Notes under the pieces: generated by a model | Seen by the model: the letters and a program-made list of their open reading frames with translations, nothing else | Database searches by the model: none | Told to the model about the DNA's origin: nothing | Translations under genes and position numbers: made by a program | Part shown: positions 1-48,678 of the stretch, piece by piece | Layout: each line of letters opens with the position of its first letter | Position numbering within the stretch: position 1 is the first letter of the stretch | Source: Bacteroidota bacterium | Lineage (GTDB): Bacteria; Bacteroidota; Bacteroidia; Chitinophagales; Saprospiraceae | Reading direction: 5' to 3' | NCBI GenBank assembly: GCA_016124585.1 | Contig: WGNL01000028.1 | Span: 1-48,678, forward strand | Length of the DNA stretch: 48,678 nt

Positions 1-139
1 AGGCGTGAGGGCCAGGGTCAGTAGGCTTGTACGAAAGGGGCTTTCATTCTCCAAGAAACTGGAAAACCATGTGGCTGCTTTACGATATTTCTTTTGGAGA
101 TATAATTTAGAAAGGCAGCCTTACATTTGATACACCGCC
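1..139 (+). mobile_element. Right end of an IS1-family insertion sequence
   Basis: The first 130 bases read, in frame 2 on the plus strand, as the C-terminus of an IS1-family transposase. The stop codon is followed by 9 bases ending in ACACCGCC. Read from outside inward, the putative terminal repeat begins GGCGGTGTATCAAA, which shares the GG...TG..TC.AA spacing of the IS1 terminal repeats as I remember them. I therefore place the right boundary at about position 139. The left end is outside the window, so neither the second terminal repeat nor the target duplication (which could begin AATTTTATT at 140) can be checked. Confidence 0.8.
2..130 (+). CDS. IS1-family transposase, C-terminal fragment (5' end outside window)
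   Basis: About 42 codons of open frame run from the window edge to a TGA at 128-130. The translation contains RVSRLVRKGLSFSKKLENH followed by an aromatic segment with RYN. This is the conserved C-terminal block of IS1-family InsB-type transposases (compare the SLSFSKSVELH region of E. coli IS1). The protein would be a DDE transposase that moves the element. Only its C-terminal tail is visible, so catalytic residues cannot be judged. It overlaps the end of the minus-strand membrane protein gene by 24 bases, which is expected if the IS landed inside that gene. Confidence 0.82.
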   Translation, partial: GVRARVSRLVRKGLSFSKKLENHVAALRYFFWRYNLERQPYI

Positions 140-955
140 AATTTTATTTCTCTTTGAAATTAACTTTTTCACTCCATAAAAAACAAAACTTGATACGTTC
201 ATGTATGGTGGCTTCATCAATAACTGCAACCCTGAAAGTCCCACCCAGCCTGCCATCGCGGCAAAGGACAAATCGCCAAAACGAGTAAAGCCCCTAAAAT
301 CGTGCATATTCAAGTGGAGCAATTCGTACATCACAAAGTCAGTAACAATATAAGCGCTGTTTATCCAAAACAATAACAACATTACCCGCAGCATACGTCG
401 TAATACTAGCGCTTCATATAATGGTTGTCCACCTTCTTGTTTTTTGCGTAATGATGATATTTGAAAGCGTATGAAGCGATAAGCAGCAAATTGATAAGCA
501 TAAAATGTAAAAATATAGAGCGCCATTTCCAAGCCACCATAAAATGGCGAATAAAACCGCCGCATAAGAAACCCTTCAGTCAAAATAAAAGTACCAAGGA
601 AATATAGAAACTGCCCAGCAGGCAATATGGCATGTTTAATATCTGTGCCTACCAATTTATAGCTTGGAAACAGCCGCATTTTCACCGCCAAAAACAATAA
701 CACACCTAGCGAAAGTGTAAAATAAATAGGCATGGAAGTCAAGTGTGGCTTTGCTTCAAAAACGCCTTTCAGAATAAAAACATGGTGCAACGCCGTCAAA
801 GAATAAGCCAGTAAAAGCCCAGCAAATGCTAGGTCGGAACGCTTGTCCCCGTTTTTGCGAAGCAAAAAAACGAATGCCACCACCCCGTTCAGTGCGATGG
901 CAGCGCAAAGAACAAGAAAGGATAAGGTGGTAAGTGTTCCGGTAAAAAAATTCAT
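107..955 (-). pseudogene. Seven-helix membrane protein, 3' end replaced by IS1 sequence
   Basis: The open frame encodes 282 residues with seven hydrophobic segments (about residues 6-30, 42-62, 75-94, 108-127, 143-162, 187-209, 228-248). The layout resembles the membrane half of Bacteroidota regulators that carry a C-terminal AraC-type or kinase domain, but no such domain is present. The last ten codons (107-139) lie inside the IS1 right end, so the tail GGVSNVRLPF is IS-encoded rather than native. The native frame probably continued beyond residue 272, and the missing part would lie on the far side of the element, outside the window. How much was lost is unknown. If only a few residues were removed, the protein could still be functional. 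Its native function is not recognisable. Confidence 0.65.
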
Positions 956-960
956 TGTTG

Positions 961-1039
961 TATTGCCATATTGCTATATTTCGTATTGTTTTGATAGTTA
1001 AGCCGATAACATAACAATCAAACAATTCACCAATATAGC
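961..1039. repeat. Two-armed degenerate octamer spacer (imperfect inverted repeat)
   Basis: The spacer between two minus-strand genes begins with units of about 8 bases (ATTGCCAT, ATTGCTAT, ATTTCGT, ATTG...). The left arm at 973-999 (GCTATATTTCGTATTGTT then TTGATAGTT) is largely complementary to the right arm at 1013-1039 (AACAATCAAACAATTCAC then CAATATAGC), with a few mismatches and one bulge. It can fold into a hairpin of roughly 26 pairs with a 13-base loop. No T-run suggests a simple terminator. Confidence 0.6.
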
Positions 1040-1041
1040 CA

Positions 1042-2391
1042 CTAATTCTCCTCATATATCTGCCGTAGCACCTTCTCCATTTCCTTTCGAAGCGTGCTCA
1101 TACTTCCAGTATAATTATTATGCATAAAGCTGAAAATCAGCATTTTCCCAGTTTTAGTAATTAAATAACCGCTTAGACAATGGTTATTGCGAAGCGTACC
1201 TGTTTTAGCAAAAATATAGGGAGAATTTCCATTCTTATAATTGGATTTAATAGTGCCATTCACCCCGCCTGCAGCAAAAATGCCAAACAGTCTTTCTCTT
1301 GGCATCAGTTTTTGGATACGATTGAGCAGTTCTACCAGCGAGCGGGGTGTGACGAGATTGTAGCGGCTGAGACCAGAGCCATCCACCCATTTTGGGGTAT
1401 CAGGTAGGGTGCTCATTAGGTTTCTCTTCGAAAAATCAATGGCTTGCTCCGTGTTCAGTAAGCCCGTTCGCTGCCAAGAGCAGAGCAGCAGTAGTTGCTC
1501 CGCAATGAAATTGTCGCTTTCCTGCATCATCAGCGCATAGAGGCTATCTGCCTTGAGACTGTACAAAGTTTTTGCATCCGGCGGAGGCAACATATTGGAT
1601 TCGAGGAGGCTTACCTCTCGTTTAAGCGTGTCAGCTAGCACCTCTGTGACAAAGTGCGGCGTAGCGTGAAACGGCACGTGCATCTCGAATTTCTGGCCGG
1701 ACTTGGCGAGGGTGTTCAGCGTGAAACGGTTCTCGTATTCCACCCGACCAATAAAATCATCCTCGTGCAGGGTGGAATCGTAGTCCAAGGTTTTTGCCAA
1801 AAAAGCGGGCTGTACGATAATGCCGTTTGTCGTGTCGTTTTGCAGGAAATCTGCGGTGTTGGAGTAGATAGGCAGCGGCGTTTTCTCCGCTTGGTAGTCG
1901 TAGAAATTATCGTCCCACATCCAGCCGGAGCCGTAGCGCTTGTCCCGGTAGTTGGCGGCGCAAAAAAGGAGTTGTTCGGGGCTGTATTTTAGAAAATTGA
2001 AGATAGCTGGGTTCTGCGTCAAGTGCGGGTTCAGGAAGGACGGGTCGCCAGTTCCCCAGAACACGAGCAGGTTGCCTTGGCGGCTGTACTGCAAGGCCGG
2101 GATGGAGTCACCCAAGGTGCGCAGGCTGGTGTACAGCGTCAAGATTTTGGTGTTGGAAGCCGGGGTGAAATACTTATCGGCGTTGAATTCGTAGAGCGTT
2201 TTATTCTCATTTGGGTCAAAAAGCGTGAAGCCCGTGAAGCCCATTGAGAACACCGCCGAGCTGGGAATTCCGTAATCTTTCACTGTCTGCTCACTAGGCG
2301 GAGCAGCGGCATTTTTTTTCTTTTTTTGTGAAAAACCGCTGAAAGGCATGAGCAAAGCAACGGCGAGCAGGATGAGGGTGAATTTCTTCAT
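1042..2391 (-). CDS. dacB: D-alanyl-D-alanine carboxypeptidase/endopeptidase, PBP4 type (peptidase S13)
   Basis: The 449-residue protein has a signal peptide (residues 1-21, ending GFSQ) followed by a lysine and alanine-rich stretch. The three penicillin-binding motifs are present in order: SxxK as S79-N-T-K82, SxN as S292-D-N294 and KTG as K396-T-G398. A long insert between the first two motifs is typical of PBP4. The enzyme trims or cleaves D-Ala cross-links in periplasmic peptidoglycan. Family members are about 450-490 residues, so it is full length. A promoter-like TAACTTTG lies on the minus strand at 2429-2436, about 37 bases before the ATG. The gene stands alone apart from the co-directional damaged gene downstream. 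Confidence 0.9.
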   Translation of the reverse strand: MKKFTLILLAVALLMPFSGFSQKKKKNAAAPPSEQTVKDYGIPSSAVFSMGFTGFTLFDPNENKTLYEFNADKYFTPASNTKILTLYTSLRTLGDSIPALQYSRQGNLLVFWGTGDPSFLNPHLTQNPAIFNFLKYSPEQLLFCAANYRDKRYGSGWMWDDNFYDYQAEKTPLPIYSNTADFLQNDTTNGIIVQPAFLAKTLDYDSTLHEDDFIGRVEYENRFTLNTLAKSGQKFEMHVPFHATPHFVTEVLADTLKREVSLLESNMLPPPDAKTLYSLKADSLYALMMQESDNFIAEQLLLLCSWQRTGLLNTEQAIDFSKRNLMSTLPDTPKWVDGSGLSRYNLVTPRSLVELLNRIQKLMPRERLFGIFAAGGVNGTIKSNYKNGNSPYIFAKTGTLRNNHCLSGYLITKTGKMLIFSFMHNNYTGSMSTLRKEMEKVLRQIYEEN

Positions 2392-2428
2392 GGAAAAATC
2401 TTAGCGACGGTTTTAAAGGTCATCCCCG

Positions 2429-2436
2429 CAAAGTTA
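2429..2436 (-). promoter_or_regulatory. Putative -7 element TAACTTTG for the PBP4 gene
   Basis: On the minus strand this matches the Bacteroidota -7 consensus TAnnTTTG and lies 37 bases upstream of the PBP4 start codon. No convincing -33 TTTG is seen at the expected 19-21 base spacing. Confidence 0.4.
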
Positions 2437-2535
2437 AACGGAACTTGGAGGTTTGGAAGTGTGGTTAAGAAATCAATGGTTGTATTACTATTAAAACTTA
2501 ATGTATTTTGCCAAAAATTTAATCATTCTTAATTC

Positions 2536-3384
2536 ATGAAATATCTTTTAAACACTTTATTGTTCTGCTCTTTTTTATTCCAACTTAATGCTCAAAATAA
2601 GGAAATACCCACTTATGAAAATTTGACTGTAAAAAAGACTTATAACGTGAGTATAAGTTCTTCCAAGAGAGGAGGTTACATTACCTATGAAGTTGATGGA
2701 GTAAAGGTAAAAAAGGACGTTTATCAAAAATACAAAGATGGATTTGACAATATGGAAGACTGTTGCCCTTGCATTTTAAAAACCTATGACAAAGATGAAG
2801 TTTTGCTCAAGGAAGCCGTACAATGCAGTGATTGCGTAGTCGGTTATTTAAAAGAATTCTATCCAAATGGAAAGGTTAAAATTTTAGGGCATTATAAAGA
2901 AAACACAACGGGTGACTGGTTCAATATTTTTTACAGAGGTTATTGCTATGTTCAAGATGGGGATTGGTTTTATTATGATGAATATGGCAATATTGTAAAA
3001 ATAGAAACTTGGAGAAATGGGGAATTCATTGAACAAAAACCTAAAGGTAAAAAGCCCGAAGCATGGAAAGCAGAATTATTGGTAAATGGTGAAATGCCAA
3101 GAGAAAATAAAATATACATAGATGAGTTGGAAGATTTTGAAATCATATTGTATTATAAAAATGAAAGCAGATTTAAGGATTTAGCAGTACAAGTTTCTTT
3201 GGCAGAAATAGGGAAGAAAAAGAAGTCATTTAATATTCCTTTTAAAGATTTAAATGCACAAGAAATTAAACGACTGGTATCAAGTATAAAAAATGATAGT
3301 TCACAAAGCTTAAGAATGGATGTTACCGTGCTAAATGGTGAAGAAAAATTGAAAACGATGTATTTGGAAGTGATTACAGAATAA
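2536..3384 (+). CDS. Secreted protein with MORN-like repeats, function unknown
   Basis: The 282-residue protein has an N-terminal signal peptide (about residues 1-19, ending QLNA). Two MORN-like segments follow: YLKEFYPNGKVKILGHYK (about 104-121) and a second one, DGDWFYYDEYGN with TWRNGEF (about 141-165). Four cysteines at 76, 77, 79 and 97 plus C100 could pair or bind a metal. The C-terminal 110 residues are not recognisable. Proteins with such repeats (MORN_2 or YwqK-like) are common in Bacteroidota and mostly uncharacterised. The gene is visibly more AT-rich than the mfd gene that follows. It ends about 45 bases before the mfd promoter, so it is probably a separate transcription unit. Confidence 0.7.
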   Translation: MKYLLNTLLFCSFLFQLNAQNKEIPTYENLTVKKTYNVSISSSKRGGYITYEVDGVKVKKDVYQKYKDGFDNMEDCCPCILKTYDKDEVLLKEAVQCSDCVVGYLKEFYPNGKVKILGHYKENTTGDWFNIFYRGYCYVQDGDWFYYDEYGNIVKIETWRNGEFIEQKPKGKKPEAWKAELLVNGEMPRENKIYIDELEDFEIILYYKNESRFKDLAVQVSLAEIGKKKKSFNIPFKDLNAQEIKRLVSSIKNDSSQSLRMDVTVLNGEEKLKTMYLEVITE

Positions 3385-3429
3385 AAAGTGTTTTTCTTCA
3401 CAAACTAGCATACTCGTTTCCGCCTTTCC

Positions 3430-3437
3430 TACCTTTG
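3430..3437 (+). promoter_or_regulatory. Putative mfd promoter TACCTTTG, close to a leaderless start
   Basis: TACCTTTG matches the Bacteroidota -7 consensus and ends only 5 bases before the GTG start of mfd. Transcription starting a few bases downstream of this element would give an mRNA with almost no 5' leader. No clear -33 TTTG is seen upstream. Confidence 0.5.
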
Positions 3438-3442
3438 CCGCC

Positions 3443-6400
3443 GTGAGCAACCTAGACCGCATCCTCGCCCTGTACCGGGACGACAAGCGCACCCAAAAAA
3501 TGGTGGAAGCGCTGCGTTCAACATCGACAACCGTTCAACTCAACGGCTTGGCTGGTGCGCAGGAAGCCTTTGTCCTCGCCGGAGCCTACCTCGCCGACCC
3601 AAGGCCGCAACTTTTCATCGCCATTGACAAGGAGGAGGCAGCTTATCTGCAAAATGACATCTCCGGCCTGTTGGAAAAAAAGCCCGTTCGCTTCTTCCCC
3701 GATTCGTTCAAGCGGCCCATGTATTTTGAGGAACTGAACACGACGAACGTGCTCGAACGCACTGAAGCGATTAATAAAATCTCTTCGCCGATGGGCAGCC
3801 CGGAGATTTTGGTAACTTACCCGGAAGCATTGTTTGAAAAAGTCGTTGCGCCAGCAGAACTGGAAAAGACCCGCATCGAAATACAGCCAGGGCAGAAGCT
3901 GGACGTAGATTTCACCATCGAAATGCTAGTCCAATACGGCTTTAATCGGGAGGATTTTGTGTACGAGCCGGGCCAGTTCAGCATACGGGGCGCTATTGTG
4001 GATATTTTTTCATATGGAAACGACTACCCCTACCGCATCGAACTCTTCGACGAGGACGTGGAGAGCATCCGCACCTTCGACCCGCTCACGCAGCTTTCGG
4101 TGCAGAACATCGGTCGGGTGAGCATCGTGCCGAACATCAACACCAAGTTTAACCAATCGCAGAAGGTCTCGCTACTCAATGTGCTGGCGCCGAACACGGT
4201 CATTTGGATTAAAGACTGGAACGCCTTGGAGGAAAAGCTACAGCTCTGCTTCGAAAAAGCCGAGGAATTTGCGAAGACGCTCCCGTTGTTGGACGAAACA
4301 GAGTTGGGGGAAATCTTCCGGGACAGGGCGTTCATCCGCCCCCACGAGGTGGTTGAAGACGTGGCCAAATTTCCGCTCGTCAACCTCGGCCCCAACATTC
4401 AATCCTTCAATCCTTCCATCACTCAATCCTTCCACGCCAAAACCCAACCCAGTTTCAACAAAAACTTCCAGCTCCTCGGCGACAATTTGCGGAGCAACGC
4501 CGAGCAACGCATCGAGAATTTCATTTTCACCGACAACCCCAAGCAAATCGAACGCTTCCACGCTATTTTCGAGGATATGGCCGAGGCGGTGGGTTCGGTG
4601 AAATTCGAGCCGGTCATCAAGGCCATTCACGAGGGCTTCATCGACCTCGACCTGAACATCGCCTGCTACACCGACCACCAGATTTTCCAACGCCACCACC
4701 ACTACCGCCTGCGGCAAGGTTTTACAGCAGATAAGGCGCTGAATGTCAAACTCTTGCGGGAACTACAGCCCGGCGACTTCGTGGTGCATATTGACCACGG
4801 GGTGGGCAAATATTCGGGGCTGGAGAAAATCACCGTGAACGGCCACACACAGGAGTCGGTGCGCATTTTTTACAAAAACAACGACGTGCTCTACGTGGGC
4901 ATCAACTCGTTGCACAAAATATCGAAGTACACGGGCAAGGATGGCACGCCGCCCGTGCTCAACAAGCTCGGCTCGGACACTTGGCAGACGATGAAGAGCA
5001 AGGCCAAGAAGAAGGTCAAGGACATTGCGAAGGAACTCATCAAGCTGTATGCGCTCCGCAAAGCCACGCCCGGCCATGCCTTCCCGCCCGATAATTACCT
5101 GCAAGCCGAACTCGAAGCCTCCTTTATTTACGAAGACACGCCCGACCAGGAAAAGGCGACCATTGACGTGAAGGAGGACATGGAAAAGCCCTACCCGATG
5201 GACCGCCTCATTTGCGGCGATGTGGGTTTTGGGAAAACGGAAGTGGCTATCCGGGCGGCGTTCAAAGCGGTGACCGATGGCAAACAAGTGGCTATCCTCG
5301 TGCCAACGACCATCCTCGCCCTTCAGCATTACAAAACGTTCAGCGATAGGCTTGCGCAATTCAAATTGAATATCGAGTACGTCAACCGTTTCAAGACGGC
5401 GAAGGAGAAAAAGGAGGTTTTCGAAAATGCGAAGCAGGGAAAGGTGGACATTTTGATAGGCACCCACGCCCTGTTGAGTCAAGATTTGAAGTTCAAGGAC
5501 CTCGGCCTGCTGGTCATTGACGAGGAGCAAAAATTCGGCGTTTCAGCAAAAGAAAAATTGCGCAACCTGAAAGTAAACGTGGACACGCTGACGCTGACGG
5601 CGACACCCATTCCCCGTACCCTTCAGTTCTCGCTGATGGCTGCCCGTGACCTGAGCATCATCCGCACGCCGCCGCCCAACCGACAGCCCATCCACACGGA
5701 AATCAGGGTGCTGCACGAGACGCTCATCAAGGACGCCATCTACAAGGAAATCCATCGGGGCGGGCAGGTTTTCTTTGTCCACAACCGAGTAAAAACGCTG
5801 GCCGACATGGCCGCCCTCATCAAGCGCCTCTGCCCCGATGTGGATGTGGCGACTGCACACGGCCAGATGGAAAGCGACCATTTGGAGAGCACGTTGCTGG
5901 ATTTTATTGACAAAAAATACGACGTGCTGGTCTGCACGAATATCATCGAAACGGGCCTCGACATCCCGAACGCCAACACGATGATTATCAACGCCGCCAA
6001 CGAGTTTGGCCTCAGCGACCTGCACCAGTTGCGGGGCCGCATCGGCCGCTCGAACAAGAAGGCGTTCTGCTACCTGTTTGCGCCGCCCATGTCCGTGCTC
6101 ACGCACGATGCCCGCAAGCGCCTCAAGACCATCGAGGAGCACAACGACCTCGGCTCCGGCTTCGAAATTGCCATGCGTGACCTCGACATCCGGGGGGCGG
6201 GCAACCTGCTCGGCTCGGAACAGAGTGGCTTCATCGCCGACATCGGCTACGAGACTTTCCAGCGCATCCTCGAAGAGGCCGTGAAGGAACTGAAGGAGAC
6301 CGATTTCAAGGATGTTTTCAAAGAGGATTTGGAGAAAAAACAGGCCTTCGTAAGGGACGTGAACGTGGACACGGACGTGGAAATGCACATCCCGAGCGAG

Positions 6401-6820
6401 TACGTGAGCAGCACGAGTGAGCGCCTGTTGCTGTACACGGCCATTGACGATATTCAGTCGGAGGCTGAGTTGGAAGTTTTCAGCGAGAACCTGAAAGACC
6501 GCTTCGGCCCTGTGCCTGAGCCCGTGCAGGAACTCTTCGATGGCCTCCGCCTCCGCTGGATTGCGAGGGAATTGGGCTTCGAGCGCATCATCCTGAAAGA
6601 CAACAAGTTGCGCTGTTATTTTGTGGAGAACCCGCAGTCGCCGTTTTACGATAGCAAGATGTTCCAGCAGGTGTTCAAGTACATTTCGGAGCAGGGAGTT
6701 CAGATGCAAATTACCGTCAAGAAAACGCCTCGGAGTTTGGTGATGGCGAGGGACGGGGTGCGGACGCTGGCGGGGGCGAGGAAGTTGCTGGAGGGAGTGC
6801 GAGGGAAAGCTGGGGTATGA
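3443..6820 (+). CDS. mfd: Transcription-repair coupling factor
   Basis: The 1125-residue protein matches the normal length of Bacteroidota Mfd. It starts with a UvrB-like N-terminal module. A CarD-like RNA polymerase interaction domain follows ([18 protein letters not shown], from about residue 446). The RecG-type translocase has Walker A GDVGFGKT (about residue 591), DEEQ box (about residue 693) and [10 protein letters not shown]. The helicase C domain contains HGQM and [11 protein letters not shown], then QLRGRIGRS, and a C-terminal TRCF domain completes it. Mfd removes stalled RNA polymerase and recruits UvrA for strand-specific repair. The GTG start is set by the promoter just before it and by the [10 protein letters not shown] start of the conserved domain. 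A short tandem repeat lies inside the coding sequence near 4397-4434. Confidence 0.97.
4397..4434 (+). repeat. Octamer tandem array inside the mfd coding sequence
   Basis: Units close to TTCAATCC follow one another (ATTCAATCC, TTCAATCC, TTCCATCAC, TCAATCC, TTCC). They encode [12 protein letters not shown] in the variable linker just before the conserved QPSFNKNF block. The array resembles one arm of the intergenic octamer repeats elsewhere in the window but has no inverted partner. It keeps the reading frame. Confidence 0.55.
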
Positions 6821-6892
6821 CTCCCCATTATCGTCAAATAGCAGAAAAATTATTGCCCAATTTTTAATAATAGTGCCCCAGAGCTTTCATTT

Positions 6893-7912
6893 TCACCTCA
6901 GCCGCTGCACCCCCTCCTTTGCAGCCGCAAAATCAGGATCGAACCGCAAGGTGTTTTCATAATCCAATTTCGCTTGTGTTTTGTCGCCCTTCATTTCGGC
7001 AGCTAGGCCACGATGGTAATAGGCTTCGGCAAATTCAGGCGAAACTTTCACAGCTAGGTCAAAGCTTTTGTACGCTTGCTGCACCGAGTCCATGTCAAGA
7101 TATATCAGGCCGACATTGTAGTAACCTTCCGCATATTGCGGGTCAACAATATTGATTTTTCGGTACAGCTCTATGGCTCCTTTTAGGTCGTTTTTTTTGT
7201 TGGAAAGATAGTAGGCTTTTGCATGCAGCGCCGAAACGTTAGTTGAGTCGGCTTTGATAGCATTGTCGAAATATTTTGCCGCAGCAGGAGAATCTTTGTC
7301 GGCAAGAAGGTTGGCGAGCTTCACCCAAGCATCCACGAGCTTGGGGTCATTTTCCACAGCACTCTGGTAAGCGGTGATGGCTTGGTCAGTTTTGCCCATG
7401 TCAGCGAATACATTGCCAAACATAAAGAACATCTCTGGGTTCAGCGGCTCCCGCTGCTGGATGCGCTGGAGCGTGGCCAAGGCTTGAATATCTTGTTTCA
7501 CAATCAATTGATACTCAGCTAATTTTAACAATGTGGGTATCCGGTCGGGGAATCGAATCCCAGCCCTCTCCATCACCTCCAACCCTTGGCGTGATTTATA
7601 ATAATCCATGTAAATATCGGCCAAGATATGGTAGTACTCTGGCTTGGTTGAGTCGAGCTGGATAGCTTTTTCCAAATCGGTAATGCCTTCGTCGTAGTTT
7701 TCATTTTCATACCAAAGCGCTCCACGGGTAGCGTAGAGGCTGGCGTTAGAGGAATCTTTGACGATTTTCTTGGAAAGGTCTTGGATTTGTGGCGTTCCAC
7801 CAGTCACTATCGGTTCTGTTGATTCCGGTGTTTTCGGCTCGTTGCCGCAGGCAGAAAAAAAGAGCAGCACGGTAAGCGCTGCAAGCAGGATTGGATAGTT
7901 TTTCGATTTCAT
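6893..7912 (-). CDS. TPR-repeat lipoprotein
   Basis: The 339-residue protein begins with a lipoprotein signal peptide; the lipobox FFSAC puts the modified cysteine at residue 22. From about residue 45 to the end it consists of tetratricopeptide repeats, with characteristic units such as ALWYENENYDEGITDLEKAI, AITAYQSAVENDPKLVDAW and AYYHRGLAAEMKGDK. TPR solenoids mediate protein-protein contacts, and the lipid anchor puts this one on a periplasmic or outer membrane surface. The partner is not evident. It converges with mfd across a 72-base spacer. A TACCTTTG element ends 5 bases before its ATG, so its mRNA should be close to leaderless. Confidence 0.85.
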   Translation of the reverse strand: MKSKNYPILLAALTVLLFFSACGNEPKTPESTEPIVTGGTPQIQDLSKKIVKDSSNASLYATRGALWYENENYDEGITDLEKAIQLDSTKPEYYHILADIYMDYYKSRQGLEVMERAGIRFPDRIPTLLKLAEYQLIVKQDIQALATLQRIQQREPLNPEMFFMFGNVFADMGKTDQAITAYQSAVENDPKLVDAWVKLANLLADKDSPAAAKYFDNAIKADSTNVSALHAKAYYLSNKKNDLKGAIELYRKINIVDPQYAEGYYNVGLIYLDMDSVQQAYKSFDLAVKVSPEFAEAYYHRGLAAEMKGDKTQAKLDYENTLRFDPDFAAAKEGVQRLR

Positions 7913-7917
7913 AGCTG

Positions 7918-7925
7918 CAAAGGTA
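7918..7925 (-). promoter_or_regulatory. Putative promoter TACCTTTG of the TPR lipoprotein gene
   Basis: On the minus strand TACCTTTG is followed by CAGCT and then the ATG. It is the same motif, at the same distance from the start codon, as the one before mfd. The start point would fall at or next to the start codon. Confidence 0.5.
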
Positions 7926-7964
7926 ATGAGAGAATAAGAGAATGGAGGAATGAGTGAATTTGTG
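7925..7964 (+). repeat. One-armed octamer tandem array upstream of the TPR lipoprotein gene
   Basis: Five successive 8-base units are visible: AATGAGAG, AATAAGAG, AATGGAGG, AATGAGTG and AATTTGTG. The array begins at the promoter of the TPR lipoprotein gene, in the spacer to the next co-directional minus-strand gene. No complementary second arm is seen. Confidence 0.5.
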
Positions 7965-7995
7965 CAGGAAAGGTTGCCCGGAGCAAAAACTTGGC

Positions 7996-8574
7996 TTAAT
8001 GCAAGCGCCGTTTTACACCCATCAAATCCTCTACTTTTTGAAGTAGCCCCTTGGGGGTCAGCACCCGCCAGTTTACCTCGTTCAAACGTTTGCCAAAGTT
8101 CATGTAGTACCCTAAACGGGCATCATCCATCTCCTCCTGTACGTGAGGGAATAGGTTGAGCAGGCAAATCCAGCCGTCTTCGTCCTTCACATCCTCGTAC
8201 CATTCCTCGTAGTAGCAGTCATCGGAGGCATGGAAATTCAGCACGTTTTCAGCAATGATGATGAACTTGTGGATGCCGTGTGGCATGAGTTCGTCGGCCA
8301 CTTCCCGCTTCAAGAACATGATGTCGTTATAAAGGCAGTCGTTCCATTCCCCAATCAATTCAAAAATGGCAAAACCTTCTTCATAGTCCGCAAACAGGAT
8401 TTTGAGGTACAGCGTCAGTGACCCAAATGAATCCCAATGTGGGTGTATGTAGTGGTCATAAATCTTTTGGGTGTACCTAAACTCATCATAGCCCCGCCCG
8501 TAGAACGGGGAGTTCTTGTCACGGGTCGGGTCGTATTCATCCAACCAGCGATGGAATGGCGCAATGTCTTGCAT
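7996..8574 (-). CDS. Conserved-looking protein of unknown function
   Basis: The 192-residue soluble protein is rich in acidic and aromatic residues. It has no signal peptide or membrane segment. Visible features are an N-terminal stretch with FHRWLDEYDPTRDKNSP, a central segment with EEGFAIFELIGEWNDCLYND, and an acidic DCYYEEWYEDVKDEDGW block near residues 117-133. I do not recognise a family. Codon use and composition look like the neighbours, and the frame is clean, so it is very likely a real gene. It is divergent from the NadR-like gene, and the 156-base region between them contains a 13-base perfect inverted repeat. Confidence 0.75.
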   Translation of the reverse strand: MQDIAPFHRWLDEYDPTRDKNSPFYGRGYDEFRYTQKIYDHYIHPHWDSFGSLTLYLKILFADYEEGFAIFELIGEWNDCLYNDIMFLKREVADELMPHGIHKFIIIAENVLNFHASDDCYYEEWYEDVKDEDGWICLLNLFPHVQEEMDDARLGYYMNFGKRLNEVNWRVLTPKGLLQKVEDLMGVKRRLH

Positions 8575-8674
8575 GAAAATTGGATTGGGATAAGTGGTTA
8601 TTGGAGCATTTCGAGTTGGAATTTTCCATCCGAACGAAATTAACCAATTTTGACGATGATTGTTTAGGATAAAA

Positions 8675-8706
8675 TGCCTCTTATTTTAGGTCAAAAATAA
8701 GAGGCA
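8675..8706. promoter_or_regulatory. Perfect 13-bp inverted repeat between divergent genes
   Basis: TGCCTCTTATTTT at 8675-8687 and AAAATAAGAGGCA at 8694-8706 are exact complements separated by six bases. Both flanking genes point away from it, so it cannot terminate either of them. It ends 24 bases before the TTG start of the NadR-like gene. An operator or a 5' leader hairpin are both possible. Confidence 0.55.
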
Positions 8707-8730
8707 CCTCAAACTTTTCACACCAACGTT

Positions 8731-9249
8731 TTGACAAAAAAAATCGTACTGACAGGGCCTGAATCTTCGGGTAAAACGACCTTGGCCATACAGCTGGCTG
8801 AGGCATTTGAAACGCAGTGGGTACCAGAGTTTGCTAGGCAATACCTTAACCACCTTGATCGACCGTACGTTGCTGCTGATTTACTGGAAATAGCCCGTGG
8901 ACAAGTGGCCCTAGAAGACGAAATGACCTGGCAAGCTGATGATTTGCTTTTTCTCGATACCAGCCTGGAGGTTCTGAAAATCTGGTCGGAGGTTCGCTTT
9001 GGAGGGTGTGACCCTTGGATACTGGAGCAACTTCAGCTTCGCAGTCACGACCATTATCTACTTTGTCTTCCTGACCTCCCTTGGGTGCCTGATACTCAAC
9101 GGGAAAACCCAGATAACCGGGACATGTTGTTAGGCATTTATCGTAGAGAATTGACTTCGCTTGGTGCTGGCTTTACGGAGATAAATGGCAACGGAACCCA
9201 ACGTTTTCAAAATGCCCAAAACGCCGTTTTTGCTTTTTTAAAAAATTGA
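8731..9249 (+). CDS. NadR-like ATP-binding kinase
   Basis: The 172-residue protein has a P-loop near its start (GPESSGKTT, residues 9-17) and the VPEFARQYL segment that follows it in the ribosylnicotinamide kinase domain of NadR. The LLFLDTSLEVLKIWSE segment and DLPWVPDTQRENP are also typical. The likely reaction is ATP-dependent phosphorylation of nicotinamide riboside to NMN in the NAD salvage pathway. The nucleotidyltransferase and helix-turn-helix parts of full-length NadR are absent, as in many Bacteroidota stand-alone versions. The start is a TTG that gives the canonical MTKKIVLTGPESSGKTTL beginning. The DCC gene follows after 13 bases. Confidence 0.85.
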   Translation: MTKKIVLTGPESSGKTTLAIQLAEAFETQWVPEFARQYLNHLDRPYVAADLLEIARGQVALEDEMTWQADDLLFLDTSLEVLKIWSEVRFGGCDPWILEQLQLRSHDHYLLCLPDLPWVPDTQRENPDNRDMLLGIYRRELTSLGAGFTEINGNGTQRFQNAQNAVFAFLKN

Positions 9250-9262
9250 CTGTCAATATTTT

Positions 9263-9667
9263 ATGGATTACCAACAACATCCCATTTTGCTTTTCGATGG
9301 TGTTTGCAACCTCTGCAACAGTTCTGTCCAATGGGTCATCCAGCATGACCCTGAGGCGAAATTCCGCTTTGTTTCACTGCAATCGGAGAAGGGGCAGCAG
9401 CTTTTGCAGCTGCACAATTTGCCGACCGACGAAATGAACACCGTGGTGCTGGTAGATGGTGAAAAAGCTTATACCCGCTCCGATGTTCCACTTCGGATAT
9501 TTGGTAAAATAGGTGGTGCATGGCCACTTCTTACCGTTTTTCGCATTGTGCCAAAATTTATCCGGGATGCCATTTACGACTGGATTGCCCGCAACCGCTA
9601 CCGTTGGTTTGGAAAGCAGGAAGCTTGTTGGTTGCCAACCCCAGATTTGAAGGCGAGATTCTTGTGA
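9263..9667 (+). CDS. DCC-family thiol-disulfide oxidoreductase-like protein (DUF393)
   Basis: The 134-residue protein has the defining LLFDGVCNLC motif (D12, C15, C18) at its N-terminus, then NSSVQWVIQHDPEAKFRF and SLQSEKGQQLL. The C-terminal half carries the RNRYRWFGK segment common in the family. DCC proteins are thioredoxin-fold-like with a CxxC motif, and their physiological substrates are not established. It starts 13 bases after the NadR-like gene and is probably co-transcribed with it. Length is normal for the family. Confidence 0.88.
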   Translation: MDYQQHPILLFDGVCNLCNSSVQWVIQHDPEAKFRFVSLQSEKGQQLLQLHNLPTDEMNTVVLVDGEKAYTRSDVPLRIFGKIGGAWPLLTVFRIVPKFIRDAIYDWIARNRYRWFGKQEACWLPTPDLKARFL

Positions 9668-9792
9668 ATAAAAAATTAAGGCTTCCACAACAATGAACAT
9701 ATACCAAAATGGCAAGTTTTCATCGTTGAATAACGGCTATTTCAGAATCTTTGAGCCAATTACACTATCATTGAATTCAAATCAAAACAACC

Positions 9793-10593
9793 ATGATTGC
9801 TAAAAAAATTTTCCTTTCGCTCGCCATTGTGGCTACCACGGTTACCAGTTGGAACTGCGGCATTGGCAAGGGCGGTTTCAATCTTTTTTCCATTGACGAC
9901 GACAAGGCGCTGGGCAAACAAGTAAGCGAACAAATTGCAAGCGACCCAAAAACGTACCCTATCCTTCCAGAAAGGGGCAACGAAGAAGTTTACAAGTACA
10001 TACGAGGCCTGACGATGCAGATACTTCGGTCTGGCAAGGTAGCCCACGCCAATGATTTTGACTGGAATGTTCAAATCATCAACGATGATAAAACGCTGAA
10101 CGCCTTTGCGGTACCCGGTGGCCACCTTTACATTTACACGGGCATCATCAAATATCTCGATTCGGAAGACCAACTGGCCGGTGTAATGGGCCACGAGATT
10201 GCACATGCCGCTCAGCGCCACTCCACACAACAAATGACAAAATTGTATGGTTTGGATGCTCTCCGACAAATTGCGACGGGCCAAAAAGATCCAGGCGTAC
10301 TTGCCCAGATTGCACTCAGCTTGGCGACATTGAAATTCAGCCGCAGCCATGAAGCTGAGGCCGATGAATACTCAGTTATTTATCTTTGCAACAGTAGCTT
10401 GAATGCTGCTGGCGCTGCTGGCTTTTTTGAAAAAATAAAAGGCCAAGGTGGCAATCCACCAGAGTTCCTGAGCACCCACCCCGATCCAGGAAACCGCATC
10501 AAGGACATCAAGGCAGAGGCTCAAAAACTGGGCTGCCGGGGCACCAAGACCAACAAAACCGAATATGATAAAATTAAAAGATTGTTGAATTAA
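9793..10593 (+). CDS. M48-family zinc metallopeptidase, periplasmic
   Basis: The 266-residue protein has an N-terminal hydrophobic export signal. A cysteine at residue 22 could be lipidated, but the preceding SWN does not fit a good lipobox. The zinc motif HEIAH is at residues 134-138, with the third ligand in SRSHEAEAD (about residue 187). The C-terminal STHPDPGNRIKDI segment is typical of the BepA/LoiP-like subgroup. These enzymes act in the periplasm on misassembled outer membrane proteins. The gene is followed by a strong intrinsic terminator at 10606-10650, which closes this unit. Confidence 0.9.
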   Translation: MIAKKIFLSLAIVATTVTSWNCGIGKGGFNLFSIDDDKALGKQVSEQIASDPKTYPILPERGNEEVYKYIRGLTMQILRSGKVAHANDFDWNVQIINDDKTLNAFAVPGGHLYIYTGIIKYLDSEDQLAGVMGHEIAHAAQRHSTQQMTKLYGLDALRQIATGQKDPGVLAQIALSLATLKFSRSHEAEADEYSVIYLCNSSLNAAGAAGFFEKIKGQGGNPPEFLSTHPDPGNRIKDIKAEAQKLGCRGTKTNKTEYDKIKRLLN

Positions 10594-10605
10594 ATAAAAA
10601 ATATG

Positions 10606-10650
10606 GGGCATGGTTGGCAGGCTGATATTTGTCCAACCATGCCCTTTTTA
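10606..10650 (+). terminator. Intrinsic terminator after the M48 peptidase gene
   Basis: GGGCATGGTTGG (10606-10617) and CCAACCATGCCC (10633-10644) are perfect 12-base complements around a 15-base loop. They are followed by TTTTTA and preceded by an A-run. This is a textbook rho-independent terminator. It also shows that a reading frame start at 10629, inside the loop, is not the start of the next gene. Confidence 0.85.
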
Positions 10651-10658
10651 CAAAAGTT

Positions 10659-11732
10659 TTGAACAGACGATTACTACCAACTTTCATACCCGTCAGAGGC
10701 GACCGCCTCTACTCAATACCTCGCAACCTGTTGAGCAACAGGCTGGCCTTAATCTTGATACTAAGTGAGTTTTTGCTGGGAACCGGAGGGTTCATGTGGT
10801 TGGAACATTACTCTTTTCGAGAGGCATTTTTCATGACCACCATCACCATTTCCACCGTAGGATATGGTGCGGTAAGGCCACTCAGCCCAGCAGGTGAGTG
10901 GTTTTCTTCTTTCCTTATTTTGCTTAATATTGGCATATTTGCGTACGCACTTTCTGTATTTTCCTATTATGTCATCAACGGGGAAGTCTTCAAAAAAATG
11001 CACCTCCGTTTGATAAACAACAAAATTGAAAAATTGAAAGACCACGTTATCATCTGCGGGTTTGGCCGTTACGGGCGGGAGGTTGCGAATAATTTTCGCC
11101 ACCATCGAATGCCATTCGTAATTGTGGAACAAAACAAGACTGTCATCGAAGAGATCCAGCGGAGCGAAGACAAGGTACTGTACATCGAGGAGGATGCCAC
11201 ACACGACGAAGCCCTCCAACAGGCTGGCATCATGAGAGCAAAAGCACTAATCACTGCTCTGCCCGATGATTCTGAAAATCTGTTTATTGTACTGACCGCC
11301 CGACAGATGAACCCTGGACTGAACATCATCAGTAGGGCTACGGAGGCAAAATCATTGAAAAAATTGCAGCTGGCTGGCGCAAACCACGTCATTATGCCAG
11401 AGCAAATTGGTGGCTTTTACATGGCCACATTAGTGAGCAAACCGGGTGCCACGGAGTTCTTTCAGTATATCACCAACGAATCCGAGTCTGACATTGAATT
11501 CGAGGAAATCCACTACCGAGACATGCCCTCCTCTTGCCAAGGGAAAAACATCCGTGACCTGCATATTAGGCGGGAAACAGGAGCGAATATCATTGGCTTC
11601 AAGCACTCGGACGGCAGTTATGTCGTAAACCCAGGCCCAGAAATCGTGCTTACCGAAAACTCAAGTTTTATCCTTTTGGGCACGAGGGTTCAGTTGGAGG
11701 CCTTGCGTCAGTATATCAAGCGAATGCCCTAA
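10659..11732 (+). CDS. Potassium channel with RCK (TrkA-N/TrkA-C) domains
   Basis: The product has a two-helix pore module with the potassium selectivity filter TVGYG (about residues 66-70 from the chosen start). A cytoplasmic RCK domain begins at DHVIICGFGRYGREVANNF (Rossmann GxGxxG). A TrkA-C-like domain fills the last 80 residues. It is a ligand-gated K+ channel of the MthK/Kch type in the inner membrane. The open frame extends upstream to a TTG at 10629, but that codon lies inside the preceding terminator. I prefer the TTG at 10659, giving MNRRLLPTFIPV and 357 residues. The promoter is not obvious. Confidence 0.88.
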   Translation: MNRRLLPTFIPVRGDRLYSIPRNLLSNRLALILILSEFLLGTGGFMWLEHYSFREAFFMTTITISTVGYGAVRPLSPAGEWFSSFLILLNIGIFAYALSVFSYYVINGEVFKKMHLRLINNKIEKLKDHVIICGFGRYGREVANNFRHHRMPFVIVEQNKTVIEEIQRSEDKVLYIEEDATHDEALQQAGIMRAKALITALPDDSENLFIVLTARQMNPGLNIISRATEAKSLKKLQLAGANHVIMPEQIGGFYMATLVSKPGATEFFQYITNESESDIEFEEIHYRDMPSSCQGKNIRDLHIRRETGANIIGFKHSDGSYVVNPGPEIVLTENSSFILLGTRVQLEALRQYIKRMP

Positions 11733-11741
11733 TTTTTTAAA

Positions 11742-12380
11742 ATGGAACAAGTCAAAATACTACATGCATTGGCTGGCGCCATTGTAGGGCTATCTGGCCT
11801 TCTTCAAATAATTTTGAAAAAAGGTGGCAAAATTCACCGCCTCATAGGCTCTGCTTATTTGTGGTCATGGTTATTTGTGGTCATCACGGGTGCAGTGATT
11901 GGAAGCGCACTGATTGCATTGTTTGGTGTACTCGGATTTTATATGGCGCTGACAGGCTATCGGTTTGGCCATCAAAGAAGCATGGACATTGGAGCGTTTG
12001 ACAAGGCCGTCATCGGAACGGGACTAGCAGTCGCTATTGGCACATTGGGTTGGGGCGCATATTTGATCATCAGTGGCGGCCATACTTTTGGGATAGTGGC
12101 ACTTTTTTTTGGTGTAATATTTTGCCTGACCACTTGGCAGGATTTTCGGGAGTTTGTGCTTGGCAAACAAATCCGAAAGTTAAGTGGTCATAAAATGCAA
12201 TGGTATTTTGAGCATTTCGGTCGGATGTACATTTCCTATATCGCTGCTATGACTGCATTTGCCGTGATTCAAAACCTATTTGGCATCACCTTGCTAAACT
12301 GGACATTGCCAACCCTGATAGGTACAAGCTTGATAATTCTATCAAATAGAAAATATTACAAGCAGTTCAATATTGAATAA
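11742..12380 (+). CDS. DUF2306-like integral membrane protein
   Basis: The 212-residue protein has about seven hydrophobic segments. The N-terminal HALAGAIVGLSGLLQIILKK and KIHRLIGSAYLWSW segments, with conserved histidines, resemble the DUF2306/YozB-like group. These are small multi-helix membrane proteins of unknown role, possibly haem-associated. It starts 10 bases after the potassium channel gene and ends 7 bases before the next, so the three genes probably form an operon. The family assignment rests on recalled motifs and is moderately certain. Confidence 0.65.
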   Translation: MEQVKILHALAGAIVGLSGLLQIILKKGGKIHRLIGSAYLWSWLFVVITGAVIGSALIALFGVLGFYMALTGYRFGHQRSMDIGAFDKAVIGTGLAVAIGTLGWGAYLIISGGHTFGIVALFFGVIFCLTTWQDFREFVLGKQIRKLSGHKMQWYFEHFGRMYISYIAAMTAFAVIQNLFGITLLNWTLPTLIGTSLIILSNRKYYKQFNIE

Positions 12381-12386
12381 TCAATC

Positions 12387-12830
12387 ATGCACAAGCCGTC
12401 CAAAGATAAGCATTTCATCAAGCAGCCTTGGTTCGATGGTGGCCCAAAAGCCATGAAACAATTCATTGCTGAAAACCTACAATACCCCCAAGCGGCTCTT
12501 GTGCAGCGGTTAGAGGGCACAGTAACTGTGCGTTTTGACATTGACCACAAAGGTGACGTGGTGGATGCAAAAACAATTGGCCATGCACTAGGTTTTGGTT
12601 GCGATGAGGAGGCTATTCGTTTAGTGAAATCCATGAAATTTATGGTGGACAAGCCACGAGGTTTACGGGTGATTTATCACAAGACGATTCAGGTGCATTT
12701 TAAATTGCCGCAGGTGGTGGATACTAATCAAGTTACGTTCAACTACGTTACAATAAATACTCCAGCGGCCAAAGAGGACGAACAAAAGCCTAACAGTTCA
12801 ACCTATTCCTATACTATCAATATTGGTTAA
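12387..12830 (+). CDS. Stand-alone TonB C-terminal domain protein
   Basis: The 147-residue protein consists almost entirely of a TonB-C fold: FIAENLQYPQAALVQRLEGT, VTVRFDIDHKGDVVDAKTIG and CDEEAIRLVKSMKF. The sequence lacks the N-terminal membrane anchor and proline-rich spacer of an energy transducer, and no signal peptide is visible, so it is unlikely to work as a normal TonB. Such short TonB-C proteins are frequent in Bacteroidota. Its position as the last gene of the plus-strand unit, before the convergent SusD gene, does not prove a link to the SusC transporter. Confidence 0.8.
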   Translation: MHKPSKDKHFIKQPWFDGGPKAMKQFIAENLQYPQAALVQRLEGTVTVRFDIDHKGDVVDAKTIGHALGFGCDEEAIRLVKSMKFMVDKPRGLRVIYHKTIQVHFKLPQVVDTNQVTFNYVTINTPAAKEDEQKPNSSTYSYTINIG

Positions 12831-12860
12831 TATTTCAATTTAAATCGAAGTGAAATTGAA

Positions 12861-12895
12861 AGCGGCTGCGCCAAACAAATGGCACAGCCGCTTTT
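12861..12895. terminator. Terminator between convergent TonB-C and SusD genes
   Basis: AGCGGCTGCGCC (12861-12872) and GGCACAGCCGCT (12881-12892) pair with one mismatch around an 8-base loop, and TTTT follows on the plus strand. On the minus strand the tail is less T-rich, but the hairpin may serve both genes. Confidence 0.75.
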
Positions 12896-12927
12896 GCTAT
12901 CTACCATAATGGCAGAATTTGCATCAG

Positions 12928-14358
12928 TTAGTTATGATCCCAGAACAATTTGGTATCAACCTCGTCACCGCCAATTGCTGAAGAAGCAGCACTGTAGCTA
13001 TCAGCATTTAATACCCTCTCTTGAGATGGATAGGTATAACGAACAGGAATATCAGAAACTGCATCTGGCGGAGCTACCAGAATTGGATAGTCAAGCCTTC
13101 TCCATTCTGTCCATGATTCGAAGCCACGGTTGTAAAGTGCTAACCATTTTTGAGTGCCTATTTTCTGCTTCCAATCTCCAGCAGCCGTTGCGTAGGCTAC
13201 TTCAGGTTTTGCCAAATAGGCAGTCGTTTCAGCAGGATCGACATGCCAATAATCACAAGAAGCTTGGATGGCAGCAGTATAATATGCACCAGCATCGCCA
13301 GAAATAAAGCCACGCTCAACAGCTTCGGCCAATAAGAAGTTACCTTCAGCAGCATCGAAGAGAATGGCCTCGAAATCTGGTGCTGTTATACGGTCGGCTG
13401 GCTTAGAATAGCTAGAGTAGTTATTGTTTGCACCATAAATACCACCTGAATAACCACCACCAGCATCTGGAGTGAAATAATAAGGCACACGTGGATCGTC
13501 CAAATCGTTCATTGCGTCGATAAAGGTATTTGCACCCACGAAATCCTTACGGCCACTCTGTACTAGATCTTCCCAAATCTTATTCGTATTTGGTGGTGAA
13601 GAAAGATACTGGAAATAAGTATTGTCATCATTGCTGGTAATAATTTCGCTGGCCACTTTGCTGATAATGCTACCAGCCTTTGCTGAATCATGGTCAGCAA
13701 TAATCATTGCCAAACGAGCTTGAAGCGATTTCCCGAACTTAACCCAACCAGCCATGTCACCACCATAAAGAATGTCATTACTTCCAAAACCATCTGCACT
13801 TACATCAATTGCATTGATGGCATTGTCAAGGCGAGTCAACAAATCACTGTAAATGGTTGATGCATCATCGTACTTAGGACTGGCATTTTTAAAATCCAGG
13901 GCTTCAGAATAAGGCACATCGCCAAAAGTCAATACCAATGCGGAATAAGCATAAACGTTCAAGATTTCAGCGCAAGAGTTTTGATTAGTCTTGACGTTTG
14001 CAGGATAGAATGCATCACTCTGACCTGGAATAAGGGTTTGTGCCTCGTCCAAGTTCTTCAAAACGTTCACATACATAGCATTCCAGAAATTCTGTGGAAT
14101 ATTCCGAGTATTAATGTCATAGTTTGCCTCGTCGATGTAAGTAGTTTCAGTCCACTGTTGAGCAAGCATTCGGAAAATATTCCTGTTGACATTGGAATTA
14201 GTCATCAAGTCTGTCAACTGCTTCTGTGCCGTAGTAAACAGGGCACTTGGCGCCACTTCAGCTGGGTTTTTATTATCCACATTCAAGTCTCCGAAATCCT
14301 TGTCACAGGAAGTAAAGACAATCGAAGCGGCTATGAGCAAAAACAATATTTTTTTCAT
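12928..14358 (-). CDS. SusD/RagB-family nutrient-binding lipoprotein
   Basis: The 476-residue lipoprotein has signal peptide and lipobox IVFTSC (C18). It belongs to the SusD-like group with the NVDNKNPAEVAPSALFTTAQ start and QQWTETTYIDEANYD segment (the SusD_like_2 group). The C-terminal part has the usual NRGFESWTEWRRLDYP motif. It caps the outer face of the SusC barrel and delivers the ligand. The gene follows its SusC partner after 105 bases that can fold into a hairpin. No polysaccharide hydrolase, sigma factor or sensor is next to the pair, so the substrate cannot be predicted. Confidence 0.92.
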   Translation of the reverse strand: MKKILFLLIAASIVFTSCDKDFGDLNVDNKNPAEVAPSALFTTAQKQLTDLMTNSNVNRNIFRMLAQQWTETTYIDEANYDINTRNIPQNFWNAMYVNVLKNLDEAQTLIPGQSDAFYPANVKTNQNSCAEILNVYAYSALVLTFGDVPYSEALDFKNASPKYDDASTIYSDLLTRLDNAINAIDVSADGFGSNDILYGGDMAGWVKFGKSLQARLAMIIADHDSAKAGSIISKVASEIITSNDDNTYFQYLSSPPNTNKIWEDLVQSGRKDFVGANTFIDAMNDLDDPRVPYYFTPDAGGGYSGGIYGANNNYSSYSKPADRITAPDFEAILFDAAEGNFLLAEAVERGFISGDAGAYYTAAIQASCDYWHVDPAETTAYLAKPEVAYATAAGDWKQKIGTQKWLALYNRGFESWTEWRRLDYPILVAPPDAVSDIPVRYTYPSQERVLNADSYSAASSAIGGDEVDTKLFWDHN

Positions 14359-14406
14359 AATTCGAAATTTATTAGAAACGGTCCGTTGAAAGATTTAAAA
14401 CAAGCT

Positions 14407-14441
14407 GCTTAGATTATTGATTGCTAGAGAGCAACCTAAGC
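14407..14441 (-). promoter_or_regulatory. Intercistronic hairpin between SusC and SusD genes
   Basis: GCTTAG (14407-14412) pairs with CTAAGC (14436-14441), enclosing TTGCT (14421-14425) and AGCAA (14430-14434). It lies between the stop of the SusC gene and the start of the SusD gene. It could protect or attenuate the mRNA between the two genes, but this is inference from structure alone. Confidence 0.4.
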
Positions 14442-14463
14442 ATACAGTCTAAGAACCTAGCTT

Positions 14464-17400
14464 CTAGAATTTAACATTGAGGTTTACACCGAATACACGA
14501 GCAGTAGGGTAGCTACCTACCTGATAACCTTGAACGTTACCTGCGCTCATGCCATCTTCTGGGTCAGCGTTTGGTAGGTTCTTGTGAATGATCCACAAGT
14601 TCCGGCCATAGATACCGATAGTTGCCCCTTGGATTACATTTGAACCAGAGAACATGCTCTTAGGCAGGTTGTAGTTCAGAGTCGCCTCACGGAGTTTTAC
14701 AAAGCTTGCATCGTAAACGAATGCAGCAGCAGGGTTGCGGCGGTAGCCATAGATACCAAAGTTTGTCGCATCATACCGTTTTGTGTTTGGTGTTCCATCA
14801 GCCAATACACCCTCAACGATAATACCACCACCTTGGTCAAGGGGTGCCCGTACCTCATTTCCTAAATCATTTTTACCAGCTGTTTCAACAGATTCGCCAG
14901 TAGCTAAACCGTAGTATTGGTCAAGTGAAAAGACATCTCCACCTTTCTTTACGTCGATCAAGAAGCTAAATGAAAGGTCTCCAAAAGAGAAACTGTTGTT
15001 CACACCACCAGTCCAATCAGGGTTCACGTTTCCTATAAGTTCAGAAGTGCTGGTTGTTGAAACATAGTAACCCGAAGCATTCACTACCCTATCGTTTTCA
15101 CCTGCATCACGCTCGCCATTTCCGTTTGCATCATAGTAAACATAATTGTTGCCTTTGATGGTGCCATAAGGTTCACCAACAGAAGCGTTGATGGACACAC
15201 CACCTTGCATTGATGCCAAAAGCAGGTTGTCGATTTCACCTAGGTCGAGCACCTTGTTGCGGTTGCGGGCCCAGTTTACATCCATACGCCATTTAAAGTT
15301 CGGAGTATTGATTGGGCGAAGGAACATCTGAACCTCCCAGCCTCTGTTTTCAACATCACCTGCATTGATAAATTTAGCAGTGTAACCCGTTGCCCTTGAC
15401 ACCGCAGCAGGAAGTATCTGGTCAACTGTGTTCATCTTATAATAAGTAACATCGAAGCCCAACATATCTTTCAAAAAACGCAGTTCCAAACCTGCTTCGT
15501 AGCTTTTGGTACGTTCTGGCTTCAAGTCTGGGTTGTTCTTGGTAGAAGTCAAAAGATAACTACCACCGGTAGAGTATTTGTCAATTTCTGAAACAGATGC
15601 AGAAGATGCGCTGCCAAAAACAGAACCAAGACGATACACATCCAATACACTAAGTGGCGGTGCAGTGTTTCCAACCTCAGCGTAGTTCAAGCGGAGTTTA
15701 CCGAAAGTGAACGCATCGCTTGGTGTCAAGAACCTTGAGAAAATAATACCCAAAGATGCAGATGGGTAGTAATAGATATTGTTGCCAGCTGGCAATGTTG
15801 AAGCTTGGTCACGGCGGGCAGTCAAGTCAAGAATTGCCCAATTATCATAGACAAAACCAGCTTGTGCAAAGACACCGTCTACCTCCAGTGCGGTCTCAAT
15901 TTCTTCTGGGGCTTCTATTGGGTTCTTGGAGTTCGTCAGGGAGTAAAGACCTGGCAAAGACAAACCACCGTTAGATTTTGCACGGATTGAGGAAATATTT
16001 TGCTTGCGGATATTCGTACCCAACAACGCATTGAATTTCAGGTTGTCCGCTAGGTTCATCTCCTTGAATTGACCTAAGAGGTCATAATTGATTTCTTGGA
16101 AACTACGGTTAAAGCGGGAGTATTCAGACACATCGACACTACCTACTGCAATGCGTTCCTCTTGGATTTCGCTGTATTGGTCAAGTGATACACGACCTGT
16201 TACATCGAGCCAAGGAGTCACATTTAAAGTAGCACCAAGGTACCCGAAGTAGCGGTTACGGTGGTCAGTAGAGAAGTTTTCGTAACGAACCCAGTAGGTA
16301 TTGTCCCAGTAAATTGGCACTAAGTCAGTTGGATCTGCCCAGTTCCATGTTACGTTTTGGCCAGTCCTTTCATAGGCTGCTTTTTGCTCTTGCACATCTA
16401 CGTTTACCTGCCACCATTCACGGAAGCTGGTCATTTGGTTCTTGGAGTCATAGCCCGTGCCATAACGTCCCGTACCATCTGTAGATGTGAAGTTGATAGA
16501 AGAGAATGCCTTCAGTTTCTTTGTCAAATTGTAGGAAGAACTAAAGTTTACGAGGTTCTTGTCAATTTGACTGTTGGGCAAAATACCCTTGTCAGTAGTG
16601 CGGGTATAGCCCAATTTGAAATAACCATTTTCATTGGTACCATCAATCATCACACTGTTGCTGGTTCCAATAGAAGTTTCAAAATAACTTTCTGGACCAT
16701 TTTTAGCAGCTACCCAAGGCGTCTTTTTGCCATAGTTGGGTGAAGTTGGGTCATAGGCATCCCATTGATAAACCATGAGGTTTGGATCGAAAGGCGCACC
16801 CCATGATGCATCTTCGCTGGTTGGTACAATTTTATCCCTTGCATTCGGATTATCCACATACCTGTTCAAAAAGAAATTGTCTAGGTAATCCGATTCAGGC
16901 TGGTCTTCGTAATAGATTTCGTTGCCATCAGCATCCGTACCAATAACATCTTGGTAATAGGCACCATACCCACCACCATATTTTTTCTGATACTTAACGA
17001 AAGTAGTTTTATCAATTTTGCCAAAATTGATACCGGTGTTCACACTTACACCAATGCCTTTAACCTTGCTACCTTTTTTAGTGGTAATCATTACCACACC
17101 ATTGGAAGCCCGTGAGCCATAAAGCGCAGATGCTGCCGCCCCTTTTAATACTGTCACAGACTCAATATCATCTGCGTTGATGTCGTTGGCAGCATTACCG
17201 TAGTCGTAACCTTGACGACCGCTGCGCTGATTGGAGGTGTTGTTGTTGGAGTTGTCAACAGGAACACCGTCAATCACGAAAAGTGCCTGGTTGTCTCCCG
17301 TGAGCGATTTGGAGCCCCGCAGCACAATATTTGTAGAACCACCAAGACTGTTGTTTCGCTTGACGTTCAAGCCAGCGACCCTACCACTGAGTGCATTCAC

Positions 17401-17808
17401 CACGTTGGCATCACGGGTGTTGGTCATTTCATCGCCATCCACTTTCTGTGCCGAATAGGCCAGTTCATTTTTGTAGCGAGAAACACCGAGGGCCGTAACG
17501 ACCACCTCTTCCAACACTTGACCAGACTTCAGGGTGACATCTACTACGTTAGAAGCACCAACGGCAACTTCCTCAGTTGTAAAGCCTGTAAAACTAAAAA
17601 CAAGGGTGTTCTCATCGCCGGTGATTCGGATGGAATACTTACCGTCGACATCAGTGATGGTACCAGAGGATGTACCTTTTACGAGCACTGTGGCTCCGAT
17701 TAGGGCAGAGCCGTCGTCACCTGTGACTGTTCCCATGATGACTCGCTGAGCCAGCATAGTGGATATGCCAAACAGCGTTAGCACGAGGGCTAGTGAAAGT
17801 TTTTTCAT
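14464..17808 (-). CDS. SusC/RagA-family TonB-linked outer membrane transporter
   Basis: From the MKKLSLALVL start the protein has 1114 residues. Signal peptide ends near MLAQ. A carboxypeptidase-D-like beta-sandwich follows (GTVTGDDGSALIGATVLVKG). The linker LEEVVVTALG and the plug domain come next, with NALSGRVAGLNV, FVIDGVPVDN and the SNGVVMITTKKG end. A 22-strand barrel closes with an aromatic terminal strand (FGVNLNVKF). It imports a ligand using TonB energy together with SusD. The frame opens three codons earlier (MLS), but the MKK start gives the proper signal peptide. Upstream, 171 bases separate it from pdxJ, and no clear promoter is seen there. Confidence 0.95.
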   Translation of the reverse strand: MKKLSLALVLTLFGISTMLAQRVIMGTVTGDDGSALIGATVLVKGTSSGTITDVDGKYSIRITGDENTLVFSFTGFTTEEVAVGASNVVDVTLKSGQVLEEVVVTALGVSRYKNELAYSAQKVDGDEMTNTRDANVVNALSGRVAGLNVKRNNSLGGSTNIVLRGSKSLTGDNQALFVIDGVPVDNSNNNTSNQRSGRQGYDYGNAANDINADDIESVTVLKGAAASALYGSRASNGVVMITTKKGSKVKGIGVSVNTGINFGKIDKTTFVKYQKKYGGGYGAYYQDVIGTDADGNEIYYEDQPESDYLDNFFLNRYVDNPNARDKIVPTSEDASWGAPFDPNLMVYQWDAYDPTSPNYGKKTPWVAAKNGPESYFETSIGTSNSVMIDGTNENGYFKLGYTRTTDKGILPNSQIDKNLVNFSSSYNLTKKLKAFSSINFTSTDGTGRYGTGYDSKNQMTSFREWWQVNVDVQEQKAAYERTGQNVTWNWADPTDLVPIYWDNTYWVRYENFSTDHRNRYFGYLGATLNVTPWLDVTGRVSLDQYSEIQEERIAVGSVDVSEYSRFNRSFQEINYDLLGQFKEMNLADNLKFNALLGTNIRKQNISSIRAKSNGGLSLPGLYSLTNSKNPIEAPEEIETALEVDGVFAQAGFVYDNWAILDLTARRDQASTLPAGNNIYYYPSASLGIIFSRFLTPSDAFTFGKLRLNYAEVGNTAPPLSVLDVYRLGSVFGSASSASVSEIDKYSTGGSYLLTSTKNNPDLKPERTKSYEAGLELRFLKDMLGFDVTYYKMNTVDQILPAAVSRATGYTAKFINAGDVENRGWEVQMFLRPINTPNFKWRMDVNWARNRNKVLDLGEIDNLLLASMQGGVSINASVGEPYGTIKGNNYVYYDANGNGERDAGENDRVVNASGYYVSTTSTSELIGNVNPDWTGGVNNSFSFGDLSFSFLIDVKKGGDVFSLDQYYGLATGESVETAGKNDLGNEVRAPLDQGGGIIVEGVLADGTPNTKRYDATNFGIYGYRRNPAAAFVYDASFVKLREATLNYNLPKSMFSGSNVIQGATIGIYGRNLWIIHKNLPNADPEDGMSAGNVQGYQVGSYPTARVFGVNLNVKF

Positions 17809-17979
17809 ACTTAACAATTTTATTTAAGAGTAAAAAATTATAACCTAATTCCTGCTAGAAAATCTTGAATGGGCAGAACTTGAATACCTTTTATGAGATG
17901 GGACTATTTTCTTCACAATTTCTTAACACAACGAACCTGTTACCAGAAATGCGGCTTTGATGAGGAAAAAATTTGGTCG

Positions 17980-18693
17980 TTAACGCAGTTGTCGAAGGTA
18001 CATTTGAATGGTATTGCTCAAACCAAAATAAAGGGCATCGGAGATAAGGGCATGGCCAATGGACACTTCCAACAGGCCAGTGACATGTTCTTTGTAAAAA
18101 CACAAATTTTCAAGATTCAAATCATGTCCAGCATTCACGCCGATACCAATTTGTGACGCAAGTATAGCGCATCGGTGGTGAGGTTCCACCGCTTTTTCTT
18201 TATTTTTTGAAAAATCCTGCGAAAATTCGCCAGTGTAAAACTCCACCCTGTCTGCACCAACGGCTTTGGCACCTTCCACGAAGCGCTCTTCCGCATCCAC
18301 AAAAAGCGAAACCCGGATACCCGCAGATTTCAGCTCTCCAACAATCTCTCTCAAAAAAGCAGCATCCTTGATAGTGTCCCAGCCGTGGTCGGAAGTCAAC
18401 TGGCCAGGGCTATCCGGCACTAGTGTAGCTTGGTGTGGCTTATTTTCTATCACCAGGGACATAAAATCAGGTGTAGGGTTGCCTTCGATATTAAATTCCG
18501 TTTTCACCACCGCTTTCAAGGCTGGCACATCATCGTAGCGGATATGCCGCTGATCAGGCCGAGGATGTACGGTGATGCCCTGCGCTCCGAATTCTTCGCA
18601 GTCCATTGCTACTTGTACGAGGTTGGGCAGGTTGCCACCTCTGGAGTTCCGTATCAGGGCGACCTTGTTGATGTTTACGCTTAATTTTGTCAT
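17980..18693 (-). CDS. pdxJ: Pyridoxine 5'-phosphate synthase
   Basis: The 237-residue TIM-barrel enzyme has all the expected signatures: SVNINKVALIRNSRGG at the start, ITVHPRPDQRHIR (H43, R45, H50), E70 in FNIEGNP, and GVNAGHDLNLENL (H190). It condenses 1-deoxyxylulose 5-phosphate with 3-amino-1-hydroxyacetone 1-phosphate in the last step of DXP-dependent vitamin B6 synthesis. Length is normal. It stands upstream of the SusC gene in the same direction, but the 171-base gap suggests a separate unit. The start is supported by the canonical beginning. Confidence 0.97.
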   Translation of the reverse strand: MTKLSVNINKVALIRNSRGGNLPNLVQVAMDCEEFGAQGITVHPRPDQRHIRYDDVPALKAVVKTEFNIEGNPTPDFMSLVIENKPHQATLVPDSPGQLTSDHGWDTIKDAAFLREIVGELKSAGIRVSLFVDAEERFVEGAKAVGADRVEFYTGEFSQDFSKNKEKAVEPHHRCAILASQIGIGVNAGHDLNLENLCFYKEHVTGLLEVSIGHALISDALYFGLSNTIQMYLRQLR

Positions 18694-18763
18694 TTTTTGG
18701 ATGGAATTAGAAGCAGCCTAAGCTTCAAAAGCAGCTCAAGTCTGCAAACTGCCAACTGAGTTC

Positions 18764-18771
18764 TATCTTTG
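18764..18771 (+). promoter_or_regulatory. Putative promoter TATCTTTG of the CPBP protease gene
   Basis: This matches TAnnTTTG and lies 27 bases before the ATG at 18799. No clear -33 element is visible. Confidence 0.4.
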
Positions 18772-18798
18772 GCGCTAAATTAGGAAAACCGTTATCAA

Positions 18799-19722
18799 AT
18801 GGACGACGTCCGAGTGGAGTCGGAAGACAACAAAACATATTTCGCACCCAAGCCAGTCATGGTCTTACTGACCTTACTGCTGCTCATCGGGTTATGCGCC
18901 ATCCTCGGCAATGGACTGCTGATGCTGGCGGCCAACTTTCGAGGCATAAGCCTGCATGATGCCATCAGCATTGACGAACACAGCAGCCAAGGCAGCCGCT
19001 ATTTTGTGCGTGCAGCTTTGTTCTTGAACCACACCGCCAGTTTCCTTGTACCAGCCATTTTGACTTTGTGGCTTTTTTACAAAAAAAAGAGCTTCAAGGC
19101 TGCCTCATTGAACGTACCACCAGATTTGAGCATGTTGCTGCTCGGCTTGCTTTTCGTCATGTCGGCTTTTCCACTGGCACAAGTAGCATTCTTGGCCAAT
19201 CAATGGCTAGTTGGCCAGTTTCCAGCATTACAAACTTGGGTACACACCGAAAAACTGACCGTCAAGTTGATGGAAGGCTTGCTAGTCATGCAATCGCCGT
19301 GGGAAATGGTAGCCAGCTTGATAGTGATGGCCATCGTGCCAGCGCTCGGCGAGGAGTTGGTGTTCCGGGGCATTGGCCAACAGAAGCTCATCGAAATCAC
19401 GGGAAAACCAGCGCTCGGTATTGGGCTTACCGCCCTGATTTTCAGCATCACGCATTTCGAAATCCAGCGTTTTCTGGCCATCCTACTGCTTGGCCTCGTG
19501 CTCGGGCTGCTTTTTTATTGGACAAAAAACCTTTGGATTCCCATTGCTGCGCATTTCCTCAACAACGGCGCACAGGTTTTCATCGCTTGGTTCAACCAAG
19601 ATAAAATCAACCAACTCAAGGACGGCGCTGGTGACAATCTGCCCACGACCGTCATACTGGCCTCTGCTGCTGTATTTGTCACCTCCGGTTTTTTCCTCTG
19701 GAAAGAACGAAACAGTGAATAG
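18799..19722 (+). CDS. CPBP-family intramembrane glutamic endopeptidase
   Basis: The 307-residue integral membrane protein carries the three CPBP (Rce1-like) motifs: EELVFR with E185, E186 and R190; FSITH with F215 and H219; and HFLNN with H252 and N256. About eight hydrophobic segments are visible. Bacterial members cleave membrane substrates or modify peptides, and their substrates are mostly unknown. The symporter gene follows across a spacer occupied entirely by an octamer repeat hairpin. The promoter-like TATCTTTG upstream supports this start. Confidence 0.9.
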   Translation: MDDVRVESEDNKTYFAPKPVMVLLTLLLLIGLCAILGNGLLMLAANFRGISLHDAISIDEHSSQGSRYFVRAALFLNHTASFLVPAILTLWLFYKKKSFKAASLNVPPDLSMLLLGLLFVMSAFPLAQVAFLANQWLVGQFPALQTWVHTEKLTVKLMEGLLVMQSPWEMVASLIVMAIVPALGEELVFRGIGQQKLIEITGKPALGIGLTALIFSITHFEIQRFLAILLLGLVLGLLFYWTKNLWIPIAAHFLNNGAQVFIAWFNQDKINQLKDGAGDNLPTTVILASAAVFVTSGFFLWKERNSE

Positions 19723-19796
19723 AAACTGGGAAATTGAGAAATTGGGAAATTCTGCATCACCCAATTTCCTAATTTCCCAGTTTCCCAATTTCCCAG
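19723..19796. repeat. Two-armed octamer spacer (period 8), long hairpin
   Basis: The left arm (19723-19746) reads as octamers AAACTGGG, AAATTGAG, AAATTGGG. The right arm (19760-19783) reads CCCAATTT, CCTAATTT, CCCAGTTT and is the complement of the left except for two bases. A further CCCAATTT and CCCAG (19784-19796) extend the right arm. The whole spacer between two co-directional genes is made of this unit. It starts at the last base of the CPBP stop codon region and ends 4 bases before the GTG of the symporter gene. Confidence 0.75.
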
Positions 19797-19800
19797 CTTA

Positions 19801-21342
19801 GTGAACCTTTCACCCACCCTTATCCTCAGCATCATCATCGCCTATTTTGCGGTGCTCATCGGCATCTCGTGGTACACCAGCCGCAACGCCGACAATTCCG
19901 AGTTTTTCATGGCTGGCCGCAAATCACCTTGGTGGATTATCGCCATTGGAATGATTGGAACATCCATCTCCGGCGTCACCTTCATCAGCGTACCAGGTTA
20001 TGTGAACTCCTCCGCCATGAGCTATATGCAGACGGTGCTGGGTTACATGGTGGGCTATGCGGTTATTGCGTGGGTATTGCTGCCGCTGTACTATCGGCTG
20101 CACTTGGTGAGCATCTATGGGTATTTGGAGCAGCGGTTTGGGCCTGTGGCGTACAAAACAGGTTCTGCCTTCTTCCTATTGAGCCGCACGGTCGGCTCGT
20201 CCTTGCGCCTTTTTTTGATGGCAAAAGTGCTCCACGCCTTCGTGTTCGAGCCGATTTTCCATATCCCATTCGGCGTGACGGTACTAGTGACCATCATCCT
20301 CATTTACACCTATACTTTCAAGGGCGGCATCAAGACCATCATCTGGACGGATACGCTACAGACCCTTTTCCTCATAAGCTCGCTGATTTTGACCATCGTA
20401 TTGGTCGGGCAGCACATGCACCTAGGCATCGGTGACCTCATCAGCACGGTGAAGCACGATGCCCGTTCCCAAATTTTCTTCTTCGAAGGTGGCTGGAGCG
20501 ACCCGAAGAACTTCTTCAAGCAGTTCGTGGCAGGGGCATTCATCGCCATCGTGATGAGTGGCCTCGACCAGGACATCATGCAGAAAATCCTCACGGTGAA
20601 AACGCTCAAAGGCGCTCAGGTCAACATCTTTTCCTACTCATCGCTCATCGTGCTGATGAACCTGCTCTTCATGTCGCTCGGCGTGTTGTTGTTTATTTAC
20701 GCTTCGCAAAACGGCATCGAAATCCCCACGAAGGAAGTCACCAAATTTGCCGAAGGCGTCGCCACCACCACCAGCGTACCGGACACTGACCTGCTGTTCC
20801 CGACCATCGCTTTCAAGTATGCGCCAGCAGCAGTGGGCATCCTGTTTATACTCGGCATCACCGCCAGTAGTTACGCCAGTTCCGACTCGGCACTCACCTC
20901 GCTTACCACGGCTTGGTGCATCGACTTCCTCGGCTTCCAAAAAACCGATGTGAACAGCGAAGCCAATGCCCGCACCCGCAGACGGGTTCATTTGGCATTC
21001 TCCGCCATCTTTTTTGTGCTGATCATGGTCTTCCACTTCATGGCCACAGGCGAGGTCATCAAATTGGTCTTCGATTCAGCGAGCATCACCTACGGGCCGT
21101 TGTTGGGGCTGTTTGCCTTCGGTTTTTACACCAAACGCCAAATCAACGACCGCCTGTCGCTCTACGTCTGCTTGGGCGCCATCCTGCTGACGAGCCTGAT
21201 TTACCTTTACAACGGCTATCTCGGTTACCCCATCTTCGGCTACAAGTTCAGCTTTGAACTGCTGGTGCTGAATGGGTTGCTGACGTTCCTCGGACTGCTG
21301 GCCATTTCTCATAAAGGGGATGGTAATTTTGTGAGGAGATGA
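19801..21342 (+). CDS. Sodium:solute symporter (SSS family)
   Basis: The 513-residue protein has about 13 membrane helices in the SSS arrangement. Signatures are SEFFMAGRKSPWWIIAIGM near residue 37, the GTSISGVTFISVPG segment, and a later TASSYASSDSALTSL region that lies where the sodium site is found in the family. It moves a solute with Na+ across the inner membrane; the substrate cannot be read from sequence. The GTG start lies directly after the repeat spacer. The C-terminus is short, with no regulatory domain. Confidence 0.92.
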   Translation: MNLSPTLILSIIIAYFAVLIGISWYTSRNADNSEFFMAGRKSPWWIIAIGMIGTSISGVTFISVPGYVNSSAMSYMQTVLGYMVGYAVIAWVLLPLYYRLHLVSIYGYLEQRFGPVAYKTGSAFFLLSRTVGSSLRLFLMAKVLHAFVFEPIFHIPFGVTVLVTIILIYTYTFKGGIKTIIWTDTLQTLFLISSLILTIVLVGQHMHLGIGDLISTVKHDARSQIFFFEGGWSDPKNFFKQFVAGAFIAIVMSGLDQDIMQKILTVKTLKGAQVNIFSYSSLIVLMNLLFMSLGVLLFIYASQNGIEIPTKEVTKFAEGVATTTSVPDTDLLFPTIAFKYAPAAVGILFILGITASSYASSDSALTSLTTAWCIDFLGFQKTDVNSEANARTRRRVHLAFSAIFFVLIMVFHFMATGEVIKLVFDSASITYGPLLGLFAFGFYTKRQINDRLSLYVCLGAILLTSLIYLYNGYLGYPIFGYKFSFELLVLNGLLTFLGLLAISHKGDGNFVRR

Positions 21343-21353
21343 AATGGGTTTTG

Positions 21354-21501
21354 GGTTTCAAAGGTTTCAGGTTTAAGGGAGGTCGCATGCTAAATCCCTA
21401 TATCCCAAACCTGAACCTAAAGAAGCCTGCGCACCCAATTATACCTGCCTCTCCCTGAAACCCTAAACCTCTGAAACCTGAAACCCCTGAAACCTGAAAC
21501 C
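21354..21501. repeat. Two-armed heptamer-to-nonamer spacer based on CTGAAAC
   Basis: The left arm (21354-21382, GGTTTCAAAGGTTTCAGG then TTTAAGGGAGG) is complementary, with a few mismatches, to 21448-21478 (CCTCTCCCTGAAACCC then TAAACCTCTGAAACC). The right side continues as CTGAAAC units to 21501. The 65-base loop between the arms carries further related pieces such as CCCAAACCTGAACCTAAAG. It fills most of the 178-base gap between the symporter gene and the flavin reductase-like gene. Confidence 0.7.
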
Positions 21502-21520
21502 ATCAAAAGTTTAAGTCAAC

Positions 21521-22441
21521 ATGGACACCAACACCGAACACAAATACCGCATCATAGAGCACGGTAGCGTGCCACGCCATGACTTCCACCAGTTCATCGT
21601 CGGAGCCATCGGCCCAAGGCCCATCGCCTTCGTGAGCACGGTGGACAAGGACGGCAACCCGAACCTTGCCCCTTACAGCTTCTTCAACGCCTTCAGCTCG
21701 AATCCGCCCATCTTCGTTTTCAGCTCCAACCGCCGGGGCGGGAACAACACTGTGAAGGACACCCTCTCCAACGTGCGGGAGGTGCCGGAGGTGGTCATCA
21801 ACGCCGTGAACTTCCCCATCGTGCGGCAGATGTCGGTGGCCAGTGCGCAGTTCGACAAGGGCGTGAACGAATTTGAAAAAAGCGGTCTGACACCCATCCC
21901 CTCCGACCTTGTGAGACCATTTCGGGTGAAGGAATCGCCCATCAACATGGAGTGCCGGGTGAAGGACATCATCACCCTCGGCGACCAGGGCGGCGCCGGA
22001 CACCTCATCATCGTCGAGATGCTCAGGATGCACATCCGGGAAGACGTGCTCGACGAGCGGGGCCGCATCCTACCCGACAAGCTCGACCTCATGGGCCGCC
22101 TCGGCAGGGCCTACTACGTGCGGGCCAGCGGCAGCGCCATCTACACCATTGCGCAAGCCATCGAACAGCCTTGCATCGGCTTCGACTCGTTGCCCAAGAG
22201 CATCCTCGACAGCCATATCTTCAGCGCCAACAACCTCGGCCAACTAGCAGGGCTGTACGTGGCCCCGACCCTAGAGCAAGTGGAGGAACTGCACAAAACC
22301 GATGCCCGCTTGCAGGATGCCATTGCTTCGGAAAAACCCATCGATGCCATCCACCAATACGCCAAGGAGGTGCTGGAAATGGAGGAGGAAGTGCGGCCAC
22401 TGGCGGGAAGGATCGCTTGGGCGGGGGAGTGGTTGGTATAA
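21521..22441 (+). CDS. Flavin reductase-like domain protein
   Basis: The 306-residue protein has a flavin reductase-like FMN-binding barrel in its first 200 residues: GAIGPRPIAFVSTVDKDGNP, LAPYSFFNAFSSNPPIFVFS, then a segment with INAVNFPIVRQMSVASAQF and SPINMECRV. This family binds FMN non-covalently and either reduces flavin or serves as an oxidoreductase; the substrate here is unknown. The remaining 100 residues form a helical tail, longer than the minimal domain and common in Bacteroidota homologues. The gene is GC-rich compared with those that follow. It ends 70 bases before the toxin-antitoxin pair. Confidence 0.88.
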   Translation: MDTNTEHKYRIIEHGSVPRHDFHQFIVGAIGPRPIAFVSTVDKDGNPNLAPYSFFNAFSSNPPIFVFSSNRRGGNNTVKDTLSNVREVPEVVINAVNFPIVRQMSVASAQFDKGVNEFEKSGLTPIPSDLVRPFRVKESPINMECRVKDIITLGDQGGAGHLIIVEMLRMHIREDVLDERGRILPDKLDLMGRLGRAYYVRASGSAIYTIAQAIEQPCIGFDSLPKSILDSHIFSANNLGQLAGLYVAPTLEQVEELHKTDARLQDAIASEKPIDAIHQYAKEVLEMEEEVRPLAGRIAWAGEWLV

Positions 22442-22489
22442 TTTCCTCTAAGCTGGTACTTTTCAATTTTACTTCAAACGCCATGATGC

Positions 22490-22497
22490 TATATTTG
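22490..22497 (+). promoter_or_regulatory. Putative promoter TATATTTG of the mntA-hepT pair
   Basis: This matches TAnnTTTG and ends 14 bases before the mntA start codon. The region upstream is AT-rich but has no clear -33 TTTG. Confidence 0.45.
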
Positions 22498-22511
22498 CAC
22501 AAAACAACCCA

Positions 22512-22862
22512 ATGGCTACTTCCAAAAAAGACATATCAGCCAGCCATAAAACAAAAGTGGCCAGCCGTGAACAGGTCTTCGGCCTGCTGCGGCAGCATCG
22601 GGCGGAAATAACCGGGTTTGGCGTTGCTAAAATCGGTTTGTTCGGTTCCTTCGTGCGGGGGGAACAAAAAGAGGCCAGCGATGTGGATGTGCTGGTGCAG
22701 TTTGAACCAGACAAAAAGACTTACAAAAATTTTATCCGGCTTGCCTATTTCCTGGAAGACCTGTTCAACCGCAAGACAGAGCTTGTCACCTTGGAGAGCC
22801 TCAGCCCTTTCCTGAAACCACATATCCTTAAAGAAGTAAGCTATGTCTCGTTCGCTGATTGA
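22512..22862 (+). CDS. mntA: MNT-type nucleotidyltransferase, antitoxin of a HEPN/MNT pair
   Basis: The 116-residue protein has the minimal nucleotidyltransferase motif GSFVRGEQKEASDVDVLV: G45-S46, R49, and the metal-binding D57 and D59. In characterised MntA-HepT systems (type VII toxin-antitoxin) the MNT protein transfers AMP to a tyrosine of the HEPN toxin and so neutralises it. The 20-base overlap with the next gene shows coupled expression. The putative promoter lies just upstream. Function is assigned by family and by the pairing, not by experiment on this protein. Confidence 0.88.
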   Translation: MATSKKDISASHKTKVASREQVFGLLRQHRAEITGFGVAKIGLFGSFVRGEQKEASDVDVLVQFEPDKKTYKNFIRLAYFLEDLFNRKTELVTLESLSPFLKPHILKEVSYVSFAD

Positions 22863-23187
22863 ATTTTTGAGACATATCCAAGTGGAGATTAATTTCCTCA
22901 CCTCGCAATCGCAAGACCTCAGCTTCGATGCATTCACCCATGATGAAGTGCTTATAAGGGCTTTTACCAGAAGCCTCGAAATTATTGGCGAGGCCGTCAA
23001 AAACCTGCCAGACGACTTCCGAAGCAAATATCCGCTCGTGGATTGGAGGGGCTATGCTGGAATGCGTGACAAACTCATCCACCATTACTTCGGCGTGGAC
23101 TACGACATCGTTTGGGATAGTTTGAAAAATGAACTCCCTGAACTGAAGGAATGGGTGGATATGATTATTGAAAAGGAAAGTGAATAG
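22843..23187 (+). CDS. hepT: HEPN-domain toxin (DUF86, HepT)
   Basis: The 114-residue helical protein carries the HEPN RNase motif in the HepT form, RX4HXY: R75, H80 and Y82 within RDKLIHHYFGVD. In studied systems the arginine and histidine are catalytic for RNA cleavage and the tyrosine is the AMPylation site. All three are intact here, so the toxin is probably active and controlled by the preceding mntA. It overlaps mntA by 20 bases. A small hairpin, CAGGCC/GGCCTG at 23278-23298, lies downstream. Confidence 0.88.
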   Translation: MSRSLIEFLRHIQVEINFLTSQSQDLSFDAFTHDEVLIRAFTRSLEIIGEAVKNLPDDFRSKYPLVDWRGYAGMRDKLIHHYFGVDYDIVWDSLKNELPELKEWVDMIIEKESE

Positions 23188-23458
23188 TCCATTTCTGCCG
23201 CTACGACAAGTACAGCTTTATTTTCATCCAACGCATACAAGTTATTTTCACTTTTATTTATCTTGCCTGCGTTTATTCAGGCCATAGGTTACGGCCTGAT
23301 TTGATAGGGCTGATTTTCAGAACTTACTACGGAGAAAACCCATAAAAAACTTTGACTTCTTGCTTTGCCGGACGGTGGCGTGATGTTGCTGGGCGGGGAA
23401 ACAAGTATACTGGCCACAACTGGGAAAATAAACTTAATCAACATAATATACATAGCAC

Positions 23459-24187
23459 ATGAACGACCTTAACAATAAAAAAGTATGGAATGAAGATCAA
23501 GGGCAACATGTTTCTCTGAATAGGGCGAACTACAAATTATATAATCCCGAATTTGAATTGGTCGAGGTTTATTTTAAGGAAGTTGAAAATGAAATAGTAA
23601 AAAAAATTCAAGAATATGAGGATGGGGCAATTGTTGGTTGTGTAGCATGGTTAACCTCCGAGAGAATATTAACTGCATTATCAAAAGTTAGCAATGTTCA
23701 AATTATTGTTCAAAAAGAAGATTTCTTACGTCCTGATATAAATGAAAATACTAATAGTGCTTGGAAGAGAAAAATACAAAAGCTATATAAAAGCATAAAC
23801 ACAGGATTTTTCCCTGGTTCTTTTGGAGTAAGCTATGGGGCAGGAGGGTTAGATGAAGCTATTAGGTGTGTTGGAAATTACAATTCAGATAAAAGTCCAG
23901 CTTTCCCCAGAGCACATCATAAATTTTTAGTTTTTGGAAAAACTTACGATAGTAATGATATTAGAAATTTGTGGCAACCTGAAGCTGTTTGGACTGGAAG
24001 TTTTAATTTCAGTGCCAATGCAGGAATGTCATTTGAAAATGCAATATTTTTTAAATCATCTCCCCAGCAGAGCGGTCATAAATTAATAATGGGTTATACC
24101 CAAGAACATGAAGAGCTTTTTAAGCTATCTGAATCTTTAGATTGGAAAAGTAATTGGGTGGAGCCAGAGTTTAGAATTGGAACATAA
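23459..24187 (+). CDS. Phospholipase D-like domain protein with one HKD-type motif
   Basis: The 242-residue soluble protein has a single PLD-like active-site region: HHKFLVFG (H153, K155) followed by VWTGSFNFSANAGMSFENA (S181, N183, E193). The aspartate expected five residues after the lysine in HxKxxxxD is glycine (G160). A single motif suggests a homodimer, as in Nuc-type nucleases. Such proteins cleave phosphodiester bonds of DNA, RNA or phospholipid; the substrate is unknown. The gene is clearly more AT-rich than its neighbours on the left, suggesting recent transfer. The 271 bases upstream hold no gene, and include a GCCACAACTGGGAAA motif also found before the beta-lactamase-like gene. 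Confidence 0.78.
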   Translation: MNDLNNKKVWNEDQGQHVSLNRANYKLYNPEFELVEVYFKEVENEIVKKIQEYEDGAIVGCVAWLTSERILTALSKVSNVQIIVQKEDFLRPDINENTNSAWKRKIQKLYKSINTGFFPGSFGVSYGAGGLDEAIRCVGNYNSDKSPAFPRAHHKFLVFGKTYDSNDIRNLWQPEAVWTGSFNFSANAGMSFENAIFFKSSPQQSGHKLIMGYTQEHEELFKLSESLDWKSNWVEPEFRIGT

Positions 24188-24329
24188 TAAATATAGCCCC
24201 AATTATGGAAATCCTTCAACTTTCCATCGCAGATTAAAACTAATAAACCATCAACCAACCGCATCATCCACCCCGCCCCCGGAAGGCCATTCCAAAGGCG
24301 GATATTATAAACCATAAAACAATTTCCTC

Positions 24330-25076
24330 ATGGCCAGTAACTCTGAAACCGGGCACGCCAAGAACATCGCCAATCTTCTATCCCTCAACAATTCCGTCAC
24401 GGGCATCGGTGCGCTCTACCTGCCCTCCGCCGACCGCCTCAAGCTGCCGGCACTCACGGCAATGCACACAGCCTGTGCGGCAGCCCATTCGGCGGTGGAG
24501 CCGCTGCGGGTCATCTACAACCGGGATGCATCCGAGCGGCAGGATTATTATGCCCCGCTGAGAGGCGGGCTTGTCACCCAATTACTCGCTATTTTCAATG
24601 GCACGGAAGCGCTCCCGAATGTGAAGAAAACGGCGAAAACGGCTGCCGACAAACTCAGAGGGAGTACCAAAAAGACAACGCCACCGCCACCCGGCCCCGA
24701 CGAGGCGCCCGAAGACGTCAAGCACTCTACTTCGCAGCGCTCCTTCGTGATGCAGGCCGACAATTTTGAGGACCTCATCGCCATCCTTGCCGCCGAACCG
24801 ACCTACGACCCTGCCGAGAACGAACTTAAAATCGCCACCCTGCAAGCCAGGCTGACGCAGATGAAGGCGCTCAACAATACCGTTGACCTTGCTTACAAGG
24901 CTTTGCGGGAGGCCCGCATCACCCGCAACCGGGCGCTTTATGGTAAAAATGGCTTGGTGGATACGGCTTTGGACGTGAAGGAGTACATCAAAGGGGCTTT
25001 CACTACCAAAAGCCCGCATTATAAAGGGGTAAGTGGCTTACAATTCAAGCGCCTTGCCGAAGACCCGGATGCCTGA
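24330..25076 (+). CDS. Unknown protein, 248 residues, Ala/Lys-rich with a proline-rich linker
   Basis: No family is assigned. The N-terminal part (about 1-115) contains SVTGIGALYLPSADRLKLP and an alanine-rich helix with conserved-looking EPLRVIYNRDASERQ. A linker with PPPPGPDEAPED follows (about 117-128). The C-terminal half looks helical (residues 150-225, with LQARLTQMKALNNTVDLAYK) and ends in TTKSPHYKGVSGLQFKRL. There is no signal peptide or membrane segment, so the protein is cytoplasmic. Strong codon bias and high GC compared with the preceding PLD gene indicate a real, long-resident gene. It is followed after 11 bases by a 21-bp tandem repeat array. Confidence 0.7.
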   Translation: MASNSETGHAKNIANLLSLNNSVTGIGALYLPSADRLKLPALTAMHTACAAAHSAVEPLRVIYNRDASERQDYYAPLRGGLVTQLLAIFNGTEALPNVKKTAKTAADKLRGSTKKTTPPPPGPDEAPEDVKHSTSQRSFVMQADNFEDLIAILAAEPTYDPAENELKIATLQARLTQMKALNNTVDLAYKALREARITRNRALYGKNGLVDTALDVKEYIKGAFTTKSPHYKGVSGLQFKRLAEDPDA

Positions 25077-25087
25077 ATCCATGAAAA

Positions 25088-25297
25088 GTTGGCACTGGCC
25101 ACTTATTCGTTGGCACAAGCCCCTGCATGGTTGGCAGGGGTTTGTGCTTTTATGGCACTTGCCGCTGCATAGTTGGCACTCGTCGTTGCAAAGTTGGCAT
25201 TCGCTATTGCGTGGTTAGCACTCTTCATGGATTTATCAATACTCATCGTGGTGTAGTTGGCACTCATCGTTGCAAAATTGGCAGAGGTCGCTGCACC
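25088..25297. repeat. Ten tandem 21-bp degenerate units
   Basis: Ten consecutive units of exactly 21 bases can be lined up, starting GTTGGCACTGGCC..., GTTGGCACAAGCC..., GTTGGCAGGGG..., TATGGCACTTGCC..., GTTGGCACTCGTC... and so on, with consensus beginning GTTGGCACTC. The period of 21 keeps a reading frame. On the minus strand each unit encodes a heptapeptide close to SANFATM. There are no unique spacers, so it is not a CRISPR array. Confidence 0.85.
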
Positions 25298-25336
25298 GTT
25301 TTTTTCAGTATCGTAAAATGCAAGATTAGTGGGCAT
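25103..25336 (-). CDS. Possible 77-residue heptapeptide-repeat protein
   Basis: The frame begins MPTNLAFYDTEKNGAAT and continues as heptads SANFATM, SANYTTM, SIDKSMK, SANHAIA, NANFATT, SANYAAA, SAIKAQT and PANHAGA. The TATTTTTG element 5 bases before the ATG matches the Bacteroidota -7 consensus at a distance that would give a leaderless mRNA, the same geometry as mfd and the TPR gene. The alanine at one position and asparagine at the next in nearly every heptad suggests selection on protein. It has no signal peptide. I do not recognise a family. It may also be a by-product of the DNA repeat. The genes on either side are on the plus strand. Confidence 0.4.
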   Translation of the reverse strand: MPTNLAFYDTEKNGAATSANFATMSANYTTMSIDKSMKSANHAIANANFATTSANYAAASAIKAQTPANHAGACANE

Positions 25337-25340
25337 TTTT

Positions 25341-25348
25341 CAAAAATA
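25341..25348 (-). promoter_or_regulatory. Putative promoter TATTTTTG of the heptapeptide-repeat frame
   Basis: On the minus strand this fits TAnnTTTG and ends 4 bases before the ATG at 25336. No -33 TTTG at the expected spacing was found. Confidence 0.35.
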
Positions 25349-25377
25349 GGGTGTGAGATAGGATGAACGCCCCTCAC

Positions 25378-25665
25378 CCCAGTTCTTTCAAGTCTTCCTT
25401 CCAACTCTCCCACCCAATAAAAGTCCAAGTTTGAGGAAGTGTCCAGCGCAGCGGCACTTGCGGTTTCGTAGCAGTAGCCCGCATTCCAGCGGTTGTCCGA
25501 CCTCAACATAGCGGCTATGGAAAAAAATAGGCAGGTAAAGCATCGCTTACTAGCATGAAGCTGTCCTTAGGGAAAAGAAGTAAGTGAATGCACGACATAA
25601 CAATTCGAAACCAGTTGCCCCTGATTCACCATCTTACCTATATATGCTGCGCCTTAGTATGCACA
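25378..25665. repeat. Dispersed intergenic repeat, copy 1
   Basis: This non-coding stretch shares blocks with 27358-27589 and 29395-29578: CAGTTCT...CAAGTCTTCC, AAAAGTCCAAGTTTGAGGAA, GCGCAGCGGCACTT, and, after a longer interruption, TTACC.ATAT.TGCTGCGC (25634 onward). The block GCAGCGGCACTTGCGG followed by TTTCGTAGCAGTAGCCCGCA is shared with copy 2. Open frames on the minus strand here (for example 25264-25509) are repeat-derived and not supported as genes. Confidence 0.7.
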
Positions 25666-25999
25666 GACAAAGCAGCAGTCCTATCAAGAAGCCACCGCTG
25701 CGTCCAACGCAATCCATTTCCGATGGAAGATGTGTTGTTTGTGCTGGTAAAAGAAGATTTGCATGGCTAAGGCAAAAACGATGGATTCCAACTTAGACCT
25801 CGTTCATATTTTGGCTTCCGGCGCACAATCACCGCTACTTCAATGCTATATCGTTGAAACATTGGTCACACCGACAAACTTTTGGGGCTGTTAGGCTCCC
25901 AATTTTCCGTTTGTTATCATCGAAAAATTGGGAGCCTTCCACTCAAAACCCGAACACCGCCTTGGATAAAATAATTAACAACTGTAAAAACTAAATTCA
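25666..25999. other. Gene-free stretch before the S41 protease gene
   Basis: No convincing gene is present. A 43-codon frame on the plus strand (25763-25894, beginning MAKAKTMDSNLDL) ends exactly at a 13-base perfect inverted repeat (25894-25936), which gives it some appearance of a tiny gene with a terminator, but there is no other support. No promoter consensus was found before the S41 gene. Confidence 0.4.
25894..25936. terminator. Perfect 13-bp inverted repeat, terminator-like
   Basis: GGCTCCCAATTTT (25894-25906) and AAAATTGGGAGCC (25924-25936) are exact complements around a 17-base loop. Only TT follows on the plus strand, so termination is uncertain. It could also be a leader structure for the S41 gene 64 bases further on. 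Confidence 0.45.
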
Positions 26000-27343
26000 A
26001 TGAATAAACTCAAATTAAGGGCAGCATTCCCTGTTATTTTCATCATCCTACTCTCCACAATTTACACAAAAGCTCAAGCACCTTTAACGAGGCAGTACAT
26101 TGATAGCACAGTCATTAAGATTGGAAACCTTATGCTTGACAATTACATAATTAAGGATAAGGGAGCAGAAGCCAATAAAATGCTTATCAGCAATCTTAAA
26201 AAGAACAAGTATTATTCCCTAAGCGGAGATGAACTGGCAAATGTACTTGTGGAAGATTTACAAACTGTTGCGAACGACAAACACCTCATGATAAAGTTTT
26301 ATCCAGAAGGGGATGCCGCCCAGGATTATATCGAACAAGCTAATAATCAGGATGACGATTATAAACCTACCGAGTCGTCTCTTAAAAGATCACGTTTTGA
26401 TAATTATGGATGCAAGGAAATATCCATCTTGGACATGAATATTGGCTATCTAAAACTAAACGCTTTTTATGACATCCGAAATCCAGAAACAACGAAAGCC
26501 ATAGCTGCTGCAATGGATCTACTTGCCCATACTGATGGAATTATTATTGACTTGTCAGATAATTCAGGGGGCGATGCGGCCACTTTACAGTTCCTTCTTA
26601 GCTATTTTTTCACAGCAGACCCTCCAACTCATTATAATACATTTCATTTTAGAGACGGCAGTGACAATTATATAGAAGAACGTACACTTCCTTATATCCC
26701 TGGCAAAAGGCTGCCAAAAACACCGCTTTATGTAATTACCAGTCAAAACACATTCTCTGCTGGCGAAGCCTTTGCATATTCTTTAAAAAACTTGGGAAGA
26801 GCTACCATCATTGGGCAAACAACAGGAGGTGGTGCCCATGCGGCAGATTTCAAATTAATAAATGATTATTTCGACATGAGCATACCCATGGCCCGTTCTA
26901 TTAGTCCCATCACTAAAACCAATTGGGAAGGTGTGGGTGTGAAGCCAACTATCGAAATGGAAATAGAAAAGGCTAAAGTATATGCACACCTTGCATTGAT
27001 GAAAAATGCTATGGTGCATGAGTCTAACGAAATGCTTCTGGGAAAATATCAATGGGCACTTGAAGAATTGGAGTCAAGATTAAATGGGGTTTCTTATGAT
27101 GACATTACACTGAACAAATATGTTGGAAACTTTGATGGCGGCAGAAGAGTCTTCATTGAAAATGGTCAATTGAAATACCAAAGAGGCGAAGGGGCAATTA
27201 CAGCGCTCGTGCCACTCAATAAGACATCTTTTAAATTGGATGCCTCCACTAGAATTAGTTTTGAATTCGAGGGCAATACTTTAGAGGCGTTGAAATTATA
27301 CATAGAATCAGGTCAGTTTAACCTAGTTAAGAAGTTAAATTAG
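26000..27343 (+). CDS. S41-family (IRBP/tail-specific type) serine protease, secreted
   Basis: The 447-residue protein has a signal peptide (about 1-25, ending YTKA). An IRBP-like N-terminal helical part follows (LANVLVEDLQTVANDKHLMI). The protease core has IGYLKLNAFYDI, GIIIDLSDNSGGD and the nucleophile region TSQNTFSAGEAFAY with S253. WEGVGVKPTIEME closes the family core. Such enzymes cleave exported proteins or peptides in the periplasm; there is no PDZ domain. An extra 120 residues at the C-terminus form a small beta domain. The gene lies in the accessory region between two copies of the dispersed repeat. Confidence 0.88.
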   Translation: MNKLKLRAAFPVIFIILLSTIYTKAQAPLTRQYIDSTVIKIGNLMLDNYIIKDKGAEANKMLISNLKKNKYYSLSGDELANVLVEDLQTVANDKHLMIKFYPEGDAAQDYIEQANNQDDDYKPTESSLKRSRFDNYGCKEISILDMNIGYLKLNAFYDIRNPETTKAIAAAMDLLAHTDGIIIDLSDNSGGDAATLQFLLSYFFTADPPTHYNTFHFRDGSDNYIEERTLPYIPGKRLPKTPLYVITSQNTFSAGEAFAYSLKNLGRATIIGQTTGGGAHAADFKLINDYFDMSIPMARSISPITKTNWEGVGVKPTIEMEIEKAKVYAHLALMKNAMVHESNEMLLGKYQWALEELESRLNGVSYDDITLNKYVGNFDGGRRVFIENGQLKYQRGEGAITALVPLNKTSFKLDASTRISFEFEGNTLEALKLYIESGQFNLVKKLN

Positions 27344-27357
27344 TAGGTTCTGGCATC

Positions 27358-27589
27358 CAAGTATGTTTACTATCCAAGGCATTCGTTATTTCAAGCCTAG
27401 CACAGTGCTTGCAAGCATACATTTGCAACCGCAAAACCTTGCAGGTATTAGTTACTCCCCGTTGTCCCAAGTCTTCCATCTTTCCCAAAAGCAGTACGCC
27501 AGCACCTTTAAAATATAGCAGTAGTTTGAGCAAGTGTTCACGCAGCGGCACTTGCGGTTTCGTAGCAGTAGCCCGCAAGAGCCGCTGCG
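27358..27589. repeat. Dispersed intergenic repeat, copy 2, with a 17-bp hairpin
   Basis: This copy begins with CAAGTATGTTTACTA (27358-27372, also at 29395-29409) and contains CCCAAGTCTTCC, GTTTGAGCAAGTGTTC and the CGCAGCGGCACTTGCGG block. The last block (27541-27557) pairs with 27573-27589 (CCGCAAGAGCCGCTGCG) with a single mismatch around a 15-base loop. Copy 1 has the left arm and loop but a diverged right arm. Confidence 0.72.
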
Positions 27590-27790
27590 CTAGACTCTTG
27601 CTGGAACTGTGGCTATTTTTCGGGTGGGGGTCGTAGCTTTGTGGGAAGGTTTTGGGAGCCTTGCCACAACTGGGAAATTACAAAATGGATTGCTGAGACT
27701 CGGAAAACTTTCAGCAGCAAAATGTATCTTCAATTTTTAAAATAAAAACAGGCTACCGTACGGGCTGCGTAAAAAAAAATCTAACCGGTT
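27590..27790. other. Gene-free stretch before the beta-lactamase-like gene
   Basis: No gene is supported here. The sequence includes GCCACAACTGGGAAA at 27663-27677, identical to 23413-23427 upstream of the PLD-like gene, and a pair of short complementary GC-rich pieces. No TAnnTTTG promoter was recognised. Confidence 0.4.
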
Positions 27791-29338
27791 ATGAAACCAA
27801 ACTTTCAAAACTACAGCAAAAGAAATCTGATTTTCTTTTTTGTAACGACTGCCCTTTTGTTTTTTTCATGCACGAATAAGGACAACAATACCGTCAAGCA
27901 GGAATTAGAGAAGTATTTGCAAACAGAAATGCAAAAACAACAAATTCCTGGGCTTTCATATGCCATTGTTTTGGATGGTAAAATTATTGAGAGCGGTGCC
28001 CTTGGGTTAGCTAATGTGGGATACAAGGTTCCAACTACTTTAAATTCAAAATTTAACATCGGTTCAATTGGGAAAACATTTACTGCAACTTCCATCATGC
28101 TCTTGCAAAAAGATGGGAAATTATCAATCAACGACCCGATTAACAAATACTTTGATTCTTTACCTGAAAACTGGAATAGCATCACCATCGAGCACCTTCT
28201 AACCCATACATCTGGAATCAGGGATTATTGTCAGGATCATCCAGGTTATCCGCTTCTTGGTGGAGCTACAGGTGAAGGGTTGGAAGAACGCAAAAAAGAG
28301 ATTTCTGAACTTCAGTTTATTAAACTAGTTACCACTGCCCCCTTGAATTTTGCACCTGGAGAACGTTTTGCATATAGCAATTCCAATTACTTTCTGCTAG
28401 GGTTCATCATTCAAAAAGTAAGCGGTCAATCGTTATCTGAATTCATGAATGAGCGGCTCTTTACTCCAGCTGGAATGACCGAAACAATGCGTGAAAATGT
28501 TCCGGTAATTGTTCCAGACAGAGCCACCGGGTATAATTTGAATGATAACAATCAATTGATTAATGGCGCTTATATCAGCAATTTTTATTCTTCCCAAGGT
28601 GATATGGGTATTATTACAACGGCAGAGGATTTGACCAAATGGATCATTGCATTAGAGGGTGGAAAAATTTTGGACAATGAATCTTTGCGTCAAATGTGGA
28701 CTCCTTGTAAACTAAAGAATGGTTTTGAACCAATGGACGCTTATGGCGATTATGGCTATGGATATAGTTATGGATTAGGTTGGGAATTAAACTGTCATAA
28801 CGGATATATAGAAAATGGCCATGGGGGTGATTTCATGAATGGTTTTTCGGCAAAATTTGTACATTTTCCAGAGAAAAAACTGACGGTGGTTGCACTTACT
28901 AATTTACAACCTTGGAAAATATCGCAACCGGGAGTGGATGTTTACAAGATGGCAGGTTTTTATGTGCCCGAATTGAATGCAATTGACCAATTTCAAACAG
29001 CCTCAACCGCAGACAGTAGCTTGAATAATACCGTGTATGATTTCTATAATCAATTGATGAGTAAAGGAGAGTTTGATACTTCGGTGGTTACTATAAATTT
29101 CAAGGAAAGAACAAATCCAATTGTTGAGAAATTGATTATAGAAAATCCGTCAAATAACTCATCAAATATTCATGTGAATTGTATAAAAACAGATTTGCTG
29201 GAAGATAGAAATCTTGTGCGATGGGGAGTGCCTGTAAAGAAGATCAACTACTATAAAATTTTGGAAGAAGGCGAAACGCCAATATACATGGCACTCTATT
29301 TTTCAGCAGATAATAAGATAGCGGATATATCGTATTAG
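27791..29338 (+). CDS. Beta-lactamase-family (class C/S12) serine hydrolase lipoprotein
   Basis: The 515-residue protein has a lipoprotein signal peptide with lipobox LFFSC (C27). The catalytic SxxK is S92-I-G-K95, and the YxN motif is Y195-S-N197. The hallmark ITIEHLLTHTSGIRDY lies between them. A C-terminal HGG-type segment appears as NGHGGDFMNGF. This group includes D-aminopeptidases, esterases and PBP4*-like enzymes; the substrate is not predictable and antibiotic resistance should not be assumed. About 120 residues follow the hydrolase domain. The start is supported by the lipobox. It is flanked on both sides by copies of the dispersed repeat. Confidence 0.9.
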   Translation: MKPNFQNYSKRNLIFFFVTTALLFFSCTNKDNNTVKQELEKYLQTEMQKQQIPGLSYAIVLDGKIIESGALGLANVGYKVPTTLNSKFNIGSIGKTFTATSIMLLQKDGKLSINDPINKYFDSLPENWNSITIEHLLTHTSGIRDYCQDHPGYPLLGGATGEGLEERKKEISELQFIKLVTTAPLNFAPGERFAYSNSNYFLLGFIIQKVSGQSLSEFMNERLFTPAGMTETMRENVPVIVPDRATGYNLNDNNQLINGAYISNFYSSQGDMGIITTAEDLTKWIIALEGGKILDNESLRQMWTPCKLKNGFEPMDAYGDYGYGYSYGLGWELNCHNGYIENGHGGDFMNGFSAKFVHFPEKKLTVVALTNLQPWKISQPGVDVYKMAGFYVPELNAIDQFQTASTADSSLNNTVYDFYNQLMSKGEFDTSVVTINFKERTNPIVEKLIIENPSNNSSNIHVNCIKTDLLEDRNLVRWGVPVKKINYYKILEEGETPIYMALYFSADNKIADISY

Positions 29339-29394
29339 TAAATTGCATGCCCTCTAATATAGCATTGTTAGAGAACAAGCTTATCTCGTTGTTT

Positions 29395-29578
29395 CAAGTA
29401 TGTTTACTACTGAAGACAGTAGCAGCCCAGTTCTGCCAAGTCTTCCTACCTCTTCCACTCGACAAAAGTCCAAGTTTGAGGAAGTGTTGAGCGCAGCGGC
29501 ACTTCCGATGGGATAAGGTTTTCTCAAACTGACTTTACCCATATTTGCTGCGCTTAATATCAAATGCAGCAACTCCCC
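29395..29578. repeat. Dispersed intergenic repeat, copy 3
   Basis: It contains CAAGTATGTTTACTA, CAGTTCTGCCAAGTCTTCC, AAAAGTCCAAGTTTGAGGAA, GCGCAGCGGCACTT and TTACCCATATTTGCTGCGC in the same order as in copy 1, without the long interruption. GAGCGCAGC and GCTGCGCTT can pair across about 60 bases. The minus strand reads SAAALNTSSNLDF, as copy 1 reads SAAALDTSSNLDF, but no gene is supported. Confidence 0.72.
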
Positions 29579-29660
29579 TGTGAGGTAATGTCAAAAGAGT
29601 TTTTAGTTTTGTGGAGTGGGCATGGAAGGCTTGTTGCAAATACTTAAAATAATATAACCA

Positions 29661-30071
29661 ATGAGCGCAATAACGATAATGGAAGATAAAACACCAACTA
29701 AACTATACCAAACCATGAGGGTAGCTTGTGGATTATCTGCCAAGACAGATGAAGCTTGTGATATTGGTTTAAATAATTCTTTATATTCCGTCATGGTAAA
29801 AGAAGGAGGAAATATAATTGGCATGGGTCGGGTAATCGGTGATGGAGGTTGTTTTTGTCAGGTGGTGGATATATGCGTGATCCCAGAAAAACAAGGGAAA
29901 GGAATTGGAAGAATAATCATGGAAAATATCGCCAATTTCATAAACGCCAAACTGCCGTCATCATGCTATATCAGCTTGATAGCTGATGGTAACGCCTCTC
30001 ATTTGTATGAAAAGTTTGGATTCAAAGACACATTTCCTGCATCAAAAGGTATGTTCTTGAAAAAGAGTTGA
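29661..30071 (+). CDS. GNAT-family N-acetyltransferase
   Basis: The 136-residue protein has the compact GNAT fold. CGLSAKTDEACDIGLNNSLY and GMGRVIGDGGCF form the N-terminal part. VVDICVIPEKQGKGIG carries the acetyl-CoA binding Q/RxxGxG loop (QGKGIG), and YEKFGFKD is near the end. Acceptor substrate unknown. Length is normal for this subgroup. An antisense frame at 29603-29824 encodes a hydrophobic segment but is not supported. The gene is in the accessory region and slightly AT-rich. Confidence 0.85.
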   Translation: MSAITIMEDKTPTKLYQTMRVACGLSAKTDEACDIGLNNSLYSVMVKEGGNIIGMGRVIGDGGCFCQVVDICVIPEKQGKGIGRIIMENIANFINAKLPSSCYISLIADGNASHLYEKFGFKDTFPASKGMFLKKS

Positions 30072-30190
30072 AAAGGACTCGGACACACAGTAAGGCTATC
30101 AGGTTTTTCAATCAATTGACATCAATCTTACACCTCCCTCCCTACCTTAGCATAGTAACTGTTCCATAAAGGTATTGTCAACAGAGAACT

Positions 30191-30198
30191 TAGCTTTG
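30191..30198 (+). promoter_or_regulatory. Putative promoter TAGCTTTG of the 30239 gene
   Basis: This matches TAnnTTTG and lies 40 bases before the ATG at 30239. The nearest TTG upstream is at 13-base spacing, shorter than usual. Confidence 0.4.
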
Positions 30199-30238
30199 CG
30201 GGACATGTACAGAAATTCACCACAATTGACCGCATACA

Positions 30239-31042
30239 ATGAACGACTTTCAACAGAAATACAAATCCTACGACACCCGCAAACTCCTAAAAATACTGGA
30301 AGAAGCCGAGAATTATCAGCCCGAAGCAGTGGAGGCAGCGAAGTTCGAATTGGCGAATCGGGAAATTAGCAAAGCGGATATCCAGTCGGTGAAAAATGAA
30401 GTCTCCATCGAGCGGTTCAGGATTGAAGAAAGGCAGAAGCATCTTCAAAAAGCGGAAGATAAGGCAAAGGCCATCGGAGCTAATCTATTGGAAAATATAA
30501 GCCCCATTCAAAAAGAACCTTTCTCCGCTGATAAGAAGCTGAATATCATCGTGGTGGTTTTTGGAATATGGGCGGTTTATCAGCTTGCACAAGGATTGGG
30601 AATATTGCCGTTCTCTTTTAGGAGTTCTTATGGCAGGTGGGACACGGATCCGATTTCCTATTTCCTCCCCCTCATCGTGCTGCCAGTGGCATTGTTCCTA
30701 TTTTGGAAGCGAAATAACGTCGGTTGGATGATGTTCTGCGCCTATCTTGTCTATAATATAATAAATGCGTTGGCGATGCTTTCGCTGGCTTGGCGATGGA
30801 ATAGACACGAGGAAATAAGTGACAATACACCAGGATATATCCATATCGATTTTCATAATCGGGATATATTCGCAGGCCCCGACCCCATGACTTTTCTATC
30901 AGCGCTTATTGTTTTTGGAGGGACGCTTTGGGTCATCAGCCGGAGCGATAGTAGGAACCTATTTGAAATCAACCTCCAAACTGCTTTGATGACGATGGGC
31001 GCGGTTGCTTCCATTTCGATTTATCTTATTGTATTCCTTTAA
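30239..31042 (+). CDS. Membrane protein with N-terminal helical cytoplasmic region, unknown
   Basis: The 267-residue protein begins with a charged helical region of about 95 residues (KYKSYDTRKLLKILEEAENY, then FELANREISKADIQSV). Five hydrophobic segments follow, near residues 103-122, 144-160, 165-186, 218-235 and 247-266. The N-terminal part resembles short motifs seen in Bacteroidota membrane proteins whose first domain counts TPR-like half-repeats, but no family is certain. The next small gene starts 9 bases downstream, so the two are probably one operon. Confidence 0.7.
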   Translation: MNDFQQKYKSYDTRKLLKILEEAENYQPEAVEAAKFELANREISKADIQSVKNEVSIERFRIEERQKHLQKAEDKAKAIGANLLENISPIQKEPFSADKKLNIIVVVFGIWAVYQLAQGLGILPFSFRSSYGRWDTDPISYFLPLIVLPVALFLFWKRNNVGWMMFCAYLVYNIINALAMLSLAWRWNRHEEISDNTPGYIHIDFHNRDIFAGPDPMTFLSALIVFGGTLWVISRSDSRNLFEINLQTALMTMGAVASISIYLIVFL

Positions 31043-31051
31043 CAACTAAAA

Positions 31052-31393
31052 ATGAAAATAATAATCGTAACGGTTGCCATATTGATTGTAGTTGGAATCA
31101 TTGCTTACAGTAGTTCCAAATCAAAAAAAGATAAAGCCGAAGCAATGGTAAGCCAAAGTGGTGCATTGAAAACTTTGGAGGAATCAATTTCCTACATCGC
31201 TTCAAATTTTAAGAATTCAGAGGAAACACTCTTGATCGCTGACTCCATGAACGATGACTTTGGAGTGAACATGACATTAATCATGGATAGATTATTGAAG
31301 ATGGGCTATGCACCCGATGGGTTTGAACAAAGGGAAGGGTTTCGAATCTACAAGTACAAGAAATCACCGCTTCTCAAACCTTCTAGCCACTAA
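31052..31393 (+). CDS. Small membrane-anchored protein, unknown
   Basis: The 113-residue protein has one N-terminal transmembrane helix (residues 2-20, IIIVTVAILIVVGIIAY). A soluble helical domain follows, with GALKTLEESISYIASNF and NMTLIMDRLLKMGYAPDGF. No family is recognised. It directly follows the larger membrane protein gene, and the two may work together. A 7-base hairpin (CATGTGC/GCACATG, 31405-31422) lies 11 bases after the stop and may mark the end of the transcript, although no T-run follows. Confidence 0.65.
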   Translation: MKIIIVTVAILIVVGIIAYSSSKSKKDKAEAMVSQSGALKTLEESISYIASNFKNSEETLLIADSMNDDFGVNMTLIMDRLLKMGYAPDGFEQREGFRIYKYKKSPLLKPSSH

Positions 31394-31468
31394 AATCCAT
31401 AATTCATGTGCAGCCGCACATGCGTTGTGGCAAATCTCACTCCCACTTCCTCCCCTCCCAACTTTTCC

Positions 31469-31476
31469 TACCTTTG
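31469..31476 (+). promoter_or_regulatory. Putative promoter TACCTTTG of the M16-like gene
   Basis: TACCTTTG followed by CCGCC is identical to the 13 bases before mfd. It lies 28 bases before the ATG at 31505. It argues against starts further upstream in the same frame (31406). Confidence 0.5.
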
Positions 31477-31504
31477 CCGCCTCAAAATCACAGCGCAAGC
31501 GCAA

Positions 31505-32770
31505 ATGCTGAACAGAAAAAAAATGCCCCGGATTCGGGAGGTGAAAAACCTAGTGGTGCCGCCGCCCGATGTCTGGTACTTGTCGAACGGAATCCCCGTC
31601 TATGAAACCAACCTCGGCACGCAGGACATCCTGAAGCTGGAACTGGTGTTCTTTGCCGGGCGTCCGTTTGAGCGGAAAAAACTCGCCTCCCGAAGTGCGG
31701 CTGCCCTGATGCGGGAAGGCACCCGCCAGCATACCTCCGCCGAACTGGCCGAGGTGATTGACTACTACGGCGGTTCGCTCTCCATGCCCATCAGCATGGA
31801 CATGGCCGGGGTGCAGCTCCACACGCTCACCAAGCATTTCGACAAATTGCTGCCGCTCATCTCGGAAATGCTGTCCGAGCCGCTTTTTCCGCAGGAAGAA
31901 CTGGATTCGTTCATCGTCCGGAACAAGGCACGACTGCAAGTGGATTTGACGAAAAACGACTTCGTGGCCTACCGGAAATTCACCGAACTGCTCTACGGTT
32001 CGCACCATCCCTACGGCTACAACAGCTACGCCAAGACCTACGAGGCCATCACGAGGGAGGATTTGGTGACGCATTTCCAGGAGAACTACACGAGCGGCAA
32101 CTGCATGGCTTTCCTGAGTGGCCGCATCAATGACTCGGCACGTCGGCTGCTAGATGAGCAGCTTGGGCAGGCTATTCCGAAGGGAGAGCGTAAGCTGGTA
32201 CCAAACTTTGAGGTAAATCATCTTCCCAAAAAACTGCACGAGCCTATAGCAGATACCGTGCAAAAAGCGGTGCGCATCGGTTGCCACCTTTTCAACCGAA
32301 ACCACCCCGACTACAATGGGATGTACGTGCTGAACACCATCCTGGGCGGTTATTTCGGCTCCCGCTTGATGACCAATATCCGAGAGGAAAAAGGCTATAC
32401 CTACAATATTTACAGTGCCCACGAAACTATGCTCTACGGCGGGTACTTTTACGTCGGCACGGAGGTGGGCAATGAGTTTGTGGACAAAACCGTGCAGGAA
32501 ATCTATGTGGAAATGGAGAAGCTCCAGCAGGATTTAGTGGACGACGACGAGATGGAAATGGTAAAAAACTACCTGTTGGGCACGCTGCTAACGAACCTTG
32601 ACGGCCCTTTCAACATTGCAGAGGTAGTGAAAACATTCGTGAGTGAGGGCTTGGAACTGACGGCCTTCGAGGAACTGGCCACAGCTATCAAGAACATTAC
32701 GGCTGAGGAAATTCGGGATTTGGCGAGAAAATATTTCAACAAAAAAGATATGTGGGAAGTCGTAGTTTAG
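31505..32770 (+). CDS. M16-family peptidase-like protein lacking the zinc motif
   Basis: From the chosen ATG the protein has 421 residues and the two-lobe architecture of an M16B subunit (GIPVYETNLGTQDILKLELV at the N-terminus, GGYFGSRLMTNIREEKGYTY in the second lobe). The position of the HxxEH zinc motif reads AALMREGTRQHTSAEL, so it cannot bind zinc in the usual way. The protein therefore resembles the non-catalytic partner of M16 heterodimers. The second lobe keeps the R...Y substrate-binding pair. No catalytic M16 gene is adjacent. The frame is open upstream to 31406, but the promoter at 31469 supports 31505 (or 31523). Confidence 0.85.
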   Translation: MLNRKKMPRIREVKNLVVPPPDVWYLSNGIPVYETNLGTQDILKLELVFFAGRPFERKKLASRSAAALMREGTRQHTSAELAEVIDYYGGSLSMPISMDMAGVQLHTLTKHFDKLLPLISEMLSEPLFPQEELDSFIVRNKARLQVDLTKNDFVAYRKFTELLYGSHHPYGYNSYAKTYEAITREDLVTHFQENYTSGNCMAFLSGRINDSARRLLDEQLGQAIPKGERKLVPNFEVNHLPKKLHEPIADTVQKAVRIGCHLFNRNHPDYNGMYVLNTILGGYFGSRLMTNIREEKGYTYNIYSAHETMLYGGYFYVGTEVGNEFVDKTVQEIYVEMEKLQQDLVDDDEMEMVKNYLLGTLLTNLDGPFNIAEVVKTFVSEGLELTAFEELATAIKNITAEEIRDLARKYFNKKDMWEVVV

Positions 32771-33029
32771 GGTAGGAGGTTTTGATTCGACAATGGTTAG
32801 CGACTCCTTTTTCACTGAAAATCAATTAGTTTTACTTATTCGCTACAATAATTATTGGATTTTCTTTTCTTTTGTGCCGTCTTTGCGAAGCAGTGGTTTT
32901 TTCGATGTTTTGATATAAAATTGGATTGCGGACAAACACAACTTTCCATTCATTTCAAGACCTTTGCCCCAACCGCTTCAAGGGCGATTTAAAAAGATCA
33001 TTTACAAAAAACAGCGACAAACGCTATTA

Positions 33030-34061
33030 ATGAAACTTTTCAGTTTTTTCACACAAGAATTAGCCATAGACTTGGGAACTGCCAACACGCTCATCATGAG
33101 CGATGGCAAAGTGGTGGTGGACGAGCCGTCTATCGTGGCCATTGACCGGCGTACGGGGGAGACAATTGCCGTGGGCACTAAGGCCATGCAGATGCACGAG
33201 AAAACCCATGAAAATATAAAAACCGTGCGCCCATTGAGGGACGGCGTTATCGCTGACTTTCAGGCTGCGGAAAATATGATTGAGGGTCTCATCAACATGA
33301 TCGGCAACCGCCGCAGGTTTTTTTCCCATTTAAAAATGGTCATCTGCATCCCTTCTGGCATTACGGAAGTGGAAAAAAGGGCCGTTTTCGACTCCGCTGA
33401 CCACGTTGATTCTAAGGAAACCTACCTTATCCACGAACCAATGGCTGCTGCGCTGGGTATTGGCTTAGAGGTGGAGGAGCCAGTCGGTAACGTCATCATT
33501 GACATCGGGGGCGGTACGACGGAGATTGCGGTGATAGCACTTTCCGGCATCGTTTGCGACCAGTCTATCCGCACTGCGGGTGACGAGTTCACCGCCGACA
33601 TTATGGACTACATGAAACGGGCACATAATATCCTTATCGGGGAGCGCACTGCTGAACAAATCAAAATACATGTCGGCTCTGCCCTGCACGAACTTGATAG
33701 CCCACCACCTGATTATGCCGTGAATGGCCGTGACTTAATGACGGGCATTCCGAAGCAGATTACGATTTCGTACCACGAGGTATCGCAGGCCATTGACAAA
33801 TCCATCGGAAAAGTGGAGGAGGCTGTGATGAAGGCCTTGGAATCCACGCCGCCAGAGTTGGCTGCCGATATTTACAAAACTGGTTTGTACCTGACTGGTG
33901 GTGGCGCGTTGCTTCGTGGCCTCGACAAACGGCTGAGTGCCAATACCAAACTTCCTGTGCATATTGCGGAAGACCCGCTGCGTGCGGTTGTTCGTGGCAC
34001 AGGCATTGCATTGAAAAACACCGATCGTTTTTCCTTCCTGATTGATAGAAAAAGCGTCTAA
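33030..34061 (+). CDS. mreB: Rod shape-determining protein MreB
   Basis: The 343-residue actin homologue has phosphate 1 loop AIDLGTANTLI at its start, the VIDIGGGTTEIAVIALSG phosphate 2 loop, and the adenosine motif LTGGGALLRGL near the end. It polymerises under the inner membrane and guides the elongasome. The N-terminal LFSFFTQ gives an amphipathic membrane-binding helix. The frame is open from 32964, but the ATG at 33030 gives the conserved start. A near-consensus GACCTTTG at 32959-32966 may be the promoter. It heads the cluster mreB-mreC-mreD-mrdA. Confidence 0.97.
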   Translation: MKLFSFFTQELAIDLGTANTLIMSDGKVVVDEPSIVAIDRRTGETIAVGTKAMQMHEKTHENIKTVRPLRDGVIADFQAAENMIEGLINMIGNRRRFFSHLKMVICIPSGITEVEKRAVFDSADHVDSKETYLIHEPMAAALGIGLEVEEPVGNVIIDIGGGTTEIAVIALSGIVCDQSIRTAGDEFTADIMDYMKRAHNILIGERTAEQIKIHVGSALHELDSPPPDYAVNGRDLMTGIPKQITISYHEVSQAIDKSIGKVEEAVMKALESTPPELAADIYKTGLYLTGGGALLRGLDKRLSANTKLPVHIAEDPLRAVVRGTGIALKNTDRFSFLIDRKSV

Positions 34062-34144
34062 GAATGATGAATGATAAATGGTGAATGATGAATAGCAGCG
34101 ACGCCGTTCAACATTCACCATTTATCATTTACCATTTATCATTC
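34062..34144. repeat. Two-armed heptamer spacer between mreB and mreC
   Basis: The left arm (34062-34093) is built of AATGATG, AATGATA, AATGGTG, AATGATG units. The right arm (34113-34144) is built of CACCATT, TATCATT, TACCATT, TATCATT units. The arms are 32 bases each and complementary apart from about six positions, with a 19-base loop. The array starts at the last base of the mreB stop region and ends 4 bases before the ATG of mreC, so it fills the whole spacer inside the operon. Confidence 0.75.
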
Positions 34145-34148
34145 CGCC

Positions 34149-34985
34149 ATGTTCAACCTTGTCCAGCTTCTGATAAAACTGAGCGGCTTCCTACTGTTTG
34201 TGCTACTGGAAGCTATCTGTTTTTCGTTGGTCGTGCGGTACAATGGCAATCAAGAGAAAGTTTACACGAATACCGTGAACCAGTTCACGGGTTGGATGCA
34301 AAAAAAGAGTGCCTCCACTTACCAATATTTCCAGCTTTATGACGAAAACAAGCGGTTGGCAAAGGAAAATTCCAAGCTGCTTGACCGCCTTGCCAATGTT
34401 GGAATCAATGTACAGAATCCACTGGACACTGTTTGGGCAGATACTTTGCAGCCCAAGTATAGTTTTCTAGAAGCACAGGTGATTCGAAATTCCATCAATC
34501 AAAACCACAATTACATCACGCTGAATAAGGGCAGTGATGACGGGGTGACGGCACACAGCGGTGTAGTCAGCGACGATGGAGTGATTGGAATCGTTCGAAA
34601 AGTTTCGAAAAATTATTCAGTGGCCATGTCCATTCTGCACAGGCAGGCCATCGTGAATGCAAGGGTACGGCACAAGAACTACTTCGGCCCGATGACGTGG
34701 AAGAGCGACAACATCCATATCTTCAACCTTGAAAACATCCCAAAGGATGCCCCAGTCACGAAGGGCGACACCATCGAGACCAGCGGCTACTCCACGATGT
34801 TCCCGCCGGGCATTGCATTGGGGGTGGTGGATAAGCTTTGGATGGACCCTGGAAGCAATTTTTTCACTATTGAGGTGAGGTCGTTTGCGAAGTTGAGCAA
34901 CTTACAACATGCGTATATTGTGCGAAATATTTTCAAAGACGAACAAGAGCAACTGGAGAAATCCGTGATAACCGAAGATGAATAG
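34149..34985 (+). CDS. mreC: Rod shape-determining protein MreC
   Basis: The 278-residue protein has one N-terminal transmembrane helix (about 8-28), a coiled-coil stretch (about 60-95, YDENKRLAKENSKLLDRLA) and the MreC beta domain with NYITLNKGSDDGV and VVSDDGVIGIV. It links the cytoplasmic MreB to periplasmic penicillin-binding proteins. It is slightly shorter than E. coli MreC. It overlaps mreD by 8 bases. Confidence 0.93.
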   Translation: MFNLVQLLIKLSGFLLFVLLEAICFSLVVRYNGNQEKVYTNTVNQFTGWMQKKSASTYQYFQLYDENKRLAKENSKLLDRLANVGINVQNPLDTVWADTLQPKYSFLEAQVIRNSINQNHNYITLNKGSDDGVTAHSGVVSDDGVIGIVRKVSKNYSVAMSILHRQAIVNARVRHKNYFGPMTWKSDNIHIFNLENIPKDAPVTKGDTIETSGYSTMFPPGIALGVVDKLWMDPGSNFFTIEVRSFAKLSNLQHAYIVRNIFKDEQEQLEKSVITEDE

Positions 34986-35499
34986 TATTATCCTTGTCAA
35001 TAGTTTGCGCTTTGTGGGGCTGTTGTTGTTGCAGGGCCTTGTATTCAAAAACATTGGGGTTGGATGGGAGAGCTTTCCTTATCTGCACATCATTGTGTTC
35101 CCGTTGTTCATTTTGTTGTTACCGCTCCGCACACCTAAGACACTGGTCATTTTGTTGGCATTTTTGCTGGGTATCTCTGTTGATTTCCTCTACGACACCC
35201 TTGGCGTTCATGCCAGCGCTGCTGTATTCACAGGCTTCATTCGGTCTTTGGTTTTGAAAATGCTTGAACCACGAGGCGCCTATAATATGTCATACAGCCC
35301 AACCATAGCTAGAATGGGACTTGGCTGGTTTGTTCAGTACGTTTCCATCCTAATGTTTGCCCATATATTTTTCTATTACTCCGTCGAAGCCTTCACTTTT
35401 GTTTATATTGCTGATATTTTGCTAAAAACAATTGTTAGCTTTTTAGCGTCTATGGTTTTTATCATGATATTTCAATTGTTATTCAACCCTTTAGACTAA
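34978..35499 (+). CDS. mreD: Rod shape-determining protein MreD
   Basis: The 173-residue integral membrane protein has about five or six helices and the typical position between mreC and mrdA. Visible segments are PYLHIIVFPLFILLLPLRTP, LLGISVDFLYDTLGVHASAA and a C-terminal hydrophobic end. MreD is a poorly conserved elongasome component of the inner membrane. The 8-base overlap with mreC indicates translational coupling. Its identity rests on length, topology, the LGxxVD-like motif and context. Confidence 0.88.
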   Translation: MNSIILVNSLRFVGLLLLQGLVFKNIGVGWESFPYLHIIVFPLFILLLPLRTPKTLVILLAFLLGISVDFLYDTLGVHASAAVFTGFIRSLVLKMLEPRGAYNMSYSPTIARMGLGWFVQYVSILMFAHIFFYYSVEAFTFVYIADILLKTIVSFLASMVFIMIFQLLFNPLD

Positions 35500-35501
35500 C
35501 T

Positions 35502-35553
35502 ATTGATTGAATGGGTGAAGGATGAACATATCCACTCATTCAGTATCTCAATC
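35502..35553. repeat. Decayed two-armed octamer array before mrdA
   Basis: Left units ATTGATTG, AATGGGTG, AAGGATGA and right units TATCCA, CTCATTCA, GTATCTCA, ATCC can be discerned. The arms pair only partly. The array occupies the spacer between mreD and mrdA and explains the open frame that extends upstream of the true mrdA start. Confidence 0.45.
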
Positions 35554-35559
35554 CTTGTA

Positions 35560-37515
35560 ATGGAGAACCAGTACAAAGAACGACAATATGTTATCCTGCT
35601 GCTTTTTGCACTGGCAGGGTTGTTATTGGGGGGCAGAGCCTTCCAGTTGCAGGTACTGAGTGACGCCTACCGGAGCAAGGCCGATGCCGTGGCCATGAGC
35701 AAGGAAACCCAATATCCGGCACGTGGGCTTATCTACGACCGCAATGGGAAACTGCTCATCAACAATGCCCCAGTTTACGACCTGATGGTGACCTACTACC
35801 AAGTGAAACCAGGCATGGACACCATGAAATTCTGCCGATTGCTCGGCATCACCAAAGAGGATTTTATCAAACGGCTGGATAAAGATTTCAAGCGGGATAA
35901 GCGTTTCAGCAAGATAAAGCCATTCATTTTTATGGATAAAATCTCGCCCGAGGCCTTCGCTGTTTTTCAGGAAAGCATGTATGAATTCCCGGGCTTTTTT
36001 GCGCAGGTGCGCAATATCCGCAGTTACCCCGTGAATCATGCTGCCCACATGCTCGGCTACATCACGGAAGTAACTGACGATGACATCAAAGCAGCAAATG
36101 GCGCCTACGTCATGGGCGATTATATCGGCGCAAGTGGTTTGGAGCTTGCCTATGAAAAAGAATTGAAGGGCATCAAAGGCTCCAAATACGTGCTTAAGGA
36201 CAATCTAGGCAGGGATGTTGGTAGTTTTCAAAATGGCAAACGGGACACGCTGCCCGAATCTGGCCTTGACCTGATTTCCACCATCGACATAGACTTGCAA
36301 GCCTACGCAGAGTCGTTGATGGTAAATAAAAAAGGAGCAGTGGTGGCTATCGAACCTAAAACGGGTGAAATCTTGGCCTTCCTCAGCTCCCCCACTTACG
36401 ATCCAAACTTGATGGTCATCGACCAGGACCGCGGTAACGCCTACATGGCATTACTGAAAGATAAGAACCAGCCACTTTTCAACCGTGCTATCATGGCAGC
36501 TTACCCTCCTGGTTCCACCTTCAAGGCTTCAGTAGGGTTGATTGGAATGCAGATGGGGGCCATCTCCCCAGAAACCGGGTGGCCATGCGGCGGCTACTAC
36601 GTGAACGGTGGCCACGATGTGCGAAAATGCCGTGGCCATGCCTATCCGTCTAATATCAGCATTGCACTACAGTGGTCCTGTAACTCCTATTTTTTCCGAA
36701 CATTCAAGGAAATTGTTGACCATTACGGCTACTACAATGCTGGCCAAGGCCTTGACACCATGGCCTATTACTTACATTCATTCGGCCTTGGCCGAAAACT
36801 AGGCGTGGACTTTCCTGGGGAAAAAACTGGCCGGGTGCCAGACTCGAAGTACTATGATAAAATGTATCCAAAGGACAAAGGAGGCTGGCGTTCGCCAACC
36901 ATTATTTCACTTGGAATCGGACAAGGGGAAATGGAGCTGACGACCATCCAAATGGCAAATCTAGCAGCCATGATTTCCAATCGGGGCTACTATTTTATAC
37001 CACATTTCGTTAAGGAATTCCGCCAAGGCGATAAAAAGCTCCCTGCCAGAGAACCTTACCGAAAGCGCATAAAAGTACCCATCGGTTCTTACTATTTCCC
37101 CTCCATTGTCAATGGAATGGCAGCGGTGATTGCGGCTGGAACTGCTCGTTCATCCGGCATTCCCGACTTGCCGGTAGCTGGTAAAACTGGCACAGTGCAG
37201 AACCCGCATGGCGAAGACCACTCCACATTTATCGGGTTTGGCCCTATTGAGGAACCAAAAATTGCGATTGCTGTGTATGTGGAAAATGCCGGCGGTGGCG
37301 GGAAGTTTGCAGCACCTATCGCTACACTCATCATGGAAAAATATTTGCGCGGCACTATCAGTGAAAGCCGAAAGCGCCGAGAAACGGAAATGATGGAAGC
37401 CAACCTGATGGAGCCGAAACCTAAAAAATTGTTCGTAAGACCAAGCTTGCCCGACTCATTGCAGCAGGACAATACACCTGTAGATGCCCCTGTGGATGAT
37501 GCAGTGCAAAACTAA
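35560..37515 (+). CDS. mrdA: Penicillin-binding protein 2, elongation transpeptidase
   Basis: From the chosen ATG the protein has 651 residues: an N-terminal membrane helix (about 10-28), a dimerisation/pedestal domain starting near GLIYDRNGKLL, and a transpeptidase domain. SxxK is S319-T-F-K322 in YPPGSTFKAS, SxN is S373-C-N375, and KTG is K542-T-G544. It cross-links peptidoglycan in the elongasome together with MreBCD and RodA. The open frame begins at 35503, but the first 19 residues derive from a degenerate repeat, so MENQYKERQY is the better start. rodA would be expected next but folA follows after 21 bases. Confidence 0.95.
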   Translation: MENQYKERQYVILLLFALAGLLLGGRAFQLQVLSDAYRSKADAVAMSKETQYPARGLIYDRNGKLLINNAPVYDLMVTYYQVKPGMDTMKFCRLLGITKEDFIKRLDKDFKRDKRFSKIKPFIFMDKISPEAFAVFQESMYEFPGFFAQVRNIRSYPVNHAAHMLGYITEVTDDDIKAANGAYVMGDYIGASGLELAYEKELKGIKGSKYVLKDNLGRDVGSFQNGKRDTLPESGLDLISTIDIDLQAYAESLMVNKKGAVVAIEPKTGEILAFLSSPTYDPNLMVIDQDRGNAYMALLKDKNQPLFNRAIMAAYPPGSTFKASVGLIGMQMGAISPETGWPCGGYYVNGGHDVRKCRGHAYPSNISIALQWSCNSYFFRTFKEIVDHYGYYNAGQGLDTMAYYLHSFGLGRKLGVDFPGEKTGRVPDSKYYDKMYPKDKGGWRSPTIISLGIGQGEMELTTIQMANLAAMISNRGYYFIPHFVKEFRQGDKKLPAREPYRKRIKVPIGSYYFPSIVNGMAAVIAAGTARSSGIPDLPVAGKTGTVQNPHGEDHSTFIGFGPIEEPKIAIAVYVENAGGGGKFAAPIATLIMEKYLRGTISESRKRRETEMMEANLMEPKPKKLFVRPSLPDSLQQDNTPVDAPVDDAVQN

Positions 37516-37536
37516 AACTGTAAAATTTTAGCCACT

Positions 37537-38028
37537 TTGATAGTCTCAGCCATCGTTGCTACCGCCCGAAACCTTGCTATTGGGCATAAAAATCTAATAC
37601 CTTGGTACTTGCCTGCCGATTTGAAGTATTTCAAAAAAAAGACCACTGGACATCACGTCATCATGGGACGCAAATCCTTCCAGTCCATTGGCAAGCCACT
37701 ACCGAACCGTACCAATGTGGTCATCACTCGTGACCCATTTTTCTTGGCAACAGGCTGTACCATCGTGCATTCCATCGAAGAAGCGCTGGAACTGGCAGAA
37801 GCAAACGGAGAACTGGAGGCATTTATCATCGGCGGCGGCGAAATCTACCGCAAAAGCTGGCCTTACCTCGACCGCCTTTACCTGACAGAAGTAGACGCTG
37901 AGCCAGAAGCTGATGTTTTTTTTCCTGAAATAGATGAAAACGAATGGCAGGAACTGAGTCGAGAAGCGCATCCAGCAGATGAGAAAAATGAGTTCGGCTA
38001 TGTATTCCGGGTTTTGGAAAAACTATAA
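37537..38028 (+). CDS. folA: Dihydrofolate reductase
   Basis: The 163-residue enzyme has the standard DHFR segments: IVATARNLAIGHKNLIPWYL, HHVIMGRKSFQSIGKPLPNR with the cofactor-binding GRK, and FIIGGGEIYRKSWP. E. coli folA gives 159 residues. It reduces dihydrofolate with NADPH to supply one-carbon metabolism. The start is a TTG, giving the canonical MIVSAIVATARN. It lies 21 bases after mrdA and may be the last gene of the shape operon. It converges with the next gene at 3 bases without a visible terminator. Confidence 0.96.
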   Translation: MIVSAIVATARNLAIGHKNLIPWYLPADLKYFKKKTTGHHVIMGRKSFQSIGKPLPNRTNVVITRDPFFLATGCTIVHSIEEALELAEANGELEAFIIGGGEIYRKSWPYLDRLYLTEVDAEPEADVFFPEIDENEWQELSREAHPADEKNEFGYVFRVLEKL

Positions 38029-38031
38029 AAT

Positions 38032-38436
38032 TTATTTTACGAAATCTGAATCCAAGACATCCCTACTATCCGTGATGATGGGGGCATCCTGAAATTTGGC
38101 ATCACCAAACGCCAAAATTGGCCAAAAGACAAAGGGCAGAAATATGCAGCCCACGGTGAACCCTTCATCCTTCCCAAATTTTTTCACCAAAAGATTTGTA
38201 GCCCATACCTGCCAGATGATACCGATGTAAGGAATCAGCATGTACAAGGCCCACCAACCTGGCTTTTTGATAATGTCGGACCAAATAACAAGATTGTATA
38301 TGGGCACAATGGCTGCCCAACCTGGTTGTCCAGCTTTTTCAAAAATTTTCCAGAAGGAAATTATCATCAGAGCAATCAGCCCAAGGACTATTATCAGCAC
38401 GATAAATATGAACATGACTCCAGCACCATTTTCCAT
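38032..38436 (-). CDS. DUF5684-like small membrane protein
   Basis: The 134-residue protein has about three hydrophobic segments. The signature is WKIFEKAGQPGWAAIVPIYN, then IIKKPGWWALYMLIPYIGII, which marks the DUF5684/signal peptidase-associated small membrane family. Function is unknown. The C-terminal 25 residues are polar and probably cytoplasmic. It is convergent with folA and shares its direction with the DUF2142-like gene upstream, 47 bases away. Confidence 0.8.
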   Translation of the reverse strand: MENGAGVMFIFIVLIIVLGLIALMIISFWKIFEKAGQPGWAAIVPIYNLVIWSDIIKKPGWWALYMLIPYIGIIWQVWATNLLVKKFGKDEGFTVGCIFLPFVFWPILAFGDAKFQDAPIITDSRDVLDSDFVK

Positions 38437-38483
38437 GTAAAGCTATTTTTTAAGTAAAAATCATATTGACACCTAGTGAAGCC

Positions 38484-39884
38484 TCAAATATAGTACCGGG
38501 TCATCACTTCCCAAGCACCAAAGAACATCGAAATTGCCAACAGCATCTTGCAAAAAAACCAGATTCTCTGTTCACTTTTCGAAACAAAAAAACCTCCTAC
38601 AGCTAAAAAAATTAATGGGAAAACCGGAATAAAATACCGCCCGCTGAGTGCCATCACCCTATCAGCCCCAACGGGCATCCATTGCATGTACAGAACTAGC
38701 GCCAAAGCGCCCATCATTGTAATAGCACTGGCTCCAAAACCAATTCGAAGCTTTAAGCTTAGCCGACCAATAGTTGAAGAATCAGATAAAGCAACCCAAG
38801 CTGTGGCGATAAAAAGCAGTGCAATCATCCAACTTGGCAGGTAATTTTTCTCCCAGCCGAATTTTCCGAAATAATGCGCCAAGGTGGCTGGAGCACTCTC
38901 CCAATAGCTAAGGATAGCTATTTTAAAAAACTCAAGCGGATGCGCCAGCACAAAGGCCAACTGCTCATGCGGCTGCACGCCCTCGTTCAATTGCACACCT
39001 TCCCTGAATAGTGGGTTGTACTCGTCGTAGGGTATAAAAAGACCGCCTGCGTAGCTGTACCACCACGCCAGTAGGATTAGGTTGGTGAGGCAAAGCCCAC
39101 CTGCAAATGCATAGAACCTGAGTGTGCTATGGAAATTTGCTTTGGGTATTAACCAAGCCAGCAGAACGATGGGGAAATAGACAGGTTTGCTCAGGGAAAT
39201 CATTGCAGAGCAAATAAAAATACCAGCTATGCGCCAATTCAATTTTTTCCCGATTTTTCCTTCGGTAAAAAGTAACGACATCAGCGCAGCCAATAACCAA
39301 AAACAGAGACCATTGGTGACTGCATCGCCAGTAAGCGAAGCATGAAGAAACATGCTGGAAGGCAGCAGGGCCAGCCATGCCATTGGTTTTGCAAATAGTG
39401 GCGTTAGACGGAGCGCCGCAAGGATTAGCAATATCCAGATGGCCAAGGTGGCCAATCGGCCAACGTATAACAACAGCATTGGCCTGCACTGAAATACCAT
39501 CAAAAAACGCATCACACCAGCTTGAAAAAAATACGGAAAAGGGGAATAGTAGCCGACGTTTGGAAAGTCAATGAAGATGGCATCGTTTGGATTGAGTGCT
39601 AATTGCCATGCTTTTCGGAAATTAGCCTGGCTAACTTTAGCCCCGTAGTCATAACGCAAGTTGGCGAATGGCAGATACAGTTCAGACAAGCTTTTGGGCA
39701 GTCTGCCACCTAGCCGTTGGTCGGATGTTTTAATGCCCATAAGGTGGCCACTAGCCAAATGGGCGGTTCGATAGAAGTGCGCCGTCTCGTCGGGCGATTG
39801 AAAAGGAGGAACCAGCAAGGCATACAGTAAGCCTACCAGAGAAGCCACCAACAAAAAACCTCGACGGACGGCGCACTGATCCAT
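38484..39884 (-). CDS. DUF2142-like multi-pass membrane protein
   Basis: The 466-residue protein has roughly a dozen hydrophobic segments. The N-terminal PPFQSPDETAHFYRTAHLA segment, with the SPDE..H motif, is the signature of DUF2142, a group related in topology to GT-C glycosyltransferases. A role in transfer of sugar or lipid-linked groups at the cell surface is plausible but unproven. It starts 4 bases after the end of the barrel protein gene and is probably co-transcribed with it. The start codon gives a short cytoplasmic N-terminus. Confidence 0.82.
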   Translation of the reverse strand: MDQCAVRRGFLLVASLVGLLYALLVPPFQSPDETAHFYRTAHLASGHLMGIKTSDQRLGGRLPKSLSELYLPFANLRYDYGAKVSQANFRKAWQLALNPNDAIFIDFPNVGYYSPFPYFFQAGVMRFLMVFQCRPMLLLYVGRLATLAIWILLILAALRLTPLFAKPMAWLALLPSSMFLHASLTGDAVTNGLCFWLLAALMSLLFTEGKIGKKLNWRIAGIFICSAMISLSKPVYFPIVLLAWLIPKANFHSTLRFYAFAGGLCLTNLILLAWWYSYAGGLFIPYDEYNPLFREGVQLNEGVQPHEQLAFVLAHPLEFFKIAILSYWESAPATLAHYFGKFGWEKNYLPSWMIALLFIATAWVALSDSSTIGRLSLKLRIGFGASAITMMGALALVLYMQWMPVGADRVMALSGRYFIPVFPLIFLAVGGFFVSKSEQRIWFFCKMLLAISMFFGAWEVMTRYYI

Positions 39885-39888
39885 GGCG

Positions 39889-40449
39889 TCAGAACTTGTA
39901 CATAAGATTTAGGGATGCATTGCTGGCGAAGCTCCCGTTGATGTTGTATTTGATTTTTTGCCCCGAAAACTTGTTTAATAAAACGCCAGCACTTGGCACA
40001 ATTTCCATATTAAGACCAAGTAAATCGTTGAAATCGTGCTGTATGCCAAGTATGTACCCAATGCGGGGTGATAAATTCCATGTAGGTTTGATTTTCTCGG
40101 TTTTTGAAAAGCTGGTTCCCAACGAAAATTGAGGGCCACGGTAAAAAGTCGTTTTCGCCCCCACTGCCTTCCGGTTTTCTACCCCGATTGAAACACCCGT
40201 ATTTATGGTGAAATACAGCTTGTTATTGTTATTATTTTGGAAACTAAAATTTCCAAAAGTACCCTGCAAGCGTTCGAACTTATTGTCCGATTTTCTCCAT
40301 TTGTAAATCACGGAACCGTTCAGGCTATTGCCAGAGACCCCCAGCCCAATTTCTCGTTGGTGTGTATCAGGGGTTTGCGCTAAAAGGATGGTTGATGGCA
40401 TGGCAACGGCCATAGCCAGTAAAGCAATTGTGAAGACGTGCTTTTTCAT
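39889..40449 (-). CDS. Probable outer membrane beta-barrel protein
   Basis: The 186-residue protein has a signal peptide (about 1-24, ending ILLAQ). Alternating polar and hydrophobic residues suggest beta-strands, for example KLYFTINTGVSIGVENR and GPQFSLGTSF, with a terminal aromatic residue in SLNLMYKF. Porin-like small barrels of this size are common in Bacteroidota and mostly unnamed. The gene precedes the DUF2142-like gene by 4 bases. Upstream, 786 bases hold no large gene. Confidence 0.72.
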   Translation of the reverse strand: MKKHVFTIALLAMAVAMPSTILLAQTPDTHQREIGLGVSGNSLNGSVIYKWRKSDNKFERLQGTFGNFSFQNNNNNKLYFTINTGVSIGVENRKAVGAKTTFYRGPQFSLGTSFSKTEKIKPTWNLSPRIGYILGIQHDFNDLLGLNMEIVPSAGVLLNKFSGQKIKYNINGSFASNASLNLMYKF

Positions 40450-41235
40450 GAATTGATTTTAGGTGAAAATTAATTTGGTATCGACAATGATACGATGGAC
40501 AAGTGATGAAAAATAGCTTGTTCGCCAATTTTTAACAAAATGAAGAAAGGTAATTATGCCAATAAAAAATAAAGGAGCCCCCCTCAGAACTATGCTGAGA
40601 GAGGCCATCCCAAAAACTGCTCTTAATCATAGCCGCAGGCCGATTTTGGCCAACGACATTTATCTTTTGTGATAATTTGATAACGTTGAAAGGTGCATTA
40701 TGAAAATGCAAGAATGGAGGGTTAAATTGTTCCTACTGCATGGCTAAATGTAGAGCCAACTGCACGGAGCAAATGTAGCTAGGAGGCCAAAGGAAGAAAG
40801 TACCTTTTTTAGCGTAATTATTGAAAGATTTTTTTACAAATAATAAAAAATCTTGAATAACTTAATTAACAAAGGAAATGGCAATATCTGTTACAGCTGC
40901 GTGGCGGAAAAAAGATATGACGCAGCAGATGAGAAATAGAACAAATGCAATGACTTCATCGGTTATTTGAAATGAGGTACTCTTTTTCATAACTGGGTGT
41001 GATTACGTGATGTAGGATATTATGTTTTCTCTCAGTGCTTATTCAGAATGATGTTCTTCATGCTTGAGCCAAGTACAGCCTTACCCCTAGATGTGTTCAA
41101 ACACCAGATGGTTCAACACACATTTGATTTTTTGCGAACAATACTGTAGATGGTGAAGTGTTTTTGTGTTTTGTTGCTGCAAAGAGACAGCTATTGGGTA
41201 AATGAACGGCTAAGGCAAGGTTACTTTTACATTAA
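40450..41235. other. Long spacer with a possible 42-residue frame and small hairpins
   Basis: No gene above 60 codons is supported. A minus-strand frame at 40862-40990 could encode a small membrane protein. A minus-strand TACATTTG sits at 40770-40777, and CTCAG/CTGAG and GGCC/GGCC hairpins lie near 40578-40600 and 40641-40654, followed on the minus strand by a T-rich tail. A short non-coding RNA or a long 5' leader of the barrel protein gene are both possible. Nothing clear was seen from 41000 to 41235. Confidence 0.4.
40862..40990 (-). CDS. Possible 42-residue small membrane protein
   Basis: The frame starts ATG AAA AAG and encodes MKKSTSFQITDEVIAFVLFL, continuing with a hydrophobic stretch (about residues 14-28) and ending SFVN. 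It is downstream of the LytTR regulator gene in the same direction, separated by 245 bases. It looks gene-like because of its charged N-terminus and single helix, but no promoter or homology supports it. Confidence 0.3.
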   Translation of the reverse strand: MKKSTSFQITDEVIAFVLFLICCVISFFRHAAVTDIAISFVN

Positions 41236-41997
41236 TTAGTGACCCATCCAACGCTTAAAATCCTGCACCCGCTCTCGACTAACCACATTATTGGTTTCAT
41301 GTACCGGATAAAGTTCTAGTTTCAGGCGGCTGTTGAACCAAGTGGAAATTTTGCGTATGGCTTCGGGTTTTACAATGGCCTGTCGGTTGATACGAAAAAA
41401 AAGTCGAGGGTCGAGCATACCCTCCAGTTGGTCAAGTGTATATTCAATAATATGCTTCTTACCGTCTAAGCATTGCACAAAGGCTATGCCATCCTCTGAG
41501 AAAAAATAAGCAATATCTGAAATAGGGACGTAGACGAAATGTTGACCTGACTTAACAAGAAATCTGTCTTTAAATTCTCGCTGGGTGAGCATGGATTGCA
41601 GTAATTTCTCAATGCCCGAACGATCGTAAATATCTGGTTGGCGATAAATCTGGCGATATTTAGCAATGGCTGAAACCAGCTCAGTTGGGTCAACCGGTTT
41701 CAGCAAGTAATCCACGCTGTTCACCTTGAAGGCCCGAAGGGTGTAGTGGTCAAATGCAGTGGTGAAAATGACGGGAGCAGTGAGGGCAGTTTGGGTGAAA
41801 ATATCAAAACTAAGGCCATCAGCGAGTTGGATGTCCATGAAAATGAGGTCGGGCGTTGAAAAATTGTGTAGCCATTTCACGGCCCCCTCTACACTGTCAA
41901 TCATGTCGAGCAGCTGGCACTCTGGACAGTGCTCTCCCAGCAGTTTGGCGAGCCGTTTAGCGGCTGGTTGTTCGTCTTCAATGATGAGTGTTCTCAT
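41236..41997 (-). CDS. LytTR-family response regulator
   Basis: The 253-residue protein has a receiver domain (acidic pocket E7-D8-E9 region, phosphoacceptor D55 in LIFMDIQLADG, K100 in YLLKPVD). It ends in a LytTR DNA-binding domain (FLVKSGQHFVYVPISDIAYF, then FFRINRQAIV). It is the output of the adjacent LytS-type kinase. Such pairs in Bacteroidota control diverse surface and stress genes. It is last in an operon, 10 bases after the DUF2141 gene. Confidence 0.93.
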   Translation of the reverse strand: MRTLIIEDEQPAAKRLAKLLGEHCPECQLLDMIDSVEGAVKWLHNFSTPDLIFMDIQLADGLSFDIFTQTALTAPVIFTTAFDHYTLRAFKVNSVDYLLKPVDPTELVSAIAKYRQIYRQPDIYDRSGIEKLLQSMLTQREFKDRFLVKSGQHFVYVPISDIAYFFSEDGIAFVQCLDGKKHIIEYTLDQLEGMLDPRLFFRINRQAIVKPEAIRKISTWFNSRLKLELYPVHETNNVVSRERVQDFKRWMGH

Positions 41998-42007
41998 TGG
42001 AATGGTA

Positions 42008-42448
42008 TTAAAACAAGGCCCATCGGATTAGATTTACATTTAAAGTTTGCGGCTTTTCCCTTACCTCAAATTTTACCTCCTCCCAAGTCGGCAACCGCCA
42101 TTTCGAAGGCGAGTCTTTTGAGAAACCGTAGGGTTCCGTAGGCACACCGACCAGGTTTTTATCGAGTTTCTTATTGTTGTTTTCATCCAAAAACACAGCG
42201 AAGGCGTATGTGCCAGTGGGTAGGTTTTCGATAGTAGCCTCTAAGTTGCCATTTTTGTCAACAAAAAAATTGTAAAGCACCGCTTTCTCTTCCTTCATGA
42301 ATTCGGAAGGATTGTCGTAAAGTGCAAGCCGCAAGGTCCCGGTTGGCTTTTCTATGCCTTCGAAACGAATGAACAGCCTGCCCTCCATTTCCTTTTCAGC
42401 GGGAAAAAAGAACACAGCGAAGCCAAATAGAAAAAGAATAATTTTCAT
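42008..42448 (-). CDS. DUF2141-family secreted protein
   Basis: The 146-residue protein has a short signal peptide (about 1-17) and the DUF2141 signature LPTGTYAFAVFLDENNNKKL followed by VGVPTEPYGFSKD. It is probably periplasmic or surface-exposed with a beta-sandwich fold; function unknown. It sits between the kinase and the regulator genes, 39 bases after the kinase gene and 10 bases before the regulator gene, which suggests co-expression with the two-component system. Confidence 0.87.
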   Translation of the reverse strand: MKIILFLFGFAVFFFPAEKEMEGRLFIRFEGIEKPTGTLRLALYDNPSEFMKEEKAVLYNFFVDKNGNLEATIENLPTGTYAFAVFLDENNNKKLDKNLVGVPTEPYGFSKDSPSKWRLPTWEEVKFEVREKPQTLNVNLIRWALF

Positions 42449-42487
42449 AAAAACTATTAATCAAGCACCTGTAAGAGCGCATAAAAG

Positions 42488-43567
42488 TTAATTTACTAGT
42501 TGGTGCTGCATTTTTGCAATGGATGACGCAGGCACCAATGGCAGTACCACGATAAAAAATTGCTGCGTAACGATAACCTCTACCGCTTGTTTAGCCAGCA
42601 AGCGGTAACGATTCTTGATGTTTTCCAATCCAATTTTCGTGGAAGGCTGTTCTTGGTTTTTGGGCTGTAAATTATTCCGAACGATGAGCCTATCCTCTTT
42701 TTCCACAAAAACCTCGATGTGTAAAGGTTTTTGAGTTGAAACCACATTGTGTTTTATCGCATTCTCAAACAACATCTGTAGTGAAAGCGGCAGTATGAAT
42801 AACTGTTTGGCCTCTTCCGGCACATGGATGTTGATACGCAGGTTATCACCGAAGCGCTCGTTCAGCAAGCAATTGTAGGAGTCGAGGAATTCAAGTTCTT
42901 CCGCCAGCGTGGTCAGTTCCCGCTCCCGAATTTCAAGAATATAGCGGTATGCTTTCGAGAGTTTTTGCACAAAATTTTCGGCCTTGGCGGGGTCTTCCGG
43001 TATCAGATAGGCTAAAGTGTTTAAGCTGTTGAAAAGGAAATGCGGGTTAACCTGGTTCTTTAGGCTTTCAAGCTGGCTTTGCACGTTTTCTTTTGTCAGT
43101 CGCTCTTTTTCCACCAAAGTTTTACGGAGTTGGTGGTAAAACCCTGCTGTAACATAGATGGTAAGTACTAAGAAAGTAACCAGTAATGAACCGATGGTCA
43201 TGCCTATGTTATGCTGTAAATTATTGCCCACCTTGTTCGAAATGAGGGGATGCAGCAACGGGTCGAGGGCCGATTTTATGGCAAAAAACAGCACGAGTAC
43301 AACCAATGATTGGAACACCATCCGTTTTTTAAATTCTTGCGTCTTTGGAAACCGCTCCGCAAAAAACAATACCACCTGCCTGAAAACAAGCCAAAAAACC
43401 GAGGTGTAAACAAAGCCTATCCCATTGCATGCAGTAATAAAAAACCGGAGATCGTTCACCATGATATCACCAAACATCATGGCATTCATAATTAAAGTTA
43501 TAACAGGTATACCTATGATAACCAACCATTTATCGTCAAAACCAAATATTTCCTTTGCTTTTTTCAT
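42488..43567 (-). CDS. LytS-type sensor histidine kinase (His_kinase/HATPase)
   Basis: The 359-residue membrane kinase has four hydrophobic segments in the first 145 residues, a short coiled region, the phosphoacceptor motif NQVNPHFLFNSLN (H176) and an ATP-binding domain with ENAIKHNV and IGLENIKNRY. It senses an unknown signal at the membrane and pairs with the downstream LytTR regulator. It overlaps the upstream hydrolase gene by 4 bases (ATGA), so translation is coupled. Length is normal for the group. Confidence 0.92.
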   Translation of the reverse strand: MKKAKEIFGFDDKWLVIIGIPVITLIMNAMMFGDIMVNDLRFFITACNGIGFVYTSVFWLVFRQVVLFFAERFPKTQEFKKRMVFQSLVVLVLFFAIKSALDPLLHPLISNKVGNNLQHNIGMTIGSLLVTFLVLTIYVTAGFYHQLRKTLVEKERLTKENVQSQLESLKNQVNPHFLFNSLNTLAYLIPEDPAKAENFVQKLSKAYRYILEIRERELTTLAEELEFLDSYNCLLNERFGDNLRINIHVPEEAKQLFILPLSLQMLFENAIKHNVVSTQKPLHIEVFVEKEDRLIVRNNLQPKNQEQPSTKIGLENIKNRYRLLAKQAVEVIVTQQFFIVVLPLVPASSIAKMQHQLVN

Positions 43568-44442
43568 TGAACATTCACACTATCCGCATTGAGCATCTCG
43601 ACAATTTTTTGAATTACCAAAGCTTCTTTTGACCACATGATGAAATGGTCGTCGCCTTCTAGCATTTCTATCTTTAAGTCTCGACTATTTACCAGCATTT
43701 TCTTTGCAAATTCGGCATTTCCAGGCGCCACCAGCTTGTCCTTTGTTCCTTGCAATACTGTTACTGGACAAGTTATTTTTGGCCAAAGTGGCAGCATTTC
43801 CTCTAAATCTTTTTTCAATGGAATAATTTCTTGGTTGCTTACCCGAAACGCTCCTGGTGCCATCCACCGAAAAATCCACCAGTCCAGCGGGCGGGCCCAC
43901 CAATACTGAGGCTCCAACGCTGGGTCGATGGAGCCCGCAACGATGACAAGCCCATCCACCAAATCTGGAAAATCAATGGCTATCCGGCAAATGAGCGGGC
44001 CACCATAGCTATGTCCCACGAGAATGGTCTTTTTGCCTTGCACTCGATATTTTTCGAGCAAAGGCCGAAGCAGCGCTGACTGTTTTACCAGAGACCGTTC
44101 CGTTTTGCCAAAATCGGAATAACCAAAGCCAGGCCTATCCACCGCTACTAGCAGCGCTTGGCTGGTCAGGTTGGTATCGGCCAAGTAGTCAAGCATTGCA
44201 TCCGATGAGCCAGGCGAGCCATGTACCATCAGGACAAGCGGCTGCCCCACATCACCACTGTAAGTGTAATGAATGTGCCTTCCCTCTACCTCATAGCTTC
44301 CAAAGTTCACATCAGTTTGCCCTTTTTCAAGCAAATAAGCTCGCTGTTTGTCATCGTTTTTTCTAAACCTCATAAACTCGGAGTGGCAGGTGACAAACAA
44401 GACGCTGCACATTACGATGGCGATGGCATATCGTTTTTTCAT
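43564..44442 (-). CDS. Alpha/beta hydrolase lipoprotein
   Basis: From the MKKRYAIAIV start the protein has 292 residues and a lipoprotein signal with lipobox LFVTC (C19). The hydrolase core has the oxyanion HGSPGSS, nucleophile elbow GHSYGG (S145), and a C-terminal D in GTKDKL and H in GDDHFIMW. The frame opens 40 codons earlier, but that extension has no signal peptide. It is the first gene of the operon with the kinase (4-base overlap), the DUF2141 protein and the regulator. The substrate is unknown; an envelope ester or small molecule is possible. Confidence 0.87.
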   Translation of the reverse strand: MKKRYAIAIVMCSVLFVTCHSEFMRFRKNDDKQRAYLLEKGQTDVNFGSYEVEGRHIHYTYSGDVGQPLVLMVHGSPGSSDAMLDYLADTNLTSQALLVAVDRPGFGYSDFGKTERSLVKQSALLRPLLEKYRVQGKKTILVGHSYGGPLICRIAIDFPDLVDGLVIVAGSIDPALEPQYWWARPLDWWIFRWMAPGAFRVSNQEIIPLKKDLEEMLPLWPKITCPVTVLQGTKDKLVAPGNAEFAKKMLVNSRDLKIEMLEGDDHFIMWSKEALVIQKIVEMLNADSVNVQ

Positions 44443-44580
44443 CTTCAACATGAAAGTTTCTCCTGAAAACAAGGAGAATATGAAATGTTTGAAACCTCCG
44501 GCAAAATTGTCCAATAGGCTTGGCTTCGCCAATTGTTTCCCAATGAACTGCCCCAAAAGCAACTTGAATTGTAAAAACTA

Positions 44581-45105
44581 CTATGCTGGGCGCGGTGGCA
44601 ACGACTGCAACCCTTCCGCTTCCAAAGTCGTCAGTCCAAACTGCGTCAAATGGTGGACCACATGCTTAAATTGCATGAAAAGCCACTCATCATAGTTCAG
44701 CGGTCCGAAAACAACATGATTGGTGCGCATGCCGGGATTGGCAGCCATGAACGCATCGAACTCTGCCCATTTTTGCCAAAAAACTTCAATAGCTGCCTCA
44801 ATGCTGGGTGTGTTAAGAAGTGGCAATTCACCGTCGACAGGCATGTTCGGGTGCCTAAAATTTTGGCTAATTGAATAGTTTGAAAACACAAATTGCCGCA
44901 TGCGAGGCAGCTTTTCCTCGGGGGTTATCACCGTTACAGTCCATTTCCCCATAGCTCCGTCAATTACCCAAGCTAAGTGCTCTACCATGTGGTGAGGGGT
45001 CATTTTGCCCCAGAGTGGCTGCATATCAGGTGTTAGTTTTCGGAGTAAATTATCCAGCTTGTTTTCGAAAAAAGCGTTCGCATGGGCGAGTGTCAATTCT
45101 TGCAT
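44581..45105 (-). CDS. DinB/DUF1569-like four-helix protein
   Basis: From the MQELTLAHAN start the protein has 174 residues. MQPLWGKMTPHHMVEHLAW and a C-terminal FKHVVHHLTQFGL carry the scattered histidines of the DinB/YfiT-like fold, a metal-binding four-helix bundle. Homologues annotated as oxepin-CoA hydrolase-like or DUF1569 exist in Bacteroidota; the actual reaction here is uncertain. A minus-strand GACCTTTG at 45137-45144 would place transcription start between the two possible start codons, which favours 45105 over 45159. It is divergent from the GNAT gene. Confidence 0.75.
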   Translation of the reverse strand: MQELTLAHANAFFENKLDNLLRKLTPDMQPLWGKMTPHHMVEHLAWVIDGAMGKWTVTVITPEEKLPRMRQFVFSNYSISQNFRHPNMPVDGELPLLNTPSIEAAIEVFWQKWAEFDAFMAANPGMRTNHVVFGPLNYDEWLFMQFKHVVHHLTQFGLTTLEAEGLQSLPPRPA

Positions 45106-45188
45106 GTGCTTTGTATATTTTAGTGAACTTTGCGTGCAAAGGTCGACTTTGCCTTGCAAACTACTTACGAAGAAAATAAACCGTAGGG

Positions 45189-45722
45189 ATGAACGATTCG
45201 ATTAACAAACCCGGCAACTTGAATTTGGTTGCCGACAAATTTATACTTCGCCCTATCAAATCGGCTGATAACCAGCAAGTTGCCCACATCATTCGCACTG
45301 TGATGACGGAATTCGGCTGCGTCGGCGAAGGCTATTCCATCCTTGATACTGAGGTAGACGACATGTTCGGGACCTACAATAAAGAGCGCTCAGCATTCTT
45401 CGTAATCGAGCAAAAAGGAACGAGAGAAGTGCTTGGCTGTGGTGGTGTTGGGCCGCTAGTTGGCTGCAGTCCTGAAGTTTGCGAATTGAGAAAAATGTAT
45501 TTCCAGCCTGAACTTCGTGGATTAGGATTCGGCAAAAAAATGGTAGTTACCTGCCTCGAAAAAGCAAAGGAAATGGGTTACCACCACTGTTATTTGGAGA
45601 CCGTTGACCGGATGGCTCAAGCCAACAATTTGTACAAAAAGATGGATTTTGAAAAGATTGAAAGACCGATGGGGTCAACTGGGCATTGCAGTTGTGATGC
45701 ATGGTATGTCAAAGCGGTGTGA
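45189..45722 (+). CDS. GNAT-family N-acetyltransferase
   Basis: The 177-residue protein has FILRPIKSADNQQVAHIIR at the start, the CELRKMYFQPELRGLGFGKK acetyl-CoA loop (RGLGFG) and a C-terminal NNLYKKMDFEKIERP. Two cysteine residues near the end (GHCSCDAWY) recall the subgroup that ends in HxxCxxWY. The acceptor substrate is unknown. It is divergent from the DinB-like gene and ends 4 bases before the end of the convergent W-rich protein gene. Confidence 0.88.
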   Translation: MNDSINKPGNLNLVADKFILRPIKSADNQQVAHIIRTVMTEFGCVGEGYSILDTEVDDMFGTYNKERSAFFVIEQKGTREVLGCGGVGPLVGCSPEVCELRKMYFQPELRGLGFGKKMVVTCLEKAKEMGYHHCYLETVDRMAQANNLYKKMDFEKIERPMGSTGHCSCDAWYVKAV

Positions 45723-45726
45723 AACA

Positions 45727-46287
45727 TCACTGCTTAGGAGTACTGTTAAACATCACCACAAACATCAACATCACCTTCATTTCAAAGGAAACCTTATCGT
45801 CCAATTCGTCCACAATGACCCAGTCACGGGGGTCACGTTCGTAATTGGTGTACATAAAAAAATCGCCGTTGTTGGAATTACGGAGTAGCCAATTGTCCCA
45901 CTGGTTCGTCCATTTTGACTTTAAGGTGAGTGAGGTCGAACTGTCATAAACCCGCCATTCTTCGAACTGACCAGGCCAGACAGTCCGGGCGCTGACGATG
46001 GTGTTGTTGCCTCGTAGTTCCCATTCTTCAGGGTTGTCTTTCCATTTCATTTTGATGGTACCGTAGGAATCACCAATGCGATAATCCCACTCTGTGAAAT
46101 CGTCCTCCCGCAGTTGCCAAGTGATTTTCAAGGTGCCTTCATCCTCGTCGCCAGCATCGTTTTCAGCATAAAAACGCCATTCTATGAAGCTGTCGTCGTA
46201 ATAACTGGAGATGCCCGTGAGATACTGAGCCTTGGCAAACACAGCTATGAGTAGGAAAAAAGCAAGTGGTAATATTTTTTTCATCAA
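45727..46287 (-). CDS. Secreted protein of about six tryptophan-rich repeats
   Basis: The 186-residue protein has a signal peptide (about 1-20, ending VFAKAQ). It is then built from repeats of roughly 22-28 residues, each with a core such as FIEW, FTEW, PEEW, FEEW, WDNW or PRDW followed by a hydrophobic strand and a second W or Y. The repeats suggest a small beta-solenoid or propeller-like fold that may bind a ligand at the surface. No family was recognised. The last segment, EMKVMLMFVVMF, is hydrophobic and could be a membrane end. It converges with the GNAT gene. Confidence 0.7.
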   Translation of the reverse strand: MMKKILPLAFFLLIAVFAKAQYLTGISSYYDDSFIEWRFYAENDAGDEDEGTLKITWQLREDDFTEWDYRIGDSYGTIKMKWKDNPEEWELRGNNTIVSARTVWPGQFEEWRVYDSSTSLTLKSKWTNQWDNWLLRNSNNGDFFMYTNYERDPRDWVIVDELDDKVSFEMKVMLMFVVMFNSTPKQ

Positions 46288-46417
46288 AAGGATTTTCTGC
46301 TTTAGGTCAAACGTTTCGTATCAGTTGGCGGTATCATTGCTTCGCAATTTTGGATTTTTTTAGGATAAAAAGTTGAAATTGCCGCCAAAATCTGGGCAGC
46401 ACAGTTAAAATAACAAC

Positions 46418-46726
46418 ATGATAATTTACAATGTAACCGTAAAAATAGAACGCAGCATCCACAATGATTGGGTAGACTGGATGCGAAGTGTGCATATTCC
46501 AGAGGTGATGGCTACTGGTTTTTTCACAAAAAACCTCCTCCTGCGCTTGCTCGAACCACCCGCTGACGAAGAAGGAATTACCTATGCCGTCCAGTACACG
46601 TGCAACAGTATTGAGGCACTTCGTAGATACCAAGAGGAGGAAGCCCCTGCCCTTCAAGCCAAACATGCCGAACGCTACGACGGTAAGTTTTTCGCTTTTC
46701 GTACCATCTTGAAAGTTATGGAATAA
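46418..46726 (+). CDS. DUF4286-family protein
   Basis: The 102-residue protein matches the DUF4286 pattern: MIIYNVTVKIERSIHNDWVD, WMRSVHIPEVMATGFF, TYAVQYTC and LQAKHAERYDGKFFAFRT. These small alpha-beta proteins are widespread in Bacteroidota with no known function; the fold resembles ferredoxin-like dimers. The gene is a single unit. The longer antisense frame at 46334-46774 is its shadow. Confidence 0.88.
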   Translation: MIIYNVTVKIERSIHNDWVDWMRSVHIPEVMATGFFTKNLLLRLLEPPADEEGITYAVQYTCNSIEALRRYQEEEAPALQAKHAERYDGKFFAFRTILKVME

Positions 46727-46903
46727 AGGCCCCGCTAAGATTGGTTTACGAAACCCTTCGTCGTTCTTTTTCACTTTACTGCCGCTATTGGGGTTTACTC
46801 ATCTGTCCCTACTTTATTTTCATCGAATAAAATCCTTTGAGTCAAATATTCGGCCTTGCTTTGGAGTTCTTGCACCATTGTTTTCACCCGAAATATTTGA
46901 CTT

Positions 46904-48025
46904 ATGGACAAAATGAAAAAATTCTTCCTGTTCTGTTCCGGCGTTGACACGGCCATGTTGGAGCGCTGCCCTTCCGACATTAACAAGTACATGGGAATTG
47001 GCGCCACAGTTTTTTTCACGGGCGTATTGGCTTTTTTCTCGTCAGGTTATGCTTTGTACACCGTCTTCGATAGTTACTTGTTGGCCGCTGCCTTTGGCCT
47101 CGTTTGGGGTTTGATGATTTTCAACCTCGACCGCTACATTGTAATGAGTATGAAAAGTAACGGCAAATGGTGGCGGGATGCCCTTGTCGCTGCACCCAGG
47201 TTAGTACTGGCTGTATTGTTGGCACTTGTGATTTCAAAACCACTTGAATTGAAAATTTTTGAAAAAGAGATTAAAGCGGAACTTGTGACGATGGAGCAGG
47301 AGGTTTTCAAAAAACAGGAAGACCAGCTGAAAGCCCGCTTCCAAAGCCAGATTGACGAACAACAGCAAGGAATTGCAAAGCTGAAAAATGAAATTGCGGA
47401 AAAAACTGCTGTTCGAGACACCTTGGCTCGCATCGCCGTTCAAGAAGCTGACGGTACGGGCGGATCAGGTAAAAAGAATCTTGGGCCAATATATCGAGCC
47501 AAGAAAGCTGAGGCAGACAAGACACAATCCGAATTAGACAGTCTTGTAGCCCTTGCCATTCCGCTCATCAAGCAAAAGGAAAAAGCTGTCACGTCACTCG
47601 ATTCAACCGTTCAGGCAGAAATCGGCGCTTTAGTCCGCACCAGTTACAACGGCATGGCTGCCCGAATGGAAGCACTTTCTCGACTTTCCGAAGGTAGTAA
47701 AGCTATTTTTTACGCAAGTATTTTTATCATGCTACTTTTCGTGGCCATCGAAACGGCACCTATCATGGTGAAACTCATCTCCTACCGCAGCCCTTATGAT
47801 TACCTGCTGCATGAACACGAGCATGTGTTCCAAATGGCCAATTTGGAGAAAACTACATTGCTTGCTAATGAGGTTCATAATAAATTAATGTATGAATCTG
47901 ATACTGGTAAACATTTGACAAATGCCCGCATCGTATTGCAGAAGGAATTGATTGACCATAAATTCAAGGAAAAACTGGCAGACCTTAAGAATCGCCCATT
48001 CGATTGGAAAATTGGCGCAGTTTAA
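46904..48025 (+). CDS. DUF4407-family membrane protein
   Basis: The 373-residue protein begins with MDKMKKFFLFCSGVDTAMLE and YMGIGATVFFTGVLAFFSSG, the DUF4407 signature. Two or three helices lie in residues 30-115 (including FNLDRYIVMSMK), then a long coiled coil (about 125-235), then a C-terminal helix (about 262-286) and a cytoplasmic tail. The function is unknown; large coiled coils suggest an assembly or scaffolding role at the inner membrane. It is followed by a clear terminator, so it is a single transcription unit. The putative rRNA leader begins some 330 bases downstream. Confidence 0.88.
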   Translation: MDKMKKFFLFCSGVDTAMLERCPSDINKYMGIGATVFFTGVLAFFSSGYALYTVFDSYLLAAAFGLVWGLMIFNLDRYIVMSMKSNGKWWRDALVAAPRLVLAVLLALVISKPLELKIFEKEIKAELVTMEQEVFKKQEDQLKARFQSQIDEQQQGIAKLKNEIAEKTAVRDTLARIAVQEADGTGGSGKKNLGPIYRAKKAEADKTQSELDSLVALAIPLIKQKEKAVTSLDSTVQAEIGALVRTSYNGMAARMEALSRLSEGSKAIFYASIFIMLLFVAIETAPIMVKLISYRSPYDYLLHEHEHVFQMANLEKTTLLANEVHNKLMYESDTGKHLTNARIVLQKELIDHKFKEKLADLKNRPFDWKIGAV

Positions 48026-48049
48026 ATAATTCCTGCCTTTGACATGAAA

Positions 48050-48086
48050 CGCCACCTTGATTCACAATTGAGGTGGCGCTTCTTTT
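48050..48086 (+). terminator. Intrinsic terminator after the DUF4407 gene
   Basis: CGCCACCT (48050-48057) pairs with AGGTGGCG (48071-48078) around a 13-base loop that itself contains TGA/TTG-type complementarity. CTTCTTTTATA follows. Confidence 0.75.
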
Positions 48087-48132
48087 ATACCTAAAATCAT
48101 ATTGCCTTAATTATTATTTCACTTCGTAAAAC

Positions 48133-48324
48133 TTAATCGCATCTTTTGAGTAAAAGATAGTTAGCCTGATAATCATCAAATAAAGAGAATATGAGGCAAA
48201 TAAGGGCTAAAAAAATATCAATTGGCACTACCAAAATAATAGCCTTCACACAAATACCATTTAGGATAAAAACAAAACATAATTTGCTTTCAAGGCTGAT
48301 TTTTTGTTTTCCACCGTTCTCCAC
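48133..48324 (-). CDS. Possible 63-residue membrane peptide (weak)
   Basis: The frame encodes a short hydrophilic start (MENGGKQKISLESK), two hydrophobic stretches and a polar end. Codon use is not obviously unlike a gene, but AT-rich non-coding DNA often gives such hydrophobic frames. No promoter or recognisable homology supports it. Confidence 0.25.
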   Translation of the reverse strand: MENGGKQKISLESKLCFVFILNGICVKAIILVVPIDIFLALICLIFSLFDDYQANYLLLKRCD

Positions 48325-48356
48325 ACCTTCCTGTTTAAAAAAAAGATTAGTTTTTA

Positions 48357-48389
48357 TTTGGAAAAGTCTCGGCAGCGGTCATACATTTG
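48357..48389 (+). promoter_or_regulatory. Strong Bacteroidota promoter, probably of an rRNA operon
   Basis: A -33 element TTTG (48357-48360) and a -7 element TACATTTG (48382-48389) are separated by 21 bases, matching the Bacteroidota consensus better than any other promoter in the window. Upstream is an A/T-rich stretch with A-runs and T-runs that may act as an UP element. Transcription should start at about 48394. Confidence 0.75.
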
Positions 48390-48393
48390 CGCC

Positions 48394-48678
48394 CGCTTTC
48401 CGAATGAGGAAAAGCACAACAAAGCAAGGCTTAGCATTTAACCGCTAAACTGCTGTTTCAAAAAACACAAGAAATCATGTTTCTTCTAAAGCCGATAGTC
48501 CATTTATTATGTGGACAAGCATGAAGAAAGAAACATGCACGAGTTCATTGACACCGATGGAGGAAAGAACGAATAGGTAAGGAAAGAGGGGAGGAAAGAA
48601 GTTTGACGGACCAGTCAACGAGATAGAGTTGAGAAGGAAGAACATCTGTTGGTAAAAACATTGCCCCTTTTATGGGGC
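48394..48678 (+). other. Structured leader, probably upstream part of pre-16S rRNA (gene outside window)
   Basis: The region holds no open frame. CATGTTTCTT (48476-48485) and AAGAAACATG (48528-48537) form a perfect 10-base stem that encloses a second stem, GTCCA/TGGAC (48498-48516). GTTCATTGACA at 48543-48553 resembles a sequence commonly found shortly before 16S in Bacteroidota. The final GCCCC/GGGGC hairpin (48663-48678) is at the window edge. I infer a ribosomal RNA leader, with 16S starting within about 100-300 bases beyond the window. Confidence 0.6.

Follow-up and report, generated by a model that had tools for sequence, protein, structure and literature searches.

STRR sequences of cyanobacteria are direct tandem arrays that seldom have an inverted arm, and REP and REPIN sequences, which go with RAYT transposases, are intergenic, the REPs being palindromes of 20–40 bp and not tandem heptamers. 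We class the elements analysed here with paired heptamer repeats, of which those of Xanthomonas are the closest described kind. According to the parts of the report available to us, the paired GGGAATC heptamers of Xanthomonas have G-rich 7-nt units that are about 90% intergenic and lie nearer to the upstream gene (28 nt vs. 160 nt), their two arms are in convergent orientation in 70 and 75 cases, and most of them are found between the same genes in two species, varying in length and sequence (Rehm et al. 2015, PMC4692102). The same parts mention the short tandemly repeated heptamers of cyanobacteria, including GGGGA(C/T)T of Nostoc, where inverted pairs are few (PMC4692102). The TAACTGA repeats of Beggiatoaceae are heptamer arrays near start codons and are also found in five Bacteroidetes; the accessible portion of that study describes direct repeats of one unit, with 169 sets and one indirect (PMC4679880). 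Template-switch mutations, in turn, create and maintain hairpins by copying one arm onto the other, and template switching has been offered as a cause of the greater number of G–C than C–G stem pairs in the sections available to us of a study on RNA genes (PMC8794818).

In the window, by which we mean the whole 48,678-nt stretch of Saprospiraceae DNA analysed, the spacer between a CPBP/Rce1-like gene and a sodium:solute symporter gene is filled entirely by a genuine two-armed octamer array at 19723–19800 (Table 1). An initial annotation had named cyanobacterial heptamers as its nearest relatives; these are related in kind, sharing tandem 7-nt units and a mostly intergenic location, but the paired Xanthomonas heptamers are nearer. 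Unlike in the cyanobacterial STRR sequences, 23 of the 34 strong tandem spacers in our genome sample also form hairpins (hairpin score ≥12), the remaining 11 scoring below. Heptamer arrays near start codons recall the TAACTGA repeats, whose unit is not present at the window's four sites when the units there are read. While the accessible text on Xanthomonas describes one family, GGGANTN, discussed as G-quadruplex, here there are many families, most of them without G-tracts: AATGATG, CAGTTGG and GTGATTGG lack G-tracts of three, and AATTGGG has one but differs from GGGAATC. A second difference from Xanthomonas, as far as that text describes it, is that the unit family changes here at orthologous gaps. 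Paired heptamer repeats are already known, and sequence variation at common gaps within one family was noted by Rehm et al. in the parts available to us (PMC4692102). What looks new is that there are many unit families and that, at gaps which stay occupied, one family replaces another; the literature, as far as it was accessible, yielded no report of unit families replacing one another at one orthologous gap with the hairpin kept.

Arrays in the window and across the genome sample

Table 1. Arrays, related sites and neighbouring genes in the window
Feature	Position	Strand	Basis
Octamer array, unit AATTGGGA / TCCCAATT, with loop between arms	19723..19800	.	sequence, period, fold
CPBP/Rce1-like gene (PF02517), upstream of the 19723 array	18799..19722	+	profile match
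Sodium:solute symporter gene (PF00474), downstream of the 19723 array	19801..21342	+	profile match; orthologues found
Two-armed array, unit CAGGTTT / AAACCTG, long 69-nt centre	21346..21501	.	period and hairpin
mreB (PF06723)	33030..34061	+	profile match
Two-armed heptamer array, unit AATGATG, fills mreB–mreC spacer	34062..34144	.	period and hairpin
mreC (PF04085)	34149..34985	+	profile match
Weak or decayed two-armed array, TTGCTATA-like unit	956..1041	.	below strict threshold
Array-free spacer; at the orthologous gap, G001 and G011 have a two-armed array of the GTGAGAGA type	35500..35559	.	
Possible relic, CTGCAAACTGCCAACTGAG stretch; CAGTTGG arrays there in G008, G011 and G013	18742..18758	.	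relic by eye

The arms of the array between the CPBP and symporter genes lie at 19723–19751 and 19771–19799 (29 nt each, 90% complementary), and an alternative stem of 25 nt is 92% complementary, with two mismatches; with a period of 8, this bears out the earlier description of a spacer made wholly of octamers in two opposed arms that form a stem with two mismatches. At least three more spacers had been said to share the architecture, which holds for 21346–21501 and 34062–34144, whereas the site at 961–1039 is weak (period score 10, hairpin score 13) and fails our strict test, leaving three of the four named sites that pass. The z scores of the RNA folds are −7.7 for 19723–19800, −6.7 for 21346–21486 and −9.2 for 34062–34148, against only −3.2 for 956–1041. 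Two of the arrays end 4 bases before a start codon, as had been stated, the repeats of one stopping short of GTG 19801 and those of the other short of ATG 34149. The G013 spacer orthologous to 21346–21501 is 25 nt long and has no array. Rfam gave no matches within the window at the gathering score.

The strict test passed 39 of 443 spacers of 30–500 bp in an 848-kb sample of the genome, although at least two of the 39, both of them exceptions to the arm polarity described below, look like AT-rich stretches and false calls; among the shuffled spacers it passed 0 of 443. With a looser test combining period and hairpin, 33 of 247 spacers of 30–600 bp (448 kb) passed, where shuffles predict 0.3. 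Extrapolation from the 848-kb sample gives about 300 arrays per genome of 6.6 Mb. The median span is 70 nt and the median arm 27 nt. As in the accessible description of the Xanthomonas repeats, 7-nt units prevail (best period 7 in 27 of the 39 arrays, 8 in 9, 9 in 2 and 10 in 1, the array at 19723 itself having 8), and the arrays are intergenic and close to the end of the upstream gene: coding slices passed the strict test in 0 of 197 cases and the looser one in 1 of 197, and of the 15 co-directional arrays whose spacer leaves 40 nt or more of slack, 9 lie within 17 nt of the stop codon, where 2.6 are expected. One apparent array, G006_C22, is a run of Ns, kept in the coding-slice and start-codon-distance, mirror-test and stop-codon-distance, mixed-set mismatch, pair-alignment and gap-background counts and removed from the polarity (85 arrays), loop-word and within- and between-genome sharing counts; G005_C437b duplicates G005_C437 and was dropped from the mirror, mismatch, pair-alignment and polarity sets. 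The genus relatives are metagenome assemblies, which might suggest chance or an assembly artefact, a reading to which we give practically no credence: the shuffles yield 0 of 443, and the same build is seen in isolate genomes of Spirosoma, Larkinella and Dyadobacter.

By our simple gene caller, all four window sites lie between co-directional genes, as the initial annotation had reported, but a restriction to such neighbours is ruled out by the arrays found between convergent genes (10/63 spacers) and divergent genes (4/78). Co-directional spacers carry arrays in 25 of 302 cases (17/184 in ++ and 8/118 in −− orientation), the script placing some starts wrongly (the CPBP gap of G001, for example, was labelled divergent). 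The annotation had named equal occurrence between convergent and divergent genes as an outcome that would speak against its view, and the three rates show this in part.

The convergent cases, the hairpins past stop codons and a 3′ arm that is C-rich and G-poor in either direction are features also expected if the arrays were transcription terminators or attenuators made of repeats, and in Xanthomonas, according to the available parts of the report, such repeats coincide with transcript starts or stops more frequently than controls do (PMC4692102). We consider such a role very improbable here. By reading, the repeats of the 19723 array are followed by CTTAGTG and those of the 34062 array by CGCCATG, neither a T-run, and an intrinsic terminator is unsupported, the U-tract being absent after both hairpins; a terminator scan confined to loops of 3–8 nt listed none at 19723–19800. 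The hairpin ends no more than 20 nt before the next start codon in 28 of 47 co-directional arrays (one of which may be a run of Ns), with little room for a promoter, and one sits between mreB and mreC.

Unit families and orthologous gaps

The arrays fall into many unit families common to several loci. GAAATTGGGAAATT, a 14-mer of the 19723 array, has 17 matches at ten places in the 6.6-Mb genome, with 0 for the reversed-pattern control, and the 34062 element matches many loci across the genus; the earlier claim that units are private to their loci is thereby ruled out. Among 86 arrays from this genome and its relatives, a set that includes one run of Ns, 109 of 3,655 pairs align at a score of at least 18, compared with 7 when one partner is reversed. 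Once orthologous gaps are removed, the family is shared by 44 of 945 within-genome pairs (permutation mean 28.7, P = 0.0065), compared with 65 of 2,578 pairs between genomes of the genus (reversed control 10). Between Saprospiraceae and Cytophagales, 16 of 3,825 pairs are of one family (reversed control 6), and set against the figure within the genus this makes convergence on a small unit space look insufficient as the whole cause of the sharing.

The abundance of the families depends on the lineage: RATGATG has 106 matches in G011 and 0–41 in the other 13 genomes; RGTGATT, a unit so nearly mirror-symmetric that its reversed control is not independent, has 289 in G010 and 0–79 elsewhere; and AATTGGG pairs number 0–86 per genome. 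In one family count the reversed sequence, TTGGCAGTTGGCAG, proves to be a genuine family and hence no control. The sharing of families between loci, a little commoner inside one genome than across genomes, implies that dispersal is part of the story. One unit family is also found on plasmids of Bacteroides, Parabacteroides and cyanobacteria; three of the four plasmid stretches read are two-armed, the one of Planktothrix being slightly under the hairpin threshold. The spread over the phylum is uneven, with GGCAGTTGGCAGTTGG present in 17 of 296 genomes (its reverse in 4 of 296). Of the spacers at Spirosoma loci, 18 of 144 have arrays; the figures are 13/123 for Larkinella, 14/476 for Dyadobacter and 0/81 for Telluribacter, Persicitalea and others together.

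Dispersed families of lineage-specific abundance, and gaps of which some have arrays and others none, would also suit many families of non-autonomous mobile hairpins, MITE- or REPIN-like, that are moved by an enzyme favouring hairpins or gene ends, the occupied gaps being insertion hot spots. The Y1 (HUH) transposase family is matched in 12 of 14 genomes, which also speaks in its favour, yet we hold this account to be improbable. An array was flagged beside 3 of the 11 Y1 genes scanned (12 stretches), but the one in L229 is the transposase's own palindrome and two are left (L225 and L227); in 77 loops, families pooled, no word exceeds the 95% level seen in shuffles; and at the gap C5:129819 five species with differing units all retain the flank CCAATCACCGATT within about 8 nt after the array (by eye). 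The arrays resemble REP and REPIN sequences as intergenic palindromes, but the RAYT-like Y1 gene of the window's own genome (G000) is flanked by its own, different palindrome, CACGGACTGCCAGTCCGTG. Mobilisation of the RAYT/IS200 kind is unsupported, with a heptamer array beside 2 of 11 Y1 genes and an unrelated palindrome at the G000 gene. The latter encodes a RAYT-like HUH protein of 213 aa on the minus strand at 2322–2963 of L222 (G000:C35:58500–63500), with the CACGGACTGCCAGTCCGTG palindromes on its flanks; stretches similar to these lie at C5:313016–313070 and in the C14 sample.

Seven of the eight orthologous CPBP–symporter loci read have arrays, of two unit classes: AATTGGG-type in G000, G008, G001, G013 and G012, and GACGGTT-type in G006 and G005. 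At the eighth locus, in G011, the sequence upstream of the symporter differs. The mreB–mreC gap has an array in 12 of 14 genus genomes, 10 by score and 2 decayed ones by eye (G002 and G009), while neither G003 nor G004 has one; the units belong to four families, AATGATG, CAGTTGG, GTGATTGG and AATGGTT. In G010 (L149) this spacer of 143 nt is mostly a single AATGGTT-unit palindrome with a long central stem and a hairpin score of 40. On a nine-species protein tree, the mreB–mreC units need 5 changes where 3 would be enough without homoplasy, while the CPBP and C5:129819 gaps require none beyond the minimum. By the looser test, the relative has an array in 18 of 28 orthologous spacer pairs in which G000 has one and in 12 of 97 in which it does not. 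Across 29 gaps with at least three species each, arrays are distributed far less evenly than chance would give (0 of 5,000 simulations).

Array pairs within these 29 gaps differ in family in 43 of 66 cases and agree in 23, a count that leaves out G005 at the CPBP gap and takes a local alignment score of at least 17 as the same family, so that drifted relatives may count as different, notably at clpS–recR. Without two doubtful sites, C5:206941 and W:12831, which resemble an AT-rich stretch and a plain terminator, 42 of 64 pairs differ and 22 agree. In the Cytophagales, the clpS–recR gap (ClpS and RecR being identified at one locus only, L063) is occupied by an array at 12 of the 15 loci from Spirosoma and Larkinella, and 56 of 66 pairs are of different families and 10 of one, some of the differing ones being drifted relatives. 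Replacement is not universal: a Dyadobacter gap with an array in 11 of 26 loci mostly keeps one family (45 of 55 pairs, the other 10 differing). These comparisons suggest that in related species the hairpin slot persists while the unit family is replaced; the initial statement that the architecture is kept while the unit sequence varies holds even at one gap across species. Ordinary gene conversion fails to explain the replacement, because units of different families have little sequence in common. The unit in a slot tracks the most abundant family of the genome weakly at best, being the commonest of three counted families at the mreB–mreC gap in 7 of 10 genomes, where about 4 would be expected by hand arithmetic on the label frequencies.

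Arm symmetry, polarity and origin of the arrays

The arms are mirror images to a greater degree than repetition of units alone would give. When the units of one arm are put in random order, the hairpin score drops from 20.9 to 18.0 (59/72 arrays, P = 7 × 10^-9), in a set whose selection relied partly on hairpin score and so favours the arm order found. The result fits the copying of short local repeats with inversion, one of the two origins proposed at the outset. The arms are also polar: G outnumbers C in the 5′ arm of 83 of 85 arrays and of 32 of 33 Cytophagales arrays, the G-rich strand of the arms converging on the centre as in the accessible account of the Xanthomonas repeats, while among 79 other hairpins G exceeds C in 47 and C exceeds G in 25. 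An excess of G–C over C–G is likewise reported for template-switch hairpins in the available sections of the study, which concerns RNA genes and has no tandem units; the excess of U–A over A–U that it expects (PMC8794818) is inconsistent here, with A above T in the arms of this genome and T above A in those of relatives.

The other proposed origin, selection for an RNA hairpin, is the main rival to writing at the DNA level. A stem past the stop codon might protect the upstream mRNA end, set the protein ratio of an operon (e.g., MreB over MreC) or couple stop and start, with the unit free to drift or be swapped. The very stable folds at three of the window sites, the excess of arrays just past stop codons and the persistence of slots across species are all consistent with such selection. 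So is the divergent gap C5:309951, in which, by eye, the array lies between an TATTTTTG-like box and the start codon in four of five species, the fifth having a variant box. At the divergent gap at window 18694, by contrast, the arrays of G008, G011 and G013 appear by eye upstream of an TATCTTTG-like box, and perhaps outside the transcript; both kinds of box we take to be Bacteroidota promoter elements. Arrays also occur in convergent gaps, at a higher rate, copies at the same gaps are decayed or absent, and random hairpins would do equally well, so that the tandem units and common families would need another cause.

Base-pair changes bear on the same question. Mismatches read on the sense strand number 52 G·U vs. 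62 A·C in the mixed set, 29 vs. 23 in the arrays of this genome and 31 vs. 23 in other hairpins; convergent arrays have 10 vs. 4 in this genome and 13 vs. 6 in the mixed set, and one-sided changes between orthologues come to 52 vs. 56 in overlapping pairs. Since other hairpins show nearly the same counts as the arrays of this genome, the test has little power: the claim of selection for an RNA hairpin gains no clear support from it, and the counts are at most weak evidence against such selection. Changes in both arms that preserve pairing make up 34 of 261 changed pairs, a count with no chance baseline, and would favour a selected stem. On balance we see the selected stem as possible but rather unlikely.

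Our preferred reading, held tentatively and at somewhat less than an even chance, is that slippage and template switching write the arrays at the DNA level, in long-lived slots and with units drawn partly from a shared pool. The element is a palindromic simple-sequence repeat, a short run of G-rich 7–8-nt units followed by a loop and the complementary run. As the period suggests, unit number would shift through replication slippage, and template switching at the hairpin may copy one arm onto the other, giving the mirror-image arms whose excess we observed. Arrays occupy intergenic gaps, often right past the stop codon, and some gaps have been occupied very long. The unit at an occupied gap is now and then replaced by another, and since several replacing units are abundant elsewhere in the same genome, a pool of families might rewrite the slots. 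The RNA hairpin would then be mainly a by-product tolerated by the neighbouring genes. The decayed or missing arrays at the mreB–mreC gap count in favour of toleration; that hairpins persist at some gaps throughout the genus, and across both Spirosoma and Larkinella, is difficult to reconcile with an element that is only tolerated, and slippage with template switching does not fully account for the polarity.

A bolder version, which we think improbable, is that Bacteroidota keep hairpin slots indifferent to sequence, where a dedicated writing process distinct from ordinary recombination would repeatedly swap both arms for heptamers of a genome-wide pool, G-rich arm first; this would be concerted evolution of structure on the scale of the genome, the letters being irrelevant. 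The mreB–mreC and clpS–recR gaps offer natural series for setting slippage with template switching against a mobile enzyme and against selection on the stem, and matching changes in both arms of an intergenic hairpin need not signal a functional RNA.

Other repeats were seen alongside the arrays. At window 7925–7964 there is a AATGAGAG-type tandem stretch whose partner arm is absent, and at 25153–25210 a tandem repeat of 21 nt in about 2.8 copies. A spacer of G000 C5, from 263985, has a hairpin of longer repeats of the GGGTCGCACCCATTTGTCACA type, a different repeat class. An imperfect inverted repeat of 100 nt with no tandem units lies at window 27456–27675 and is perhaps a MITE-like element; partial copies of it are found at window 25409–25483, C5:142265–142304, C5:144642–144738 and C45:261862–261939.
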